From NCBI RefSeq assembly GCF_003627755.1, contig NZ_CP032694.1, positions 611,501 through 675,500 of the forward strand: a stretch of DNA of 64,000 bases, given 5' to 3'. The notes beneath the pieces are model-generated. The model was not told the DNA's origin, searched no databases, and was given only the letters and a program-made list of their open reading frames with translations. Shown here in pieces: positions 1 through 64,000 of the stretch; the first letter of the stretch is position 1, and every line of letters starts with the position of its first letter. A program made the translations under genes and the position numbers. The stretch comes from Rhizobium jaguaris. GTDB lineage: Bacteria; Pseudomonadota; Alphaproteobacteria; Rhizobiales; Rhizobiaceae.

Positions 1-1
1 C

Positions 2-1435
2 GAGGGAGCCTTCAACGCCGCCTTCGTACCGCTCTTTGCCAAGGAGATCGAGGCGAACGGCATCGATGGCGCCAAGCGTTTTTCCGAGGAGGTCTTCGGC
101 GTTCTCTTCTCGGTCCTGCTGCTGATCACCATCGTCATGGAACTGGCCATGCCGCTCCTGGTGCGTTGGGTCATCGCGCCTGGTTTCACCGACGATGCCG
201 AGAAATTCGACCTGACGGTCCGGTTGGCCGCCGTGATGTTCCCCTATCTCATGTCGATGTCGCTGACGGCGATGATGAGCGGCATGCTGAATTCGCTGCA
301 TCATTTCTTCGCCGCCGCCGTGGCTCCGATCTTCCTCAACCTGGTGATGATCAGCGCGCTGTTCTACGCGATCTATTTCGGCGCCGATCCGCTAACCACC
401 GCCTGGTACCTGTCCTGGTCGGTGCTGGTGGCAGGCGTGCTGCAGCTGGCCGTCGTCTATATCGGCGTGCGCCATGCCGGCATCAGTATCGGCCTGCGCT
501 TTCCGCGCTTCACGCCCAATGTCAAGCGGCTCCTGCTTCTTGCCATCCCGGCGGCCATCACCGGCGGCGTCACCCAGATCAATCTGGTGATCGGCCAGGC
601 GATCGCCTCGGGCAAGGAAGGCGCGATCGCCGCCCTGCAATATGCAGACCGCATCTACCAACTGCCGCTCGGCGTCGTCGGCGTCGCGGTCGGAATCGTG
701 CTTCTGCCGGAACTGGCCCGTTCGCTGAAGTCAGGCCATATCAAGGAAGCCGCCAATATCCAGAACCGCTCGATCGAATTCGTGCTGTTCCTGACCCTGC
801 CGGCCGCTGTCGCCCTCTGGCTTCTCTCCGACGATATCATCCGCGTGCTTTACGAGCGCGGCGCCTTTAACCCGAACAATACAACGCTGGTCGGCTCCAT
901 CCTCGCCATCTTCGGCCTGGGCCTGCCGGCTTTCGTGCTGATCAAGGCGCTGCAGCCCGGCTTTTATGCCCGCGAAGATACGAAATCGCCGATGCGCTAC
1001 ACGGCGGTCGCCGTCTTCGTCAATTCGGCGCTGTCCATCCTGCTTTTCCCGGTGCTGGCCGAACGCGGCATAGCGCTCGCCGAGGCGGTTGCCGGATGGC
1101 TGAACGCTGTGCAGCTCTTCGTCACGCTCTATCGCCGCGGACATCTCGCCTGGGAATGGTCGCTGGCGCGCCGCACCGTCATGCTGCTCGTCTCCTCCGC
1201 CGTCATGGGCGGCGTCATCGTATATTTGTCTCATCGCTGGGAGCCGCTTCTGGGATCCAGCTCGACGCTGCTCACCAAGACCGGCGTCCTGGGCTTAGTC
1301 ATCTTGATGGCGATGGTGGTGTATTTCGTCGTCGCCTTGCTGATCGGCGGCGTGGATTTGGGCATGGTACGCCGCAATTTGAAGCGCAAGCCGGCGCCTT
1401 CCTCGCCGGATGCGAAGGTGGTGAATGGGGAGTGA
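2..1435 (+). CDS. murJ: Lipid II flippase MurJ (5'-truncated by window start)
   Basis: The reading frame is open from the first bases of the window, so the N-terminus lies upstream; about 477 residues are visible of a family length near 520-530. It begins with the MurJ-typical stretch GAFNAAFVPLFAKE and continues through many hydrophobic membrane segments. MurJ flips the undecaprenyl-linked peptidoglycan precursor lipid II across the inner membrane. The first internal ATG at 137 is not the real start because the family signature precedes it. The C-terminal tail is short, basic and proline-rich. The next gene is separated by a repeat-filled gap, so co-transcription is unlikely. Confidence 0.95.
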   Translation, partial: EGAFNAAFVPLFAKEIEANGIDGAKRFSEEVFGVLFSVLLLITIVMELAMPLLVRWVIAPGFTDDAEKFDLTVRLAAVMFPYLMSMSLTAMMSGMLNSLHHFFAAAVAPIFLNLVMISALFYAIYFGADPLTTAWYLSWSVLVAGVLQLAVVYIGVRHAGISIGLRFPRFTPNVKRLLLLAIPAAITGGVTQINLVIGQAIASGKEGAIAALQYADRIYQLPLGVVGVAVGIVLLPELARSLKSGHIKEAANIQNRSIEFVLFLTLPAAVALWLLSDDIIRVLYERGAFNPNNTTLVGSILAIFGLGLPAFVLIKALQPGFYAREDTKSPMRYTAVAVFVNSALSILLFPVLAERGIALAEAVAGWLNAVQLFVTLYRRGHLAWEWSLARRTVMLLVSSAVMGGVIVYLSHRWEPLLGSSSTLLTKTGVLGLVILMAMVVYFVVALLIGGVDLGMVRRNLKRKPAPSSPDAKVVNGE

Positions 1436-1439
1436 TCAA

Positions 1440-1670
1440 CTCCTTCGCCCCGTGAAGCGGGGAGAAGGTGGCTTGGAGCGATCGAACGGAGTGAGATTGG
1501 GCCAAGTCGGATGAGGGGCTCTCACCCATGTCCCCGCAGAAGTGCGGTATGCAGGCGCCGCCATTTTTGCGGGTGGCCAGGATAGTCTGCCTACGCCGTA
1601 CTTTTGTGCCTGGCCCCTCACCCTAACCCTCTCCCCGCAAGCGGGGCGAGGGGACGATTTTTTGCCCAAG
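1440..1670. repeat. Composite rhizobial intergenic palindromic repeats
   Basis: The murJ-VOC gap holds two GC-rich imperfect inverted repeats. One lies around 1446-1468 (CGCCCC..GCGGGG core). The other lies around 1615-1655, where CCCTCACCCTAACCCTC is followed by CTCCCCGC AA GCGGGGCGAG. Elements of this appearance are common mosaic intergenic repeats in Rhizobiaceae (established knowledge of RIME-like elements). No reading frame of gene character runs through the stretch. The distal hairpin ends just before the next gene's ribosome binding site. Confidence 0.65.
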
Positions 1671-1683
1671 GCGGAGAGTTCCC

Positions 1684-2076
1684 ATGTCCCAATCCCTGTT
1701 CGTCGTAACCCTCGTCGTCGACGATTACGACCGCGCCAAGGCATTCTATTGCGATTGCCTCGGCTTCGAATGCTTGGCCGACGAAGTGCAGCCGGAGGGC
1801 AAGCGGTGGGTGATGGTGAAGCCGAAGGGTGCTGAGGGGGCGGCATTGCTTCTGGCACAGGCCGCCGACAATGAACAGCGTGCCGCCATCGGCAACCAGA
1901 CCGGCGGCCGCGTCGGCTTTTTCCTCAAGACTGACGATTTCGCCCGCGATCACGCGGCAATGACGGCTAGGGGCGTGCAGTTCCGGGAAGAACCGCGCCA
2001 TGAGGTCTACGGAACGGTGGCGGTCTTCACCGACCCTTACGGCAACACCTGGGATCTGATCCAGCATTCCGCGTGA
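1684..2076 (+). CDS. VOC family (glyoxalase/bleomycin-resistance fold) protein
   Basis: A 130-residue single-domain vicinal-oxygen-chelate protein. The N-terminal beta strand VVTLVVDDYDRAKAFY and the closing DPYGNTWDLIQ are typical of the family. Members are metal-dependent lyases, isomerases or dioxygenases, or antibiotic-binding proteins. The substrate cannot be read from sequence. It appears monocistronic, preceded by repeats and followed by another repeat copy before trpS. The start is supported by a purine-rich AAGGCGGAGAG just upstream. Confidence 0.85.
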   Translation: MSQSLFVVTLVVDDYDRAKAFYCDCLGFECLADEVQPEGKRWVMVKPKGAEGAALLLAQAADNEQRAAIGNQTGGRVGFFLKTDDFARDHAAMTARGVQFREEPRHEVYGTVAVFTDPYGNTWDLIQHSA

Positions 2077-2080
2077 GGTA

Positions 2081-2122
2081 CGATCCCGAAAACTATATGG
2101 CGGTTTTCAAATAAGATCATGC
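2081..2122. repeat. Rhizobial palindromic repeat, copy 1 (gatcccgaaaa..gcggttttc..gatcatg)
   Basis: An imperfect inverted repeat with the arms GATCCCGAAAA and a complementary GGTTTTC..GATCATGC half. It shares the order of blocks with copies near 4571, 5858, 21588, 24443 and 30598. It lies directly after the VOC stop codon and ahead of trpS. Confidence 0.7.
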
Positions 2123-2241
2123 GAGGCCAAATCCGCGATATAGCCTCTTGATCCCCGCTTGTCAGCCGTGCATAAGCCCGCCGAACACCAGGGGTCGAGC
2201 GCGAGCTCGCCCGGGCCCTCCACAAGCCTTTTGAGGAAGAC

Positions 2242-3306
2242 ATGACCGAATTCAAGCCGCTCGTATTCTCCGGCGTCCAGCCGACCGGCAATCTCCATCT
2301 CGGCAATTATCTCGGCGCGATCCGCAAGTTCGTGGCACTGCAGGCAAACAACGACTGCATCTACTGCGTCGTCGACATGCATGCACTGACCGCCCAGCTC
2401 GTGCATGAGGACATGCCGGGCCAGATCCGTTCGATCACCGCCGCCTTCCTCGCCGCCGGCATCGATCCGGAAAAGCATATCGTCTTCAACCAATCCGCCG
2501 TGCCGCAGCATGCCGAACTGGCCTGGATCTTCAACTGCGTCGCCCGCATCGGCTGGATGAACCGCATGACGCAGTTCAAGGACAAGGCCGGCAAGGACCG
2601 CGAACAGGCCTCCCTCGGCCTCTACGCCTATCCGAGCCTGATGGCGGCCGACATTCTCGTCTACCGTGCCACCCACGTGCCCGTCGGCGACGACCAGAAG
2701 CAGCATCTGGAACTGACCCGCGACATCGCCATGAAATTCAACATGGACTACATGGAACACATTCGTCGTGCGGGCTACGGCATCGACATCACCGTCGGCG
2801 ACGAGCCGGTGCATGCCTATTTCCCGATGGTCGAGCCGCTGATCGATGGTCCGGCGCCGCGCGTCATGTCGCTCCGCGATGGCACCAAGAAGATGTCGAA
2901 GTCGGATGCTTCGGATCTGTCGCGCATCAATCTGCTCGACGACGAAGAGAATATCTCCAAAAAAATCCGCAAGGCCAAGACCGATCCGGACGGCTTGCCG
3001 AGCGAGATCGCCGGCCTCGCGGGGCGCCCGGAAGCCGACAACCTCGTCGGTATCTACGCCGCCCTTGCCGACAAGTCGAAGGCGGATGTTCTCGCGGCAT
3101 TCGGCGGACAGCAGTTCTCGGTCTTCAAGCCGGCGCTGGTCGATCTCGCCGTGCATGTGCTCTCGCCGATCACCGGCGAAATGCGCCGCCTGATGGCTGA
3201 TCCCGGCCACATCGACACGGTTCTACGCGACGGCAGCGCCCGTGCCCGTGCCCGTGCCGAAGTGACGATGAAGCAGGTCCGCGACATTATCGGCTTTATC
3301 TATTGA
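2242..3306 (+). CDS. trpS: Tryptophanyl-tRNA synthetase
   Basis: A 354-residue class Ic aminoacyl-tRNA synthetase that charges tRNA-Trp. The HIGH-equivalent [12 protein letters not shown] lies at residues ~16-27 and the KMSKS loop KKMSKSD at ~214. Length matches bacterial TrpRS. The start ATG is preceded by TTTTGAGGAAGAC, a good ribosome binding site. A perfect 9-bp hairpin follows the stop codon. murJ and trpS are neighbours in many Rhizobiales, which agrees with the assignment. Confidence 0.97.
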
Positions 3307-3321
3307 CTATCTTGTGAAAGC

Positions 3322-3344
3322 AGCCCCCGTATGAAACGGGGGCT
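3322..3344 (+). terminator. Hairpin after trpS
   Basis: AGCCCCCGT - ATGAA - ACGGGGGCT forms a perfect 9-bp GC-rich stem with a 5-base loop 15 bases after the trpS stop. There is no T-tract after it, so it may be a weak or Rho-assisted terminator, or an mRNA-stabilising hairpin. Confidence 0.6.
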
Positions 3345-3379
3345 TGCAAAAGGCCTCGGTCAGGTGTCAGACTTGGGTC

Positions 3380-3871
3380 ATGGTATCAAAACGTCTCTCA
3401 CGGCTCGAAGGTCATCGCCGCAAGTTCATGGCGGTCATCGACGGCACTCCTGAATGCCAGCGTGCCGTCCATTATGCCGGTCGGCGTGCCAAGAACTCCA
3501 ATGGCGGCCTTGTGCTCCTTTTTGTGATCCCCGAAGGCGATTTCCAGCAATGGCTGGGGGTCGAGGAGATCATGCGGGCCGAGGCACGCGAGGAGGCCGA
3601 GGCGGCAACGGCCAAGGCAGCGCAGATCGTGCGCGAGAATATCGGCATCGACCCGGAGATCGTCATTCGCGAAGGATCGGCCGCCGAGCAGATCAACGCG
3701 GTGATCGAGGAAGACCGGGATATTGCGCTCCTCGTTCTTGCCGCCGGTTCGGCCAAGGAAGGACCTGGACCGCTGGTATCTTCGATTGCTGGACGTGCCG
3801 CAGCCTTTCCGATCCCCGTGACGGTGCTGCCGGATACGCTGACGAATGAGGAAATCGACGCCCTCAGCTGA
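3380..3871 (+). CDS. Universal stress protein (UspA family)
   Basis: A 163-residue single USP domain. The N-terminal strand KFMAVIDGTPECQRAVHYA and the terminal FPIPVTVLPDTL strand are typical. The nucleotide-loop region LVLAAGSAKEGPGPLVS resembles the GxxGx9G(S/T) ATP motif but is imperfect, so nucleotide binding is uncertain. An in-frame TTG at 3344 would add 12 residues but lies in the trpS hairpin, so the ATG at 3380 is preferred. The gene stands alone between trpS and the NifU-family gene. Confidence 0.85.
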   Translation: MVSKRLSRLEGHRRKFMAVIDGTPECQRAVHYAGRRAKNSNGGLVLLFVIPEGDFQQWLGVEEIMRAEAREEAEAATAKAAQIVRENIGIDPEIVIREGSAAEQINAVIEEDRDIALLVLAAGSAKEGPGPLVSSIAGRAAAFPIPVTVLPDTLTNEEIDALS

Positions 3872-4003
3872 GTTCTTTTGGGCTATTTCTTGAGACTCAG
3901 TCTCTTGATTAGCGTAGCCAAAAAGCCTATTTTCTTTTGAAATATTCTAAAGTCGGATAGTACAGACGCGGCATAGGCCTCCGCCCGCCGCATGGAGATC
4001 AAG

Positions 4004-4570
4004 ATGTTCATTCAAACCGAAGCGACGCCGAACCCCGCAACCCTGAAGTTCCTGCCGGGCAAGGTTGTCATGGAAAGCGGCACGGCCGAATTCCGCAGCG
4101 CCGATGAAGCGGAAGTCTCGCCGCTCGCGACCCGCATCTTCGATATCCCCGGCGTCAGCGGCGTCTATTTCGGCTACGACTTCATCTCTGTCTCCAAGGA
4201 AGGTCAGGAATGGCAGCACCTGAAGCCCGCCATCCTCGGTTCGATCATGGAGCATTTCATGTCCGGCAAACCGGTCATGGGCGAAAGTTCGGTCCTCTCC
4301 GAAGTGCAGGATGCCGGCGGTGAGTTCTTCGATGCGGCAGATGAATCGATCGTGCTGACCATCAAGGAATTGCTCGAAACCCGCGTTCGTCCCGCTGTTG
4401 CCCAGGATGGCGGCGACATCACCTTCCGCGGATTTCGCGACGGCAAGGTCTACCTCAATATGAAGGGATCCTGCTCCGGTTGCCCGTCGTCGACGGCGAC
4501 GTTGAAGCATGGCATACAGAATCTGCTGCGCCATTTCGTCCCGGAAGTGCAGGAAGTCGAAGCCGTCTAA
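4004..4570 (+). CDS. NifU/Nfu-type Fe-S cluster carrier protein
   Basis: A 188-residue protein with an N-terminal Nfu_N domain (MFIQTEATPNPATLKFLPG, residues 1-~90) and a C-terminal NifU-like domain. The latter carries the cluster-ligating CxxC as CSGC near residue 158. Such proteins carry and deliver assembled [4Fe-4S] clusters. A possible ATG at 3992 is rejected because GGAG at 3994-3997 is well placed as a ribosome binding site for the ATG at 4004, and family members begin at MFIQTE. A repeat copy follows immediately, then tsaB. Confidence 0.92.
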   Translation: MFIQTEATPNPATLKFLPGKVVMESGTAEFRSADEAEVSPLATRIFDIPGVSGVYFGYDFISVSKEGQEWQHLKPAILGSIMEHFMSGKPVMGESSVLSEVQDAGGEFFDAADESIVLTIKELLETRVRPAVAQDGGDITFRGFRDGKVYLNMKGSCSGCPSSTATLKHGIQNLLRHFVPEVQEVEAV

Positions 4571-4615
4571 GCATGATTCCAAAAAGTGCATGGCGGTTTT
4601 TGGATAAGATCTTGC
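4571..4615. repeat. Rhizobial palindromic repeat, copy 2
   Basis: The block starts GCATGATTCCAAAAAGTGC, runs through GCGGTTTTTGGA and ends AAGATCTTGC. The outer GCATGATTCCAAAAA arm pairs with TTTTTGGATAAGATCTTGC imperfectly. It begins at the last base of the preceding stop codon and belongs to the same family as the copy at 24443. Confidence 0.75.
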
Positions 4616-4694
4616 AGGACCAAACGCGAACGCGTAGTGACGACTCCAAGACACGTCGCTGCGCTATAAGCGCTGTCTTTTCGGAAAAGTTGTG

Positions 4695-5351
4695 ATGATC
4701 GTACTGGCGCTCGACACGGCAGGTGTGGATTGCGCTGCCGCTGTGTATGATAGTGGCAGTGATTCTGTGATTGGGGAGGTCACGGAAACGATTGGGCGAG
4801 GACATGCCGAACATTTGATGGATGTTGTCGACCGGGCGCTGGCTGAAGCCGATATAGCGCTCGCAGCCGTGGAGCGCGTGGTCGTCACCGTCGGTCCCGG
4901 CTCTTTCACCGGCATCCGCATCGGCGTTGCCGCTGCCCGCGGTTTCGCGCTTTCCCTGAACATCCCTGCTGTCGGCGTCACGACCCTCGAGGTCATGGCC
5001 GCCGCCGCACGGGAGACGAATCCGGGTAAATCGGTTCTGGCGGCCATCGACGCCAAGCGCGAGGAGATCTATCTCCAGTCGTTCGATGCCGATGGCCAGC
5101 GGCTGGACGAGGCGCGCGCCGTGACGATCGATGAAGCACGTGCGATCTCCGATGCTTTCGACGGCGTCGTCACCGGCTCGGCTGTTGCCCGGCTCAGCGA
5201 CTTGCCGCCGGCAGCGCGGCCTGATGCCTTTCCGATTGCCACCGTCGCCCGGCTAGGCGCTGTCAAGCCTGTCAGCGAAAAGCCGAAGCCGCTCTATCTC
5301 CGTGGACCCGACGCCAGACCGCAGGCGGGGTACGCAGTCGCCAGGGTATGA
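4695..5351 (+). CDS. tsaB: tRNA N6-threonylcarbamoyladenosine biosynthesis protein TsaB
   Basis: A 218-residue ASKHA-fold protein that partners TsaD and TsaE in making t6A37 on ANN-decoding tRNAs. The N-terminal MIVLALDTAGVDCAAA, GRGHAEHLM and VGPGSFTGIRIGVAAARG stretches are hallmark TsaB motifs. A GTG at 4692 lies immediately before the ATG at 4695; the ATG giving MIVLALDT is preferred. Its stop overlaps the rimI start by 4 bases (ATGA), so the two are translationally coupled, as in many bacteria. Confidence 0.95.
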   Translation: MIVLALDTAGVDCAAAVYDSGSDSVIGEVTETIGRGHAEHLMDVVDRALAEADIALAAVERVVVTVGPGSFTGIRIGVAAARGFALSLNIPAVGVTTLEVMAAAARETNPGKSVLAAIDAKREEIYLQSFDADGQRLDEARAVTIDEARAISDAFDGVVTGSAVARLSDLPPAARPDAFPIATVARLGAVKPVSEKPKPLYLRGPDARPQAGYAVARV

Positions 5352-5848
5352 CCATGCTTGAATCCTATCTCACCCTGAAAGCCGAATACGAAATTGTCCC
5401 GATGCAGTTGCGGGATTGCGCCGAAGTGGCGACTCTGCATGGCGAGCGGTTTTCGCGAGTTTGGGACGAGACGGAGTTTCAAAATCTCCTGTCACAGGAT
5501 ACCACCTTCGGCTTTGTTGCCCGCCAGACCAACGCTATCCTGAAAAAGCCGCTTCCCGGCTTCGTACTGGCACGGCATGCCGCGGGCGAGGCGGAAATCC
5601 TGACGGTTGCGGTCAACGCCAAGCTTGGCCGTGCCGGTCTCGGCTGGCGGCTGATGCAGGCGGCGTTGCGCGAGGCGCGCAACCGCGGCGGTGAAGCCAT
5701 GTTTCTGGAGGTCGACGGCACCAATCAGCCGGCCCTCGGTCTCTACCGCAAGCTTGGTTTTGAAAAGGTCGGCGAGCGTAAGGCTTATTATGTCGATGAA
5801 AGCGGCGCGAAATCGACGGCGCTTGTCATGCGCCGCGTTCTTCGCTAG
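5348..5848 (+). CDS. rimI: Ribosomal protein S18-alanine N-acetyltransferase
   Basis: A 166-residue GNAT acetyltransferase. The acetyl-CoA motif region is LTVAVNAKLGRAGLGWRLM and the family-typical FLEVDGTNQPALGLYRKLGF follows. RimI acetylates the N-terminal alanine of ribosomal protein S18. The overlapping ATGA junction with tsaB supports the start and the tsaB-rimI pairing. A rhizobial repeat follows before mur. Confidence 0.93.
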   Translation: MTMLESYLTLKAEYEIVPMQLRDCAEVATLHGERFSRVWDETEFQNLLSQDTTFGFVARQTNAILKKPLPGFVLARHAAGEAEILTVAVNAKLGRAGLGWRLMQAALREARNRGGEAMFLEVDGTNQPALGLYRKLGFEKVGERKAYYVDESGAKSTALVMRRVLR

Positions 5849-5857
5849 TCCGTTGTT

Positions 5858-5965
5858 CTAAAGCGCATCGCGATCTCCGGGGATTCGCTCTCTGCGCTTT
5901 AGACCTTTGATTTCGCGCATGTCGTTATCCCAAAACCGCTGCGCACCTTTGCGCGACATGCTCTA
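5858..5965. repeat. Long rhizobial intergenic palindromic repeat, copy 3
   Basis: The block contains AAAGCGCATCGCGATCTCC paired loosely with GCGCTTT, then GCGCATGTCGTTATCCCAAAACCGCTGCGCAC and a closing GCGCGACATGC. The second half is the reverse-complement form of the AGCGGTTTT..GATC family seen elsewhere in the window. It fills the rimI-mur gap and may also hold the mur promoter. Confidence 0.7.
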
Positions 5966-5991
5966 GATGAATAGACCGAAGACCGTATTCA

Positions 5992-6456
5992 ATGAACGAT
6001 CCCGTAAAATCCCTTGAGGAGCTTTGTGCCGAGCGCGGTATGCGCATGACGGAGCAGCGGAGAGTCATTGCGCGCATCATCGAGAGTTCCGAGGATCATC
6101 CGGATGTCGAGGAACTGCACCGCCGCTCCGTCAAGATCGATGCGAAGATCTCGATTTCGACTGTCTACCGCACTGTGAAGCTTTTCGAGGATGCCGGCAT
6201 CATCGAGCGCCATGACTTCCGTGACGGCCGTTCGCGTTACGAGACCGTACCGGAAGAGCATCATGATCACCTGATCGATCTGAAGAGCGGCGAAGTGATC
6301 GAATTTCATTCGCCGGAGATCGAGGCGCTTCAGGAGCGCATCGCCCGCGAACACGGTTTCAAGCTCGTCGACCATCGGCTGGAGCTTTACGGCATTCCGC
6401 TGAAGAAGGATGGGCCGCTGAAGAAGGACGAGCCGCTGAAGAAGGACGAACGCTGA
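5992..6456 (+). CDS. mur: Fur-family metalloregulator (rhizobial Mur/Fur type)
   Basis: A 154-residue Fur-family repressor. The winged helix spans ~15-85 (MTEQRRVIARII..ISTVYRTVKLFEDAG) and the metal-site region is EEHHDHLIDLKSGEVIEF. The CxxC zinc motifs of many Fur proteins are absent, as in rhizobial orthologues, where the protein mainly represses manganese uptake as Mur (established knowledge). The C-terminus ends in three tandem LKKDxP units (6400-6453, 18-bp DNA repeats), which is unusual. The next gene, olsA, starts 31 bases downstream. Confidence 0.88.
   Translation: MNDPVKSLEELCAERGMRMTEQRRVIARIIESSEDHPDVEELHRRSVKIDAKISISTVYRTVKLFEDAGIIERHDFRDGRSRYETVPEEHHDHLIDLKSGEVIEFHSPEIEALQERIAREHGFKLVDHRLELYGIPLKKDGPLKKDEPLKKDER
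6400..6453 (+). repeat. Three tandem 18-bp repeats in the mur 3' end
   Basis: Units at 6400, 6418 and 6436 each begin CTGAAGAAGGA and encode LKKDGP, LKKDEP and LKKDER. They add a charged, lysine-rich tail after the conserved Fur domain. Copy-number slippage here would change tail length without shifting the frame. Confidence 0.85.
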
Positions 6457-6486
6457 GGTGGCGGCGGTCGTGCGGGAGCGAATGAT

Positions 6487-7284
6487 TTGGTGACCTGGCT
6501 GCGCGTCGGCTGTGCTCTCGTCGTGATCTGCGCTGTCAGCCTCGTCCTGCTGCCGCTGCAGATCGTCTGCCTGCGCTTCGATTGGAAGCTCAGGCGCTAT
6601 CTGCCGCGTTATTGGCATCGCATCGTCTGCTATTGTCTCGGCATTCGTATCAATGTCGTCGGAAAGGTCGAAGACCGCCGACCACTCATGCTGGCCGTGA
6701 ACCACGCCTCCTGGCTTGATATTCTCGTGCTATCCTCCATCGCCGACGTTGCTTTCATTGCCAAAGCCGAAGTGCGCGATTGGCCGATCTTCGGCCTTCT
6801 CGCTGAGTGGCAAAAGAGCGTGTTCGTCGTGCGCGAGCAGAAGCGCAAGACAGGCGATCAGGTGAACGAGATCGCCGAGCGCATGGCGGACGGCGAGATC
6901 ATGGTCTTGTTTCCGGAGGGCACGACATCGGACGGCAACCGGCTGCTGGAGGTCAAATCCTCGTTATTCGGCGCGGCGGCGGCCGCTTTGCCGAAAGCAC
7001 CGGATGCCGTTGTTCACGTGCAGCCGGTTGCCGTCGCCTATACGCGCGTCCACGGTATCGCCATGGGCCGCTACTATCGCCCCTTGGCGGCCTGGCCAGG
7101 CGACATAGAGCTGATGCCGCATCTCAAGGGTATTTTCGGCTGTGGGGCCATCGATGTCGACGTCTGTTTCGGCGAGGCGGTGGATTATCGTGCCGATACC
7201 AACCGCAAGGAGGTCAGCGCCACCGTCGCGCGGCGCATCCGCACCATGCTGGCGAGCCGGTTGCTTGGCCGCGAGATCGCCTGA
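6487..7284 (+). CDS. olsA: 1-acyl-glycerol-3-phosphate / lyso-ornithine lipid acyltransferase
   Basis: A 265-residue PlsC-family acyltransferase with an N-terminal membrane segment, the catalytic NHASWLD (NHx4D) motif and the FPEGTTS substrate motif. In S. meliloti, as I recall, the gene at this position (next to miaB, phoH and ybeY) is olsA, which O-acylates lyso-ornithine lipid to ornithine lipid. A general PlsC role cannot be excluded from sequence. No ATG start is available; TTG at 6487 has GGGAG 8 bases upstream, and GTG at 6490 is the alternative. Confidence 0.82.
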   Translation: MVTWLRVGCALVVICAVSLVLLPLQIVCLRFDWKLRRYLPRYWHRIVCYCLGIRINVVGKVEDRRPLMLAVNHASWLDILVLSSIADVAFIAKAEVRDWPIFGLLAEWQKSVFVVREQKRKTGDQVNEIAERMADGEIMVLFPEGTTSDGNRLLEVKSSLFGAAAAALPKAPDAVVHVQPVAVAYTRVHGIAMGRYYRPLAAWPGDIELMPHLKGIFGCGAIDVDVCFGEAVDYRADTNRKEVSATVARRIRTMLASRLLGREIA

Positions 7285-7344
7285 TATTCCGGCAATATTA
7301 ACTTTTCCATTTTCTCCGGAAGCAAAAGTCACTACATAGCGGCC

Positions 7345-8757
7345 ATGAACAAGGACAGTGCACTTCTCGATGCCCCGCAGCCCGATACTTTAGAGCTTGG
7401 TCTGCGCGATGGCTCCAACAGCCGTAAGGTCTTCATCAAGACCTATGGCTGCCAGATGAATGTCTACGACTCGACACGGATGAGCGATGCACTCGCTCGC
7501 GATGGCTATGAGCCGACCGAGGACATGGAAGAAGCCGATCTCGTCCTGCTGAACACCTGCCATATTCGCGAGAAGGCTGCCGAAAAGGTCTATTCCGCGC
7601 TTGGGCGCCTGCGTGAGATGAAGAAGCGCAAGGCTGCCGATGGCCGCGACATGATGATCGGCGTCACCGGCTGCGTCGCCCAGGCGGAGGGCGAGGAAAT
7701 CCTCCGTCGTGCGCCCGCTGTCGACGTGGTCATCGGCCCACAGACCTATCATCGGCTGCCGGACGCGTTGCGTCGGGCCAAGGAAGGCCAGCGCGTCGTC
7801 GATACGGAATATGCGATCGAGGATAAGTTCGAACATCTGCCGATCGCCGAGACGACGAAGATCCGCGCCCGTGGCGTCACGGCTTTCCTGACAGTGCAGG
7901 AAGGCTGCGACAAGTTTTGCACCTTCTGCGTCGTACCCTATACGCGCGGTTCCGAAGTTTCCCGTCCGGTCGCCCAGATCGTCGAAGAGGCTGAAAAACT
8001 TGTGGATGGCGGCGTGCGCGAAATCACGCTGCTCGGCCAGAACGTCAACGCCTGGCACGGAACCGGACCTACCGGCGAAGCCTGGAGCCTCGGCGATCTT
8101 CTCTACCGGCTGGCTGAAATTCCGGGTCTTGCCCGGCTGCGTTATACCACCAGCCATCCGCGCGACATGGACGACCGGCTGATATCGGCCCATCGCGACC
8201 TGCGCACGCTGATGCCCTATCTGCATCTGCCGGTCCAGTCGGGTTCCGATCGCATCCTCAAAGCGATGAATCGGCGGCATACGGCTGCAGAATATCTTGC
8301 TCTGATCGAAAAAATCCGCATGGCACGGCCAGATATCGCCCTTTCGGGTGATTTCATTGTGGGTTTCCCGGGGGAGACAGAGGAGGATTTTGCGGATACA
8401 CTTCGCCTAGTTGGGGAGGTGAACTACGCGCAAGCCTTCTCGTTCAAATATTCGACGCGTCCGGGAACGCCGGGTGCGGAATTGAAGGGCCAAGTGCCGG
8501 AAGAAATAAAGGCGGAACGGCTGGAACGGTTGCAGGCGCTGCTTTTGAAGCAGCAGCATGCTTTCGCTGATGCCTGTGTCGGCAAGGTGGTCGACATACT
8601 GCTGGAAAAGCCGGGCCGCATGCCGGGCCAGTTGATCGGCCGGTCCCCTTGGCTGCAATCTGTGAATGTTGATGCAAAAGCATCGCAAATCGGTGACATT
8701 ATCAACGTACGAATCATCGGAACCAGCACGAACAGCCTTTTTGCTGAGTTGCTTTAG
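7345..8757 (+). CDS. miaB: tRNA-2-methylthio-N6-dimethylallyladenosine synthase
   Basis: A 470-residue radical-SAM methylthiotransferase that adds the 2-methylthio group to i6A37 of tRNA. An N-terminal UPF0004 domain has three cluster cysteines ([21 protein letters not shown]). The radical-SAM CxxxCxxC is [17 protein letters not shown] near residue 190, and a C-terminal TRAM domain follows. Length fits the family. It stands between olsA and phoH, the usual rhizobial arrangement. Confidence 0.97.
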
Positions 8758-8787
8758 GTTCCGGACGAGGCAAAGGAGCCGGACCGC

Positions 8788-9846
8788 TTGAACGGACAGG
8801 AATTGGTTTCTTCTTCATCGCGCCAGCCACGCACCGCGAGCGACGCCAATCACTTCATCCTGACGTTCGAGAACAATCGGTTCGCCAGCGAACTTTTCGG
8901 ACAGTTCGATCAGAATTTGAAGCTCCTTGAGGAGCGTCTTGGTATCGACGCCCGCGCGCGCGGCAATTCCGTCATCATCACCGGCGATGTGCTGGCCACC
9001 AATCAGGCGCGCCGCACTCTCGACTACCTCTATGATAAGCTGCAGAAAGGCGGGCATGTGGAGCGCTCGGACGTGGAAGGTGCGATCCGCATGGCGGTTG
9101 CCGCCGATGACCAACTGACCCTGCCGACCATGGAGAAAAAAGCCAAGCTGACGATGGCACAGATTTCAACGCGCAAGAAGACGATCATTGCGCGCACGCC
9201 GACGCAGGACGCCTATATCAGGGCGATGGACCGTTCCGAGATGGTTTTCGGCGTCGGCCCGGCCGGTACCGGCAAGACCTATCTCGCCGTCGCCCATGCC
9301 GCCCAGCTTCTGGAGCGCGGCGCGGTCGAGAAGATCATCCTGTCGCGCCCGGCTGTCGAAGCCGGCGAGCGTCTCGGCTTCCTTCCCGGCGATATGAAGG
9401 AGAAGGTCGATCCCTATCTCCGTCCGCTCTATGACGCGCTCTACGACATGATGCCGGGCGACAAGGTCGAACGCGCCATCACCGCCGGCGTCATCGAGAT
9501 CGCTCCGCTTGCCTTCATGCGCGGCCGCACGCTTGCCAATGCCGCCGTCATCCTCGATGAGGCGCAGAACACCACCTCGATGCAGATGAAGATGTTCCTG
9601 ACGCGTCTCGGCGAGAATTCGCGCATGATCATCACCGGCGACCCCAGCCAGATCGACCTGCCGCGCGGCGTCAAATCCGGGCTGGTGGAAGCCCTTCAGC
9701 TCCTCAACGGTGTTGAAGGGATTACCATAGTGCGCTTCAAGGACACGGACGTCGTCCGCCATCCGCTGGTGGCGCGCATCGTCAGGGCTTACGATTCGAA
9801 CTACGCCGCCCCCGTTGAGGGCGGCGAGGCCGATCCGCAGATCTGA
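8788..9846 (+). CDS. phoH: PhoH-like ATPase (YbeZ)
   Basis: A 352-residue PhoH family NTPase. An N-terminal KH-like region precedes the Walker A loop [17 protein letters not shown] (~residue 154) and the Walker [11 protein letters not shown]; sensor-like [11 protein letters not shown] follows. PhoH/YbeZ works with YbeY in rRNA and RNA metabolism. The frame begins at TTG 8788 with AAAGGAG about 8 bases upstream, which decides this rare start. Its stop overlaps the ybeY start (TGATG). Confidence 0.94.
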
Positions 9847-10352
9847 TGGCCGAACTCGATATGCAGATCAGCGTCGAGGAGGGCGACTGGCCCTCCGAGG
9901 AAGAGTTACAGGCTCTGGCCGAGCGCGTGCTGGGCGCGGCTGCGGCCTATCTCGAGAAACACGAGAAGCAGCCCTTTCCGAAAATGGCGTCGGAATTGTC
10001 GCTGGTTTTCACCGACGATGCCTCGATCCGTGAGATCAATGCGGAATGGCGTGAACAGGACAAGGCGACCAACGTCCTGTCTTTCCCCGCTTTTCCGCTG
10101 GTGCCCGGCGGCAAGCCCGGCCCGATGCTCGGTGATATCATCATCGCCAAAGAGACGGTGGAGCGGGAAGCCGTCGAGCTGGAAAAGAGTTTTGATGACC
10201 ATCTGACCCATTTGATGGTGCATGGTTTCTTGCATCTCTTCGGCTACGACCATATGAATAATAGCGAAGCCGAAAGAATGGAGGGGCTGGAGACTCGCAT
10301 TTTGGCGGAGCTTGGCCTATCTGATCCCTATGCGGGGCAGGACCCCATTTGA
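9846..10352 (+). CDS. ybeY: Endoribonuclease YbeY (rRNA maturation factor)
   Basis: A 168-residue UPF0054 metalloprotein. The zinc-binding signature [15 protein letters not shown] carries the three conserved histidines. YbeY is a single-strand endoribonuclease involved in 16S rRNA 3'-end maturation and, in S. meliloti, in sRNA-related regulation (established knowledge). The ATG overlaps the phoH stop by one base, so translation is coupled. Confidence 0.96.
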
Positions 10353-10377
10353 CTTGAACCCTGTCTGATCAGGAACA

Positions 10378-11556
10378 ATGAGCGACTTTACGACAAGACC
10401 GGCCGCCGAGGCCAAAGACGGCGCTGAAACCGCCTCCTCCGATGAGGCAGGCAGTAGTAGCGGCAAACGATCACATTCTTCCTTCTGGGCCCGTGCTGCG
10501 CGTATTCTGCGCCCAGCTCAAGGATCGGCGCGCCTGCGCGAGGATCTCGCCGACGCGTTGATGACCAGCGCTACCGATGACGATGCCTTCTCACCGGACG
10601 AGCGGGCGATGCTGCACAATATCCTCCGCTTCCGCGAGGTACGCGTCGAGGACGTGATGGTGCCGCGCGCCGACATCGAGGCGGTCGACCAGAATATCAC
10701 CATCGGCGAGCTGATGATCCTGTTCGAGGAGAGCGGACGCTCGCGCATGCCCGTCTATGCCGAAACGCTCGATGATCCGCGCGGCATGGTACATATCCGC
10801 GATCTCCTTTCCTATGTCGCCAAGCAGGCGCGCAACAAGCGCCGTGGCAGCAATGGCAAGGCGGCAGCAACCGCTGCGGCGTCCGCCTCGGCTGCCGGCC
10901 CGGCTGAAAAGCCGTCGCGCTCTGCCAAGCCGAATTTCGATCTTTCGCGGGTCGACCTGCAGAAGACATTGGCCGAAGCCGGCATCATCCGGAAAATCCT
11001 GTTCGTACCGCCCTCCATGCTGGCGTCCGATCTGCTCCGCCGCATGCAGGTCAACCGTACGCAGATGGCCCTGGTCATCGACGAGTACGGTGGTACCGAC
11101 GGCTTGGCTTCCCATGAGGACATTGTCGAAATGGTCGTCGGCGACATTGACGACGAACATGATGACGAAGAAGTGATGTTCAAGCGCGTCTCCGAAGACG
11201 TTTTCGTCGCCGATGCCCGCGTCGAGCTGGAAGAGATTGCGGCCGCCATCGGCCCAGATTTCGACATCAGCGAGCAGGTGGACGAAGTGGATACGCTCGG
11301 CGGCCTGATCTTCTCCGCGCTCGGCCGCATCCCGGTGCGAGGCGAGCTCGTCCAGGCGCTGCCCGGCTTCGAATTTCACATTCTCGATGCCGATCCGCGC
11401 CGCATAAAAAAGGTTCGTATCACCCGCAAGCGTCACGCCTTGCGCCGTCGCCCGGCCAAGGCGGAAGGCGAGGGTGGCGCGCTCGAACGCGACCTGCCGT
11501 CGCTGGATACGCTTCCGGACGAACCTTCGGCTGAACGGAACAGCGCCAGCCAATGA
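10378..11556 (+). CDS. CorC/HlyC-type CBS-pair protein (transporter-associated domain)
   Basis: A 392-residue cytoplasmic protein with two CBS motifs (around VRVEDVMVPRADIEAVD and ALVIDEYGGTDGLASHEDIVE) and a C-terminal CorC_HlyC transporter-associated domain (DALGGLIF-like DTLGGLIFSALGRIP). It follows ybeY by 25 bases in the conserved phoH-ybeY-corC-lnt operon; in E. coli this gene is ybeX. Between the CBS motifs is a low-complexity Ala/Ser/Lys stretch (residues ~160-185) not needed for the fold. Function is linked to ion homeostasis or ribosome integrity but not proven. Confidence 0.9.
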   Translation: MSDFTTRPAAEAKDGAETASSDEAGSSSGKRSHSSFWARAARILRPAQGSARLREDLADALMTSATDDDAFSPDERAMLHNILRFREVRVEDVMVPRADIEAVDQNITIGELMILFEESGRSRMPVYAETLDDPRGMVHIRDLLSYVAKQARNKRRGSNGKAAATAAASASAAGPAEKPSRSAKPNFDLSRVDLQKTLAEAGIIRKILFVPPSMLASDLLRRMQVNRTQMALVIDEYGGTDGLASHEDIVEMVVGDIDDEHDDEEVMFKRVSEDVFVADARVELEEIAAAIGPDFDISEQVDEVDTLGGLIFSALGRIPVRGELVQALPGFEFHILDADPRRIKKVRITRKRHALRRRPAKAEGEGGALERDLPSLDTLPDEPSAERNSASQ

Positions 11557-11635
11557 ATGGCGCTTCAACAGGACAAATCGCTGCTTTTTTGAAAGACTGC
11601 GGCCAATTGATTCGCAGTTTGGACGGAGCGCGCGC

Positions 11636-13234
11636 ATGGAACGGCTTTCGGGCAGGGTAATCCTCGTCTGGGGTTTCAAGCGCGCATTTCTAGCCATCCT
11701 CGCCGGAGCCATTGGTGTGCTCGCGCTGCCGCCCTTCGGCTTCTTCGCGGCGATGTTCGTCTCCTTCACGCTGCTTGTCTGGTTGCTGGATGGCGCTGCT
11801 GCTGGTCCCGATAGCGGCTTCCTGGGCCGCCTCTGGCCGGCTTTTGCCATCGGCTGGCTGTTCGGATTCGGTTATTTTGTCGCCGGTCTGTGGTGGCTTG
11901 GCCATGCGCTTCTGATCGACGCCGATCAATTTGCCTGGGCGCTGCCGTTGGCGATTCTCGGTCTGCCGGCCTTTCTGGCAATCTTTTACGGTGTGGCGGC
12001 AGCGCTAGCCCGCTTGCTCTGGTCTGATGGCATGGGGCGTATTGCCGCACTCGCCTTCAGTTTCGGGCTGCTGGAATGGCTGCGCAGCTTCCTTTTTACC
12101 GGCTTTCCCTGGAATGCCATCGGCTATGGCGCCATGCCCATACCGTTGATGATGCAATCCGCGCATGTGATCGGCGTGCTCGGCGTCACCCCACTTGCCG
12201 TTTTTGTCTTTGCCGCTCCAGCGCTGCTCGGAACGCGTCAAGGCCGGGTACCGGGGATCGGGCTCGCCGTGCTCATCGCCGCCGCCCATTTCGGTTATGG
12301 CTATTATGCGCTCAACCTGCCGGAACCAGCAGCCGGCGGCAAGCCGGCGCCGGTGGTGCGCATCGTCCAGCCGGCGATCGATCAGGAAACCAAGATGGAT
12401 ACGGATGCCGATCGCGCCGCCATCTTCGACAAGCATCTCTCGCTTTCGGTCCAGCCGCCGGCACATGGCGGCAAACGGCCCGACATCATCGTCTGGCCGG
12501 AAACCGCTATCCCCTTCATTTTGACGGATAATCAGGACGCGCTGACCCGCATTGCCGACCAGCTCGACGACGATCAGATCCTGATCACTGGTGCGGTACG
12601 CGTCGAGGATATGGGTCCCGGTCTTGAGCCGCGCTATTACAATTCGATCTATGTCATCGACGGACGAGGCCAAATTATCGGTGCCTCCGACAAGACCCAT
12701 CTCGTGCCTTTCGGCGAGTATGTGCCCTTCGAAAACATCCTCGGCTATCTCGGAATTCAGAATGTCATCGAGCTGCCAGGCGGCTTTTCAGCGGCCGCCA
12801 GCCGGCAGTTGCTGACGCTGCCAAGCGGCATCAAACTCTACCCGCTGATCTGTTACGAGATCATCTTTCCGAACGAAATGACACCGGAGATCCGGCAGGC
12901 CGACGCCATTCTGAACGTTACGAACGATGCCTGGTTCGGCGACACACCTGGTCCGTATCAGCATTTCCTGCAGGCACGGGTGAGGGCTGTCGAACAGGGG
13001 CTGCCGCTGATTCGCAGCGCCAATACAGGAGTGTCCGCCTATGTCGACGCTCACGGACGTTTGATTTCCGGAATTGATTTTAGTCAGCAAGGATTCGTAG
13101 ACGCCACTTTGAGTAGCGCAACCGTGTCGCGAATCGACGATAGCGTACGAAAAGCGTACTTCTGGTTGATTGTAGGGGCGGTCGGTATAATCGCTGTGAT
13201 TTCACGCATGGGTTTTATTTCAAGGGCGAATTGA
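11636..13234 (+). CDS. lnt: Apolipoprotein N-acyltransferase
   Basis: A 532-residue inner-membrane enzyme that adds the third acyl chain to lipoproteins. About six N-terminal membrane helices precede a periplasmic nitrilase domain. The Glu-Lys-Cys triad is visible in WPETAIPF, DKTHLVPFGEYVPF and LICYEIIFP. The frame is open from 11474, but that stretch overlaps corC; the ATG at 11636 (MERLSGRVIL) begins right before the first helix and is preferred. Confidence 0.96.
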   Translation: MERLSGRVILVWGFKRAFLAILAGAIGVLALPPFGFFAAMFVSFTLLVWLLDGAAAGPDSGFLGRLWPAFAIGWLFGFGYFVAGLWWLGHALLIDADQFAWALPLAILGLPAFLAIFYGVAAALARLLWSDGMGRIAALAFSFGLLEWLRSFLFTGFPWNAIGYGAMPIPLMMQSAHVIGVLGVTPLAVFVFAAPALLGTRQGRVPGIGLAVLIAAAHFGYGYYALNLPEPAAGGKPAPVVRIVQPAIDQETKMDTDADRAAIFDKHLSLSVQPPAHGGKRPDIIVWPETAIPFILTDNQDALTRIADQLDDDQILITGAVRVEDMGPGLEPRYYNSIYVIDGRGQIIGASDKTHLVPFGEYVPFENILGYLGIQNVIELPGGFSAAASRQLLTLPSGIKLYPLICYEIIFPNEMTPEIRQADAILNVTNDAWFGDTPGPYQHFLQARVRAVEQGLPLIRSANTGVSAYVDAHGRLISGIDFSQQGFVDATLSSATVSRIDDSVRKAYFWLIVGAVGIIAVISRMGFISRAN

Positions 13235-13382
13235 CCAAAAAACCCTAAAATTGCATAGTGGTTGCTGTCCGCCTTTTGAACGTAAAATACGGGCCGAGTG
13301 GGCGTCGGCTGCAACGTGGCGTTATAGGGGTGGTTAAGGGCACCGGATGGCAGGACCTGAATTCAACCTATGTTAGGGCTAT

Positions 13383-13805
13383 ATGATGATTGAGAACAAA
13401 AAAAAGCCAAACCCTATCGACATCCATGTCGGTAGCCGCATCCGCCTCCGCCGCACCATGCTGGGCATGAGCCAGGAAAAACTTGGCGAGAGTCTTGGAA
13501 TCACTTTCCAGCAGATTCAAAAATATGAGAAGGGTACCAACCGCGTTGGCGCCAGCCGTCTTCAGAATATTTCCAGCATTCTTAACGTTCCCGTTTCCTT
13601 CTTCTTCGAGGATGCTCCGGGTGAACATGCAACCACTGCCGGCGGTATGGCCGAGGCCTCCAGCTCCAACTACGTGGTCGACTTTCTCTCTTCCTCCGAA
13701 GGCCTCCAGCTCAACCGCGCTTTCGTAAAGATTTCCGACGGCAAGGTCCGCCGCAAGGTGGTGGAACTCGTCAAGGCGCTCGCAGCCGAAGCCGACGCGG
13801 AATAA
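13383..13805 (+). CDS. phrR: XRE-family transcriptional regulator, PhrR/PraR type
   Basis: A 140-residue protein with one N-terminal HTH_3 domain (RIRLRRTMLGMSQEKLGESL..FQQIQKYEKGTNRVGASRLQ, residues ~16-70) and a C-terminal helical region. In S. meliloti and S. medicae the gene beside metK is phrR, and the R. leguminosarum orthologue PraR represses quorum-sensing and biofilm genes (from memory, inferred by synteny). Two adjacent ATGs (13383, 13386) are possible starts. A good hairpin terminator follows before metK. Confidence 0.8.
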   Translation: MMIENKKKPNPIDIHVGSRIRLRRTMLGMSQEKLGESLGITFQQIQKYEKGTNRVGASRLQNISSILNVPVSFFFEDAPGEHATTAGGMAEASSSNYVVDFLSSSEGLQLNRAFVKISDGKVRRKVVELVKALAAEADAE

Positions 13806-13838
13806 GCGTTTCGAAGCTGCGCTGCAGCGGCAAAGTTG

Positions 13839-13864
13839 AAAGGCGGTCATTTTGGCCGCCTTTT
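13839..13864 (+). terminator. Rho-independent terminator after phrR
   Basis: AAAGGCGGTC - ATTTT - GGCCGCCTTTT forms a 10-bp stem with one G-T pair and a short T run. It separates the XRE regulator from metK, so metK has its own promoter in the following AT-rich 130 bases. Confidence 0.8.
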
Positions 13865-13993
13865 GTATGTTTATGGCAAAATTTTATCACTTTTGATGAG
13901 ATATAAAGATATATTTATGTCCTTCTACGACTTGTTTTTCCGGCTCGACGCGAATATCAAAAGCGAAGATTTGTTCTTTGAGGGGAATCCCAC

Positions 13994-15247
13994 ATGCGCG
14001 CGAATTATCTGTTCACCAGTGAGTCTGTTGCCGAAGGTCACCCGGATAAAGTCTGTGACCGCATCTCCGACGAAATCGTCGATCTGGTCTATCGTGAAGC
14101 GGCAAAGACCGGCGTGAACCCCTGGGGCGTGCGCATTGCCTGCGAGACCCTTGCCACCACCAACCGCGTCGTCATCGCCGGCGAAGTTCGTTTGCCGCCG
14201 AGCCTGATGAAGAAGGACAAGGACGGCAAAGACGTCATCAATCCCTCGAAATTCAAGGCCGCGGCCCGCCGCGCTATCAAGGATATCGGCTACGAGCAGG
14301 ACGGTTTCCACTGGAAGAAGGCGCGCATCGACGTTCTCCTGCATTCGCAATCCGCCGACATCGCCCAGGGCGTTGACAACGCTGCCGACCAGCAGGGCGA
14401 CGAAGGTGCCGGCGACCAGGGCATCATGTTCGGCTACGCCTGCCGTGAAACGCCGGACCTCATGCCGGCGCCGATCTACTATTCGCACAAGATCCTGCAG
14501 CTGCTCGCGACCGCCCGTAAGAAGGGTGACGGCGAAGTCGCCAAGCTCGGCCCGGACGCCAAGAGCCAGGTGACCGTTCGCTACGTCGACGGCAAGCCGG
14601 CCGAGGTGACCTCGATCGTGCTTTCCACCCAGCATCTTGATGAAAGCTGGGATTCGAAGAAGGTCCGCGCCGTCGTCGAACCCTATATCCGCGAAGCTCT
14701 CGGCGAGCTGAAGATCGCGGCTGATTGCAATTGGTACATCAACCCCACCGGCAAGTTCGTCATCGGCGGCCCGGATGGTGATGCGGGCCTGACCGGCCGC
14801 AAGATCATCGTCGACACCTACGGCGGTGCTGCTCCGCACGGCGGCGGTGCCTTCTCCGGCAAGGACACGACCAAGGTGGACCGTTCCGCGGCCTACGCTG
14901 CGCGCTACCTCGCCAAGAACGTCGTTGCCGCCGCTCTTGCCGACCGTTGCACGATCCAGCTTTCCTACGCCATCGGCGTTGCCCAGCCACTGTCGATCTA
15001 TGTCGACCTGCACGGCACCGGCAAAGGCGTCAGCGAGGACCAGGTCGAAGCGGCGATCCGCAAGAACATGGACCTGTCGCCGACCGGCATCCGCCGCCAT
15101 CTCGACCTCAACAAGCCGATCTACGCGAAGACTTCGGCTTACGGCCATTTCGGCCGCAAGGCGGGCCGCGACGGCTCGTTCTCCTGGGAGCGCACCGACC
15201 TCGTCAAGGCGCTCAAGGAAGCGGTGAAGACCCGGGAAGCTGCATGA
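13994..15247 (+). CDS. metK: S-adenosylmethionine synthetase
   Basis: A 417-residue methionine adenosyltransferase. The N-terminal [20 protein letters not shown], the hexapeptide-like [12 protein letters not shown] and [16 protein letters not shown] are hallmark ATP/Met/phosphate-binding motifs. It makes SAM from methionine and ATP. TTGAGGGGAATCCC precedes the ATG. Its last bases overlap the trmB start (ATGA), coupling SAM synthesis to a SAM-using tRNA methylase. Confidence 0.98.
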
Positions 15248-15945
15248 TCGATACGGAGCGCCGGTCGCGGGCGACGGAAGCATTCTTCGGCCGGCGCAAG
15301 GGAAAGGCCTTGCGCGGCCAGCAGGCCGAAAGGCTGGAAGCGCTGCTGCCGCGATACCTTGTCGACCTCTCCGCGCCGGCGCCGCGGCCGCTGAATGAGC
15401 TGTTTCCGGTGCCGACCGAACGTCTGCGTCTGGAAATAGGCTTCGGCGGCGGCGAGCACCTGATCCACCGGGCGCTGGAATATCCGGCGACCGGCTTCAT
15501 CGGCGTCGAGCCCTTTGTCAACTCCATGCAGAAACTGCTTGCCCGCGTCGACGAGACTGGCGCGCGCAATATCCGCGTCTACAATGACGATGCCACGCAA
15601 TTGCTGGATTGGCTGCCGGACGCGTGCCTAGACCAGATCGATCTGCTCTATCCCGATCCATGGCCGAAGAAAAAGCACTGGAAGCGCCGTTTCGTTTCAC
15701 AGGTGAACCTCGACCGCTTCCATCGCGTCCTGAAACCGGACGCCCTGTTCTGCTTCGCGTCCGATATCGATACCTATGTCAACTGGACGCTGCAGCATTG
15801 CCATGCCCATGGCAGCTTCGAATGGATGGCGGAAAACGCGGCTGACTGGCTGACGCCTTACGAGGGGTGGCCGAGCACACGTTACGAGGCGAAGGCCCGG
15901 CGTGAAGGGCGATCCTCGGCCTATCTGACGTTCAAGAGGATTTGA
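15244..15945 (+). CDS. trmB: tRNA (guanine-N7-)-methyltransferase
   Basis: A 233-residue SAM-dependent enzyme that makes m7G46 in tRNA. Visible motifs are [17 protein letters not shown] (SAM-binding motif I), FIGVEPF and the family-specific [17 protein letters not shown]. The frame stays open far upstream inside metK, but the ATG at 15244 overlapping the metK stop is the natural start and gives the usual length. Confidence 0.95.
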
Positions 15946-16156
15946 GCGGTCGTCCGCTGCCCGCGATCGGGTTGCAACGCCGGTTGATGCGGTGGGATCG
16001 CGGTACGAGCAATTGCCGATTTCGCACCTTTTCCGCATCCGGTAATCGGATTTGATCCAGCTGCGACAGCCGAGGATCGCCTGTCGTTATCGACTCAGGA
16101 CAAGAGCAACAATTCAGCGGGCGTAAAAGCGCGACGCTGAATGCCAATTCGATGGC

Positions 16157-16414
16157 TCAATGTAAGCTGACCGTCTTCAGCTCGTCCTCGGCTGCCTTAT
16201 AGAAGGTGCTGGACCGGTTGTCGGTCAGAAGGATCGGGGTGCCGTCTGCGCCGAAGAGCGCCCAGAGGTCGACGTTAGGATCGATTTCCGGGGCCTCGGG
16301 AAAGCAACGGGAAACTTCGTCCGAATGCATCTTTCTCACATAGGCAACCTCGCCAGAACCAATATTGGCGAGTTCGGATTGGGTCAGGCGGGCAGTGGCT
16401 TCTCTCAAAAGCAT
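16157..16414 (-). CDS. DUF1150-family small protein
   Basis: An 85-residue protein whose C-terminal half (LWALFGADGTPILLTDNRSS) matches DUF1150, a family found beside small heat-shock genes in alphaproteobacteria. The start MLLREATA at 16414 is chosen because GGAGG lies about 7 bases upstream; an extra 11 in-frame residues upstream lack such a site. It lies 45 bases after hsp20 on the same strand, so it is probably co-expressed under heat-shock control. Its biochemical role is unknown. Confidence 0.85.
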   Translation of the reverse strand: MLLREATARLTQSELANIGSGEVAYVRKMHSDEVSRCFPEAPEIDPNVDLWALFGADGTPILLTDNRSSTFYKAAEDELKTVSLH

Positions 16415-16459
16415 ATTCGTACCTCCAGCAGGAGAGACCAGCGGCAATCAGCCGTTGTC

Positions 16460-16891
16460 TTACTGTGATACCGAAATGTTAATTTTCTTCACCATGCGGT
16501 CCGGCTCCGGCCGAATGAGATCGACCGACAGCAGGCCGTTCTTCAGCACGGCGCCAAGCACCTGCATGCCGTCGGCCAAAACGAAGACGCGCTGAAATTG
16601 GCGGGCCGCAATGCCGCGGTAGAGATAATCGCGTTCCTCATGCTCCACCTGTCGCCCGCGGATCAAAAGCTGGTTTTCTTCCGTGGTGATATCGAGCTCG
16701 TCTTCCGAGAAGCCGGCAACCGCAAGCGTAATACGCAAGCGCTCAGGCTCGCCAGACACCCGGTCGGCGCGCATGCGTTCGATGTTGTAAGGGGGATAGC
16801 CGTCACTGGCCTTGGAAATCCGCTCCAGCGTCTTTTCCATGGTATCGAAGCCCAGAAGCAGTGGGCTGGCAAAGGGAGTCGTCCGGCTCAT
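16460..16891 (-). CDS. Small heat-shock protein (Hsp20/IbpA family)
   Basis: A 143-residue alpha-crystallin-type holdase chaperone. The N-terminal LGFDTMEKTLERI and PPYNIER lead into the crystallin domain (LRITLAVAGFSEDELDITTEEN..LIRGRQ), ending in a short tail. It binds unfolding proteins under heat stress. Its 5' region carries a sigma-32-like promoter and a ROSE-like thermometer (separate entries). DUF1150 follows in the same operon. The nucleoside hydrolase gene is divergent. Confidence 0.93.
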   Translation of the reverse strand: MSRTTPFASPLLLGFDTMEKTLERISKASDGYPPYNIERMRADRVSGEPERLRITLAVAGFSEDELDITTEENQLLIRGRQVEHEERDYLYRGIAARQFQRVFVLADGMQVLGAVLKNGLLSVDLIRPEPDRMVKKINISVSQ

Positions 16892-16949
16892 TGTCTCAAG
16901 TCCTTGGTAGCAAGCGACCTTTCCGGACCTGATCTTTCAGCACCCGGCT
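16892..16949 (-). promoter_or_regulatory. ROSE-like RNA thermometer in the hsp20 5' leader
   Basis: On the - strand the leader ends in TTGCT-ACCA-AGGAC followed by TTGAGACA and the ATG. UGCU can pair with the Shine-Dalgarno AGGA (16902-16905) as U-A, C-G, G.G, U-A. This is the special 3' helix of ROSE elements that melts on heating (established for rhizobial small heat-shock genes). A CCGG..CCGG stem lies upstream in the leader. The leader is short, about 58 nt, from an inferred transcription start. Confidence 0.6.
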
Positions 16950-16956
16950 CGTTATA

Positions 16957-16985
16957 ATATGGGAGCAGGGGCAGGGTAGTGCAAG
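16957..16985 (-). promoter_or_regulatory. RpoH (sigma-32)-type promoter for hsp20
   Basis: The - strand reads CTTGCAC (16985-16979), a 15-base spacer, then CCCATAT (16963-16957). This fits the heat-shock consensus CTTGAA..CCCCATNT closely. It sits about 66 bases ahead of the hsp20 ATG, directly before the ROSE-like leader. Confidence 0.7.
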
Positions 16986-17119
16986 GAGGCAGGGCTTTCG
17001 CATTTGCGAGATTGATGTAGTGCGAAAGTGTGAATTGTGGCGTGGCATGCGGCTGCTTGACAAAGCTCAACCGGGCTCGCATCAAGACCTGCCGATGTGC
17101 ACCGGAGGAAACGACTGAC

Positions 17120-18064
17120 ATGACAGAGCCCAGAAAAATTATCATCGATACCGATCCCGGCCAGGACGACGCCGCCGCGATTTTGCTCGCCTTCGGGAGC
17201 CGCGACGAGATCGACGTGCTCGGCATCACTGCGGTTGCCGGCAATGTGCCGCTGCGGCTGACAAGCCGCAATGCCCGTATTGTCTGTGAGCTCTGCAATC
17301 GTCGGGATGTGAAGGTCTTCGCCGGTGCTGACGCGCCGCTCAAGCGCAAGCTGGTTACCGCCGAACACGTCCACGGCAAGACCGGCCTCGATGGCCCCGA
17401 TCTGCCGGAACCGACCATGGACCTTCAGCCCACCCATGCCGTCGATTTCATTATAGAGACGCTGCGTAACGAGCCCGCGGGCACGGTCACGCTCTGCACG
17501 CTCGGTCCGCTCACCAATATCGCGCTCGCCTTCCGGAAGGCGCCCGACATCGCAGCTCGCGTCCGCGAGCTGGTGATGATGGGCGGCGGCTTTTTCGAGG
17601 GCGGCAACATCACACCGGCCGCCGAATTCAACATTTATGTCGACCCCGAGGCTGCCGATATCGTCTTCCGCTCCGGTGTGCCCATCGTCATGATGCCGCT
17701 CGACGTGACCCATCAGCTTCTGACCCGCAAGGATCGCGTGGCGCAAATCGCGGCAATCGGTTCCGCCCCGGCCAGGGCCATGGTCGAGATGCTGGAATTC
17801 TTCGAGCGCTTCGACATCGAAAAATACGGCTCCGATGGCGGCCCGCTGCACGACCCGACCGTCATTGCCTATCTGCTGAGGCCGGACCTGTTCAAAGGCC
17901 GTGATTGCAATGTCGAGATTGAGGTCACGTCGGAGCTGACCGTCGGCATGACCGTCGTCGACTGGTGGCACGTCACCGACCGCAAGCACAACGCCAAGGT
18001 CATGCGCTTCGTGGACGCCGACGGCTTCTTCGCGCTGCTGACAGAGCGCTTTGCGCGCATCTGA
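17120..18064 (+). CDS. Inosine-uridine preferring nucleoside hydrolase family
   Basis: A 314-residue N-ribohydrolase that splits nucleosides into base and ribose. The calcium-binding N-terminal motif IIIDTDPGQDDAAAILLA and the VMMGGGFFEGGNITPAAEFN stretch are diagnostic. An open frame begins at 17030, but CCGGAGGAAAC a few bases before ATG 17120 marks the real start. Ribokinase, which could use the ribose product, is encoded nearby at 20671-21570 but is separately transcribed. Confidence 0.93.
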   Translation: MTEPRKIIIDTDPGQDDAAAILLAFGSRDEIDVLGITAVAGNVPLRLTSRNARIVCELCNRRDVKVFAGADAPLKRKLVTAEHVHGKTGLDGPDLPEPTMDLQPTHAVDFIIETLRNEPAGTVTLCTLGPLTNIALAFRKAPDIAARVRELVMMGGGFFEGGNITPAAEFNIYVDPEAADIVFRSGVPIVMMPLDVTHQLLTRKDRVAQIAAIGSAPARAMVEMLEFFERFDIEKYGSDGGPLHDPTVIAYLLRPDLFKGRDCNVEIEVTSELTVGMTVVDWWHVTDRKHNAKVMRFVDADGFFALLTERFARI

Positions 18065-18090
18065 CGTTTGCGCCGCAGGCTAAAAATGAA

Positions 18091-18118
18091 AAGGCCGCCG
18101 GATCGCCCCGGCGGCCTT
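18091..18118. terminator. Bidirectional terminator between nucleoside hydrolase and chemoreceptor genes
   Basis: AAGGCCGCCGG - ATCGCC - CCGGCGGCCTT is a perfect 11-bp stem between two convergent genes. A-rich sequence lies on the left and TTTC TTGTTTG on the right, so it can serve both strands. Confidence 0.85.
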
Positions 18119-18139
18119 TCTTGTTTGTAATTTGCCGGC

Positions 18140-20482
18140 TCAGAATTCTTGCCATTCATCCTGCGCAAGCGCATTCGCGCCCTGCGTCTGCGGCCGTGGT
18201 TTGCGAACCGGTGCGGCTGCTGGCGCGGCGCGGCGGGCAGGCGCCGGCGCGCGCATCTGCTGGGCGGTGGCGCGCAGTGCCGAGGCATTGTCCTGGCTGC
18301 TATGTGATGTGCGGAAGCGAGCGACAAGAGCCTTCAGCGTCTGAGCCTCGTCGTTCAGCGTTACGCTGGCGGCGGTGGTTTCTTCCACCATCGCGGCGTT
18401 CTGCTGCGTCACCTGATCCATCTGGTTCATGGCCGAGTTGATTTCCTTCAGCCCGATCGCCTGTTCGCTGGCCGAGGCCGAGATCTGGCGGATGAGGCCA
18501 TTGATCTCCATCACCTGCTCGGCGATCTTGTGCAGCGCATTGCCGGTGCGGCCGACAAGATCGACGCCTTCCTTGACCTGGCCGGCCGAGGTGTTGATCA
18601 GGGTCTTGATCTCTTTGGCGGCGTTGGCTGAACGCTGCGCCAATTCACGCACCTCCTGTGCCACGACGGCAAAGCCCTTGCCGGCTTCGCCGGCGCGGGC
18701 AGCTTCGACGCCGGCGTTCAGAGCGAGAAGGTTGGTCTGGAAGGCGATCTCGTCGATGACGCCGATGATGCGCGAGACCTCCTGCGAGGACTGCTCGATG
18801 CCATGCATGGAGGCAATCGCCTTCTGCACGATCTCGCCGGAACGTCCGGCATCCTCGGAGGCCGCGCTGACGCTGCTGGCAGCCGTGCGGGCATTTTCGG
18901 CGCTGGAATTGACCTGGGCCGTCAACTGGTTGAGCGCAGCGGCGGTTTCCTCCAGGCTTGCCGCCTGCTGCTCTGTGCGGCGGGCAAGGTCGGAAGCACT
19001 GTTGCTGATCTCGCCGGTGCCGCTGCCGATATTGCCGACGCTGAGGTTCATTGTGTGAACCGTCTCTTCCAGGCTGGCGAGCGCGGCATTGAAGTCCTGC
19101 TTCAGCTGGGCGTATTCGCCGGGGAACTCCTCTGCGATGCGGTATCCGAGATTGCCCTTTGAAAGCTCGGCCAAGCTCTGACCGAGAATGGTGACGATGC
19201 GCCGCTGCAGCGCCACGGTTTCACCGCGTTCCGCTTCCGAGCGGGAGCGCTCGCCTTCGGCGGCACGGCGCTGGTCGTAGGCTTCGGCTTCCAATCTCTT
19301 GGTGTCGGCAAGGGCAAAGCGGAAGCCTTCGAGTGCTTTTGCGACCGAGCCGATTTCGTCGGCCCGTGCCTGGCCTTTCACCGGCTCGGCATAGTTGCCG
19401 GCGCTGAGACCGTTGACGCTAGCGACCAATCCATCGAGCGGCTTCTGCACGAAAGTGCGTACCGCGGCATAGAGCGCCAGCATGACCGCAGCGAGCACGA
19501 GGACGCCGCCGATGATCATCATGTAGGTCTGGTCGCGCACCGGTGCTGCAATGGCACTATGCGGTACGTCGACAAGCACGACCCAGGTGGCGTTCAGCCC
19601 CGGCACGGCGAAGGGATAGACCACGCGGTCGAATTGTTCCTCGCTGCCATCGATAACGTTCTTCACAAGACCCGCCGTCGATGAGGTCAATGCTGCCTTG
19701 ATGACGTCGGCGCCGTCGCCGCTATAGTCCTTCATCAGCAGGTCCTTGTTCGGTGCCACCAGCCACTTGTTATCCTGAGAAACCAGGAGAACACGGCCGG
19801 TGCCGAAGGGATGCAGATTCTGCAGCTTGACGGAAAGCGAGGCCAGCGAGATGTCGACGCCGGACACACCGATCAATTTGCCGCCGGACATGACCGGATA
19901 GGCGATCGAGCTCATGGTTGTCGGAACATCGGTGCCTTCAGCCATGTATGGCGGTGTGATGGCGCCCTTGCCACTGGTGGCAGCAAGCTTCCACCATGCG
20001 GCGGTGTAGTCATTGTCGAAGGTGGTGAATTGGATGCCGCCGTCCTTCGTCTTCGACCAATAGGGTGTGAACGCGCCTTTATCGTTGACGCCTTGGTCTT
20101 TGTTGTTGGCAAGTTCGGTTGTCTTGCCGTCGAAGGTACCGAGTTGTTCGCAGAACCAGCTGCCAAAAGCGAAAGCGTTCTGCTCGACATTGGCCTTGAG
20201 GATATTGATGATGCCCTTGCGATCGAAGGTATGACCCTCGTGGCCGCGGCCGATGATGGCGGCCATGGAGCGGGCAGCGCTGGCGAGCTCGCCGATATTG
20301 GCGGCGATTTCGTTGGAGATGGATTTGGCCTCGCTATTGGCCTGATCCATCGTCAACGTCTGCACGCGATCGCGGGTCTGGGAAATCAGCAGGAAGTTGG
20401 AGACGAACAGGACGAGCGCGATCGCTAGCCCAGTGACCACGATGAGCTTGGCCGCAAGCGACTTCATACGAAAGATGGACAT
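18140..20482 (-). CDS. Methyl-accepting chemotaxis protein with Cache sensor
   Basis: A 780-residue transmembrane chemoreceptor. It has TM1 (~8-30), a large periplasmic dCache-like domain ([19 protein letters not shown]), TM2 (~345), a HAMP region and a cytoplasmic signalling domain ([16 protein letters not shown]; hairpin tip [28 protein letters not shown] is split here as a family landmark). The C-terminus ends WQEF, a probable CheR/CheB docking tail. The start is M20 of the longest frame because GAGGAA is 3 bases before it. The ligand is unknown. Confidence 0.93.
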
Positions 20483-20632
20483 CATTTCCTCGAGAGAACG
20501 ATGCGTCGGATGCACATTATCCGGATGCAAGGTCGGCACAGGATGGCCCCGTCATGGGGCCGCCGCGAAAGCGCCTGCCGCCGCGAGACAGCGACGTACG
20601 GTAGGCCTGAGGAGAATGATCGTGAAGCGCAA

Positions 20633-20648
20633 AAATTTAATTAAATTT
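20633..20648. repeat. AT-rich 16-bp perfect palindrome
   Basis: AAATTTAATTAAATTT reads the same on both strands. It lies 22 bases after the ribokinase stop and about 150 bases before the chemoreceptor start, both on the - strand. In a GC-rich genome this is conspicuous and may be a regulator site for the chemoreceptor gene. Confidence 0.6.
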
Positions 20649-20670
20649 CCGCGGCTAGGAATGGCAGGTC

Positions 20671-21570
20671 TCAAAGATGCGCAGCGACATCGCTGGCAAT
20701 TGGGATAGACGGCTGTGCGCCTGGCTTCAGGCAAGCCAGCGAACCGGCGACGGCTGCGCGGCGCAGGGCTGCGTGAAAATCGAGACCCTGGTCGAGGCTG
20801 GCGGCCAGATAGCCGCAGAAGGTGTCGCCGGCCCCGACAGTATCGACCGGTTCGATGACAAGGCCCTTGGCGCGCGACAATTCGCCATTGCGGATGGCGA
20901 CGACACCGTCGCCGCCGAGCGTGACGATCAACGTCTGTCCCGTTTCGGCATGCAGGCGGACGAGTGCCGCCTCGCGATCGCTGGACGACATATTCTCCTG
21001 GCCTGCCAGCCTTTCGAATTCCGTCTCGTTGGCGATGACGATATCCGCAAGACGTCCGAGCCGCGCAGCTTCGGGAATGAGCGGCGCGAGATTGAGGATA
21101 GTGCGGACACCTTTGGCCTTTGCCGCCGCAAGTGCTGTTTCGACGGCAGCAACCGGAATTTCGAACTGCAGCACGAGCGTATCGTTTGGGCTCAGTGCGT
21201 CGACGGCGGCCGTCGCGTCCTTGGCCGTCATCGTGCCGTTGGCGCCGGGCACGACGGCGATCATGTTCTCGCCGTCGCCGCCGACCAGGATCAGCGCCGT
21301 ACCGGTCGGTTCGGAAACATGGCTGACGGTCGAGAGATCGGTACCGGCGGCATCGAGCAGGGCAAGCGCAGGCTCGGCGAAACCGTCACTGCCGACGGCG
21401 CCAGTCAGACGCACCGTCGAGCCGGCACGCCGCGCCGCCAATGCCTGGTTGGCACCCTTGCCGCCGGCGGCCGTGGAAAAGCCGTCGCCGGCCACCGTCT
21501 CACCTGGCTTCGGTAGACGGTCGGTGGTGGCGATGAGGTCCATATTGATGGAGCCGAAAATGGTAATCAT
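20671..21570 (-). CDS. rbsK: Ribokinase
   Basis: A 299-residue PfkB-family sugar kinase that phosphorylates ribose to ribose-5-phosphate. The N-terminal ITIFGSINMDLI, GGKGANQALAARRAG and the C-terminal catalytic DTVGAGDTFCGYLAASL are clear. The frame extends 57 residues upstream through repeat-like DNA, so the ATG at 21570, right before the beta strand, is chosen. No ribose transporter genes are adjacent. Confidence 0.92.
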   Translation of the reverse strand: MITIFGSINMDLIATTDRLPKPGETVAGDGFSTAAGGKGANQALAARRAGSTVRLTGAVGSDGFAEPALALLDAAGTDLSTVSHVSEPTGTALILVGGDGENMIAVVPGANGTMTAKDATAAVDALSPNDTLVLQFEIPVAAVETALAAAKAKGVRTILNLAPLIPEAARLGRLADIVIANETEFERLAGQENMSSSDREAALVRLHAETGQTLIVTLGGDGVVAIRNGELSRAKGLVIEPVDTVGAGDTFCGYLAASLDQGLDFHAALRRAAVAGSLACLKPGAQPSIPIASDVAAHL

Positions 21571-21587
21571 GAGATGTCCCGCCCTGC

Positions 21588-21635
21588 TAGAGCAATTCCA
21601 GGAAAAGTGCGCAGCGGTTTTCCGTCCAGAATTGC
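21588..21635. repeat. Rhizobial palindromic repeat, copy 4
   Basis: The block AGAGCAATTCCAGGAAAAGTGC then GCAGCGGTTTTCC then AGAATTGC is an imperfect palindrome (GCAATTC..GGAAAA / TTTTCC..GAATTGC). It is the GAATTGC-ended variant of the family seen near 4571 and 24443. It lies in the ribokinase upstream region. Confidence 0.7.
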
Positions 21636-21773
21636 AAAAAAACAAAAAGATAGAGCGGTGCTCAGATTCCGTGAAAAGCTGAACCACTCTTGTTGATCTC
21701 GCGTGATCCCACCCGAACCACTTTACGGGTTTGGAGATCATGCATTGATTTGGCGCGACACTGCCCGAAGCGG

Positions 21774-22970
21774 TCAGTCCTCGTCAACCACCCTGAGCTT
21801 GAGTTGGCCGGTGCGATTGTCGATCGGTTTCGGCCTGTCCTCGATGGTCGCCTTCGCCGGCTCGCCGGCTGCCTCGAACTCCAGTGCTTCTATCCTTTCG
21901 CCGCGGCGTGCCAGCTTGTCGGCGGAGGTGACGATCATATCGACGTCCTTCTGCGCCAGTGCGAAATGCCCCTGCAGCTTGCGAACCCGCTCGTCGAGGC
22001 GGGAAAGATCATCCATCAGATGCGCCACTTCGCCTTGGATTACATGCGCCTGCTCGCGCATGCGCTGGTCCTTCAACACCGCCTGGATGACCTGGATCGA
22101 CAGCATCAGCAGCGATGGCGAGACAATGACAATGCGCGAGCGCTGCGCCTTCTGCACGATCGCTTCGAAATTTTCGTGGATTTCGGCAAAGATCGATTCG
22201 GAGGGAACGAAGAGGAAGGCTGTGTCCTGCGTCTCTCCCTGGATGAGATATTTCTCGGCGACATCACGAATATGCACTTCGAGGTCGCGACGGAATTGCT
22301 GCGCGGCGAGCTTGCCCTGCTCTGGGCTTGCTGCCGCAGCCTTGCGGATGGCGTTCCAAGCTTCCAGCGGAAATTTGGCATCGATAACCAGCGGCGGCGA
22401 GCCGTTCGGCATACGCACGGTGCAGTCCGGCCGCGAACCGTTGGACAGCGTCGTCTGGAAGGCATAGGCGCCCATCGGCAATCCATCAGCGATGATCGTC
22501 TCCATGCGCGCTTGGCCGAAGGCACCGCGTGTCTGCTTGTTGGAGAGGATCGCCTGCAGACCGACGACGTCCTTCGCCAGCGACTGAATATTGGTCTGCG
22601 CGGCGTCGATGACGGCAAGCCGCTCCTGCAGGCGGCGCAGGTTCTCGTGGGTTGAACGCGTCTGCTCGCCGATCGTCGCCGTCACCCGCTGCGACATGCC
22701 GTCGAGCCGCTGGTTGATGGCATGGTTGAACTCCGCCTGCCGCGAGCCGAACACTTCCGCCATGGTGGCGAGCCGGCCTTGCATCTCCGCCTGCGCCCTG
22801 AGGAGCGCCGCCATGCTTTGCTCGGCGTCCTCGGCCCGCAGCATATCCTCCTCCGACCGTCGCCCTCTGTTATTGATGACAAGGACGATGACGGCCATCA
22901 ACAACAGCATGACAAGACCGGTCAAAACCGGGACTGCGGGGATCTCTTGGCCGAAGAGTGCAAAGGACAT
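21774..22970 (-). CDS. rmuC: DNA recombination protein RmuC
   Basis: A 398-residue protein with one N-terminal membrane anchor (~residues 12-35), a coiled-coil region (~45-150, many Q/E/R heptads) and a C-terminal RmuC nuclease-like domain. The latter contains PDCTVRMPNGSPPLVIDAKFPLE, with the restriction-nuclease-like DAK motif. RmuC limits inversions at short repeats in E. coli. The start at 22970 (MSFALFGQ) is preferred on hydrophobic-segment position; ATG at 23006 is possible and neither has a strong ribosome binding site. Confidence 0.9.
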   Translation of the reverse strand: MSFALFGQEIPAVPVLTGLVMLLLMAVIVLVINNRGRRSEEDMLRAEDAEQSMAALLRAQAEMQGRLATMAEVFGSRQAEFNHAINQRLDGMSQRVTATIGEQTRSTHENLRRLQERLAVIDAAQTNIQSLAKDVVGLQAILSNKQTRGAFGQARMETIIADGLPMGAYAFQTTLSNGSRPDCTVRMPNGSPPLVIDAKFPLEAWNAIRKAAAASPEQGKLAAQQFRRDLEVHIRDVAEKYLIQGETQDTAFLFVPSESIFAEIHENFEAIVQKAQRSRIVIVSPSLLMLSIQVIQAVLKDQRMREQAHVIQGEVAHLMDDLSRLDERVRKLQGHFALAQKDVDMIVTSADKLARRGERIEALEFEAAGEPAKATIEDRPKPIDNRTGQLKLRVVDED

Positions 22971-23154
22971 GATATCGGATACTCGTGGAACTCGTTCCGG
23001 CACCATAACAAAAACGTCGAGAATATCTAGATCAAAACGTGAACAAAATTCCACAAGCGCATCGCCGACCTAAAGTCGCAAGCGTTGAAAAAACACGCTT
23101 CAACCGCCATCTAGATAATTCCATCGCACAACAAGATGCGTTATGGGAAACTTC

Positions 23155-23670
23155 ATGACGATCAAGCCACTCATCATTTTGCCCGATCCGCTGCTCCGCC
23201 AGGCCTCCGCGCCTATCGAGCGCGTCGATACCGAAGTTCAGCGCCTTGCCGACGATATGTTGGCAACCATGTATGACGCGCCAGGGATCGGTCTTGCCGC
23301 CATCCAGGTCGGCGTCGCCCGCCGCATGCTGGTGATCGACGTGTCGCGCGAAGGCGAGGACAAGCAGCCGCTGGTCTTCATCAATCCGGAAATCGTCACT
23401 TCCTCGGACGAGCGTTCGGTTTATGAAGAAGGCTGCCTCTCCATTCCGGACTATTATGCGGAAGTCGAGCGTCCGGCACGCGTCACCGTCAAGCATCTCG
23501 ATCGCGACGGCAAGGAACAGATCGTCGAGGCCGACGGCCTGCTCGCCACCTGCCTGCAACACGAGATCGACCACCTGAACGGCGTGCTGTTCATCGACCA
23601 TATCTCGCGCCTGAAACGCGACATGGTGATCAAGAAGTTCACCAAGGCGGCGAAGGCAAAGGCGCTCTGA
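23155..23670 (+). CDS. def: Peptide deformylase
   Basis: A 171-residue metalloenzyme that removes the formyl group from nascent proteins. All three motifs are present: [18 protein letters not shown] and [11 protein letters not shown] (metal ligands Cys and two His). The ATG at 23155 ([10 protein letters not shown]) has TGGGAAAC upstream; an in-frame ATG four codons earlier is less likely. It is separated from fmt by a toxin-antitoxin pair, although def and fmt are often adjacent. Confidence 0.97.
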
Positions 23671-23703
23671 CGGGAAGGTTGAAAAACCATCCCGGCCAGC
23701 CTA

Positions 23704-23720
23704 TGATATCAGTGATATCA
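23704..23720. promoter_or_regulatory. Candidate FitA operator: two TGATATCA palindromes
   Basis: TGATATCA at 23704-23711 and again at 23713-23720, separated by one G. Each is a perfect 8-bp palindrome, and the pair lies 15 bases before the antitoxin ATG. Paired palindromes here fit autorepression by a ribbon-helix-helix antitoxin, possibly with the toxin as co-repressor. Confidence 0.6.
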
Positions 23721-23734
23721 AGTGGAGGTGCTGA

Positions 23735-24025
23735 ATGAGCGACCTTTTGATTCGCGATATTCCAGATGCCCTAAAACAGGATATCGCTGAGCGAGCGAAA
23801 CAGACTGGCCGCAGTCTGTCCGACGAAGCAAAGGAGCTTTTGAGGGTGGCGTTGGTGGCGGAGGATGCTAACGCCGGCCGCAGCGGATTGTCCGCCTGGG
23901 ATGTTTTGCGTCCTATTTTCTATAACGAGGATGGTGCTGCTGCCGAAGAATATGGGCGCATCATGGACGAGATCGAAGCGGAGCGGAAAAAAGACTTTGG
24001 CCGACCGGTTGAGGATTTCGAGTGA
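23735..24025 (+). CDS. Ribbon-helix-helix antitoxin (FitA/VapB-like)
   Basis: A 96-residue protein. Residues 1-40 (LLIRDIPDALKQDIAERAKQ..SLSDEAKELLR) form an Arc-type ribbon-helix-helix DNA-binding domain as in FitA. The acidic C-terminal part likely wraps the toxin. GTGGAGGTG precedes the ATG. Its stop overlaps the toxin start by four bases (GTGA), the usual coupling of such pairs. The operator palindromes are just upstream. Confidence 0.88.
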   Translation: MSDLLIRDIPDALKQDIAERAKQTGRSLSDEAKELLRVALVAEDANAGRSGLSAWDVLRPIFYNEDGAAAEEYGRIMDEIEAERKKDFGRPVEDFE

Positions 24026-24441
24026 TCCTGCTCGATACGAATGTTCTCTCGGAATTGACGAAGCCTGTTGCCGACCACAAGGTCGAAGCATGGTTTTTGA
24101 CACAGCCCGTCATGAACCTCTATCTCTGTGATATCGTGGTGATGGAGCAATCCTACGGGGTGGAACGTTTCTCTCTCCGGACGGGATCGTACCGCTACCT
24201 TGAAATGTTTAACGAACAACTCGTCTCTTTCCGCGGCAGGATACTGCGTTTCGATCATCAATCGGCCATCGAAACCGGCCGCATCCGGGCGCGGCGCGAA
24301 AGAACTGGCCACCAGATTTCCGTCCAGGACGCGATGATCGCTGCCATCTGCCTCGCACATGGCGCGACGTTGGCGACGCGGAATACAAAAGACTTCGAGG
24401 GGATTGATCTTAAGCTCGTAAACCCGTTTGAAGGCGGCTAA
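24022..24441 (+). CDS. PIN-domain ribonuclease toxin (FitB/VapC-like)
   Basis: A 139-residue PIN-domain protein. Acidic active-site residues are visible in LLDTNVLSEL (Asp5), VVMEQSYGVER, and SVQDAMIAAICLAHGATLATRN with TKDFEGID. VapC/FitB toxins cleave tRNA or other RNA when the antitoxin is lost. It starts at GTG overlapping the antitoxin stop. The start and coupling are typical of a complete, probably functional module. Confidence 0.9.
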   Translation: MILLDTNVLSELTKPVADHKVEAWFLTQPVMNLYLCDIVVMEQSYGVERFSLRTGSYRYLEMFNEQLVSFRGRILRFDHQSAIETGRIRARRERTGHQISVQDAMIAAICLAHGATLATRNTKDFEGIDLKLVNPFEGG

Positions 24442-24442
24442 C

Positions 24443-24487
24443 GCATGATCCCAAAAAGTGCGAAGCGGTTTTTGGACGAGATCATGC
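24443..24487. repeat. Rhizobial palindromic repeat, copy 5 (best-conserved)
   Basis: GCATGATCCCAAAAAGTGC then AAGCGGTTTTTGGACGAGATCATGC. The outer GCATGATC pairs with GATCATGC and CCAAAAA with TTTTTGG, giving an interrupted palindrome of about 45 bases. It starts two bases after the toxin stop codon, exactly as copies 1 and 2 follow other genes. Confidence 0.8.
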
Positions 24488-24519
24488 CAAACTAGATATC
24501 TCTTAGCCGGACGGATCGT

Positions 24520-25467
24520 ATGTCGCTCAGCATCATCTTTATGGGAACGCCCGAATTTTCCGTGCCGACTTTGCGGTCGCTGGTTGATGCCGGGCACCGG
24601 ATTCGCGCCGTTTACTCACAGCCGCCACGGCCCGGCGGGCGCCGTGGGCTGGATCTCCAGAAGTCGCCGGTGCACCAGGCGGCGGAGCTGCTCGGACTGC
24701 CGGTGTTCACGCCGGTCAATTTCAAAGATCCGGAAGAGCGCCAGCGTTTTCGCGAGCTCGATGCCCAGGTCGCCGTAGTTGTTGCCTATGGATTGCTGCT
24801 GCCGGAGGCGATCCTCAGGGGCACGCGGCTCGGCTGCTATAACGGCCATGCCTCGCTGCTGCCGCGCTGGCGAGGTGCTGCGCCCATCCAGCGGGCTATC
24901 ATGGCCGGCGACAAGAAGACCGGTATGATGGTGATGAAGATGGACAAGGGTCTTGATACCGGCCCGGTCGCTCTGACGCGGGAAGTCGAGATCGGCGACA
25001 CGATGACCGCAGGCGAGCTTCACGACAAGCTGATGCTCGTGGGCGCCAAGGCCATGGTCGAGGCGATGAACAAGCTGGAGCATGATGAACTGCCGTTGAC
25101 CGAGCAGTCCGCCGAGGGCGTGGTTTACGCCGCCAAGATCGACAAGGGCGAGACCCGCATCGATTTCAGCAAGCCGGCGGCCGATGTTCACAATCATATT
25201 CGCGGCCTCTCGCCTTTTCCCGGCGCCTGGTTCGAGGCAGAGATTGCTGGCCGGCCGGAACGCATCAAGGTCCTCGGCTCTGAACGTCACGAAGGCGAGG
25301 GCACGGCCGGTGAAGTGCTGACCGATGATCTGGTTATTGCCTGCAGCACCGGTGCCGTGCGGCTGACAAAGCTTCAGAAGGCCGGCGGCAAGCCGCTGGC
25401 CGCTGCCGATTTCCTGCGCGGCACGCCGATTGCGCCGGGCACGATGTTGGCGGCGGGACCAGCCTGA
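24520..25467 (+). CDS. fmt: Methionyl-tRNA formyltransferase
   Basis: A 315-residue enzyme that formylates initiator Met-tRNA. The N-terminal [14 protein letters not shown], the formyl-folate site [20 protein letters not shown] and [16 protein letters not shown] are diagnostic; a C-terminal OB-like domain follows. Its stop overlaps the truA start by one base. It is separated from def by the toxin-antitoxin pair. Confidence 0.97.
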
Positions 25468-26273
25468 TGCCGCGTTACCGCATGACCGTCGAATATGACG
25501 GCATCCCCTATGTCGGCTGGCAGCGCCAGGACAACGGTCCTTCCGTACAGGGCGCAATAGAAGGCGCCATCCTGTCTCTGACTGGCGAGAAGGTCTCTAT
25601 TCGCGGCGCGGGACGCACCGATTCCGGCGTGCATGCCATGGGCCAGGTCGCACATGCCGATCTTTCCAAGGAATGGAAGCTGCATACGCTGCGCAATGCC
25701 CTGAATGCCCATCTGAGGATGGCCGGCGAACGGGTCGCCATTCTCGATGTCGAGCAGGTCGATGAGAGCTTCGACGCCCGTTTCTCGGCGATCCGGCGGC
25801 ACTATCTCTACCGGATTATAGCGCGCCGAGCGCCGCTGGCGCTGGAGGCCGGGCGGGCCTGGTGGGTGCCGAAGGATATGGACCATGAGGTCATGCATGC
25901 GGCGGCACAGACGCTGGTCGGCCGGCATGATTTCACCACCTTCCGTTCGGCGCATTGCCAGGCGAACAGTCCAGTCCGCACGCTCGACCGGCTCGATGTG
26001 ACCTGCAATGGCGAACTCATCGAAATCCGCGCGTCGGCGCAAAGCTTTCTGCACAACCAGATCCGCTCCTTTGCCGGGACGCTGAAGCTTGCGGGCGAGG
26101 GCAAGTGGACCGTGGACGACGTGCGTGCCGCATTGGAAGCGCGGGACCGTAAGGCTTGCGGTCCGGTCGCGCCGCCGGATGGACTTTATTTCATGCAGGT
26201 GGATTATCGCGACGGCCCCGGTTTGCCGGCCGGCGAGGGGGGGAATACCGATGACGGTGACGATTTATCATAA
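25467..26273 (+). CDS. truA: tRNA pseudouridine(38-40) synthase
   Basis: A 268-residue pseudouridine synthase. The catalytic Asp is in [14 protein letters not shown] (near residue 53), and the N-terminal [18 protein letters not shown] is typical. It follows fmt with a one-base stop/start overlap. Its C-terminus runs 23 bases into the arsC gene. The tail is acidic (Asp/Gly-rich) and not part of the fold. Confidence 0.96.
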
Positions 26274-26652
26274 CCCTTCTTGCGGCACGTCACGCAACAC
26301 GCTGGCGATGATCCGACAGTCGGGGGAAGAACCTGTCGTCATCGAATATCTGAAGACGCCACCCAGTCGTGAACAGTTGGTGGAGCTTATCTCTGCTATG
26401 GGATTGGCAGTTCGCGACGTTCTTCGGCAAAAGGGAACGCCTTATGACGAACTCGGTCTTGGCGATCCCGATCTTACCGATGATCACCTGCTTGATCGAA
26501 TGATCGAACATCCGGTCCTAATTAATCGCCCGATCGTGATCACCGAGAAGGGGGTGCGCCTCTGCCGCCCGTCCGAACTCGTGCTCGATATTCTGCAAAA
26601 CTCGGATATCGGTCCCTTTTCCAAGGAAGATGGCGAGGTCGTCAGCCGTTAG
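26251..26652 (+). CDS. arsC: Arsenate reductase, glutaredoxin-type
   Basis: A 133-residue thioredoxin-fold ArsC. The catalytic cysteine is in [12 protein letters not shown], and [15 protein letters not shown] contains family arginines. It reduces arsenate to arsenite with glutaredoxin. The ATG at 26251 has GGCGAGGGGGG upstream and overlaps truA by 23 bases, so it is read as the end of the fmt-truA-arsC operon. No arsenite efflux gene or ArsR is nearby, so a resistance role here is uncertain. Confidence 0.9.
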
Positions 26653-26653
26653 C

Positions 26654-27253
26654 TCAACCCGGTGGATAGACGCCAAGGAATCGCTGCAGGAAATCCGTCA
26701 GCAGCATGGTCGGGATCAACAATATCAGTGTCAGCGCGCCAACGAAGAGCGGATGCGTGCCGCAGATCATCCTGAGGATGCGCGCCAGCGAAAAGACGAT
26801 CGCCATCATCAGCGCCAGCCACAGGATGGCCGCCAGCCCGCCGGAGCCAGGGATAAAGGCGAGCAACGCGATCAGCAGGGAGTTGAGATAGGAGGTCGGC
26901 AGGCCCAGCCAGTTGACGACCACGACGATGGGCGCGAATTTGTCGCCGAAGCGAAAGATCATCAGCAATACGCCGGCGAGGATCAGCGGCATCAGCCAGC
27001 TTGCTGCCTCGACCAGTGCAAGGCGAAAGAAGAAGGCCATGCCCGTCGAGGTTTCGGGCGGCATGGCGGTGAGATAGGCCTGTTGCCACCAGAGCCATGA
27101 AATACCGATGGAGGGCAGGCTCCAGAGGATCGCCCAGAAGGATCGCAGCATGCCGCGATCTGATATGTCGAGATATTGGAAGCCGCGCGCATCCATGCGG
27201 ATCAACAGCCACAAGCCCGCCAGATAGTATTGGACTTCCCTAAAGGTCGGCAT
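26654..27253 (-). CDS. Multi-pass membrane protein of unknown function
   Basis: A 199-residue protein with about five hydrophobic segments, including [38 protein letters not shown] and [18 protein letters not shown] do not recognise a named family; it looks like the conserved membrane protein often found after dapE in rhizobia. Its ATG lies inside the last codons of dapE (overlap of 14 bases), so it is translated with dapE. It converges with arsC, with one base between stops. Confidence 0.75.
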
Positions 27254-28433
27254 TCGCAAACCAGCGCTGGATGAAGGTCTCGTAGATCTCGGTCAAGGTT
27301 TCGAGATCCGATAGCGCCACCCGCTCGTCGACCATGTGCATGGTCTGGCCGACAAGGCCGAACTCCACGACAGGGCAATAATCCTTGATGTAGCGTGCAT
27401 CCGAGGTGCCGCCGGTGGTCGAAAGTTTCGGCATGCGGCCGGTGACGTTTTCGATCGCCGAGGATAGGGAGGCGATCAGCGCATTGTTGCGTGTCAGGAA
27501 GACCTGGCTAGGACGTTCGGACCAGACAATGTCATATTTAGCCGGATCACGACCGGGTCGAAGCGTTTGGTCAGCCGCGGCGGCATCGAGGCGGGCAAGG
27601 ATTTCTGCCTTAAGCGTCTCGACGGTCCATGTGTCGTTGAAACGAATGTTGAAGGCAGCCGCCGCCTTGGCCGGAATGACATTTGTGGCGGTGTTGCCGA
27701 CGTCGATCGTCGTGACTTCGAGATTCGACGGCTGGAAATTGTCAGTGCCGGCGTCGAAGGGCGGGTGGAGCAGCGCTTCGGTCAGTTTGACGATGCTGCG
27801 CACCGGATTGTCAGCCAGATGCGGATAGGCGGCATGGCCCTGCACGCCATGAACCGTGACGAAGCCGGACAGCGAGCCGCGGCGGCCGATCTTGATCATG
27901 TCGCCTAGTTGGTCCGGATTGGTCGGTTCGCCGACGACGGAGGCATCCCATTGCTCGCCCCGCTCAGCCGCCCATTGCAGCAGCTTGACCGTGCCGTTGA
28001 TGGCCGGACCTTCCTCGTCACCGGTGATCAGGAAGGAGATGGAGCCGGCAGGGGCGCCATGCTTCTCGACATGGCGGGCGACCGCAGCGGCAAAACAAGC
28101 GATGCCACCCTTCATGTCGACCGCGCCGCGGCCGAAGAGCTCCCCATCGGCGATCTCGGCGGCAAAGGGCGGATGGCTCCACGAGGCCGCGTCGCCGACG
28201 GGAACGACATCCGTGTGCCCGGCAAACATTAGATGCGGCCCCTCAGTGCCGAGGCGAGCATAAAGGTTCTCGATATCGGGCGTGCCTGGCGCGGTGGCTG
28301 TCATGCGCTCCACCTTGAAGCCGAGCGGCAGCAACATATCGGTGAGCGCAGCAAGCGCGCCGCCTTCGGCTGGCGTAACCGAGGCACAGCGGATGAGGGT
28401 TTGCAGATTGGCGACAGGATCGGTGACGGTCAT
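27240..28433 (-). CDS. dapE: Succinyl-diaminopimelate desuccinylase
   Basis: A 397-residue M20-family zinc peptidase acting in lysine and meso-diaminopimelate synthesis. The metal motifs are [23 protein letters not shown] and [21 protein letters not shown] and [13 protein letters not shown] follow. It lies downstream of dapD on the same strand with a 157-base gap. The 3' end overlaps a membrane-protein gene. Confidence 0.97.
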
Positions 28434-28590
28434 CGGAGGCTACTTATCCGGCGGGAAATGGCAAAGCGATGGCAAAGGATCGGCGATGAGTCGAAAATCT
28501 TTGCGGCGATTCCAGCAATCGCACAGGCATGCTCACCCGGCAAGCATGAGGGAAGCGCGATATCGCGACCGCGCTTCCAAAAATTTGCGA

Positions 28591-29448
<858 letters not shown>

Positions 29449-29662
29449 GAGAATTCCTTAAAACGTCAGTGCCTATCGTGATTTCCGGAAAGCGGTCCGG
29501 AAGCGGTCGATTGGTCCTATAGCATGGAGTTTGAAAATGGAATGTCTTTTCCGCGCCGATTGAGCTTGGATTCAGGGCGTTGTAGGGCATATGCAAAAGC
29601 TTGGTCATTCCTGTCAGCGGACGGGAACGGCCAGTCATAATCGATTTGAAAGGCATCAGTAG

Positions 29663-30535
29663 ATGAGCAAGGCGAAGAACGGCAGGCTGAGGCGCAAGGA
29701 TGGGGTATGGGATCCCCTGAAGACGAGCTCGGCCGACAAGAAGCGGGCCGAATCCGTGCCGAAGACGCCGCAATCGATGTCGCCTTCCTATCGGCTCGCC
29801 TATACCGATGTGGATTTCCTCTGCCGCGAGGAATTGCGCCCGATCCGGCTGCAGCTCGAACTGCTGAAGACCGAGATGTCTCTCGCGGAACGCGGCATCA
29901 AATCCACGGTGGTGATGTTCGGCGGTGCGCGTATTCCAGCGCCCGGGGCCAGCGCATGGGCGGCGCGCAATGATGTGCAGCGGGCCAATCTCGAGGCGGC
30001 GTCCGTCTATTACGAGGAAGCTCGCAAATTCGCCCGGCTTTGTGCGCGCTATTCCGCCGGCTTCGATTTCCATGAATATGTCGTGGTCACCGGCGGTGGC
30101 CCCGGCGTCATGGAGGCGGGCAATCGCGGTGCTTCGGAAGAAGGCGCTCCCTCCATCGGCCTCAACATCGTATTGCCGCACGAGCAGGCACCGAATGTCT
30201 ACGTGACACCGGAGCTCAGCTTCAATTTCCATTACTTCGCGGTTCGCAAGATGCATTTCATGGTGCGCGCCAAGGCAATCGCGGTATTTCCGGGTGGTTT
30301 CGGCACGCTCGACGAGCTGTTCGAATGCCTGACTCTGATCCAGACCGGCCGCATGGAACGCCTGCCGCTGATCCTGTTTGGCGAAAAATTCTGGCGCGAC
30401 ATCATCAATTTCGAAGCGCTCGCCGAATTCGGCACCATTGCGCCCGATGACGTAAAGCTGATCAGCTTCGTCGACACCGCTGACGAAGCCTGGAAGATCG
30501 TCGCGGATTTCTACGAACACGACAACGGACACTGA
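29663..30535 (+). CDS. LOG-family (Lonely Guy) nucleotide phosphoribohydrolase-like protein
   Basis: A 290-residue protein with the two LOG signatures GGGPGVMEAGNRGA and PGGFGTLDELFE. LOG proteins cleave nucleoside monophosphates, including cytokinin ribotides, to free bases; the longer bacterial type is also annotated as a lysine-decarboxylase-like Rossmann protein. About 60 extra N-terminal residues, rich in Lys/Arg, precede the fold. Whether it makes cytokinin here cannot be told. A strong terminator follows. Confidence 0.88.
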   Translation: MSKAKNGRLRRKDGVWDPLKTSSADKKRAESVPKTPQSMSPSYRLAYTDVDFLCREELRPIRLQLELLKTEMSLAERGIKSTVVMFGGARIPAPGASAWAARNDVQRANLEAASVYYEEARKFARLCARYSAGFDFHEYVVVTGGGPGVMEAGNRGASEEGAPSIGLNIVLPHEQAPNVYVTPELSFNFHYFAVRKMHFMVRAKAIAVFPGGFGTLDELFECLTLIQTGRMERLPLILFGEKFWRDIINFEALAEFGTIAPDDVKLISFVDTADEAWKIVADFYEHDNGH

Positions 30536-30540
30536 AAAGT

Positions 30541-30575
30541 GAAAAGGCCCGCATCTGTGAGGCGGGCCTTTTCGT
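30541..30575 (+). terminator. Rho-independent terminator after the LOG gene
   Basis: AAAAGGCCCGC - ATCTGTGAG - GCGGGCCTTTT gives an 11-bp stem with flanking A and T runs, starting six bases after the stop. It could also work on the opposite strand. Confidence 0.85.
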
Positions 30576-30597
30576 CTTGGGAGGATCGTCTAGGGCG

Positions 30598-30640
30598 GCG
30601 TGATCCCCCAAGATATGAAGCGGTTTTCGGACAAGGTCCT
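30598..30640. repeat. Degenerate rhizobial palindromic repeat, copy 6
   Basis: GCGTGATCCCCCAAGATATGAAGCGGTTTTCGGACAAGGTCC in pieces matches the order GATCCC..AAGCGGTTTT..GGACAAG of the other copies but with decayed outer arms. It lies between the LOG terminator and the EF-hand gene end. Confidence 0.6.
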
Positions 30641-30654
30641 CCGCGATCGAATAT

Positions 30655-31278
30655 TTAGAGCAGCGGACGGTTCGGCATGTCGTCGAGCGAGATCACGCCG
30701 TCGTGGTTGCGGTCCATGCGATCGAAGAACTTGTTGGCGGCGTCCTCGGCTTCCTGCTTGCTGATCTGGCCATTGCCGTCGGTGTCGATGCGATGGAACA
30801 TGAGCATGCCACGGACCAGTGCAGCCTCGCGGACAAAGCGGTCGCGGGGGTTGTGGCCGTGATGCTCGCCCTTGTCAGTCTGGTCACCCTTGTTGTCGTC
30901 GGCCTGGGCCTGATCGGTTTGGCCGTTGTCGCCCTTGGCCTTGGCGCGTTCGGCGCGCCATTCCTTGATGCGCTCCTGGCGATAGGCCTTGACTTCGGCC
31001 GGGGTGATCTGGCCGTCCTTGTTGGTGTCGATCTGGTCAAAGATTTTGTCGACGCCGGCCTTGAGCTCGTCCTTGGAAATCTTCATGTCGCCATTGGTGT
31101 CGAATTGCTTGAGCATGCGCACATAGGCGACTTCCGGCGAAAAGCCGGGGCGATGCCAACGACCGCCGGGGCCACCCATGCCGTCATTGCCCTGCGGGGC
31201 GGCAAAGCTTGCCTGAACCGCAGCGCCGACCAGAAGGGTCGCGGAAAGTCCCGCCAGAAGAAGTTTTTTCCCGTTCAT
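30655..31278 (-). CDS. Secreted EF-hand protein with four calcium-binding loops
   Basis: A 207-residue protein with a signal peptide (KKLLLAGLSATLLVGAAVQA) and four canonical EF loops: DTNGDMKISKDE, DTNKDGQITPAE, DTDGNGQISKQE and DRNHDGVISLDD. A charged Lys/Asp/Gln/His linker joins the two EF pairs. It is likely a periplasmic calcium-binding protein. The start is M29 of the longest frame because AAGGAAAAAACG precedes it and the signal peptide begins there. A 22-bp tandem duplication lies just upstream. Confidence 0.9.
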   Translation of the reverse strand: MNGKKLLLAGLSATLLVGAAVQASFAAPQGNDGMGGPGGRWHRPGFSPEVAYVRMLKQFDTNGDMKISKDELKAGVDKIFDQIDTNKDGQITPAEVKAYRQERIKEWRAERAKAKGDNGQTDQAQADDNKGDQTDKGEHHGHNPRDRFVREAALVRGMLMFHRIDTDGNGQISKQEAEDAANKFFDRMDRNHDGVISLDDMPNRPLL

Positions 31279-31290
31279 CGTTTTTTCCTT

Positions 31291-31334
31291 TCGTGCTGAA
31301 GAATGATCAAACTCGTGTTGAAGAATGATCAAAC
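31291..31334. repeat. Perfectly abutting 22-bp tandem duplication upstream of the EF-hand gene
   Basis: TCGTGCTGAAGAATGATCAA-AC (31291-31312) is followed at once by the same sequence with one C-to-T change (31313-31334), 21 of 22 identical. Each unit holds the palindrome TGATCA. The repeat ends 12 bases ahead of the EF-hand ATG on the - strand, so it lies in the leader or promoter. Confidence 0.85.
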
Positions 31335-31414
31335 GATACGGCTGAAGGAAAAAAACGACCAATTAAACATCGGTAAGGCGGATGAAACTTTGGTAACCCG
31401 ACCTTAAGAAGCCG

Positions 31415-32119
31415 TTAAATCAGCGCTTCGAGAAAAGCAGTGAGATCGTCAGTCACATAGTCGATATGATCTTCTTCACCGCTCGCCTTTTCCCACCATT
31501 CGACGACGGTGCTTTCGAGATTCTGCGGCACGAGCAGAACGGTCTTCATGCCGAGTGTTTTCGGCACGGCGAGATTGCGCGGCAGATCCTCGAACATCGC
31601 CGCCCGCTTCGTATCCACGCGGTTGAGGCTCATGAACTTGTCATAGGTGCTGCCGGCCGGCTTCGGCACGTAATCGGCCGCGACTATGTCGAAGATATCG
31701 TCGAAGTTATCGAGGATGCCGAGCGCCTCGGCGGCTGCCTGCGCATGTTTGACGCTGCCGTTCGTGAAGATGAACTTGCGTCCCGGCAGAGCCTTGATGG
31801 CAGCGGCGAGTTTCGGCTGTGGTATCAGCGCCGAATAATCGATTGCATGCGCCTTCTCCAGGAAGTCGTTGGGGTCGATGCGATGATGAATCATCAGCCC
31901 CTGCAATGTTGTGCCGTGGTCTAGATAATATTGTTTCTGCAGCTTTCGCGCCTCGTCCCGTTCCATTTGCAGGAGCGCCGAAACATAGGCCGTCATGTTC
32001 CTGTCGATCTGCGAGAAGAGATCGACGTGATGCGGATAGAGCGTATTGTCGAGATCGAACACCCAGTCGCGGATATCGGAAAAATCGGCAGGGTGGGGCA
32101 GCGTTTTTGTCTGGGTCAT
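31415..32119 (-). CDS. Pyrimidine 5'-nucleotidase (HAD superfamily)
   Basis: A 234-residue HAD hydrolase of the SDT1/PPA type. Motif I is DWVFDLDNTLYP (nucleophile Asp), motif II FTNGSVKHAQAAAEALGI and the later FEDLPRNLAVPKTLGM holds the acidic motif IV. Such enzymes dephosphorylate UMP/CMP. It commonly lies near dapD and argB in rhizobia. The start ATG is followed by a short Pro/His segment. Confidence 0.88.
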   Translation of the reverse strand: MTQTKTLPHPADFSDIRDWVFDLDNTLYPHHVDLFSQIDRNMTAYVSALLQMERDEARKLQKQYYLDHGTTLQGLMIHHRIDPNDFLEKAHAIDYSALIPQPKLAAAIKALPGRKFIFTNGSVKHAQAAAEALGILDNFDDIFDIVAADYVPKPAGSTYDKFMSLNRVDTKRAAMFEDLPRNLAVPKTLGMKTVLLVPQNLESTVVEWWEKASGEEDHIDYVTDDLTAFLEALI

Positions 32120-32329
32120 TGCGACCTTATGACATGCGGCCTCGCTCGAAGAAAAGGGAAATATGCTAGCGGAGCACGTGTATGAGAAATGCCGCAGATA
32201 TTGCCGCGAATTGCAACGCAGGCTATGGTTTTACTGATTGATTTCTGAGGTTGCGCGCTATTTGCCCGATTGAGGAGACGCCCGAGCCTCTTCGGAACGG
32301 TCCAGGTCGGGTTTGCGGAGGGGGATAAG

Positions 32330-33100
32330 ATGAGTCAGGTAGAAAAGGCAGAGGAGTTCGCCAAGCTGCATCGGAAGGGCGACCCGCTGATCCTCTTCAA
32401 CATCTGGGACGCCGGCTCGGCCAAGGTGGTCACGGAAGCCGGGGCCAAAGCGTTGGCTACCGGGAGTTGGTCGGTGGCCGCGGCCAATGGTTTCAGCGAT
32501 GGCGAGGCCATACCGCTGTCGTTGCTGGCGGTTATCACCCGTCTAATTTCGGTGACGAGCCATCTGCCGGTCTCCGTCGACTTCGAAGGCGGCTATGCGG
32601 TAGAGCCGGATGCTGTCGCCGCCAACGTGGAAAAGATCATGGATCACGGCGCCATCGGCATCAATTTCGAGGATCAGGTGGTCGGCGGCCGCGGCGTTCA
32701 CCCGATAGAGATGCAAGCGGCGCGTATCCGTGCCATCAGGGAGATGGCTACGCGGCGGGAAATGCCACTGTTCATCAATGCCCGCACCGATCTTTTCCTG
32801 CAGGAAAGCGATACGGCCCACCATCAGATCCTGCTGGACGAGGCCTATCGCCGCGCCGATGCCTTTGCCGAAGCCGGCGCCAGCAGCTTTTTCGCACCGG
32901 GCCTTGTCGATGCGGAACTGATCGAAGCTGTCTGCGATCGCTCTCCCTTGCCGGTCAACATCATGGTGCGCCCGGCAACGCCCGATAACGTCACGATGGC
33001 CAGACTCGGCGTCAGCCGCATCAGCTATGGCCCCGCGCCTTACAGGACGGTGATGGGCATGCTGAAGAGCGAGGCCGAGGCGCTCTATCAACAGGCCTGA
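32330..33100 (+). CDS. Isocitrate lyase / PEP mutase family protein
   Basis: A 256-residue TIM-barrel enzyme of the ICL/PEPM superfamily. Visible are LFNIWDAGSAKVVTEAGAKALATGSWS, the metal-site VSVDFEGGYA and GINFEDQVVGGRGVHPIE. Members include 2-methylisocitrate lyase-like and carboxyphosphonoenolpyruvate-type enzymes; the short form seen here lacks the classical KKCGH catalytic loop, so the reaction is unknown. The ATG at 32330 has GGAGGGGGATAAG upstream. Its stop directly abuts the stop of the convergent lysR gene. Confidence 0.85.
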   Translation: MSQVEKAEEFAKLHRKGDPLILFNIWDAGSAKVVTEAGAKALATGSWSVAAANGFSDGEAIPLSLLAVITRLISVTSHLPVSVDFEGGYAVEPDAVAANVEKIMDHGAIGINFEDQVVGGRGVHPIEMQAARIRAIREMATRREMPLFINARTDLFLQESDTAHHQILLDEAYRRADAFAEAGASSFFAPGLVDAELIEAVCDRSPLPVNIMVRPATPDNVTMARLGVSRISYGPAPYRTVMGMLKSEAEALYQQA

Positions 33101-33997
33101 TCATCCGGGATTGTTTCTGTCCGCTAGTACGCGGGCGACGAAGTTCTGCACGACGGCGGAACGCTCGGTGCGGCGGGTTGCGAGTGCCAGCCGCGCCACC
33201 GGGCCGTCGCCGCTGATCGGTACGTAGGTGACGCCCGGCACCCGAATTTGCGCGACCGCCGATGGCACGACCGAAACGCCGAGTTCGACCGCGACGAGAT
33301 TGGCGAGCGAGGTGATCTGTGGAGCGATCTGTCCAAGGATCGGCTCGAAACCTGCATGCCGGCAGGCAGCGATGATTCCATCGAACAGGCTGGGACCGGC
33401 CTCGCGCGGAAACAGCACGAAAGGTTCTGCCGAAAGTGCAGACAAGGGTAAAGCGGCAGCATCGGCAAGAGGATGGCCGGATGGGAGCGCGATGACCATG
33501 GCTTCTTCGCCCAGCGAATGCGTTCGGAAACCGGGCGGGTCAGCCCGGCCCGGCCGGATGAAGACCGCATCCAGTTCCTCGGCATCAAGCCGCTCCAGCA
33601 GCAGGGTCGTATAGGCTTCCTGCAACGTCAGATCGATTTCCGGGTAGGCGCGGCGGAAGCTGCGCACCGCGGACGGCACGATCGGGCTGAAAGCGGCCGA
33701 GCCGGTAAAGCCCAACCGTAACCGCCCGAGTTCTCCGCGCGCCGCCCGCAATGCCAGGGCTTTCGCATGCTCGGCCTTGGCTATGATCGCGCGCGCTTCC
33801 GGCAGGAAAACCTGCCCCGCCTCCGTCAATTCGGCGCCATGCGGCAGACGGCGAAACAACGGAGCGCCGATCTCCTCCTCTAGGTCGCGGATCTGATTGC
33901 TGAGCGGCGGCTGACCGATGCCGACGCGCCGGGCCGCTCGGGTGAAATTCAGTTCTTCCGCGACAGCGAGGAAATATTTGATATGGCGCAGCTCCAA
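33101..33997 (-). CDS. LysR-family transcriptional regulator
   Basis: A 298-residue LTTR. Its N-terminal HTH reads RHIKYFLAVAEELNFTRAARRVGIGQPPLSNQIRDLEEEI (quoted in parts, residues ~4-45), and a periplasmic-binding-type effector domain follows. There is no suitable ATG; TTG at 33997 with GGGGGAAGAA before it gives the normal LTTR N-terminus. It is divergent from the SDR gene at 34149, its probable target. A T-N11-A palindrome lies 29 bases upstream. Confidence 0.88.
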   Translation of the reverse strand: MELRHIKYFLAVAEELNFTRAARRVGIGQPPLSNQIRDLEEEIGAPLFRRLPHGAELTEAGQVFLPEARAIIAKAEHAKALALRAARGELGRLRLGFTGSAAFSPIVPSAVRSFRRAYPEIDLTLQEAYTTLLLERLDAEELDAVFIRPGRADPPGFRTHSLGEEAMVIALPSGHPLADAAALPLSALSAEPFVLFPREAGPSLFDGIIAACRHAGFEPILGQIAPQITSLANLVAVELGVSVVPSAVAQIRVPGVTYVPISGDGPVARLALATRRTERSAVVQNFVARVLADRNNPG

Positions 33998-34025
33998 TTC
34001 TTCCCCCGAGATTGATTGGCGCGAG

Positions 34026-34040
34026 ATATCTTTAAGATAT
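34026..34040. promoter_or_regulatory. Candidate LysR operator (T-N11-A palindrome)
   Basis: ATATCTT-T-AAGATAT is a perfect 7+1+7 palindrome containing the LTTR T-N11-A core (T34027, A34039). It lies in the 151-base region between the divergent lysR and SDR starts. Confidence 0.6.
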
Positions 34041-34148
34041 GAACAAAGCCATCGCAATATATTGGAATGTCGGTCTTGCCGCATCCACATTGGCGGCACG
34101 CGGCCGCTTGACCGAGCGTCGAGCCCGCTGACAGCAAGGAGCTTCCCC

Positions 34149-34991
34149 ATGAATTCGAAAGACAGCAAACTTTTCCTGATCACCGGCGTCAGTTCCGGCT
34201 TCGGTCGCGCCTTCGCCGAGGCGGCCCTCGCGGCCGGCCACCGCGTCGCTGGCACGGTCCGCAATGCTTCCGGCCAAGAGCAGTTCGAGGCCATGGCGCC
34301 GGGCCGCGCCAAGGCAATCCTTCTGGATGTGACCGATTTTGCCGCCATCGAGCCTGCCGTCGCGGGTGTCGAGGCGGACCTCGGTCCAATCGACGTGTTG
34401 ATCAACAATGCTGGCTACGGTCACGAAGGCACGCTGGAGGAGTCGCCGCTCGACGAGATGCGCCGACAATTCGATGTCAACGTCTTCGGTGCCGTGGCGA
34501 TGACCAAGGCAGTGCTGCCCTTCATGCGCCGTCGCCGCGCCGGCCACGTCATCAACATCACGTCGATGGGCGGTTTCATCACCATGCCCGGCATTGCCTA
34601 TTACTGCGGCAGCAAATTTGCCCTCGAAGGCATCAGCGAGGTATTGGCAAAGGAAGTAAAGGATTTCGGCATCAAGGTGACAGCCGTTGCGCCGGGTTCG
34701 TTCCGCACCGATTGGGCTGGCCGCTCCATGGTTCGTACCGGCCGCAGAATTGCCGATTATGACGCGCTGTTCGACCCCATCCGCAAGGCGCGGGAAGAAA
34801 AGAGCGGCAACCAGGCCGGCGACCCTAGCAAGGCTGCGGCGGCTATATTGGCACTGGTGGCGTCAGACGAACCGCCGGTCCATCTCTTGCTTGGAACGGA
34901 CGCCCTGAACCTGGTGCGTGGAAAAATCGCTGCCCTCAGCGAGGAGATCACCGCATGGGAAAACCTCACGCGCTCGACCGATTTTGGTTGA
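34149..34991 (+). CDS. Short-chain dehydrogenase/reductase
   Basis: A 280-residue classical SDR. The cofactor motif is LITGVSSGFGRAFAEAAL (TGxxxGxG), followed by NNAGYG and the catalytic YYCGSKFALEG (YxxxK) with a preceding Ser in INITSMGG. The substrate is unknown. AAGGAG stands 8 bases before ATG 34149; the longer frame upstream crosses the divergent promoter and is rejected. Probably controlled by the divergent LysR protein. Confidence 0.9.
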   Translation: MNSKDSKLFLITGVSSGFGRAFAEAALAAGHRVAGTVRNASGQEQFEAMAPGRAKAILLDVTDFAAIEPAVAGVEADLGPIDVLINNAGYGHEGTLEESPLDEMRRQFDVNVFGAVAMTKAVLPFMRRRRAGHVINITSMGGFITMPGIAYYCGSKFALEGISEVLAKEVKDFGIKVTAVAPGSFRTDWAGRSMVRTGRRIADYDALFDPIRKAREEKSGNQAGDPSKAAAAILALVASDEPPVHLLLGTDALNLVRGKIAALSEEITAWENLTRSTDFG

Positions 34992-35053
34992 ACGCAATTG
35001 CCGACGAATGAGAAAACCGCGCCCTTTCCCGACTTTGGGAGGGTGCGTTTTTC

Positions 35054-35941
35054 TCAGGGAACGATCAGCGTGCCGGCGCCGTGTTCGGTGAAGATTTCGA
35101 GCAGCACGGAATGGGCTGTCTTGCCGTTGAGGATGACCACACCCTGGACACCGGCCCTGATGGCATCGATGCAGGTCTCCACTTTCGGGATCATGCCGCC
35201 GGAAATCGTACCGTCCGCGATCAGCGCATGCGCCTGCGCAACGGAGAGTTCCTTGATCAACTGTCCCTGCTTGTCGAGCACGCCCGGAACGTCGGTGAGG
35301 AAGAGCAGGCGGGTGGCACTGAGCGCGCCGGCGATAGCGCCGGCGAAAGTGTCGGCATTGATATTGTAGGTGGCGCCGTCGCGGCCGGGAGCGACCGGAG
35401 CGATGACCGGGATCATTTCCGACTTTGCAAGAAGATCGAGCAGTGTACGGTCGACCTCCACCACTTCACCGACGAAACCGAGATCGAGCACGCGCTCGAT
35501 GTTGGAATCCGGGTCCTTGACGGTCTTATGCGCCTTTTCCGCAAAGACCATGTTGCCGTCCTTGCCACAAAGGCCGATCGCCCATTCGCCGGTCTGGTTG
35601 ATCAGTGCGACGATTTCCTTGTTGATCGAGCCGGCTAGCACCATTTCAACGATCTCGACCGTCTTGGCGTCGGTCACGCGCAGGCCGCCTTCGAATTTCG
35701 ATTCGATGCCCATCTTCGTCAGCATGGAGCCGATCTGCGGGCCGCCTCCATGAACGACGATCGGGTTGACGCCCGACTGCTTCAAAAGCGCGATATCGGC
35801 CGCAAACGCCTTGCCGAGTTCGGCATTGCCCATCGCATGGCCACCGTATTTCACTACGATGGTCTTGTTTTCATAACGCTGCATGTAGGGCAGGGCCTGA
35901 GCCAGCAGGCTGGCTTGGAGTTCGCTTTGGGATTCGGACAT
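35054..35941 (-). CDS. argB: N-acetylglutamate kinase
   Basis: A 295-residue amino-acid kinase, second step of arginine synthesis. [29 protein letters not shown] and [20 protein letters not shown] are family landmarks; the C-terminal [20 protein letters not shown] region resembles arginine-sensitive enzymes. In many rhizobia argB follows engB in one string; here a sigma-factor module lies between them. Confidence 0.97.
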
Positions 35942-36123
35942 GGGGTACCCCGTAGAATTGTTCGCGGCCTTTTATCGCAAGTTTTTGACGGAGGGAATAA
36001 TGATGACAGGATTAGTTTTTCCTGCGTCACATCGCCCTCACCATGTTTCATCCTTTGAGTGAACTTGCCGTCCGACGCTTTTCCCTTAAATTAACCATAG
36101 GAAAGCCGCGATCGGGGGATCGG

Positions 36124-36663
36124 ATGGCGAGCGAGGAGATAGAGGCGCTCATCGGCCGGGTCGCGATGCGCGACCAGAAAGCCTTTGGAGCACTCTACAA
36201 AAAGACCAGTCCGAAACTCTATGCCGTCTGCCTGCGTATCCTCGGCAACAAGACGGATGCCGAGGAAGTTTTGCAGGAAGTCTACGTGAAGATCTGGCAG
36301 AGGGCCGAGCGTTTTATCGCTTCGGAGGGGCCGGCGATGCCGTGGTTGACGACAATTGCGCGCAATCAATCGATCGATGCTATTCGCGCTCGAAAACCTA
36401 TCGCCGATGAAATTGATACGGCCTATGATCTTGCTGATACCGAACCCGGCCCCGAAGAGCAGGCAATGGTGAAGGGTGAGGGAAGGCGGATTGACAGGTG
36501 CATGGAAGAGTTGGAAGCTGATCGAGCTCAGGCTGTTCGTAGCGCCTATGTCGAGGGCCTAAGCTACCAGGAACTCGCCGAGCAATATGCGGTGCCTTTG
36601 AATACCATGCGTACCTGGCTGCGCCGAAGCCTGATTAGACTGAGAGAGTGCATGGACCGATGA
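36124..36663 (+). CDS. ECF sigma factor
   Basis: A 179-residue sigma-70 family protein with only regions 2 (LYAVCLRILGNKTDAEEVLQEVYVKIWQ) and 4 (SYQELAEQYAVPLNTMRTWLRRSLIRLRE), the ECF layout. The ATG at 36124 follows GATCGGGGGATCGG; the frame opens earlier at 36043 without a good site. Its stop overlaps the anti-sigma start (ATGA). The pair resembles SigK/RskA-type modules. The likely target is the fasciclin gene downstream plus its own promoter. Confidence 0.92.
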   Translation: MASEEIEALIGRVAMRDQKAFGALYKKTSPKLYAVCLRILGNKTDAEEVLQEVYVKIWQRAERFIASEGPAMPWLTTIARNQSIDAIRARKPIADEIDTAYDLADTEPGPEEQAMVKGEGRRIDRCMEELEADRAQAVRSAYVEGLSYQELAEQYAVPLNTMRTWLRRSLIRLRECMDR

Positions 36664-37370
36664 GTACGCCCGATCAAAGCAAGGGAGGCCGCTCCCGCGA
36701 TGAAGTCTTAGCTGGTGAATATGTGCTCGGCGTGTTGTCATTGGAGGATCGGCAGAAGGTAGAGCGGCGCATGCGCAGCGATCGACAATTCGCCGCCATT
36801 GTCAGCCGTTGGGAGCAAAATCTTTCGGGATTCAACGATGATTACGATGTGGTCGCGCCGGCGGCCTCGGTTTTCCCCAAGATCGAGAGGCGCATTTTCG
36901 GAGACGCCGCTTTCGGCGCCAATCTCTGGAATTCGCTACTGCTCTGGCGTTCGGTTGCCTTCGGTTCATTGTTTCTTGTAGCCGGCGTCCTGGTCTTCAC
37001 CATCACCAACAATGCCTCGCGGCCGTCGCCGGGCAAGCAGCTCACCGCTTCTCTTGCCGGGCAAAACAGCGCCATCAATTTGCTGGCTGACTATGACGTC
37101 GCCAGCGGGCGACTGAAGGTGACGCCGGTCGCCGCCGGTCAGCCCCAGGAAAAGTCATTGGAACTCTGGCTGATCCGTGGCAGCGAACCGGCCGAGGCGC
37201 TTGGCGTCTTGCCGCAGACCGGCGAGGGCGAGATCGTCCTGCCGCCGGAGGTTCACAGCAAGCTGACGGAAGGTGCGATCATCGCCGTCAGCGCCGAACC
37301 CTTCGGTGGTTCGCCGACCGGCAAGCCCACCGGCGATGTCATCGCGTCCGGCACGATCCATCAGCCCTGA
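36660..37370 (+). CDS. Anti-sigma factor, RskA family
   Basis: A 236-residue membrane protein. The N-terminal cytoplasmic part (EVLAGEYVLGVLSLEDRQKVERRM) should bind the sigma factor. One TM segment follows (~residues 100-120, LLLWRSVAFGSLFLVAGVLVF). The periplasmic RskA C-terminal domain contains LELWLIRGSEPAEALGVLP and AVSAEPFGGSPTGKPTG. Translational coupling with the sigma gene supports an antagonist pair. No zinc-binding HxxxCxxC anti-sigma motif is present. Confidence 0.92.
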   Translation: MSTPDQSKGGRSRDEVLAGEYVLGVLSLEDRQKVERRMRSDRQFAAIVSRWEQNLSGFNDDYDVVAPAASVFPKIERRIFGDAAFGANLWNSLLLWRSVAFGSLFLVAGVLVFTITNNASRPSPGKQLTASLAGQNSAINLLADYDVASGRLKVTPVAAGQPQEKSLELWLIRGSEPAEALGVLPQTGEGEIVLPPEVHSKLTEGAIIAVSAEPFGGSPTGKPTGDVIASGTIHQP

Positions 37371-37479
37371 AAACATCTTTCCGACGAAAAAAGAACCGAG
37401 GCTGAAACTCTTCTTCTCAGGGCTCCGTACCTTGTTCTGACCCCGCCTGATCGGGGCAAGAGAGGAAGAGGATAAGCCC

Positions 37480-38037
37480 ATGCTCAACACTGTGATCCGC
37501 ATTGCTGCGGTGGCCGTAACGCTTTCGGCCGCGACCGGCGTCGCCTATGCGAAGAACCCGACCGTTGGCGGCGCGCCGATGTTTGCCAATAAGAATATCA
37601 TCGAAAATGCGGTAAATTCGAAGGACCACACGACGCTGGTCGCCGCCGTCAAGGCAGCCGGCCTCGTCGATACGCTGGAGGGCAAGGGCCCCTTCACCGT
37701 CTTCGCGCCCACCAACGAAGCCTTCAATAAGCTGCCGCCTGGCACGGTCGAGACGCTGCTGAAACCGGAGAACAAGGCGACACTGACGAAGATCCTGACC
37801 TGCCACGTCGTCGCGGGCGATGACATGGCCGCCTCCATCAAGAAAATGTCGATGGGAAATGGTGGCGAATATGACCTGAAGACGGTCGGCGGCTGCACGA
37901 TCAAGGCCACCGAAATGGGCGGAAAACTGACGCTGACCGACGAGGCCGGCGGCACCGCCCACATCACCATTGCCGACGTAAAACAGTCGAACGGCGTGAT
38001 CCACGTGGTCGACAAGGTGCTATTGCCGAAAATGTAA
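37480..38037 (+). CDS. Secreted fasciclin (FAS1) domain protein
   Basis: A 185-residue protein with a signal peptide (residues 1-~24, cleavage near AYA-KN) and one FAS1 domain (LVAAVKAAGLVDTLEGKGPFTVFAPTNEAF..CHVVAGDD..GVIHVVDKVLLP). FAS1 domains act in adhesion and cell-surface interactions; rhizobial members can affect symbiosis. GAGGAAGAGGATAAGCCC precedes the ATG. It lies 109 bases after the anti-sigma gene, and a TGAAAC-N16-CCGTAC element there may be an ECF promoter (weak inference). Confidence 0.92.
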   Translation: MLNTVIRIAAVAVTLSAATGVAYAKNPTVGGAPMFANKNIIENAVNSKDHTTLVAAVKAAGLVDTLEGKGPFTVFAPTNEAFNKLPPGTVETLLKPENKATLTKILTCHVVAGDDMAASIKKMSMGNGGEYDLKTVGGCTIKATEMGGKLTLTDEAGGTAHITIADVKQSNGVIHVVDKVLLPKM

Positions 38038-38102
38038 CGAGCATCGGCAGCATGGCCGCCATCCTCGGAGTGCCGAGGGCGGCGGCCATTTGCTTGTTTG
38101 CG

Positions 38103-38696
38103 CTAGACGGTGATGCCGACGGTCAGGCCAATCGCCTGACGCAGTTCGTCGAGGCCCTCGCTCTTTTCCGAGGAGGTGGCAAGAATGCCGGGATAGGCGG
38201 CGGGACGCTTGCGGATTTTTTCGACCGTATCGGCTATCAGCTTCGGCAGACCTGCCGCCTTGATCTTGTCGGTCTTGGTCAGCACGATCTGATAGGAAAC
38301 GGCAGCCTTGTCGAGCAGCGACAGAACCTCGTCGTCGTTTTTCTTGATGCCGTGACGGCTGTCGATCAGCACATAGACGCGCTTCAGCGTCGACCGTCCG
38401 CGCAGATAGTCGAAAACCAGTTTCGTCCAGGCATCCACCTGTTCCTTTGGCGCTTCGGCATAGCCGTAGCCGGGCATGTCCACCAGAGCCATCGGCGGCA
38501 GGTCCGCGCCCTCGCCCGAGAAGCCGTCGGGAACGAAGTAGTTGAGTTCCTGCGTACGCCCCGGCGTGTTCGAGGTGCGCGCCAAACCCTTCTGGCCAAC
38601 CAGCGCATTGATCAGCGACGATTTGCCGACATTCGAACGTCCGGCGAAGGCCACTTCCAGCGGCCCTTCCGGCGGCAGGAATTTCATCGACGGCAC
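38103..38696 (-). CDS. engB: Ribosome-biogenesis GTPase EngB/YihA (apparent N-terminal frameshift)
   Basis: The visible frame from GTG 38696 encodes 197 residues of the YihA/EngB GTPase. Motifs are G1 GRSNVGKS, G2 region [11 protein letters not shown]3 DMPGYG and G4 TKTDK. The protein assists 50S assembly and is usually essential. Homologues have about 20 more residues. Those residues are encoded just upstream from ATG 38761 ([12 protein letters not shown]) but in another frame; one base appears to be missing in the AAAA run at 38724-38727. It is either a sequencing error or a real frameshift with start at GTG 38696. Confidence 0.85.
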
Positions 38697-38761
38697 GCCG
38701 CGGATGAAGATCCACGGGCGCCCAAAAGCGGCTTGTCATCTTTTGTCGTCTGGTCTGCCAT

Positions 38762-39094
38762 GCTGCTCGCGGTCTTATGGTTCAATTGGCTGACTGGCTT
38801 CGAGGTTTTACCCGCGAAAGTCAAGTTTTGATCCGCGTGCGGCGTCATGCTGTCGAGCTTCCGGCTTCCCCGATGGCGGTTACGCCCACTCCATTGGAGA
38901 ACAAAATTTCTTTAGCGTTGTCGACATTGCCGGAAAGGCGGCCAACCAGAAGCCGTACTCTACTCGTCGCGGAGACGACCGAAGTTTCAACTGTATCACC
39001 ATCTGGTCCGATGCCTCTACAAATGAGGGGCCCAGTGTGCGAAGTCTCTCCTTCTATGCGCGGAAAAGAGCCTGACACACCGGGCTGAGGCGGA
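38762..39094. other. Gap without a confident gene between engB and the small secreted-protein gene
   Basis: This 333-base stretch lies where yidC normally adjoins engB. A - strand frame (38845-39150, 101 codons) overlaps the next gene's 3' end and is Ser/Thr/Arg/Gly-rich with no recognisable family. A + strand frame at 38777-39088 is no better. Base composition is less GC-rich than the core genes. I see no RNA gene, IS end or terminator here. Confidence 0.5.
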
Positions 39095-39337
39095 TTAGTA
39101 ATTCGAACCCTTTTTTGTCTGGGTGCAAGAGACCGATGTATGCATTGCACGATTGGCAGCGCTCATCGTGCTATGAGGCTTGCCCACGAGAAGCAAGGTT
39201 CTTCCATTGGGTGCTGTGTTTACAACGTGGCATCGCTTCGAGTGCGGAGCTCGCACGACATAATAACCGGCGGCGGAAAGAGCTGGCGCCGCTGACAAGA
39301 TCAGAGCAAGTGTGATTGCAGTCAGGAATCTAGTCAT
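39095..39337 (-). CDS. Small secreted protein of unknown function
   Basis: An 80-residue protein with a clear signal peptide (MTRFLTAITLALILSAAPAL, cleavage near ALS-AAG). The mature part of about 57 residues is basic with two cysteines (KRCHVV and SVSCTQT) that could form a disulfide. GGGAGAAG lies 4-5 bases before the ATG and supports the start. It resembles short rhizobial exported proteins of unknown role. It lies in the insert that separates yidC from engB. Confidence 0.75.
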   Translation of the reverse strand: MTRFLTAITLALILSAAPALSAAGYYVVRAPHSKRCHVVNTAPNGRTLLLVGKPHSTMSAANRAMHTSVSCTQTKKGSNY

Positions 39338-39653
39338 GCTACTTCTCCCAGTGAGTAAATTGAGACCCTACGGCGGATGCACTTACGTCAATATTATACT
39401 CTTCTAATATAAACAATTACAGTAACTACAATTCATAAGCTCAGTTATTTGTCGGAACAGCGCATGACCTGTTTCGAAGCAAAGTCGCCATGAAGGCCGA
39501 CGTGCCGTGCTTGCAGTTGCTCCAGCGGAAAATGCGGTCATAAGCTGTGTCACCTGCATTGTGGCGTATTGTTTGCCTCTCGCGGCGCAAAGCGGACTTT
39601 CCGAATGCGCACTCGCCGGTGCAGAGGCGAGGAAGAGGTTCGCTGGAGGATGC
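39338..39653. other. Noncoding gap, AT-rich
   Basis: The stretch holds the small secreted-protein promoter region. An AT-rich block with a TAATATAA..TTATATTA-like character sits near 39390-39425 (AATATTATACTCTTCTAATAT). A 100-codon - strand frame across 39404-39706 has no ribosome binding site or family resemblance and overlaps the dehydrogenase gene end. No RNA gene was recognised. Confidence 0.5.
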
Positions 39654-40643
39654 TCACACGGTAACGACCACTTTGCCCAAATGTTCGTTTCGTTCGAGGA
39701 AGGCATGCGCTTGGGCGATCTGGTCGAAAGAGAACACCTTCGCGATCACCGGTTTCAAGCTCCCCGTGGACAAGCCGTCGAGAATGAAGGTCTTGGCCCT
39801 CTCGAGGCGAGCAGGATCGCGGATGATCTCGTGAACGAGATAGCCGCGCAAGGTGAGCGTCTTTGCCAATACCGACCCGACTGGAAAGGGTGTTGGCTGC
39901 GCGCTGAGGCCGCCATACTCGATGAGCATGCCGCCATCGGCCATGGCAGCCGCGATTGCCATGAACGCCGGTCCCGCCACGGGATCGAAGACGATCCTGA
40001 AGCCATCCCTGCCGCTGGCGGCGAGCAGGTTTGACGCGAAATCATCATCATCGGCGACGATGACATCATGGGCACCGGCATCGAGGAGCGCCTGCTTCTT
40101 GCTATATCCCCTCGTGACGGCGATCGGGATTGCCCCAACTCCATTGGCGATCTGGATGGCGGCAAGGCCGGCGCTGCTGGAGGCGGCAGTGATCAATACT
40201 CTTTCGCCGGCCGCAATACCCGCGATGTCGATGAGGGCACCATAAGCGGTGAGATACTGCATCCAGCTTGCCGCCGCCGTCACAAAATCGATAGCTGGCG
40301 GATGCCGGACGATATGATGTGCGGGAAATACCGCCACCTCACCATAGGCCGGCCAGCGTGTCATGGAGATGGGCGGAATGACGCTGACGACGTCGCCGGG
40401 TGACAAGCCATCCACTTCGGCACCGACGGCATCCACCACCCCAGCAGCTTCCAGCCCCAGTCCGGAGGGCAGGGTTGGCGTTTGGATATAGGTGCCCGAC
40501 CGCATCAGAATATCGGCGCGGTTGATGCCGATGGCCTTGACAGTGATCCGCACCTCTCCAGTGGCGGGAGGCATTGGCTCAATATCTTCGATCCGCAGGA
40601 CATCAGGGCCACCTACCTGGTGAAATCGCACGACGCGTGACAT
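39654..40643 (-). CDS. Zinc-free quinone oxidoreductase-type medium-chain dehydrogenase
   Basis: A 329-residue MDR protein. The N-terminal GroES-like domain (RITVKAIGINRADILMRSG, LPSGLGLEAAGVVDAVG) precedes a Rossmann domain (VLITAASSSAGLAAIQIA, in place of the usual AAAGGVG). The catalytic zinc cysteines of alcohol dehydrogenases are absent, which points to NADPH:quinone reductase-like enzymes. It is divergent from a LysR gene, its likely regulator. Confidence 0.88.
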   Translation of the reverse strand: MSRVVRFHQVGGPDVLRIEDIEPMPPATGEVRITVKAIGINRADILMRSGTYIQTPTLPSGLGLEAAGVVDAVGAEVDGLSPGDVVSVIPPISMTRWPAYGEVAVFPAHHIVRHPPAIDFVTAAASWMQYLTAYGALIDIAGIAAGERVLITAASSSAGLAAIQIANGVGAIPIAVTRGYSKKQALLDAGAHDVIVADDDDFASNLLAASGRDGFRIVFDPVAGPAFMAIAAAMADGGMLIEYGGLSAQPTPFPVGSVLAKTLTLRGYLVHEIIRDPARLERAKTFILDGLSTGSLKPVIAKVFSFDQIAQAHAFLERNEHLGKVVVTV

Positions 40644-40742
40644 AGCAAATTCCTAACTGTTGATTTTGAAAGCTATATTGCAGGCGCAGAAATTCTGATA
40701 AAGTGTCGTTGGCTTTATTGAGAAATAACCATAGGTTTTCAA

Positions 40743-41645
40743 TTGGACCGTTTAGCCAGCATGGCCGCTTTCGTGCAGGTGGTCGAAACCGGCTCTTTTG
40801 CCGCGGCAGCGAATGTTTTGGGCATTTCCGCGCCAATGGTCGGTAAGCACATTCGCTTTCTTGAAGAGCGGATGGGGGTGAGTCTCATCAACCGGACAAC
40901 GCGCCGCCAGAATCTTACCGAAGCGGGAAAGGCCTATTACGAGCAATGCCGGTCGATCCTCGCCGATGTCGTCGCCGCCGAGACCACTGCCGCCGAGCAT
41001 CTGTCCGCGCCGCGAGGCCGGCTTCGGGTCACCATGCCCACACTGCTTGGTCGATACTGCATTGCGCCCCTCCTGCTGGAAATGGCGGCAGGGTTGCCTG
41101 ATCTGAAACTGGAACTGGCCTTCACTGACGATTTGGTCGACCTGGGCGACTATGATCTCGCTATACGCAGCCTCTCCGAACACCGGAGCGAGGTTCCAGG
41201 TGGTGCCGGTCTGGCCACCCGCCGCCTGTCCATCCACGCCATGCTGGTCTGTTGTGCACCGAGCTATCTGGCGCGGTGCGGCAGCCCATCAGCCTCAGCC
41301 GAACTTGCAAACCACACCGCATTGGCCTTCGGCCGGCATGGGCGCCGCCAACCCTGGACTTTTACGACTACCGCTGGGACACTTGCGACCATCGAGCCAC
41401 CAGGCCGGATCATCATGGATGATCTGGAAGCCATCGCTGACGCCGCAGCCGCCGGCCTTGGACTGGCCTGGCTGCCGAGTTGGCTTATCCATAGTCGGAT
41501 CAGCAGCGGGCAACTTGTGGAACTCCATCTCGACGGCCCCGGTTTGGGCTACAACAACTACGCCCTGTGGCACGAGGGCATTCTGACGCCGAAGATTCGC
41601 GTTGCTCTCGACGTGCTCGCGGGAAAGCTGCCTCCGCTCATGTAG
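40743..41645 (+). CDS. LysR-family transcriptional regulator
   Basis: A 300-residue LTTR. The HTH region is MAAFVQVVETGSFAAAANVLGISAPMVGKHI (quoted in part) with RTTRRQNLTEAG after it; an effector domain of the CrgA-like subgroup follows. It starts at TTG 40743 (MDRLASM, the usual subgroup N-terminus); an ATG at 40761 would trim six residues. The 99-base divergent region to the dehydrogenase gene holds ATAAAG-N9-CTTTAT, a possible operator. Confidence 0.88.
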   Translation: MDRLASMAAFVQVVETGSFAAAANVLGISAPMVGKHIRFLEERMGVSLINRTTRRQNLTEAGKAYYEQCRSILADVVAAETTAAEHLSAPRGRLRVTMPTLLGRYCIAPLLLEMAAGLPDLKLELAFTDDLVDLGDYDLAIRSLSEHRSEVPGGAGLATRRLSIHAMLVCCAPSYLARCGSPSASAELANHTALAFGRHGRRQPWTFTTTAGTLATIEPPGRIIMDDLEAIADAAAAGLGLAWLPSWLIHSRISSGQLVELHLDGPGLGYNNYALWHEGILTPKIRVALDVLAGKLPPLM

Positions 41646-41782
41646 ATCCAACGGTTTCGTCGCGGCTGAGACTAAGCGCTTTTCGCGCATAGTTGCCCTA
41701 CGCGCATCTTCGATGCCAGAATTTCAGCTGATGCATTTACCACCGAATAAAGAAAAGCCCCGCCGAAGCGGGGCTTTTAACG

Positions 41783-43582
41783 TCATTTCGAGGGCGCCGG
41801 TTTTCGTTTGAAGAGGCCCTTCAGATTGTCGAAGAGTTCCACCTTCACGCCATGGCGCTTCATGATGATCGACTGTTGGATGACCGACAGCGTGTTGTTC
41901 CAGGCCCAGTAGATGACGAGACCCGCCGGGAAGCTTGAGAGCATGAACATGAATACCAGCGGCATCCAGTTGAAGATCATCGCCTGGGTCGGGTCCGGGG
42001 GCGTCGGGTTCATGCGCATTTGCAGGAACATGGTCACGCCCATGATCAGCGGCCAGACGCCGAGATGCAGCATTGCCGGAGCGGCAAAAGGCAACAGGCC
42101 GAAGAGATTGACGATCGAGGTCGGATCGGGAGCGGAAAGGTCCTGGATCCAGCCAAAGAACGGCGCATGGCGCATCTCGATGGTGATGTAGATCACCTTG
42201 TAGAGCGAGAAGAAGATCGGGATCTGCAGGAGTACTGGCCAGCAACCCGCAATCGGATTGATCTTCTCTTCCTTGTAGAGCTGCATCGTCGCCTGTTGCA
42301 GGCCCATGCGATCGTCGCCGAACTTGGCCTTCAGCTCTTCCATCTTCGGCTGCATGCGCTTCATGTTCGCCATCGAGGCATATTGCCGGCTGGCGAGCGG
42401 GAAGAACAACGCCTTGACGACGATGGTCGTGCACAGGATGGCGACGCCGAAATTGCCGAAGTAGCGGAAGAAGAAGTCCATCAGCTGGAACATCGGCTGC
42501 GTCAGGAACCAGAACCAGCCCCAATCGATCAGGCGGTTGAAGAGCGGGATCGAATAGCTCTTCTCGTAGGCATTGATGACCGGTACTTCCTTGGCGCCGG
42601 CGAAGACGAGGGTCTTGATCTCGGTGGACTGACCCGGCGCGATGGTGACGGGTGTGTTCTTGAAGTCAGCCTGGAAACGCGGCTGGCCATCGGTGAAATG
42701 CGAGAAGTTGGAATCGAACGGCACCGTCTGTGGCGGCACCATGGCCGCTGCCCAGTATTTGTCCGTGATGCCGAGCCAGCCGCCGGTCACTTGCTCGTTC
42801 CGAACGTTTTCCTTTTCGACGGCGGCGTACTTGCTTTCCGAAATGCCGCTGTGCGCACCGAATACGCCGAGGAAGCCCTCGTGCAATACGTAGGTGCTCG
42901 GCGTCAGCGGCTTGTTGAAGCGGGTGACGCGACCGTAGTTCGACACGGATACCGGCGCCTGACCCGCATTGGCGATCTTGTCGGTGATCGTGAACATGTA
43001 GCGATCGTCGACGGAAATGATACGGGTAAAGGTGACGCCCTTCTCGTTGGTGTAGGTGAGCGTCACCGGCGTCTTCTCGGTCAGCTTGTCGCCGCTTGCG
43101 TGCGTCCAGGCCGTAGAGGGGCCGGGAACGGAGCCGGTCGCGTCGCTACCGATAAAGCCGAGTTCGGTGAAATAGCCGTCCTTGGTGTCGGCCGGGCTGA
43201 ACAGCGTGATGATCGGGCTGCTTCTGTCGACCGTCTCATGAAAACCCTTGAGCCTAAGGTCGTCGAGGCGAGCGCCTTCCAGGTTGATGGAGCCTGCAAG
43301 CGCGGGCGTATCGATCAGGACGCGCGAAGCCGACGACTTGGCAACCGATTGGTCGCTGGTGAGGGCTGTCGGTGCGGTCTGGCCGTTCGCCGGCGCCGAG
43401 CCGTTCACGGCTGCGCCTGCGGCCGGGGTCTGCGTCGTCTGAGCCCGCTGCGTCTGCTGCTGCAGCTTTGCGGCCTGGCGCTGCGCATCGAGGCGCGGGT
43501 TCATGTAGAAAAACTGCCAGGCGAGGACAATCAGCACAGACAGGGCAATTGCTATGAAGTAATTGCGGTTGTTTTCCATCAT
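41783..43582 (-). CDS. yidC: Membrane protein insertase YidC
   Basis: A 599-residue Oxa1-family insertase. An N-terminal TM ([19 protein letters not shown]), a Gln/Ala-rich linker and a large periplasmic beta domain precede five conserved helices ([40 protein letters not shown]). It inserts proteins into the inner membrane with or without Sec. The ATG overlaps the rnpA stop (ATGA) and has AGGAAAGT before it. The terminal stretch is Lys/Pro-rich and basic, suited to ribosome contact. Confidence 0.97.
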
Positions 43583-43992
43583 ACTTTCCTGGAGCGGTCC
43601 GTTTCCGGCCGCCGGTGTTTCGGCCTGGTTTCGATGCGGCTGACAAGTTCGCTCGCCAGCTTTTCGAAAGGTGCGGTCAGCACATCGCGCCGCGCGACAA
43701 CCACATAGTCGTGTCCGGGCTGCATTGCAAATCCCGCATGAAGTCGCACGGCTTCTTTCAGCCTGCGCCGCATGCGGTTTCGTTCCACCGCGTTGCCGTG
43801 TTTTTTGGTGACGGTAAAGCCAACGCGGGGTTCGGCGTCGGAGAGCTTGCGGTCCAGCACTTCGATGAGGAAGAGACTTCCCCTGCGCTTTTCGCCTTCG
43901 CGGACTGCAAGAAACTGCGGCCGGCTTTTCAGCCGCCCGACAGTCTTTTTGGGTCGTTCATTCGTCAATTCGCCCGCCATCTTACCGGGCAT
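43579..43992 (-). CDS. rnpA: Ribonuclease P protein component
   Basis: A 137-residue basic protein. [27 protein letters not shown] contains the RNP-box and is the family signature. It binds RNase P RNA for tRNA 5' processing. It lies 9 bases after rpmH and overlaps yidC by 4 bases, the classic rpmH-rnpA-yidC order. ATG 43992 and ATG 43980 are both possible starts; neither ribosome binding site decides. Confidence 0.96.
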
Positions 43993-44001
43993 TTCCGGCC
44001 C

Positions 44002-44136
44002 TTAGGCCGAAAGACGCTTGCGACCGCGGTTACGGCGAGCGGCAAGAACCGCGCGACCGCCCTTGGTGGACATGCGCGCACGGAAACCGTGACGACGCTT
44101 GCGGACAAGCTTGGATGGTTGATAGGTACGCTTCAT
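44002..44136 (-). CDS. rpmH: 50S ribosomal protein L34
   Basis: A 44-residue, highly basic protein beginning [20 protein letters not shown] and ending GRKRLSA, the L34 signature over its full length. The gene lies immediately before rnpA on the - strand in the standard rpmH-rnpA-yidC order. Confidence 0.98.
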
Positions 44137-44571
44137 TTATTTAAACACCGCGGAGTGCGGCCCTTCTTGAGCTTTGCTTTAAAAGCAAGGAGCGCTGTTG
44201 ATTATGGCGAACGGACTTGGCCCGCAAAGGCAGGCTCCATGACCGGACGTGCGCGGGCTTATAAGGATCAAGCCCCCGGAAGTCAATTATGCCGGTAAAG
44301 ATTCCTGGAACCCGGCTTCCCTTGCCAAAATGAGCTTTGTTCTGCCGATGCGTCACCACGATGTATGTCCCAGGCAGCTCGGCTAATTATAAATATTCGG
44401 AATAGATAATATTAGGCGAAACTATTGTTCGCGATCGCCAGATGAGCGAAAGTGTTTCCGAATTTATATTCGAAATATCGCAAGCTAACATTAATGATTT
44501 TAGTCGATATCTAACGATATGCCGGGAAGCCCTGGCTTTTTAGGGGTCTTCCGCTACTAGGGGGCACATCG
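44137..44571. other. 435-base intergenic region between divergent rpmH and chemoreceptor genes
   Basis: The left part must contain the rpmH promoter. The right part (44380-44520) is strikingly AT-rich for this genome, with TAATTATAAATATTCGG and ATTAATGATTTTAG, and likely carries the chemoreceptor promoter. No reading frame of gene quality, hairpin terminator or RNA gene was recognised. No DnaA-box cluster or dnaA gene was seen. Confidence 0.55.
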
Positions 44572-46575
44572 TTGAAGATTCGTGGTAAAATTAATCTGCT
44601 CGTCGCGGTGATGGCCGGTGCAGCGCTTTTGATCGGCGCAACCGCTCTTTATGCCGTCAATCAGTATGACCGGCAGCTCCAGGCCTATGAGCTGGCGGCG
44701 AGCCGTGCCTATATGGGCGAGCATCTGAACCGTTATGTGACCGCGGTCGTGATGGAATCGCGCGGTATCTATGCGTCCGGTTCCGCCAAGGATGCCAAGA
44801 GCTTCGCCGATGGATTGATGAGTGACCTCGACGAAATCGACAAGGTGCTTGCCGCCTGGTCGCCATCGGTTCCCGAAACGCAGAAAGCCGAGTTCGGCAA
44901 ATTGCAGGACCGCGCGCGAGAATTCCGCACATTCCGGACCGAGACCGCCCGCCTCGGTGTGACCGACGGTCCGGATGCCGCCAACAAGCAAGGCAACAAC
45001 GATGCCAACCGCGCGAACCGCAAGGCCTTCCAGGCCGAAATCGATGCCGTCGTTCAGGCCGACAAGGCGGCGCTTGCGGCTGTCGATGCCGATATCACGG
45101 CTTTCCGCCAAACGGTCATGTGGGCCGTGCTCGGCATGATGATGGTCGGTATCGGCGCCGGCGCCGGCCTCGGCATGTATATCGGTACCGTCCATCTAAG
45201 CCGGCCGATCCGCGAGGTGACCGCGACGATCAAACAGGTGGCTGACGGAAACTTCGATATCGATGTTCCCTTTGCCGGGCGCGCCGACGAAATTGGCGAG
45301 ATGGCGGCCGCCGTCGATGTCTTCAAGCAGAACGGCAATGCCGTGCGCCGCATGAATGCCGAGGAAACGGCGATGCGCGCCAAGAGCGACGACCTGCAAT
45401 CCAGCATGTCTCTGGTGGTTGCCGCAGCCGCTTCCGGCGATTTCAGCCGCCGTATCGACAAGGATTACGGCGACGTCAACCTCAATCGCTTCGCCGGCAA
45501 CATCAACGAACTCCTGGTGAGCGTCGATACCGGCGTCGGCGAGGTCCGTCGCGTCATTGCAAGCCTCGCAGACGGCGATCTGACCCAAACCATGCGCGGC
45601 GAGTTCCAGGGCGCCTTCGCCGAACTGCAGCAGAACGTCAACGCGACCCTTGCGACGCTCAAGAGCACCATGCGCGAAGTGCGCGAGACGACCGGTTCGA
45701 TCAACTCCAACACCTACGAGCTGCGCCACGCCAGCGACGATCTGTCGAAGCGCACTGAGCAGCAGGCCGCCGCCCTGGAAGAGACCTCGGCGGCGCTCGA
45801 TCAGATCACCGCCGTCGTGCAAAGCTCGACCGAACGGGCGCAGGAGGCGAGCGTCATGGTGACGGAAGCCAAGGAAAACGCTGCTCGCTCCGGCACGGTG
45901 GTTCGCAATGCCGTCGATGCCATGGGCCGCATCGAGCAGGCTTCGGGCGAGATCAGCCAGATCATCGGCGTTATCGACGAGATCGCTTTCCAGACCAACC
46001 TGCTGGCGTTGAATGCCGGCGTCGAGGCGGCCCGTGCGGGCGAGGCGGGCAAGGGCTTTGCCGTCGTCGCCCAGGAAGTGCGTGAACTGGCGCAGCGTTC
46101 CGCGACCGCCGCCAAGGACATCAAGGCGCTGATCGGCAAATCCGGCGATCAGGTTCAGGTCGGCGTCAAGCTGGTGCAGGCAACCGGCGAGGCGCTGGCG
46201 GCGATCGAGGCGCGCGTGCTGAAGATCAACGATCATATCCATTCGATCGCGACGGCTGCCCGTGAACAGTCGACCGGCCTGACCGAGGTCAACAAAGCCG
46301 TCAACCAGATGGACGAGGTGACGCAGCGCAACGCCGCCATGGTCGAGGAGACCTCGGCCGCCACCCATCGCCTCTCGGCCGAAGCCGATGGTCTCGTCCG
46401 TCTCGTCGCCCGCTTCAGGGTCGACACGGGTGCGGCATCCGCCCCGGCGCCGGCTCGCGCTGAAACCCATCGTCCCGTGGCTTCGCCGGCACGCCGCATG
46501 ATCGGCAAGGTCGCCGGCGCCTTTGCAGGCGGCGGTGCGGCGGCAACGGCTGCGCAGAGTTGGGAGGAATTCTGA
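44572..46575 (+). CDS. Methyl-accepting chemotaxis protein with a four-helix-type sensor
   Basis: A 667-residue chemoreceptor. It has TM1 (~8-28), a short helical periplasmic domain (~30-180), TM2 ([20 protein letters not shown]), two successive HAMP-like regions (~205-340) and a signalling domain ([36 protein letters not shown]). It ends SWEEF, a CheR/CheB tether-like tail matching the WQEF of the receptor at 18140. It starts at TTG with GGGGG about 8 bases upstream. The ligand is unknown. Confidence 0.93.
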
Positions 46576-46743
46576 TCCGGCCAGTCGGCGACGGGAGGGG
46601 GCGTTGACGCAGTTCTCCCGCCTTCGGCATGAGCTGTCGGCCGCTTTGTGACAGAAGCGATTGGAAAAACCGTCACAATCTCTTATTATCTACGTTCGAT
46701 ATGTCGTCATCAGATCGCTTTGCAACAAAGCGGGACAGCCGAA

Positions 46744-48264
46744 ATGGATAGTGAGCAAGACAGGAACGTCGGCGAAGGCAGCAAGGCCGAGGCTCGGACT
46801 CACTTGCGTTTCTACCGGCCCACCGGCATTTTCGGCGGCCTTTCCGGCAAGCTTCTGATGCTCACCGTCATTTTCATCCTGCTCGCCGAAGTGCTGATCT
46901 TCGTCCCTTCCGTCGCCAATATGCGGCTGCGCTGGTTGGAAGACCGCCTGAACACGGCGGCCGCCGCGGCCATCGTCATCGACGGCCTGCAGCCGGTCGA
47001 GCTGCCGCGCGCTCTTCAGAAGGAGACGTTGATGGCGACGGGTACACGCGCCATCGTGCTGCGCAAGGAAGGCACATCGCGGCTGCTGGCGACCGCCGAG
47101 ATGCCGGCCTCCGTCGATGAACAATATGATTTAAGCGATGTTTCCCAGCCGACAGCGATCCGCGATGCGCTGGACACGCTGCTGTTCGGCGGCAACCGCA
47201 TCATCCGCGTCTTCGGCCCGGTCGGCGGCGATGACAGCACAGGCATCGAGGTGGTGCTAAAGGATACCCGGTTGCGCAACGCGATGCTTGCTTATTCCGG
47301 CAGCGTCTTTTTCGTCTCGATCCTGATTTCGCTCTTCACCGCGACGTTGATCTTCTTCGCCATCAATCGCATGATGATTCGCCCGATCCGTCGGCTGACC
47401 GACAGCATGCAGGCCTATTCCGATGATCCGGAAGACCCGAGCCGCGTTCTGGTGCCGGACGAGGGGCGCGACGAGCTTGCGGTGGCCGGTCACCATCTCG
47501 CTTCCATGCAGTCACAATTGCAGAAGACGCTGAAGCAGCAGAAGAACCTCGCCGCTCTCGGTCTCGCCGTGTCGAAGATCAACCACGACATGCGCAACAT
47601 CCTGTCAGCTGCGCAGCTCATGTCCGATCGCCTGGTCGACGTCGATGACCCGATGGTCAAGCGTTTCGCGCCAAAGCTCCTGCGCACCATCGACCGGGCC
47701 GTCGGCTATACCACTGAGGTACTGTCCTTCGGCCAAACCTCCGAATCCGCGCCGCGCCGCCGCCGAATGCATCTGCTCGAGCTCATGGACGAGGTGCGCG
47801 ATATCCTGGCGATCGATCCCGAGAGCGGCATCGAATTCGTCGTACAGATGAGCCCCGACCTTGAAGTCGATGCCGACGGCGAACAACTGTTCCGCATCAT
47901 CCACAATCTCTGCCGTAACGCTCATCAGGCGCTGGTCGCCTTCGCCGAGACCGCGCCCGACAGCATCCGCCGCATCACGGTTTCGGCACGCCGCATCGGC
48001 AGCGTCGTCAGTATCACCGTCGACGACACCGGCCCGGGCATGCCGCAGAAGGCCCGGGAAAACCTCTTCACGGCCTTTCGCGGCTCTGCCCGCTCCGGCG
48101 GCACCGGCTTGGGCCTGGCGATCGCCCGCGAACTGGTGCTCGCCCATGGCGGCACCATCGCGCTGGTGGAAAAACCCGCCGCCGGCACTCAGTTCCGTAT
48201 CGAAATTCCCGACCGTCCGGTCTCGCTCGACGATTACCGCAGTCGCAGCTTCCACGAAAACTGA
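46744..48264 (+). CDS. Orphan sensor histidine kinase (HAMP, HisKA-like)
   Basis: A 506-residue membrane kinase. It has TM1 (~38-58), a periplasmic sensor of ~120 residues, TM2 (~180-205), HAMP (RPIRRLTDSMQAYSDDP) and an H-box (LAVSKINHDMRNILSAAQL). The ATP-binding N and G boxes are IIHNLCRNAHQAL, DDTGPGMP and SGGTGLGLAIAREL. No response regulator is adjacent, so its partner is elsewhere. ATG 46744 is preferred over an alternative in-frame start at 46648 because the upstream part looks noncoding. Confidence 0.9.
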   Translation: MDSEQDRNVGEGSKAEARTHLRFYRPTGIFGGLSGKLLMLTVIFILLAEVLIFVPSVANMRLRWLEDRLNTAAAAAIVIDGLQPVELPRALQKETLMATGTRAIVLRKEGTSRLLATAEMPASVDEQYDLSDVSQPTAIRDALDTLLFGGNRIIRVFGPVGGDDSTGIEVVLKDTRLRNAMLAYSGSVFFVSILISLFTATLIFFAINRMMIRPIRRLTDSMQAYSDDPEDPSRVLVPDEGRDELAVAGHHLASMQSQLQKTLKQQKNLAALGLAVSKINHDMRNILSAAQLMSDRLVDVDDPMVKRFAPKLLRTIDRAVGYTTEVLSFGQTSESAPRRRRMHLLELMDEVRDILAIDPESGIEFVVQMSPDLEVDADGEQLFRIIHNLCRNAHQALVAFAETAPDSIRRITVSARRIGSVVSITVDDTGPGMPQKARENLFTAFRGSARSGGTGLGLAIARELVLAHGGTIALVEKPAAGTQFRIEIPDRPVSLDDYRSRSFHEN

Positions 48265-48389
48265 GTGTTTTCAGCCTCTTCCCGATATCGTTTGCAAAAA
48301 TCGTGATCTTTTTCACAAATCCACTTGCATTCCCCCAAAGGACGCTTTAGAGAACCGCCCACGCCAACGGTTCCTTCCGTTTCGGCCAC

Positions 48390-48466
48390 GCACCCGTAGC
48401 TCAGCTGGATAGAGCACCAGACTACGAATCTGGGGGTCAGGAGTTCGAATCTCTTCGGGTGCGCCA
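48390..48466 (+). tRNA. tRNA-Arg (anticodon ACG)
   Basis: A 77-nt cloverleaf. The acceptor stem is GCACCCG/CGGGTGC, the D arm contains AGCTCAGCTGGATAGAGC, the anticodon arm is CCAGA-CTACGAA-TCTGG with anticodon ACG, and the T arm contains GTTCGAATC. The CCA end is encoded. Its 3' end is duplicated imperfectly at 50912-50926, marking it as an integration site. Confidence 0.97.
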
Positions 48467-48469
48467 TTT
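48455..48469 (+). repeat. Left attachment-site copy (tRNA-Arg 3' end)
   Basis: TCGGGTGCGCCATTT spans the tRNA 3' end and three following bases. It matches 14 of 15 bases with 50912-50926 and, extended leftward, 17 of 20. It is the probable attL (or intact attB half) of the element between. Confidence 0.65.
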
Positions 48470-48648
48470 CTTCATCACTCAAAAATAAAGATTGGCATGG
48501 CCAGCTGGCGCGAGATCGCAATCCGAGCGGGCCGCACGCGAATCGTCCATTTCTCAGCGCTAGACAACAAACCAAGCGAACTACGGTCTCTACGAGTGAG
48601 GTCGGCTGCCGAATAGGTTTGCGCTAGGACAAAGCGCCTTCCGTGGGG

Positions 48649-50298
48649 TTAGGGATCGATGTCGATCGATTTCATGTCTTCGAAAGGTACTTCAATCGAC
48701 TGTCCGGTCCCTGGACAAACGAGGCGCGCCCTTTCGGAGAATCGTGACACCCACTGGCCATGGAGTAGTGAGGAGCAGGCGTCACAATGCCACATAACGA
48801 ATCGTGCTCCGAAATGATTATCAAGCCTTTTCACGAACTCGTTTCCAAGCGCCGGCACCTCGTAGCTGAAGAGCAGGGTAGGCCTTAGGGCCAGCCATTC
48901 CGCCGCACCACCCTGGGGTACATGGTCGTCGTATAGAGCTTCCCATTCATGCTGCCGACGCACGCCAGGAACAATATTGCCGTCATCAGGCATACCCAGC
49001 AGCGAGTCGTATCTAGGGTCGCGCTGGTCAAAATAGGGTCGCATGACGCCGATCAGATGTTGGAACCACGACCGCACGTCGGGATTCCATATTTCTTTAA
49101 CCTTGGGACCGAGAACATCGAGAGCTCGGATAGACTCGGTGAGTGCATCCCCAATAGTTGCTTGCTGCGCGCCTCGGAACAATTTCGTCAACTCAAATTG
49201 ACTGCACAGAGCGGAAACGGCCCCGAGCTGAGGTTGCTGCCGAAGTTGCGAAGCAAGTTCCTGCAAAGCCACGAACAATCGGATCGTGACGCTTGCCGCT
49301 GCACTCGACAATTTACTGTCCCCAAGCACCGGAGGCGCATGCAGGGCGAACCAGCACACACCGGACACGATGCGCAGCAGCGTTGCAATTTGATCGCTTT
49401 TTGCGGTTGCCAACGCATGTTGGAACGACAAGGGTCCTAAGATCCGCGCCACTACGTCGAATATATAAAGGTAGTCTGGTTCGAGCTCCTCTAGCCTGTC
49501 GCCATAACAGGCGTTGAAGAACAGTCTCACCTCGTCCACCTGCCCGCCGCTAAGCTTGAGCACGTGCAGCAGCGTGTTCGCAAGCGCCTTGGCTTCGAAT
49601 ATGGTCATCGGGCGAACGTACCAGCCTTTGGTTCCTTTAGGTCGGAAGGTACAGACAGACCCGCAGACCGTTATCAGTTCGATGGGATCTTGTTGGCTAA
49701 GTTTTAACCTCTCAAGATGCTCGGATTCTTCGAACCAGCCACGCGTTATCTCGCTTTCTGGCGGCCTTCGATTGCCCAAGTCTCCCCAAGCAAGCGTCCG
49801 GCGAACTACCTCATGAAGTCTTGGCCACAACCCCGCCAATCTCGGCTCTTTGGCCGCATCCGACGGCAATCCGTCCGTGACGTTCTTTAGAAGGGTGAGC
49901 GCGCCCAGGGTTTGCTCGCGATCAAGTGCCAGAGGCACAAATTCCTGGAGCAATAGGTACTCTTCCACTGCTCCTATCAGATACTGCACGCCAAACGGAG
50001 TGATTAGGAGATCGACCCTGTGGCTGACCTCGTGCAGCACGCCGCATATGATAGCGTTTATCTCGGCCCGTCCGTGCGGTCCGGCCAGTTCATAAGCATG
50101 TCTTGAGGTCGGATCATCGTACCAGCGCTCGTCAAGGAACGAGAGCGAGCTCAGGCGGGGAGCATCCTCGAGCACTTCGAAGAAGTATCGGGCTGGCAAC
50201 TCACACGCAGCGAGCGCCTGCTCCGGGAATTTGATTTCCAAGGTGCGAGGATTGAAAGTGCATTCCTCAACCAGAATCTCTACAGCCCTTGAACTCAC
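48649..50298 (-). CDS. Unknown protein with an HExxH-x18-E motif (tRNA-island gene B)
   Basis: A 549-residue protein I cannot assign to a family. It starts at GTG 50298, overlapping the stop of the upstream gene (GTGA); the longer frame to 50487 would overlap that gene fully and is rejected. LHEVSH at residues ~88-93 followed by 18 residues and Glu112 gives HExxH-x18-E, the zinc-ligand spacing of gluzincin peptidases. The middle is helix-rich. The C-terminus has CDAC and a later CPG, a possible zinc ribbon. No signal peptide or TM is seen. Codon use is less GC-biased than in neighbours, suggesting transfer. Confidence 0.75.
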   Translation of the reverse strand: MSSRAVEILVEECTFNPRTLEIKFPEQALAACELPARYFFEVLEDAPRLSSLSFLDERWYDDPTSRHAYELAGPHGRAEINAIICGVLHEVSHRVDLLITPFGVQYLIGAVEEYLLLQEFVPLALDREQTLGALTLLKNVTDGLPSDAAKEPRLAGLWPRLHEVVRRTLAWGDLGNRRPPESEITRGWFEESEHLERLKLSQQDPIELITVCGSVCTFRPKGTKGWYVRPMTIFEAKALANTLLHVLKLSGGQVDEVRLFFNACYGDRLEELEPDYLYIFDVVARILGPLSFQHALATAKSDQIATLLRIVSGVCWFALHAPPVLGDSKLSSAAASVTIRLFVALQELASQLRQQPQLGAVSALCSQFELTKLFRGAQQATIGDALTESIRALDVLGPKVKEIWNPDVRSWFQHLIGVMRPYFDQRDPRYDSLLGMPDDGNIVPGVRRQHEWEALYDDHVPQGGAAEWLALRPTLLFSYEVPALGNEFVKRLDNHFGARFVMWHCDACSSLLHGQWVSRFSERARLVCPGTGQSIEVPFEDMKSIDIDP

Positions 50299-50720
50299 AT
50301 CTTTGCCGTCGGCAAGGCGCAGAAGGCTTCGAGACCAGAATGGCAGATGAGCACCGCCATCGGGACAAGGAGAGTCAGTACTGCGCCAGGTAGGTGAAGG
50401 GCTAGAACGAGTGCCGTCAATGTCGCCCCGACTGATGACTGTATGCCTTGGCGAATCAGCTTCGTGAACTCGCCATTCTTGGCGCAAAGGTTCGCGCGAA
50501 CTCGTTCGATGAATAGATCGTAGAATTTACTGACATCCCGGCGCTTTGCGGCCATGCCTAACTCTCCGCCTCCACCGGGCAGCAGCGCGTCAAGATCGAA
50601 TTCCTGGTTGAGACGCCCAATCTCAGAGGCGAGCTGTGTTCGAGCGGGTTCTAGATTGCCGTCCTTGATCTCGTCATTGAGCATCAAGGCCGACTTGAGC
50701 AGGTCATCGAACTGGACCAT
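50295..50720 (-). CDS. Small membrane protein of unknown family (tRNA-island gene A)
   Basis: A 141-residue protein. The N-terminal ~90 residues are soluble and helix-prone (FDDLLKSALMLNDEIKDGNL, KFYDLFIERVRANL). The C-terminal ~45 residues contain two hydrophobic stretches (VGATLTALVLALHLPGAVLT and LVPMAVLICHSG) likely to span the membrane. CAGGGGGAAA precedes two adjacent ATGs; the second (50720) has better spacing. It is translationally coupled to gene B. I recognise no family. The pair fills the small tRNA-linked element. Confidence 0.75.
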   Translation of the reverse strand: MVQFDDLLKSALMLNDEIKDGNLEPARTQLASEIGRLNQEFDLDALLPGGGGELGMAAKRRDVSKFYDLFIERVRANLCAKNGEFTKLIRQGIQSSVGATLTALVLALHLPGAVLTLLVPMAVLICHSGLEAFCALPTAKM

Positions 50721-50911
50721 CATTTTCCCCCTGAGTAATCCATGGCCGTCAACATATCAAAATTGAGGGCACCTCAGCAACGTGGTGGCGCCTGCGATCG
50801 AGCTGATCTCCCCTCCAGTCACTAGCAAATTACAGGCGGCGGCGGGTCGAATGCAACGGCACAACAATCAACAGGTGTAACAATTACATAGCGGTTCCCT
50901 GTTTGGTCCCC

Positions 50912-50926
50912 TCGGATGCGCCATTT
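50912..50926 (+). repeat. Right attachment-site copy
   Basis: TCGGATGCGCCATTT repeats the tRNA-Arg 3' end with one mismatch, 2457 bases from the left copy and in the same orientation. It defines the right edge of the two-gene element. No integrase lies between the copies, so mobilisation would need a helper, or the integrase has been lost. Confidence 0.65.
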
Positions 50927-50956
50927 TCCCAGCAAAAGAGAGAACTGCAGGCGTGA

Positions 50957-51859
50957 TCACATAAACCCCGGATTTCGCGGCAGATACTGCGTCCAATCGC
51001 CGTAGCCGGGCGATGCCATCAAGAGCATTGGAAATGTGATCCGCATGCCTTGCTGGATCGCAAGGCTTAAGGCGCTGTCGCATGTGCCTGGCAGGAAGGC
51101 CGATACCGTCTCGGCGGAGCGATCTGCCGCCAGCTTCAGCGCAGTCGCAAAGGCATCGCGAAGAAGGTCAGGCCGCTTGACGGCGAGCGGGCCGATGTGC
51201 CCACTCGAGGCGACATAGCTGTAGCCGACGCAGTCGCTGCCGGCGCAGAGCAGCACTCCTGTGGTCGTCGGGTCCTCGAGCAAATACCGGTGGTGCTTCT
51301 CTCGCGAGGCGCCTATGGCGCGGGAATCGATCTCGACAAGTTTTTCCATGGTCGCGGCGCTGTCGTCGATCGCGATCGCGTGGAGTGGCGGCGCCGGCAA
51401 CTCCTGCATCACCCGTTCGCGCGTGGCGTTGAAGAGGTAAATCGGCATTTTGGGAAAGAGGCCATGCCGCATGTAAAGGCCCTGCGAGACACGATTGAAG
51501 GTGAAAGTAATAAGTGCTTTGTGCGCCGCTCGGGACTTCCGGGCATGCTCCATGGTTCGTCCTAATAGTTCATTTCCGATGCCCTGACCTTGTCGGGCGG
51601 GATCGACGAACAACTGGGCCAGAAACCAGACATCACCGCAAACCCAGCTCCAGGCAAAGCCAAGAATCTCTCCGCCGTCCTCCGCGACCCATAGGCCATC
51701 CGGGTCGTCCTTGAGCGAAAACAGCTGAAAGTTGGGAGGGCTTGCCGTTGCCATCGGGCCGAAGCCATGCCGAACGGAAAGATCATTGATGCTGGCAACC
51801 ACCAGAGCATCGGTCGAGGCCAAATCGTCCGCCTGAGCAGGTCTGTAAACAAGCGACAT
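50957..51859 (-). CDS. GNAT-family N-acetyltransferase, probably tandem-domain
   Basis: A 300-residue protein. The first domain (residues ~1-150) has the acetyl-CoA motif LFVDPARQGQGIGNELL. The second half is shaped like a degenerate GNAT domain (YSYVASSGHIGPLAVKRPDL). The ATG at 51859 (MSLVYRPAQ) has CGGAG upstream; 17 earlier in-frame residues lack one. The substrate is unknown. It lies just right of the tRNA-linked element. Confidence 0.87.
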   Translation of the reverse strand: MSLVYRPAQADDLASTDALVVASINDLSVRHGFGPMATASPPNFQLFSLKDDPDGLWVAEDGGEILGFAWSWVCGDVWFLAQLFVDPARQGQGIGNELLGRTMEHARKSRAAHKALITFTFNRVSQGLYMRHGLFPKMPIYLFNATRERVMQELPAPPLHAIAIDDSAATMEKLVEIDSRAIGASREKHHRYLLEDPTTTGVLLCAGSDCVGYSYVASSGHIGPLAVKRPDLLRDAFATALKLAADRSAETVSAFLPGTCDSALSLAIQQGMRITFPMLLMASPGYGDWTQYLPRNPGFM

Positions 51860-52058
51860 TGGATAACTCCGGCAAAGGTTTACGGGAGAGAATACGAGCC
51901 GCGACGTCAATCATACCAGTTCTCATGATCGCGGTCTCGGACAACGCCGCTACCACTTTCGGTGAAGCTGACCGGTATTTCGTGGATTGATCAGGTCAGA
52001 GAAGCAAACCGCCCGACGGCCGTGTATGGTTGGCGTCCCTGCCTGTGAACGGACCAAA

Positions 52059-52871
52059 TCACAATTTCCTCGCCGAAAAAACGATTGCCTGAAGAGGCAT
52101 GCGTGCCGGCTTGTCGCCGAATGCGCGGTGAATCTCCTGTAAGATCGCCTCAAAGACCTGTTCGGGTTCGGCGCCCTGTCGCGAGCGGATCTGTTCGGCA
52201 GCAGGATTGCCGTAGACGAGGCCGCGGGCGAAGGCTGCGGTATCGGGAATTTCCTTTTCCACCCTTAGCACTGAAATCGTGATGTCGGAGAAGCCGGCAT
52301 CTATGAGCGATTCCTTGATCGGGTCGATTGGCGCGCAGGAAAACGGCACGGTGTAGAACTGTGGCGGATCGGCGGGGAAAAGACGCCCGACGACCTCGTG
52401 GGCGATGAGGGAATATGGATTGTAGTCCATCCGATCCCAGACGCTGAGCAAATAGGTACCGCCGGAGGCAAGGACGCGATGCGCTTCGCGATGGGCTTTG
52501 TCCTTGTCCGGAAAAAACATCAGGCCGAATTGGCATACGACCGCATCGAAGCTGTCGGCCGCAAAGGGCAGTTGCGTCGCGTCGGCCGTTTGGAAGTCGA
52601 TCTGATCGGCAGGGCCGAATTTCTTGCGTGCAATGTCCAGCATCGGTGCGTTGAAATCGGTGGCTGTCAGGGACACGCCGGAGGGTAAGGCATCGCGCAG
52701 ACGGCGCGTGACGATTCCCGTGCCGGCGGCAATCTCAAGAACCCACCCGGGCCTGAGCGCAGCCGCGCGCCGTGCGGTTTCGGCCGCATAGTCGGCAAAG
52801 ATGATCGGCCCCATGCCGGTGTCATAGTGCTGCGGAATGTCGCCGACAAAACGAGCCGAATCCGTGTTCAT
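52059..52871 (-). CDS. Class I SAM-dependent methyltransferase
   Basis: A 270-residue methyltransferase of the UbiE/Methyltransf_11 type. Motif I is VLEIAAGTGIVTRRL, then TATDFNAPMLDIARKK, DAVVCQFGLMFFPDK and an HRVLASGGTYLLSVWDR loop. The substrate is not predictable. It is monocistronic on the - strand between the GNAT and PsiF-repeat genes. Confidence 0.88.
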   Translation of the reverse strand: MNTDSARFVGDIPQHYDTGMGPIIFADYAAETARRAAALRPGWVLEIAAGTGIVTRRLRDALPSGVSLTATDFNAPMLDIARKKFGPADQIDFQTADATQLPFAADSFDAVVCQFGLMFFPDKDKAHREAHRVLASGGTYLLSVWDRMDYNPYSLIAHEVVGRLFPADPPQFYTVPFSCAPIDPIKESLIDAGFSDITISVLRVEKEIPDTAAFARGLVYGNPAAEQIRSRQGAEPEQVFEAILQEIHRAFGDKPARMPLQAIVFSARKL

Positions 52872-53029
52872 AGGGCACCTCGCAATGCCGCTGGAGAATG
52901 AAGATACGAATATTGATGCGGCTATCGCGTCCGCTTGGCCATGGGCTCACGAAGTCGATGGCGGCAACTCCACCCCATATATTTTACGCGTTTGCCGCCA
53001 ACACAACCGCAGGGCCAGGCTCGGCCTGC

Positions 53030-53314
53030 TTACATCTTGCCGCCGCTTTTCTTGCATTGGCTGCGGAACTTGGAGCGTTCCTTGCCATGAAGTCCCTTTG
53101 CGTCGGCCTGCGCTGAGCACGCCTTCGAAATGTCCGTTTGCGCAGTCTTTTGCGTAGTCGTCGCCGCCTTTGGCTTGGCCATGGTTCCGGCGGGTTTCGT
53201 CGTGGTGGTCATCGGCGTAGTTGTGGTTGTCGATGGGGTTGTCGTTTGGGCCATGGCACTCGTGCCGATGAGAGCGACAACCGCTGTAGCAGCGAGTATA
53301 GCAACTAACCTCAT
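53030..53314 (-). CDS. PsiF-repeat small exported protein
   Basis: A 94-residue protein with a signal peptide (RLVAILAATAVVALIGTSAMA), a Thr/Pro/Lys-rich linker and one PsiF repeat (CSAQADAKGLHGKERSKF) ending near a second Cys. PsiF in E. coli is phosphate-starvation induced, function unknown. The ATG at 53314 is chosen because GGAGG is 7 bases away; the ATG two codons earlier touches GGAGGA directly. Confidence 0.88.
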   Translation of the reverse strand: MRLVAILAATAVVALIGTSAMAQTTTPSTTTTTPMTTTTKPAGTMAKPKAATTTQKTAQTDISKACSAQADAKGLHGKERSKFRSQCKKSGGKM

Positions 53315-53568
53315 AGTCATTCCTCCGCTGGGTGTGACACGCTTGGTGCGTCGTCAGCTACGAAGGTTGAACCAATATATTAGCAAAATCAATCCACCAC
53401 CTTCATCGATACCACCAATCGGTGAAATTACACGCTGCGATTAGATTGTGCTGCTTCTACACCCGGACATTTTCCACCCGTCATTGCGGATGAACTCAGC
53501 CTTCGCCAGAAAAGGCGTCATTTCCCGACGTTGCAACTGTCCGACGCCACTGCCGATCTTTTTCGCCG

Positions 53569-54525
53569 TCACTTTAAAACCAGGCGCAACGGCGCGGTCA
53601 GCTTTTTGAAGCCGGAGCGCAACATGTCGTGCTTGGTTTTTGGTTTCTTGTCGGCAAACATTGCGATGATCGAGGCCTTCAATTTGTCGCGCCATTGGGA
53701 TTTGCCGGGTGATGTCGGCTTCAGGCCGCAGCGCCGCAGGAGATAGTTCATCTGGTAGACGGACGCCTGCCGATCGCAATCGCGCACGCAGAAATGAATG
53801 CCGAGAGCGATCGAATAGATGTCGCCGTTCTTGAACGCATGCGGTGCTTTCGACGGATGGTGGACGCCGGTCCCCTGGTTCAAGGCATAGACCGTCGCCT
53901 TGCTTTGTTTTTCGATGGTATATTTGGCGGCGTTAAGATCGCCGATGTAATATTTTTCGATTTCCTTGTCGGGCAGGACGGAGCGATCGTTTGCATCCCA
54001 GATATTGGCGGTTCGGTTGCCGTGAATCTGGAACAGAAATGTTGCTTCATGGTCAATGTGATAGGGCGTCACGGCGTCGGGCGAGGCCAGGAATATGTAG
54101 GCGTCTTCCCAGGTGACTTCGTCCCGCGAGCAACCGGTGTCGGCGAGGATTTCGGTCATGAGCTGATCCAGCAATGCCCGATATTCGGGATCGCGCTGCA
54201 CGCTGTAGAGCAGCACCCACGACCCTGATTCCGCCAGATTCGAGATCGCTTCGTTGACGCTCTCCACTTTATCGTGCAGCGGCACGGCCCAGCCGGCGTC
54301 CACCGGTGCGCCACCCGCCTGCCAGCGCACGCTTCTCGTGCTCGTGTCCGCAAGCAACGATTTCGCAAGTTCGGCAAGGCGCGGAAGCGAGAACAGTCGA
54401 TGTCCGACCAAGTTGTGGCTGAATTGAAATGACCTCTTATTGAAGTCATTTCTGAAAGCATTCGGTCCGACCTCGATACCACGAGTATTCTGGCGAGCTG
54501 TTTTCGTCACGACTGCTGTGGGCAT
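53569..54525 (-). CDS. Cupin-like/JmjC-type protein (possible 2-oxoglutarate Fe(II) oxygenase)
   Basis: A 318-residue protein. TPYHIDHEATFLFQIHG has a JmjC-like HxD metal pair, and GTGVHHPSKAPHAFKNGD offers the distal His, so an Fe(II)/2-oxoglutarate hydroxylase fold is likely. The C-terminal ~70 residues are basic (KPKTKHDMLRSGFKK). The target is unknown. A GTGA/TCAC-rich inverted repeat lies just upstream. Confidence 0.75.
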   Translation of the reverse strand: MPTAVVTKTARQNTRGIEVGPNAFRNDFNKRSFQFSHNLVGHRLFSLPRLAELAKSLLADTSTRSVRWQAGGAPVDAGWAVPLHDKVESVNEAISNLAESGSWVLLYSVQRDPEYRALLDQLMTEILADTGCSRDEVTWEDAYIFLASPDAVTPYHIDHEATFLFQIHGNRTANIWDANDRSVLPDKEIEKYYIGDLNAAKYTIEKQSKATVYALNQGTGVHHPSKAPHAFKNGDIYSIALGIHFCVRDCDRQASVYQMNYLLRRCGLKPTSPGKSQWRDKLKASIIAMFADKKPKTKHDMLRSGFKKLTAPLRLVLK

Positions 54526-54823
54526 GTTCGGAATCCTTTTGGAATGACAGAAGCGTCGGGAATTTCACAAAAATGTGATCTTCGTTCACGTTTTTGTCAT
54601 CTCGTCCAAAAGGGGAGGAACATCCTACGATTGGGTCATCTCATTCTCAATCGGATGTAGGTTGTGCTGGCAGGGCGACGCGGGCTTTGGAACGATCGCT
54701 GGGACGGTTTCGCTGGCGCGGCGAGGAGGTCTGCCGTTCCGTTCCGATGTCATTGCCGTCCGGTGGTGCGCCGTCGCCGACGCGTTTGACAGCCCGGTAG
54801 TCAGTCTGGAACTCGACCGATCT
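54526..54823. other. 298-base gap with an inverted repeat upstream of the JmjC-like gene
   Basis: AAAAATGTGA (54569-54578) and TCACGTTTTT (54586-54595) form a 10-base inverted repeat with a 7-base spacer; TCACA-AAAA-TGTGA overlaps it. It resembles CRP/FNR-type half sites but with the wrong spacing. The remainder has no credible gene; the + strand open frame is a shadow of the SDR gene. Confidence 0.5.
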
Positions 54824-55564
54824 CTACTGCCTGTTTCCCGTCGTCACGCCGCCGTCGCAGATGAACTCTGCGCCGGTAGAGTAGGCGGACGCGTCGGAGG
54901 CGAGAAAGAGGACCATTTCTGCGACCTCGCGCGCAGTGCCGAGCCGATTGATCAGTTGGCGTGCCGCAAAGGCGTCGATGGCCTCCTGGTCCAGAAACGG
55001 GTCGATCATCGGCGTTTCGATCAGGCCGGGATGAACGGAATTGACACGGATGCCGTATTTGGCGAATTCGTTGGCGGCGACCTTGGTCATGCCGCGTACG
55101 GCGAATTTCGAGGCGACATAGGCGACATTGTTGGCGGGGCCGCGGATGCCGGCCGTGGACGATATGTTGACGATGCTGCCGCCGGTGTTCTTCATCAGTC
55201 TGACGGCGGCTTTCATGCCGAGGAACACGCCGGTCTGATTGACCGCGATCACCTCTTCGAACATGCCGAGCGAGCATTCCTCGATCGGTGCACGCCGCAG
55301 GATGGCGGCGTTGTTCACCAGGATCTGCATGGCCCCGAAATTCTTTTCGATGGCGGCGATGGCGTCGTTCCAATCCGCCTCGCTCGCCACGTTGAGCGGC
55401 ACATAAAGACCGCCGATCTCTTCGGCGAGCTTGCGGCCCTGATCATGGATCATGTCGGCCAAGACGACCTTGGCGCCCTCCGCCGCGAAGAGGCGGGCCT
55501 CTTCCGCACCCATCCCCCGCGCCGCACCGGAAATCAACGCAACCTTGCCGTCCAACCTACCCAT
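54824..55564 (-). CDS. Short-chain dehydrogenase/reductase
   Basis: A 246-residue classical SDR of the 3-oxoacyl-ACP reductase/hydroxysteroid type. Cofactor motif ALISGAARGMGAEEARL, then ILVNNAAILR, catalytic Ser in IVNISSTAG, YVASKFAVRG (YxxxK) and the terminal FICDGGVTTG. The ATG at 55564 (MGRLDGKVAL) is the normal family start. It follows the epimerase gene on the same strand with 125 bases between. Confidence 0.9.
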   Translation of the reverse strand: MGRLDGKVALISGAARGMGAEEARLFAAEGAKVVLADMIHDQGRKLAEEIGGLYVPLNVASEADWNDAIAAIEKNFGAMQILVNNAAILRRAPIEECSLGMFEEVIAVNQTGVFLGMKAAVRLMKNTGGSIVNISSTAGIRGPANNVAYVASKFAVRGMTKVAANEFAKYGIRVNSVHPGLIETPMIDPFLDQEAIDAFAARQLINRLGTAREVAEMVLFLASDASAYSTGAEFICDGGVTTGNRQ

Positions 55565-55689
55565 GTCATGTCTCCGCGTCTGCAGGCCGTTTGTTAGCCG
55601 GCAGTTAGGCACGGCTTGAGGAGGGAGGGCAAGGAGGTCAGCTAGAAATGAATCGAGAGAGGTCGTCGAAGCAAGGATTTTCCGCCGAT

Positions 55690-56721
55690 CTACACGGCTC
55701 CCGCCGCAATCAGGCTCTCGGCGCAATCGATCACGGTCTCCGCTGCCGACCGGCCATGCCAGCCCAACACGCGCTCAGCCTTCGCCGTCGTGAAGCGGTG
55801 TTTTCGCCCGAGGCTCGGGGTCACCAGTCGCACCGCCGGGTCGAAGATCGAGGCGATGCGGAGAACGAAATCGGGAAGGGAGCGCGTCGGCACCTTCTTG
55901 GCGCGATCACCGAGCTTTGCTCGCAACAATGCTGAGATTTCCGCGGCCCACAGGAAATCGCCACTGGCGAGAAAACGCTCGCCGGCCGCTTCCGGGGCTG
56001 TCATGGCGCGGATATGCATATCCGCGACATCACGCACATCGACGATGCTGAAGCCAATGCGCGGATTGCCGGGAAATTTGCCGGATAGCATCCGCTGGAT
56101 CACCTGCACAGACCCAAGGCCTTCCGCCGTCAGGATGGGGCCGAAGACCGCGCTCGGCAGGATCGTCGTCAAAGTCGTCGGGCCGGCGTGCTGGGCCATG
56201 AAATGCCAGGCGGCACGTTCGGCCAGCGTTTTCGATTGCCGATAGGCATTCAGGCCCTTGGCAGTCGGGTCGGTCCAAACGGCCTCGTTGTTGAGGCTCT
56301 CGGTGCTCCAAGGCGGCGAAGCGGCGGCTGCGGCGGAGGAGGTCACGACCACGCGCTTCACGCCGGCTTTCGTCGCGGCTTTGAGGACACGCAACGTGCC
56401 GTCGCGGGCGGGGACGATCAGCGTGTTCGGATCTTTCGGCGCGTCTGCGCCAAGCGGCGAAGCGACATGGAGCACATAGTCGCATCCGGTAACGGCGGTA
56501 TCCCAGGCGTCGTCCTTGGTCAGATCGGCGACGAAGAAGGTCAGGCGCTCGCCACCAAGCTCGGAGATGCCAACAGCGGAAGCGATAGCCGCCTCTACGG
56601 CCGGCGCCTTCGTCAGGCTGCGAACCGTGGTTCGGACATCATAGCCGCGCCGTAAAAGCTCGACGATGCACCAGCCGCCGATGAACCCACTGCCGCCCGT
56701 CACCAAAACAGCTTCCGCCAT
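55690..56721 (-). CDS. NAD(P)-dependent epimerase/dehydratase (dihydroflavonol reductase-like)
   Basis: A 343-residue extended SDR. The Rossmann motif is VLVTGGSGFIGGWCIVELLRRGY, then CDYVLHVASPLG, VVVTSSAAA and a YRQSKTLAERAAW active site (YxxxK). The reaction is probably NADPH-dependent aldehyde/ketone reduction. ATG 56721 (MAEAVLV) and ATG 56736 are both possible. It is divergent from a LysR gene 118 bases away, its probable regulator. Confidence 0.87.
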   Translation of the reverse strand: MAEAVLVTGGSGFIGGWCIVELLRRGYDVRTTVRSLTKAPAVEAAIASAVGISELGGERLTFFVADLTKDDAWDTAVTGCDYVLHVASPLGADAPKDPNTLIVPARDGTLRVLKAATKAGVKRVVVTSSAAAAASPPWSTESLNNEAVWTDPTAKGLNAYRQSKTLAERAAWHFMAQHAGPTTLTTILPSAVFGPILTAEGLGSVQVIQRMLSGKFPGNPRIGFSIVDVRDVADMHIRAMTAPEAAGERFLASGDFLWAAEISALLRAKLGDRAKKVPTRSLPDFVLRIASIFDPAVRLVTPSLGRKHRFTTAKAERVLGWHGRSAAETVIDCAESLIAAGAV

Positions 56722-56839
56722 TCCTGTTCTTTCCATTTCTCGCGCGTTTCCGCTGCATCATATCACGCCAGCATATTGCATGGCGGAAATCGGAACAGTA
56801 GGCTGCAAATTGAAACTTTGGCGTTCGAAGAATGGAACA

Positions 56840-57712
56840 ATGCGCGAAGATGTTGATCTGGTAGGCATGGCGCTTTTCGTCCGCATCGTCGAGGAGGGCT
56901 CATTGAGTGCGGCGGGGCGAGCACTTGGGCTGCCGAAGGCAACTGTCAGCCGCCGTTTGGCACTGTTGGAGGCATCGATCGGCGCGCCGCTGCTGGCGCG
57001 CTCGACCCGGGCTCTCAGCTTGACCGATACCGGCCGCCGCTTCTTCGAGCGCGTACAGCCGATCGTGCGCGACGCTGAAGTGGCCCGGTCCGAGATCAGG
57101 GTTGCCAACCGTGAACCTTCGGGTCTGCTGCGGATCAGCGCGCCCGTCGCTCTTGGCCAGGGGGTTATCGCGCCGAAATTGATCGAATTCCTCGAGCGTT
57201 ATCCGCGGGTCCAGGCCGATCTCCATTTCAGCGATGAGCGCGTCAATCTGATTGCCGAGGGTTTCGATCTTGCCATCCGCATCGGCGAGTTGGCCGATAG
57301 CGATCTGATAGGGCGGCGGCTGGCGGATATCTCCATCGTGCCCGTTGCCGCTCCATCTTATCTGGCTGCGCGTGGTGAACCGCAGACAGTGCGTGACCTG
57401 AAACAGCATGTGGCCGTCCTGACCCAGAAAACTGGCGATCACTGGACTATCGGCGGCGTAACGATACGCATGTCCTGGCGTATCAGCACCGGCAGCATGA
57501 TGGTGACGCGCGATGCGGCCCGGGGCGGGCTCGGCATCGCGCAGCTACCGCTTTTCCTTGTTGTCGAGGATACTGAGGCGGGGCGGCTCGTGCGCGTGCT
57601 GCCGGATCACGATCTGCCGAAATCCGCCCTCACGGCGCTTTATCCGCGCTCCATCGTGCCGTCGCCGGCGCTCAGGACATTACTCGATACCCTGCCGGAA
57701 TGGTGTGGATGA
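56840..57712 (+). CDS. LysR-family transcriptional regulator
   Basis: A 290-residue LTTR. HTH: ALFVRIVEEGSLSAAGRALG and LPKATVSRRLALLEASIGAPL, followed by an effector domain (NLIAEGFDLAIRIGEL) typical of the CrgA/YafC group. The ATG at 56840 gives the normal N-terminus; the frame extends upstream into the divergent epimerase gene and that part is rejected. Likely regulates the epimerase and SDR genes. Confidence 0.88.
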   Translation: MREDVDLVGMALFVRIVEEGSLSAAGRALGLPKATVSRRLALLEASIGAPLLARSTRALSLTDTGRRFFERVQPIVRDAEVARSEIRVANREPSGLLRISAPVALGQGVIAPKLIEFLERYPRVQADLHFSDERVNLIAEGFDLAIRIGELADSDLIGRRLADISIVPVAAPSYLAARGEPQTVRDLKQHVAVLTQKTGDHWTIGGVTIRMSWRISTGSMMVTRDAARGGLGIAQLPLFLVVEDTEAGRLVRVLPDHDLPKSALTALYPRSIVPSPALRTLLDTLPEWCG

Positions 57713-57760
57713 TGATCCGCCGATCCGTGGTGCAACATACGTGAAGTTGCGTCGGCAACC

Positions 57761-57776
57761 TATGGTATAGACCATA
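57761..57776. promoter_or_regulatory. GntR/HutC (PhnF-type) operator upstream of the hydrolase operon
   Basis: TATGGT-ATAG-ACCATA is a 6+4+6 palindrome. Its core GGTATAGACC fits the HutC-subfamily consensus yGTMTAKACy, and TGGTATAGACCA is, as I recall, the PhnF site class. It lies 98 bases before the hydrolase ATG. No GntR gene is in the window. Confidence 0.65.
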
Positions 57777-57873
57777 CCTCTTCGATACAGGTCCGTCACG
57801 GAAGTTTGAAAATAGGTTCATGCGCCTGAAATGATCGCACCGCACACAGCCTCCCTGAAACGCGAGGCTGCTC

Positions 57874-59418
57874 ATGAACCGCAAGAATGTACTTCTCATC
57901 GTCGTCGACCAGTGGCGGGCCGATTTCATACCGCATCTTCTGCGCGCCGAGGGGCATGAGGCGTTTCTGAAGACGCCGAACCTGGATCGGCTTTGCCGCG
58001 AAGGTGTTACCTTCCGCAATCACGTGACGACCTGCGTTCCCTGTGGGCCCGCCCGCGCCAGCCTGTTGACCGGCCTCTATCTGATGAACCATCGTGCCGT
58101 GCAAAACACGGTGCCGCTCGACAGCAGGCATTTCAATCTTGCCAAGGCCCTGCGCAGCATCGGCTATGATCCGGCGCTGGTGGGCTATACCACGACGGTG
58201 CCGGACCCGCGTACGACCTCCATCAACGATCCGCGCTTTCTCGCACTCGGCGACATGATGGATGGCTTCCATTCGGTGGGCGCCTTCGAGCCGAACATGG
58301 AGGGCTATTTCGGCTGGGTCGCGCAGCAGGGCTTCGATCTGCCGGAAAATAGGCCCGACATTTGGCTGCCGGAAGGTGAGGGCGCGGTGAAGGGCGCGAC
58401 CGACCGTCCCTCGCGTATTCCGCATGAATATTCCGATTCTACTTATTTCACCGAGCGGGCGCTGACTTATCTGAAGGGCCGCGCCGGCAAGCCGTTCTTC
58501 CTGCATCTCGGCTATTATCGTCCGCATCCGCCTTTTGTCGCCTCCGCGCCCTATCATGAGATGTATCGTCCGGAAGATATGCCGGCGCCGGTGCGCGCAG
58601 CCAATCCGGAAGCGGAAAGTGCCCAGCATCCCCTGATGAAATTCTATATCGACAGCATCCGCCGCGGCTCCTTCTTCCAGGGAGCGGAAGGCTCGGGCGC
58701 GACGCTGGACGAGGCGGACATCCGCCAGATGCGTGCCACCTATTGCGGCCTGATCAGCGAGATCGACGATTGTCTTGGTCAAGTCTTCGCCTATCTCGAT
58801 CAAACCGGCCAGTGGGACGACACGCTGATCATCTTCACCAGCGACCACGGCGAGCAGCTCGGCGATCACCATCTGCTCGGCAAGATCGGCTATAACGACG
58901 AAAGCTTCCGCATTCCGCTGGTCATCAAGGATGCCGGCCCAAACGCGCGTCCCGGCGCGATCGAGACCGCCTTTACCGAAAGCATCGACGTCATGCCGAC
59001 CATTCTCGACTGGCTCGGCGGCGACATTCCGCGTGCTTGCGACGGCGAAACGCTTCTGCCCTTCCTCGCCGGCAAGCGGCCGGGCAATTGGCGCACTGAA
59101 CTGCATTACGAATATGACTTCCGTGACGTGTTCTATTCCGAGCCGCAGCCGGTTCTGGGGCTGGATCAGAACGAGAGTAGCCTCTGCGTCGTTCAGGACG
59201 AGCGCTACAAATACGTCCATTTCGCCACCCTGCCGCCGCTGTTCTTCGACCTCGAGCGCGATCCCAACGAATTCGTCAATCTCGCCGACGATCCCGCTTA
59301 TGCGAGGCTCGTCCGCGACTATGCGCAGAAAGCCCTATCCTGGCGGCTGAAACATGCCGACCGGACGCTGACCCATTATCGCTCCGGTCCCAACGGCCTG
59401 ACCGAACGCGACCGATAA
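57874..59418 (+). CDS. pehA: Phosphonate monoester hydrolase / phosphodiesterase (arylsulfatase superfamily)
   Basis: A 514-residue alkaline-phosphatase-superfamily enzyme. TCVPCGPARASLLTG places Cys57 in the CxPxR-type motif that a formylglycine-generating enzyme converts to the nucleophile. Metal ligands sit in VVDQWRAD and FTSDHGEQLGDHH. The N-terminal and mid sequence closely match the R. leguminosarum phosphonate monoester hydrolase as I remember it. It hydrolyses phosphonate monoesters and phosphodiesters. No signal peptide, so it is cytoplasmic. The ABC transporter genes that follow likely import the substrate. Confidence 0.92.
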   Translation: MNRKNVLLIVVDQWRADFIPHLLRAEGHEAFLKTPNLDRLCREGVTFRNHVTTCVPCGPARASLLTGLYLMNHRAVQNTVPLDSRHFNLAKALRSIGYDPALVGYTTTVPDPRTTSINDPRFLALGDMMDGFHSVGAFEPNMEGYFGWVAQQGFDLPENRPDIWLPEGEGAVKGATDRPSRIPHEYSDSTYFTERALTYLKGRAGKPFFLHLGYYRPHPPFVASAPYHEMYRPEDMPAPVRAANPEAESAQHPLMKFYIDSIRRGSFFQGAEGSGATLDEADIRQMRATYCGLISEIDDCLGQVFAYLDQTGQWDDTLIIFTSDHGEQLGDHHLLGKIGYNDESFRIPLVIKDAGPNARPGAIETAFTESIDVMPTILDWLGGDIPRACDGETLLPFLAGKRPGNWRTELHYEYDFRDVFYSEPQPVLGLDQNESSLCVVQDERYKYVHFATLPPLFFDLERDPNEFVNLADDPAYARLVRDYAQKALSWRLKHADRTLTHYRSGPNGLTERDR

Positions 59419-59467
59419 CGATAGCCGAACCCCCAATAGTCGAACTAGAACTCAAGGAGGTATTTTC

Positions 59468-61102
59468 ATGGTCAATATTACCCGTCGCAGCGCGCTCGGC
59501 ATGGCGACCGCCGCCGCTGGCTCGCTGATCCTGCCGCGCTTCTCGATCGCCCAGGCCGATAACCGCCCGTCGATCACCATCGCCGTGCAGAAAATTTCCA
59601 ACACCAATACGCTGGATCCGCTGCGCGAACAGTCTAACGTCGGCCAGCGCATCTTCAACTCGTCGCTCTGGGAAGGCCTGATCGGCCTCAACTGGCTGAA
59701 CGGCCTGGTCCCCCGTCCGGAACTCGCCACAGAATGGCGCCGCATCGATGACAAGACCGTCGAACTCAAGCTGCGCCAGGGCGTCAAGTTCCACAACGGT
59801 GCCGAGCTGACCGCCGAAGATGTCGCCTTCTCCTTCAGCAAGGAACGCATGTTCGCCGAGACGCAGCCGAGCGCCGGCAAGACGATCTACATCAACGAAA
59901 CCAACCCGATCCGCAACCAGGGCAAGGACCTGCCGCCGGAAGTGCCCGCGACTGCGCGCCGCTACTGGCCGGCACTGCAGGGCATCGAGATCGTCGACAA
60001 ATACACGGTTCGTTTCGTCAACGGCACGCCCGATGTCACCATGGAAGGCCGCATCTCGACCGTTGCCAGCGCCATTGCCAGCCGCCGTGGCTGGGAAGAC
60101 GCCAAGAGCTACCTCGATTGGGCCCGCGCGCCGATCACCACCGGCCCCTATCGCGTCGCCGACTTCAAGCCGGACACCTATCTGGTCTACGAAGCCCATG
60201 ATGATTACTGGGGCGGCCGGCCGCCGTTGAAGCAGATCCGCTTCGTCGAAGTTCCGGAAGTTGCCTCGCGCGTCAATGGCCTGCTGTCGGGTGAATACCA
60301 GTTTGCCTGCGACATCCCCCCGGATCAGATCTCCGGCATCGAGAAAAACGCCGCTTTCGAAGTTCAGGGTGGCACGATCCCCAACCATCGCGAGACCGTA
60401 TTCGACAAGAACCATCCGCAGCTTGCCAATCCGCTGGTGCGCCGCGCCTTCACCCACGCTATCGACCGCCAGGCGATCGTCGATTCACTCTGGGCCGGCC
60501 GCACGGTCGTTCCGGCCGGCCTGCAGTGGGATTTCTATGGCGACATGTTCGTCAAGGGCTGGGCGGTTCCTGAATATAACCCGGACATGGCACGCCAGCT
60601 TCTGAAGGAAGCCAACTACAAGGGCGACGCCATTCCCTATCGCCTGCTCGACAACTACTACACCAATCAGACGCCGACGGCGCAGATCCTGGTGGAGATG
60701 TGGAACCAGGTGGGCCTGAACGTTGAGATCGCCATGAAGGAAAACTGGCAGGCGATCCTCGAAAAGACCCCGACGCGCGCCGTGCGCGACTGGTCGAGCA
60801 CGGCTAGCTTCAACGATCCGGTCTCCTCCATCATTGCCAACCATGGCCCGAACGGCCAGCAGCAGCAGGTCGGCGAGTGGACCAACGCCGAGATGAACAC
60901 GCTCTCGACCTTCCTAGAAACCAGCACCGATCGCGCCAAGCGCCACGATGCGTTTGCCCGCATGCTGCAGATCTGCGAACGCGAAGACCCCGCTTACACG
61001 GTCCTGCACCAGAACGCCGTGTTTACGGCAAAGCCGAAGTCGCTGAAGTGGAAGGCAGCATCTGCCTTTGCGATGGACTTCCGTCAGGGCAACTGGGCCT
61101 AA
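59468..61102 (+). CDS. ABC transporter substrate-binding protein, family 5 (Tat-type signal)
   Basis: A 544-residue periplasmic solute-binding protein of the DppA/OppA type. The N-terminus has a twin-arginine signal (ITRRSALGMATAAAGSLILP, cleavage near AQA). SBP_bac_5 landmarks include KLRQGVKFHNGAELTAEDVAFS and VRRAFTHAIDRQAIV. It lies 49 bases after pehA with AAGGAGG before its ATG, so it is in the same operon. A strong terminator follows it. The ligand may be a phosphodiester or peptide-like compound (inference from context). Confidence 0.93.
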   Translation: MVNITRRSALGMATAAAGSLILPRFSIAQADNRPSITIAVQKISNTNTLDPLREQSNVGQRIFNSSLWEGLIGLNWLNGLVPRPELATEWRRIDDKTVELKLRQGVKFHNGAELTAEDVAFSFSKERMFAETQPSAGKTIYINETNPIRNQGKDLPPEVPATARRYWPALQGIEIVDKYTVRFVNGTPDVTMEGRISTVASAIASRRGWEDAKSYLDWARAPITTGPYRVADFKPDTYLVYEAHDDYWGGRPPLKQIRFVEVPEVASRVNGLLSGEYQFACDIPPDQISGIEKNAAFEVQGGTIPNHRETVFDKNHPQLANPLVRRAFTHAIDRQAIVDSLWAGRTVVPAGLQWDFYGDMFVKGWAVPEYNPDMARQLLKEANYKGDAIPYRLLDNYYTNQTPTAQILVEMWNQVGLNVEIAMKENWQAILEKTPTRAVRDWSSTASFNDPVSSIIANHGPNGQQQQVGEWTNAEMNTLSTFLETSTDRAKRHDAFARMLQICEREDPAYTVLHQNAVFTAKPKSLKWKAASAFAMDFRQGNWA

Positions 61103-61111
61103 AAAACCGAC

Positions 61112-61142
61112 GAGCCGGAGGTCATGCCTCCGGCTCTTTTTT
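61112..61142 (+). terminator. Intrinsic terminator inside the transporter operon
   Basis: GAGCCGGAGG - TCATG - CCTCCGGCTC, a perfect 10-bp stem, followed by TTTTTT. It stands 10 bases after the binding-protein stop and 28 bases before the next gene start. Partial termination here would give more binding protein than ATPase or permease. Confidence 0.9.
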
Positions 61143-61169
61143 CGTTCACGCGGACGAAGGAGGGCGATG

Positions 61170-62177
61170 ATGCCCCTGGTGGAAGTTTCCAATCTGACGG
61201 TCGCATTCAGCGGCACACAGGTCTTGCACGGCATCGATCTGACGATCGAAAAAGGCGAGGCTGTCGGGCTCGTCGGCGAATCCGGTTGCGGCAAATCGGT
61301 GACCTGGCTGGCGGCGCTCGGCCTTCTGCCGGGCAAGGCGACGGTCGGCGGCAGCGTCCGCCTCGGCGATCAGCAACTGGTCGGCGCGTCGCGCACCGCG
61401 CTCGAAAACGTACGCGGCAGCCGCATTGCGATGATCTTTCAGGACCCGTCCAGTTCGCTCAACCCCGTCATTCGCGCTGGCCGGCAGATCGCTGAAGCGG
61501 TGGAGCTGCATCGCGGGCTTACCGGCAAGGCGGCGAGCTTCGAAGCGATCCGGCTGATGGAGTTGGTAGGCATTCCGGATGCTGTCAGACGTTTCGACAA
61601 TTTTCCGCATGAGTTTTCCGGCGGCCAGAACCAGCGCCTGATGATCGCCATGGCACTATCGGGCAATCCCGATCTGCTGGTCGCCGACGAGCCGACGACC
61701 GCGCTCGACGCCACCATTCAGGCTCAGATCCTCGACCTGCTGATCTCCATCCGCGCCGAGACCGGCATGGCCATCGTCTTCATCAGCCATGATCTCGGTG
61801 CCGTCTCGCAGGTCTGCGAACGCGTCTGCGTCATGTATGCCGGCCGCGTGGTCGAAAAGTGTTCGACGGAAACTCTGTTCCGCCAGCCGCGCCACCCCTA
61901 TACGCGCGGCCTGTTCGATGCCATTCCGCGCCTCGATGGCGGCCGTGAGCGTATGGTGCCGATTCCCGGTACGGTGCCGCAGCCCGGCCGCTTGCCCGGC
62001 GGCTGCGCCTTTGCGCCCCGCTGCGGCCACACCTCCGAGCTCTGTCACAACAGCCTCCCGCAGCTGGTGAGCCTCGGCGACGACCGCGCGGCCGCCTGCT
62101 TCCATCCGATTGGCGACAGCACAATCGTGCCGGCCCCTCACACGGTACAGACCAAGCAGGGAGTGACAGTGTCGTGA
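61170..62177 (+). CDS. Oligopeptide-type ABC transporter ATP-binding protein (DppD/OppD-like)
   Basis: A 335-residue ATPase. Walker A GESGCGKS, Q-loop FQDPSSSLNP, signature FSGGQNQRLMIAMAL, Walker B LLVADEPTTALD and the C-terminal oligo-HPY domain (RHPYTRGLFDAIP, GCAFAPRCGHTSELC) are all present. Two ATGs lie at 61167 and 61170; AAGGAGGG at 61157-61164 is better spaced for the second. Its stop overlaps the next gene (GTGA). Confidence 0.94.
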   Translation: MPLVEVSNLTVAFSGTQVLHGIDLTIEKGEAVGLVGESGCGKSVTWLAALGLLPGKATVGGSVRLGDQQLVGASRTALENVRGSRIAMIFQDPSSSLNPVIRAGRQIAEAVELHRGLTGKAASFEAIRLMELVGIPDAVRRFDNFPHEFSGGQNQRLMIAMALSGNPDLLVADEPTTALDATIQAQILDLLISIRAETGMAIVFISHDLGAVSQVCERVCVMYAGRVVEKCSTETLFRQPRHPYTRGLFDAIPRLDGGRERMVPIPGTVPQPGRLPGGCAFAPRCGHTSELCHNSLPQLVSLGDDRAAACFHPIGDSTIVPAPHTVQTKQGVTVS

Positions 62178-63199
62178 ACACGGATCCCATGATCGAGGCG
62201 AGCGACCTCACCAAAACCTATTTTTCCCGCCGCGGACTGCTGGGCCGGCCCACAGCCGTGCATGCTGTCGACGGCATCTCGCTCACCGTTACGCAGGGGA
62301 CGACGCTCGGCATCGTCGGCGAATCCGGCTCAGGAAAATCCACCACGGGCCGGCTGCTGCTTGGGCTGGAAACACCGTCGGCGGGTCATGTTCGCTTCGA
62401 CGGGGAACCCATGCCGGCCTTGGAAACGGCAGCATGGCGCAAATACCGCGCGCGCATGCAGCTTGTCTTCCAGGACCCGCTCGCAGCCCTCGACCGCCGC
62501 TTGGCGATTGGTGCGCAGATCGGCGAGCCGCTGACGATCCACGATGTCGGTACGCAAGCCGAGCGTCGCGAACGCGTTACTACGCTGCTGCAGGCTGTCG
62601 GTCTGCGCCGCGACCAGGAGAACAGCTACCCGCACGAGCTTTCCGGCGGCCAACGACAGCGTGTCGTCATCGCCCGCGCCATCGCCAGCGATCCGCAATT
62701 GCTGGTCTGCGATGAGCCGGTTTCGGCGCTCGACGTCTCCATTCAGGCTCAGGTGGTCAATCTGCTGCGCGACCTGCAGGAGACGCGCGGCATCACCATG
62801 GTCTTCATCAGCCATGATCTGAAAGTGGTGCGCAACGTCTCCGACCGGGTCGCGGTGATGTATCTCGGCCGCATTGTCGAAGAGGCCTCTTCGAAAGAGA
62901 TTTTCCGCGCCCCGCTGCATCCCTATACCAAGGCGCTGGTGTCGAGCGTGCCAGTCCCGGGAACGGCGCTGAAGGATCGCATCGTGCTGCAGGGCGAGCC
63001 GCCGAATCCGGCCGCGCGTCCCGTCGGCTGCGCCTTCCATCCGCGTTGCGCCGTCGCCATCACCCGTTGCCGCACGGAAACCCCGGCGCTGCTGCCGGCA
63101 GCGGCAGGGCACTCGGCTGCATGCCATCTCGTTCACGGCGGCCAGCCCGTTACGGCTGTAGCGGAAACGATGCCCGAGCAAACGCCAGCGAGCCCGTGA
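62174..63199 (+). CDS. Oligopeptide-type ABC transporter ATP-binding protein (DppF/OppF-like)
   Basis: A 341-residue ATPase forming the partner of the preceding one. Walker A GESGSGKSTTGRLLLG, signature LSGGQRQRVVIARAI, Walker B LLVCDEPVSALDVS and the oligo-HPY tail (LHPYTKALVSSVP, GCAFHPRCAVAITRC) are clear. It starts at GTG in the GTGA overlap. The FSRRGLLGR insertion after the first strand is typical of DppF. Confidence 0.94.
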   Translation: MNTDPMIEASDLTKTYFSRRGLLGRPTAVHAVDGISLTVTQGTTLGIVGESGSGKSTTGRLLLGLETPSAGHVRFDGEPMPALETAAWRKYRARMQLVFQDPLAALDRRLAIGAQIGEPLTIHDVGTQAERRERVTTLLQAVGLRRDQENSYPHELSGGQRQRVVIARAIASDPQLLVCDEPVSALDVSIQAQVVNLLRDLQETRGITMVFISHDLKVVRNVSDRVAVMYLGRIVEEASSKEIFRAPLHPYTKALVSSVPVPGTALKDRIVLQGEPPNPAARPVGCAFHPRCAVAITRCRTETPALLPAAAGHSAACHLVHGGQPVTAVAETMPEQTPASP

Positions 63200-63203
63200 T
63201 CCC

Positions 63204-64000
63204 ATGTTTCGCTTCTTTCTCTTCAAGCTTCTCCGGGCGCTGATGACCATCATTCTGGTGGTGACCTTCGCCTTCATCGTGCTGCGCATGTCGGGCGATC
63301 CGGCGGTCATCATCCTGGGGCCGGACGCGCCGCCGCAGGCGATCGATGCTTTCCGCCACGCCTGGGGCCTCGATCAGCCGCTTTGGGATCAGTATCTGCG
63401 CTATTTCGGCGCCATCGCCCGCGGCGATCTCGGTGTGTCGATGCGTGACGGCCAGTCGGCGATCACGCTGGTCACCGAACGCATTCCGGCGACGTTGGAG
63501 CTCACGATCCCGGCGCTGATCCTTGAGCTCATCATCGGCATTTCCGCCGGGGTCTATGCGGCGCTGCATCGCGAAAGCCTGCTCGATCGTATGGTCATGG
63601 CCGGCGCCGTCGTCGGCTTCACCATGCCAAGCTTCGTTCTCGGCCTTGTGCTGGTGCTGATCTTCGCCGTCACGCTCGATTGGCTGCCGTCCGGTGGCCA
63701 GGATACGTGGATGCATGCCATCCTGCCGGTCATTACCATGAGCGTCGGCGGCATCGGCATCCTCGCCCGCTTCTCGCGCAGCGCCATGATCGAGATTCTC
63801 GGCCAGCCCTATATCCGTACCGCAAGCGCCAAAGGCATGCCCTGGCGGAAAGTCGTCTGGCGGCACGCGCTGCCGAATGCGGCGATCCCGATCGTCACCA
63901 TTGCCGGCTTCATGGTCGGTTCGCTGATCGCCGGCGCCGTCGTGGTGGAATCATTGTTCTCCTGGCCGGGCGTCGGACGCCTGCTGGTGGTCTCCGTTTC
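63204..64000 (+). CDS. ABC transporter permease, DppB/OppB type (3'-truncated by window end)
   Basis: The frame begins at ATG 63204, four bases after the ATPase stop, and is open to the window end (about 265 residues of ~310-330). It starts MFRFFLFKLLRALMTIIL and includes FIVLRMSGDPAVIILGPDAP, YLRYFGAIARGDLGVSMRDG and the permease EAA-loop region YIRTASAKGMPWRKVVWRHALPN (quoted in part). It should form the membrane channel with a DppC-like partner beyond the window. Confidence 0.93.
   Translation, partial: MFRFFLFKLLRALMTIILVVTFAFIVLRMSGDPAVIILGPDAPPQAIDAFRHAWGLDQPLWDQYLRYFGAIARGDLGVSMRDGQSAITLVTERIPATLELTIPALILELIIGISAGVYAALHRESLLDRMVMAGAVVGFTMPSFVLGLVLVLIFAVTLDWLPSGGQDTWMHAILPVITMSVGGIGILARFSRSAMIEILGQPYIRTASAKGMPWRKVVWRHALPNAAIPIVTIAGFMVGSLIAGAVVVESLFSWPGVGRLLVVSV

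Follow-up and report, generated by a model that had tools for sequence, protein, structure and literature searches.

Results

Main finding

The window (the whole 64,000-nt stretch of Rhizobium jaguaris DNA that was analysed) contains, beside a tRNA-Arg gene, a cassette of two genes that encodes a predicted zinc peptidase (P0001) together with a small helical protein carrying a C-terminal hydrophobic hairpin (P0002). The reading proposed here, to which a probability of about 40% was assigned, is that of a laterally acquired cassette acting as a protease-triggered, membrane-damaging defence system. Within it, the peptidase more likely acts as the switch, with the small hairpin protein as the likely killer, which shifts the roles given in the initial annotation, where the putative metallopeptidase had been taken as the effector. 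The features of the cassette are collected in Table 1.

Table 1. Features of the tRNA-Arg-linked cassette, in positions of the window
Feature	Position	Strand	Basis
tRNA-Arg (ACG), site gene	48390..48466	+	ARAGORN; Rfam RF00005, 66.5 bits
Direct repeat copy 1, tRNA 3′ end, 15-mer	48455..48469	+	
Direct repeat copy 2, one mismatch to copy 1	50912..50926	+	
P0001, 549 aa, predicted zinc peptidase; GTG start, 4-nt overlap with upstream stop	48649..50298	-	model pLDDT 83.4, pTM 0.87
P0001 C-terminal zinc-ribbon-like knuckle, C505xxC508 ... C528 ... G532	48703..48786	-	weak zinc-region profile matches
P0001 codon of Glu113 (x19), putative third zinc ligand, predicted helix 101-125	49960..49962	-	
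P0001 HExxH, residues 89-93, on predicted helix 73-99	50020..50034	-	
P0002, small helical protein, C-terminal hydrophobic hairpin	50295..50723	-	model pLDDT 77, pTM 0.73; hydropathy
P0002 hydrophobic hairpin region, about residues 98-136	50316..50432	-	model, hydropathy
P0002 codon of Cys135, conserved, after hairpin	50319..50321	-	
P0002 codon of Cys80, conserved, before hairpin	50484..50486	-	

The tRNA-Arg site and its direct repeat

To begin with, both copies of the direct repeat were located, the 3′ end of the tRNA-Arg gene recurring with one mismatch 2457 bp downstream as had been annotated, and 17/20 bases were identical when the comparison was extended. At ≤1 mismatch, these were the only two copies in the 8.03-Mb genome (one for the reversed-pattern control), and a match to the repeat within the 3 kb downstream appeared in 2/2000 first-order Markov simulations. 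The ORF coordinates also agreed with the description of just two minus-strand genes between the copies, joined by a GTGA overlap, and no integrase was seen by eye among the ORFs listed there, again as first reported, while promoter and terminator scans remained at chance level. Moreover, the pair had been described as less GC-biased than its flanks, and its GC3 values (0.643 and 0.607) were indeed below those of both direct flanks (0.776 for the kinase gene and 0.692 for the GNAT gene), but the shift is modest because the six other nearby genes computed span 0.649-0.778.

Absence of the pair and contents of the site in sibling genomes

Lateral acquisition of the pair at this tRNA was considered likely. 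Presence of the genes in all relatives, named at the outset as a sign against transfer, was not what was found, as the gene of the 549-aa protein was missing from 147 of the 148 same-genus genomes sampled, and likewise from 384/385 class and 396/397 order genomes (the three samples overlap), the own genome being the sole carrier. The gap between the tRNA and the GNAT gene was read in 11 siblings, six of which had just 50-200 bp up to the GNAT-side match (G012, G016, G023, G026, G061 and G062) and five of which held other cargo. The cargo found at sibling sites included an FAD monooxygenase (Pfam) and MarR-like and SnoaL-like proteins (by eye), and a SLATT-like protein (1.2e-4, below its curated cut-off) occupied the same tRNA site in G046. 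In this genus, small cargo appears to be exchanged at this tRNA-Arg site.

Regarding the borders, the sequence to the right of repeat copy 2 aligned with the post-tRNA sequence of G012 (0/500 shuffles as good), with no clear fit to that of the other 11 siblings. The left inner border, in turn, resembled the post-tRNA sequence in 7/12 siblings (G111, G039, G054, G061, G062, G026 and G016; ≤1/500 shuffles). In four of these there is no space for cargo; the left end is thus probably native, and it is uncertain whether the insertion took place precisely at the repeat. Furthermore, the tRNA-side and GNAT-side matches lay far apart or on different contigs in some of the siblings listed (e.g. G052, G053, G055, G087 and G093, as well as G020 and G142), so that the site is not comparable in such genomes. 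Overall, the comparison intended to reveal an empty site gave six siblings with a 50-200 bp gap but a mixed fit of the junctions at the repeat. The idea of a compact, transferred module is accordingly backed by the absence of the pair from the sampled relatives and by sibling sites that are short or otherwise filled, but by the borders only in part.

Recurrence of the pair

The small gene was found 5′ of the large one in a MAG contig (L002), where the large protein is 32-33% identical and a primase-like ORF was seen by eye, and also on the Roseomonas plasmid NZ_CP025064. The pair does therefore recur as a two-gene unit, which had been listed as a point to be checked, but the large gene of the plasmid is broken and cut short. 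Plasmid and replicon-like contexts were noted for the pair (L034 and L002). No relative of either family was found in viral contigs, nor any relative of the large protein in phage records, and a profile search with A3 yielded no new relatives among the best 7999 candidates scored, the same number as in an earlier search.

The large protein as a predicted zinc peptidase

P0001 is predicted to be a zinc peptidase of an unnamed family. The motif had been annotated as HExxH-x18-E, and in P0001 position x18 (E112) and position x19 (E113) are both glutamates. In the ten sequences that cover this site (that of the window among them, and P0006 left aside for starting downstream of it), HExxH with a glutamate at x19 was present in all ten, down to about 33% identity, while x18 was a glutamate in only three. 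Hence the motif itself stood, with no sign of the lack of conservation that had been named as an argument against it, but the conserved glutamate is that at x19. HExxH-x19-E is the ligand spacing of thermolysin, and the motif and Glu113 fall on consecutive predicted helices of the P0001 model, as in gluzincin-type zinc peptidases. H89, H93 and E113 may bind zinc in a gluzincin-like site; however, neither the profile nor the fold searches matched P0001 to a solved peptidase. The non-catalytic part of the large protein is also well conserved.

Single-protein profile scans gave no Pfam, PADLOC or PHROG match for P0001 or P0002, in agreement with the earlier statement that neither belongs to a recognised family. 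The NCBIfam matches of the window proteins were limited to the primosomal protein N′ zinc region (best E 0.0056). Moreover, the Pfam matches among nine large-family members were all weak (the best being a zinc ribbon, 0.0027) and included no C14 (caspase) match, no PADLOC family was matched by P0001 and eight relatives, and the sequence search of the large family against solved structures returned no matches. The structure prediction that had been suggested provided a confident model of P0001 and one of lower pLDDT for P0002 (Table 1), but no PDB fold match, since no Foldseek hit of E <0.001 was obtained for P0001 (PDB, VIA and viral searches) or for P0002. GPCR rows appearing in the P0001 fold search were rejected as helical look-alikes.

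The small hairpin protein and its possible link to PDC-M35

P0002 spans 142 aa from the first ATG or 141 from the second, its model is all-helical, and its hairpin is predicted to be a two-pass membrane hairpin, although the first hydrophobic segment was weak (1.3-1.7) in five of the seven small-family members computed. A cysteine on each side of the hydrophobic hairpin was found in 22/22 small proteins, namely 14/14 of the window's family and 8/8 PDC-M35B-like proteins. The search of the small family against solved structures gave 0.37 as its best value. Membership of SLATT was rejected (one member, E 2.8), and the EACC1 family was absent from the Pfam and NCBIfam match lists of 13 small-family members, in libraries that may hold no such model.

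Of 13 small-family members, five matched the PADLOC model PDC-M35B at E ≤10, with one value of 4.1e-5 and four of 0.0017-0.089, and the fragment P0023 matched it as well (0.0023). A search of the own genome gave nothing, P0002 included. The link to a defence candidate comes from this faint but repeated match of the relatives of P0002 and not from P0002 itself. The PDC-M35A profile matched four loci of the own genome, none at the window's pair, where the three that were read are HtrA/DegP-like and one that was run on Pfam is Trypsin_2, and PDC-M35A looks trypsin/HtrA-like. The cassette resembles PDC-M35 in combining a peptidase gene with that of a small protein, some of whose relatives match the PDC-M35B model, but differs in its HExxH partner without PADLOC match in place of a trypsin/HtrA-like A gene. 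No literature on PDC-M35 was found by name in the collection searched.

Other PDC-M35B-like proteins had C14 caspases as neighbours (Pfam 1.2e-9) or CHAT proteins (2.3e-9 and 9.4e-7 against the PDB). Three of the eight PDC-M35B-like loci had no recognisable peptidase neighbour, and for a fourth (L061) the CHAT call was made by eye only, without database match. A CHAT search of the own genome gave none. The profile-profile comparison of the window's small family (14 proteins) with the eight PDC-M35B-like proteins reached a P-value of 3.2e-6, with 0/300 hydropathy-preserving shuffles as good, after a first comparison with five proteins had been weak (P 0.0029, probability 10.7%). Neither subset was significant separately, as 78/300 shuffles scored as well against the caspase/CHAT-linked subset and 15/300 against the other, and the sequence-to-profile scores between the small families were mostly inside the decoys. 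Homology between the two families is probable but fragile. The small protein would then probably be part of a wider group that bacteria pair with peptidases of the trypsin-like, caspase and CHAT classes, to which the HExxH enzyme would add a new class of partner.

Discussion

In the proposed mechanism, the helical remainder of P0001 and its C-terminal zinc-ribbon-like knuckle would sense an infection cue, and the activated peptidase would then cleave the N-terminal soluble part of P0002 or its linker. Such a cleavage would free the hairpin for assembly in the inner membrane, whose permeabilisation would kill or arrest the infected cell. The two cysteines of P0002, which a hairpin topology would place on one face of the membrane, might hold the hairpin closed or assembled. 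Bacterial gasdermins, in which a protease releases a membrane-pore protein, provide a precedent for how such a system may work, but neither the fold nor the profile searches showed a relation to them, and P0002 is small and helical. A partner protease activating a gated effector has also been described for the nuclease-protease pairs of Hachiman, AVAST and Canu (PMC12799240), where the partner is trypsin-like or a caspase; there, however, the effector is a DNase and the protease is not a zinc enzyme. A zincin-like metallopeptidase gene coupled to a small-protein gene is found in a conflict-system context with an FxSxx-COOH-type precursor, which the peptidase is said to cleave (PMC7159879). By that description, a short C-terminal peptide is released there from a variable precursor, while the C-terminus of P0002 is a conserved hairpin. 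Among the papers listed by literature searches for HExxH proteins or metalloproteases in anti-phage defence, nothing relevant was seen, and no paper joining SLATT and metalloproteases was found in the collection searched.

A broader idea, possible but on the whole doubtful, is that a single interchangeable killer, the cysteine-flanked two-helix membrane hairpin, is plugged onto trypsin, caspase, CHAT or, here, a zinc metallopeptidase from a family without a name whose fold had no match in the PDB searches. The cassette would then be the founding example of a pyroptosis-like system run by a metal protease.

Among the alternatives, the polarity might be the reverse, with the small membrane protein as sensor or anchor and the zinc peptidase as executor degrading host or phage proteins. 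The layout is that of the EACC1-caspase two-gene systems, in which, according to PMC7159879, a constant small membrane protein is encoded 5′ of the peptidase and proposed to activate it as a membrane sensor, and the size of P0001 and the conservation of its non-catalytic part point the same way. However, EACC1 is described there with one TM helix and alpha+beta extensions beside a caspase, while P0002 is predicted to be an all-helical hairpin protein beside a predicted zinc peptidase, and reverse polarity was judged rather unlikely.

Distinctly less probable is a toxin-antitoxin-like or immunity pair, where one partner would hold the other in check and the module would serve its own maintenance or that of its host element, without acting against phages. 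The tight gene overlap, the two-gene conservation and the plasmid and replicon-like contexts would suit it, but the pair studied here is solitary and chromosomal, neither a replicon nor an integrase was noted between the two repeat copies, and the PDC-M35B match of the relatives of P0002 points to a defence candidate. An equally low probability was given to a pair that came by chance transfer and serves envelope stress or protein processing rather than defence, in which the peptidase would mature or degrade the membrane protein or envelope proteins. The flanking genes (kinase, GNAT and methyltransferase) look ordinary by eye, and metabolic or regulatory cargo occurs at the sibling sites as well, but the rarity and scattered distribution of the pair are unlike those of stress housekeeping. 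Finally, a structural or relic role of HExxH, in a large protein that is no peptidase, would fit the lack of any match to known peptidase families or to solved folds, but is very improbable given the motif and its x19 glutamate in every covering sequence.

As regards the protease-triggered defence reading, the cassette measures 2.5 kb, and its two genes can be transferred whole into a laboratory strain for testing. If this reading is true, a peptidase family without Pfam, PADLOC or PHROGs match, and with no more than a weak zinc-region match in NCBIfam, would be added to the few bacterial death systems that are gated by proteases, and the cysteine-flanked hydrophobic hairpin would be a shared signature uniting trypsin, caspase, CHAT and zinc-peptidase candidate systems.

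The tRNA-linked gene pair

To begin with, the initial annotation was sound as an observation, since the 3′ end of the tRNA-Arg was confirmed to recur downstream with one mismatch, and both genes between the repeats lie on the minus strand and overlap at their junction by GTGA, as it had described. At up to one mismatch, the repeat had these two copies only in the whole genome of 8,025,568 bases, the reversed control pattern having one, and a chance match appeared in 2 of 2,000 simulated 3-kb stretches. Moreover, the less GC-biased codon use claimed for the pair was modestly recovered at the third position, where its G+C was 0.64 and 0.61; the immediately flanking genes had 0.78 and 0.69, and six further nearby genes ranged from 0.65 to 0.78. 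No integrase was seen between the two repeats, in agreement with the same annotation.

Features of the tRNA-linked gene pair in window coordinates
Feature	Position	Strand	Description
tRNA-Arg(ACG)	48390-48466		
P0001 gene	48649-50298	minus	549 aa
P0002 gene	50295-50723	minus	142 aa
Repeat 2	50912-50926		last 12 bases of the tRNA + TTT, one mismatch, 2457 bp downstream

The small gene (P0002 in the window) was found directly upstream of the large gene (P0001 in the window) at three places: the window, the locus L002 from another genome, with a gap of 92 bp, and the Roseomonas mucosa plasmid NZ_CP025064, with a 1-nt overlap if GTG is the start. The pair recurs in this way as a two-gene unit, the plasmid copy having its large gene (the tenth large-protein relative) broken near an IS21 element. 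Two further linked pairs are suggested by the relatives P0004/P0014 and P0006/P0017, whose longest contigs are equal in length within each couple. Overall, the pair is almost certainly a real conserved unit (probability of about 0.95). In L002 (930-3214), it stands beside primase-like and nuclease-like ORFs (both by eye) on a contig filed as a Dojkabacteria MAG; these neighbours suggest a mobile replicon, and the Dojkabacteria label may be a binning error.

The tRNA-Arg site in sibling genomes

The pair was absent from the sampled relatives, as expected initially for a transferred module: the P0001 gene appeared in its own genome only among the 148 genomes of the genus, and likewise in 385 sampled genomes of the class and 397 of the order, two samples that share members and whose search had a loose first pass. 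The flanking query matched somewhere in all 148 genus genomes. Among the matches listed, 12 siblings (same-genus genomes) were picked, 11 of them with close matches on the tRNA side and on the side of the GNAT gene, which flanks the cassette away from the tRNA, and one (G096) with the tRNA side only; in several other siblings the two matches were far apart or on separate contigs. The distance from the tRNA to the start of the GNAT-side match was 50–200 bp in six of the 11 (G012, G016, G023, G026, G061 and G062; sequence read), and the other five presented larger content. Three of these (G111, G039 and G054; loci L037, L038 and L039) had ∼1.8 kb, which in G111, the only one read, encoded an FAD monooxygenase of the aromatic hydroxylase type (Pfam, 8.6e−64), and in G085 two small genes were judged by eye to be MarR-like and SnoaL-like. 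The G046 site (L035, G046:C88, 791-1351) encoded just one protein, of 187 aa and SLATT-like (NCBIfam SLATT_1, E-value of 1.2e−4, under the curated cut-off; no Pfam match at 0.01); proteins of this kind are predicted to act as pore effectors within conflict systems. In G096 (L046, G096:C3:432600-437000), the tRNA was followed by a truncated methyltransferase ORF, a copy of the window gene at 52059-52871, with no GNAT-side match within the 4.4 kb read, and the GNAT region appears to have been deleted from the tRNA outward. This is clearly a tRNA-linked swap site for cargo.

Furthermore, a second repeat copy (up to three substitutions) was absent from the scanned stretch of all 12 siblings. The sequence right of repeat 2 aligned with the post-tRNA sequence of G012 (0 of 500 shuffles as good) and not clearly with that of the other 11, and the sequence left of the cargo also aligned with post-tRNA sequence, in G111, G039, G054, G061, G062, G026 and G016 (at most 1 of 500 shuffles as good); in four of these seven the site is too short to contain cargo. 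The six short sites may represent the empty site sought by the initial annotation, with an ambiguous junction, as both borders resemble post-tRNA sequence of siblings. Insertion through the repeat is possible. Lateral acquisition at this tRNA-Arg, made somewhat less certain by these border alignments, is still considered likely.

The two proteins

At least eight relatives of P0001 were found beside its own entry among the best 7,999 candidates scored in the protein search, and the large protein of L002, from the genome collection, was a further one (32–33% identical). The HExxH motif was kept in all 10 large-family sequences covering the site, the window's included (P0006, starting downstream of it, was excluded), whereas the glutamate of the claimed HExxH-x18-E was present at x18 in 3 of the 10 and at x19 in all of them. 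Residues H89, E90, H93 and E113 were invariant across a nine-sequence alignment, and the AlphaFold model built from those nine sequences (pLDDT of 83.4, pTM of 0.87) confidently places HExxH on a predicted helix 73-99 and E113 on another, 101-125. The family C-terminus carries a CxxC...C knuckle, with a fourth cysteine in some members only, and some members gave weak zinc-ribbon matches. Fold searches with the P0001 model gave no match, and its peptidase family is unnamed in the libraries searched. P0001 is likely to be an active zinc peptidase.

For P0002, 11 relatives were found beside its own entry. It is predicted to be all-helical (model pLDDT of 77) with a hydrophobic C-terminal hairpin, hydropathy having been computed for seven small-family members. 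All 14 small proteins compared (the window family, L002 and the Roseomonas plasmid protein) had one cysteine before the hairpin and another 55 residues on, after it, these being the sole cysteines in seven; where a third lay in between, the nearer spacing was 47 and that of 55 was also present.

Probable relation to the PDC-M35 candidate system

Each small-family member was scanned against PADLOC at E-values up to 10, and PDC-M35B, one of the two PDC-M35 genes, was matched by five of 13: P0020 (4.1e−5), L002 (0.0017), P0021 (0.002–0.003), P0018 (0.0085) and P0022 (0.089). The fragment P0023 also matched it (0.0023), while P0019, the Roseomonas small protein and P0002 itself did not. The PDC-M35B family search gave a single match in 398 phylum genomes and none in the own genome. 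The PDC-M35A profile matched four own-genome loci and also 9 of 14 controls; the three of these loci that were read were HtrA/DegP-like, and the one sent to Pfam was Trypsin_2 (3.2e−37). PDC-M35 looks like a trypsin-like peptidase with a small protein, as judged from its two genes separately.

In another genus of the order, the PDC-M35B model had matches in 6 of 242 genomes, and a profile from five PDC-M35B-like proteins in 8 of 242, its five source genomes included. Eight such loci were compared, a weak match (G1038/L063) being dropped for having no matching ORF in the non-overlapping list, and in all eight proteins the hairpin had a cysteine on either side. The L062 neighbours were two caspase-type genes (Pfam C14, 1.2e−9 and 0.0019, the second under the cut-off), the first matching caspase-3 in the PDB (2.1e−4). 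CHAT proteins neighboured L074 and L076 (PDB, 2.3e−9 and 9.4e−7); the L075 neighbour was visibly similar to that of L074, and the L061 neighbour, upstream rather than downstream, was CHAT-like by eye only, with no database match. At L059, L060 and L049, no peptidase was recognised beside the gene. As for the arrangement in L062 (3258-6105, genome G1050), the small cysteine-flanked hairpin gene is followed, with a 1-nt overlap, by the two successive caspase-type genes. Unannotated ORFs lie upstream of the small gene in L060 (4237-5175; 312 aa, hydrophobic stretches, no Pfam match) and L049 (5236-5607; 123 aa), and HExxH ORFs lie within 3 kb, not adjacent, in L049 (2973-3935) and L074 (426-1133), ArdC-like and M48-like by eye, respectively.

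A first profile–profile comparison of 13 with 5 proteins gave a P-value of 0.0029 (probability of 10.7%), and that of 14 with 8 gave 3.2e−6 over 97 columns (reversed control, 0.061), none of 300 hydropathy-preserving column shuffles scoring as high, with the best one near (42.1 vs. 44.1). Subset profile tests were non-significant (15 and 78 of the 300 shuffles scoring at least as well), and most single sequence-to-profile scores fell within the decoys; the L002 small protein scored above every decoy (2,814 made, 2,763 scored). Homology between the two small families is probable, not proven. The likeness in layout, in which a gene for a peptidase neighbours one for a protein with a cysteine-flanked hairpin, does not depend on homology.

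Proposed mechanism

The most likely mechanism, and the one favoured here, would be a peptidase-gated membrane hairpin: P0001 would be kept inactive, would sense an infection cue and would then cleave P0002, whose hairpin would permeabilise the inner membrane. Protease-gated nucleases offer a precedent for a protease-triggered effector in the portion of PMC12799240 consulted. The first rival takes the opposite polarity, with the small membrane protein as the sensor, as the authors prefer for EACC1, a constant membrane component beside a caspase, in the consulted part of PMC7159879. The same part describes a zincin-like metallopeptidase cleaving a small partner protein, the likeness being a metallopeptidase acting on a small protein. 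That the hairpin is an effector gated by cleavage is proposed tentatively, and a conflict or defence role of the pair is slightly favoured. PADLOC candidates are still mostly unvalidated, according to the part of PMC12988326 consulted, and the paper library searched contained none naming PDC-M35. Taken together, the pair is a rare, probably laterally acquired module of a peptidase and a membrane protein, with a putative function.
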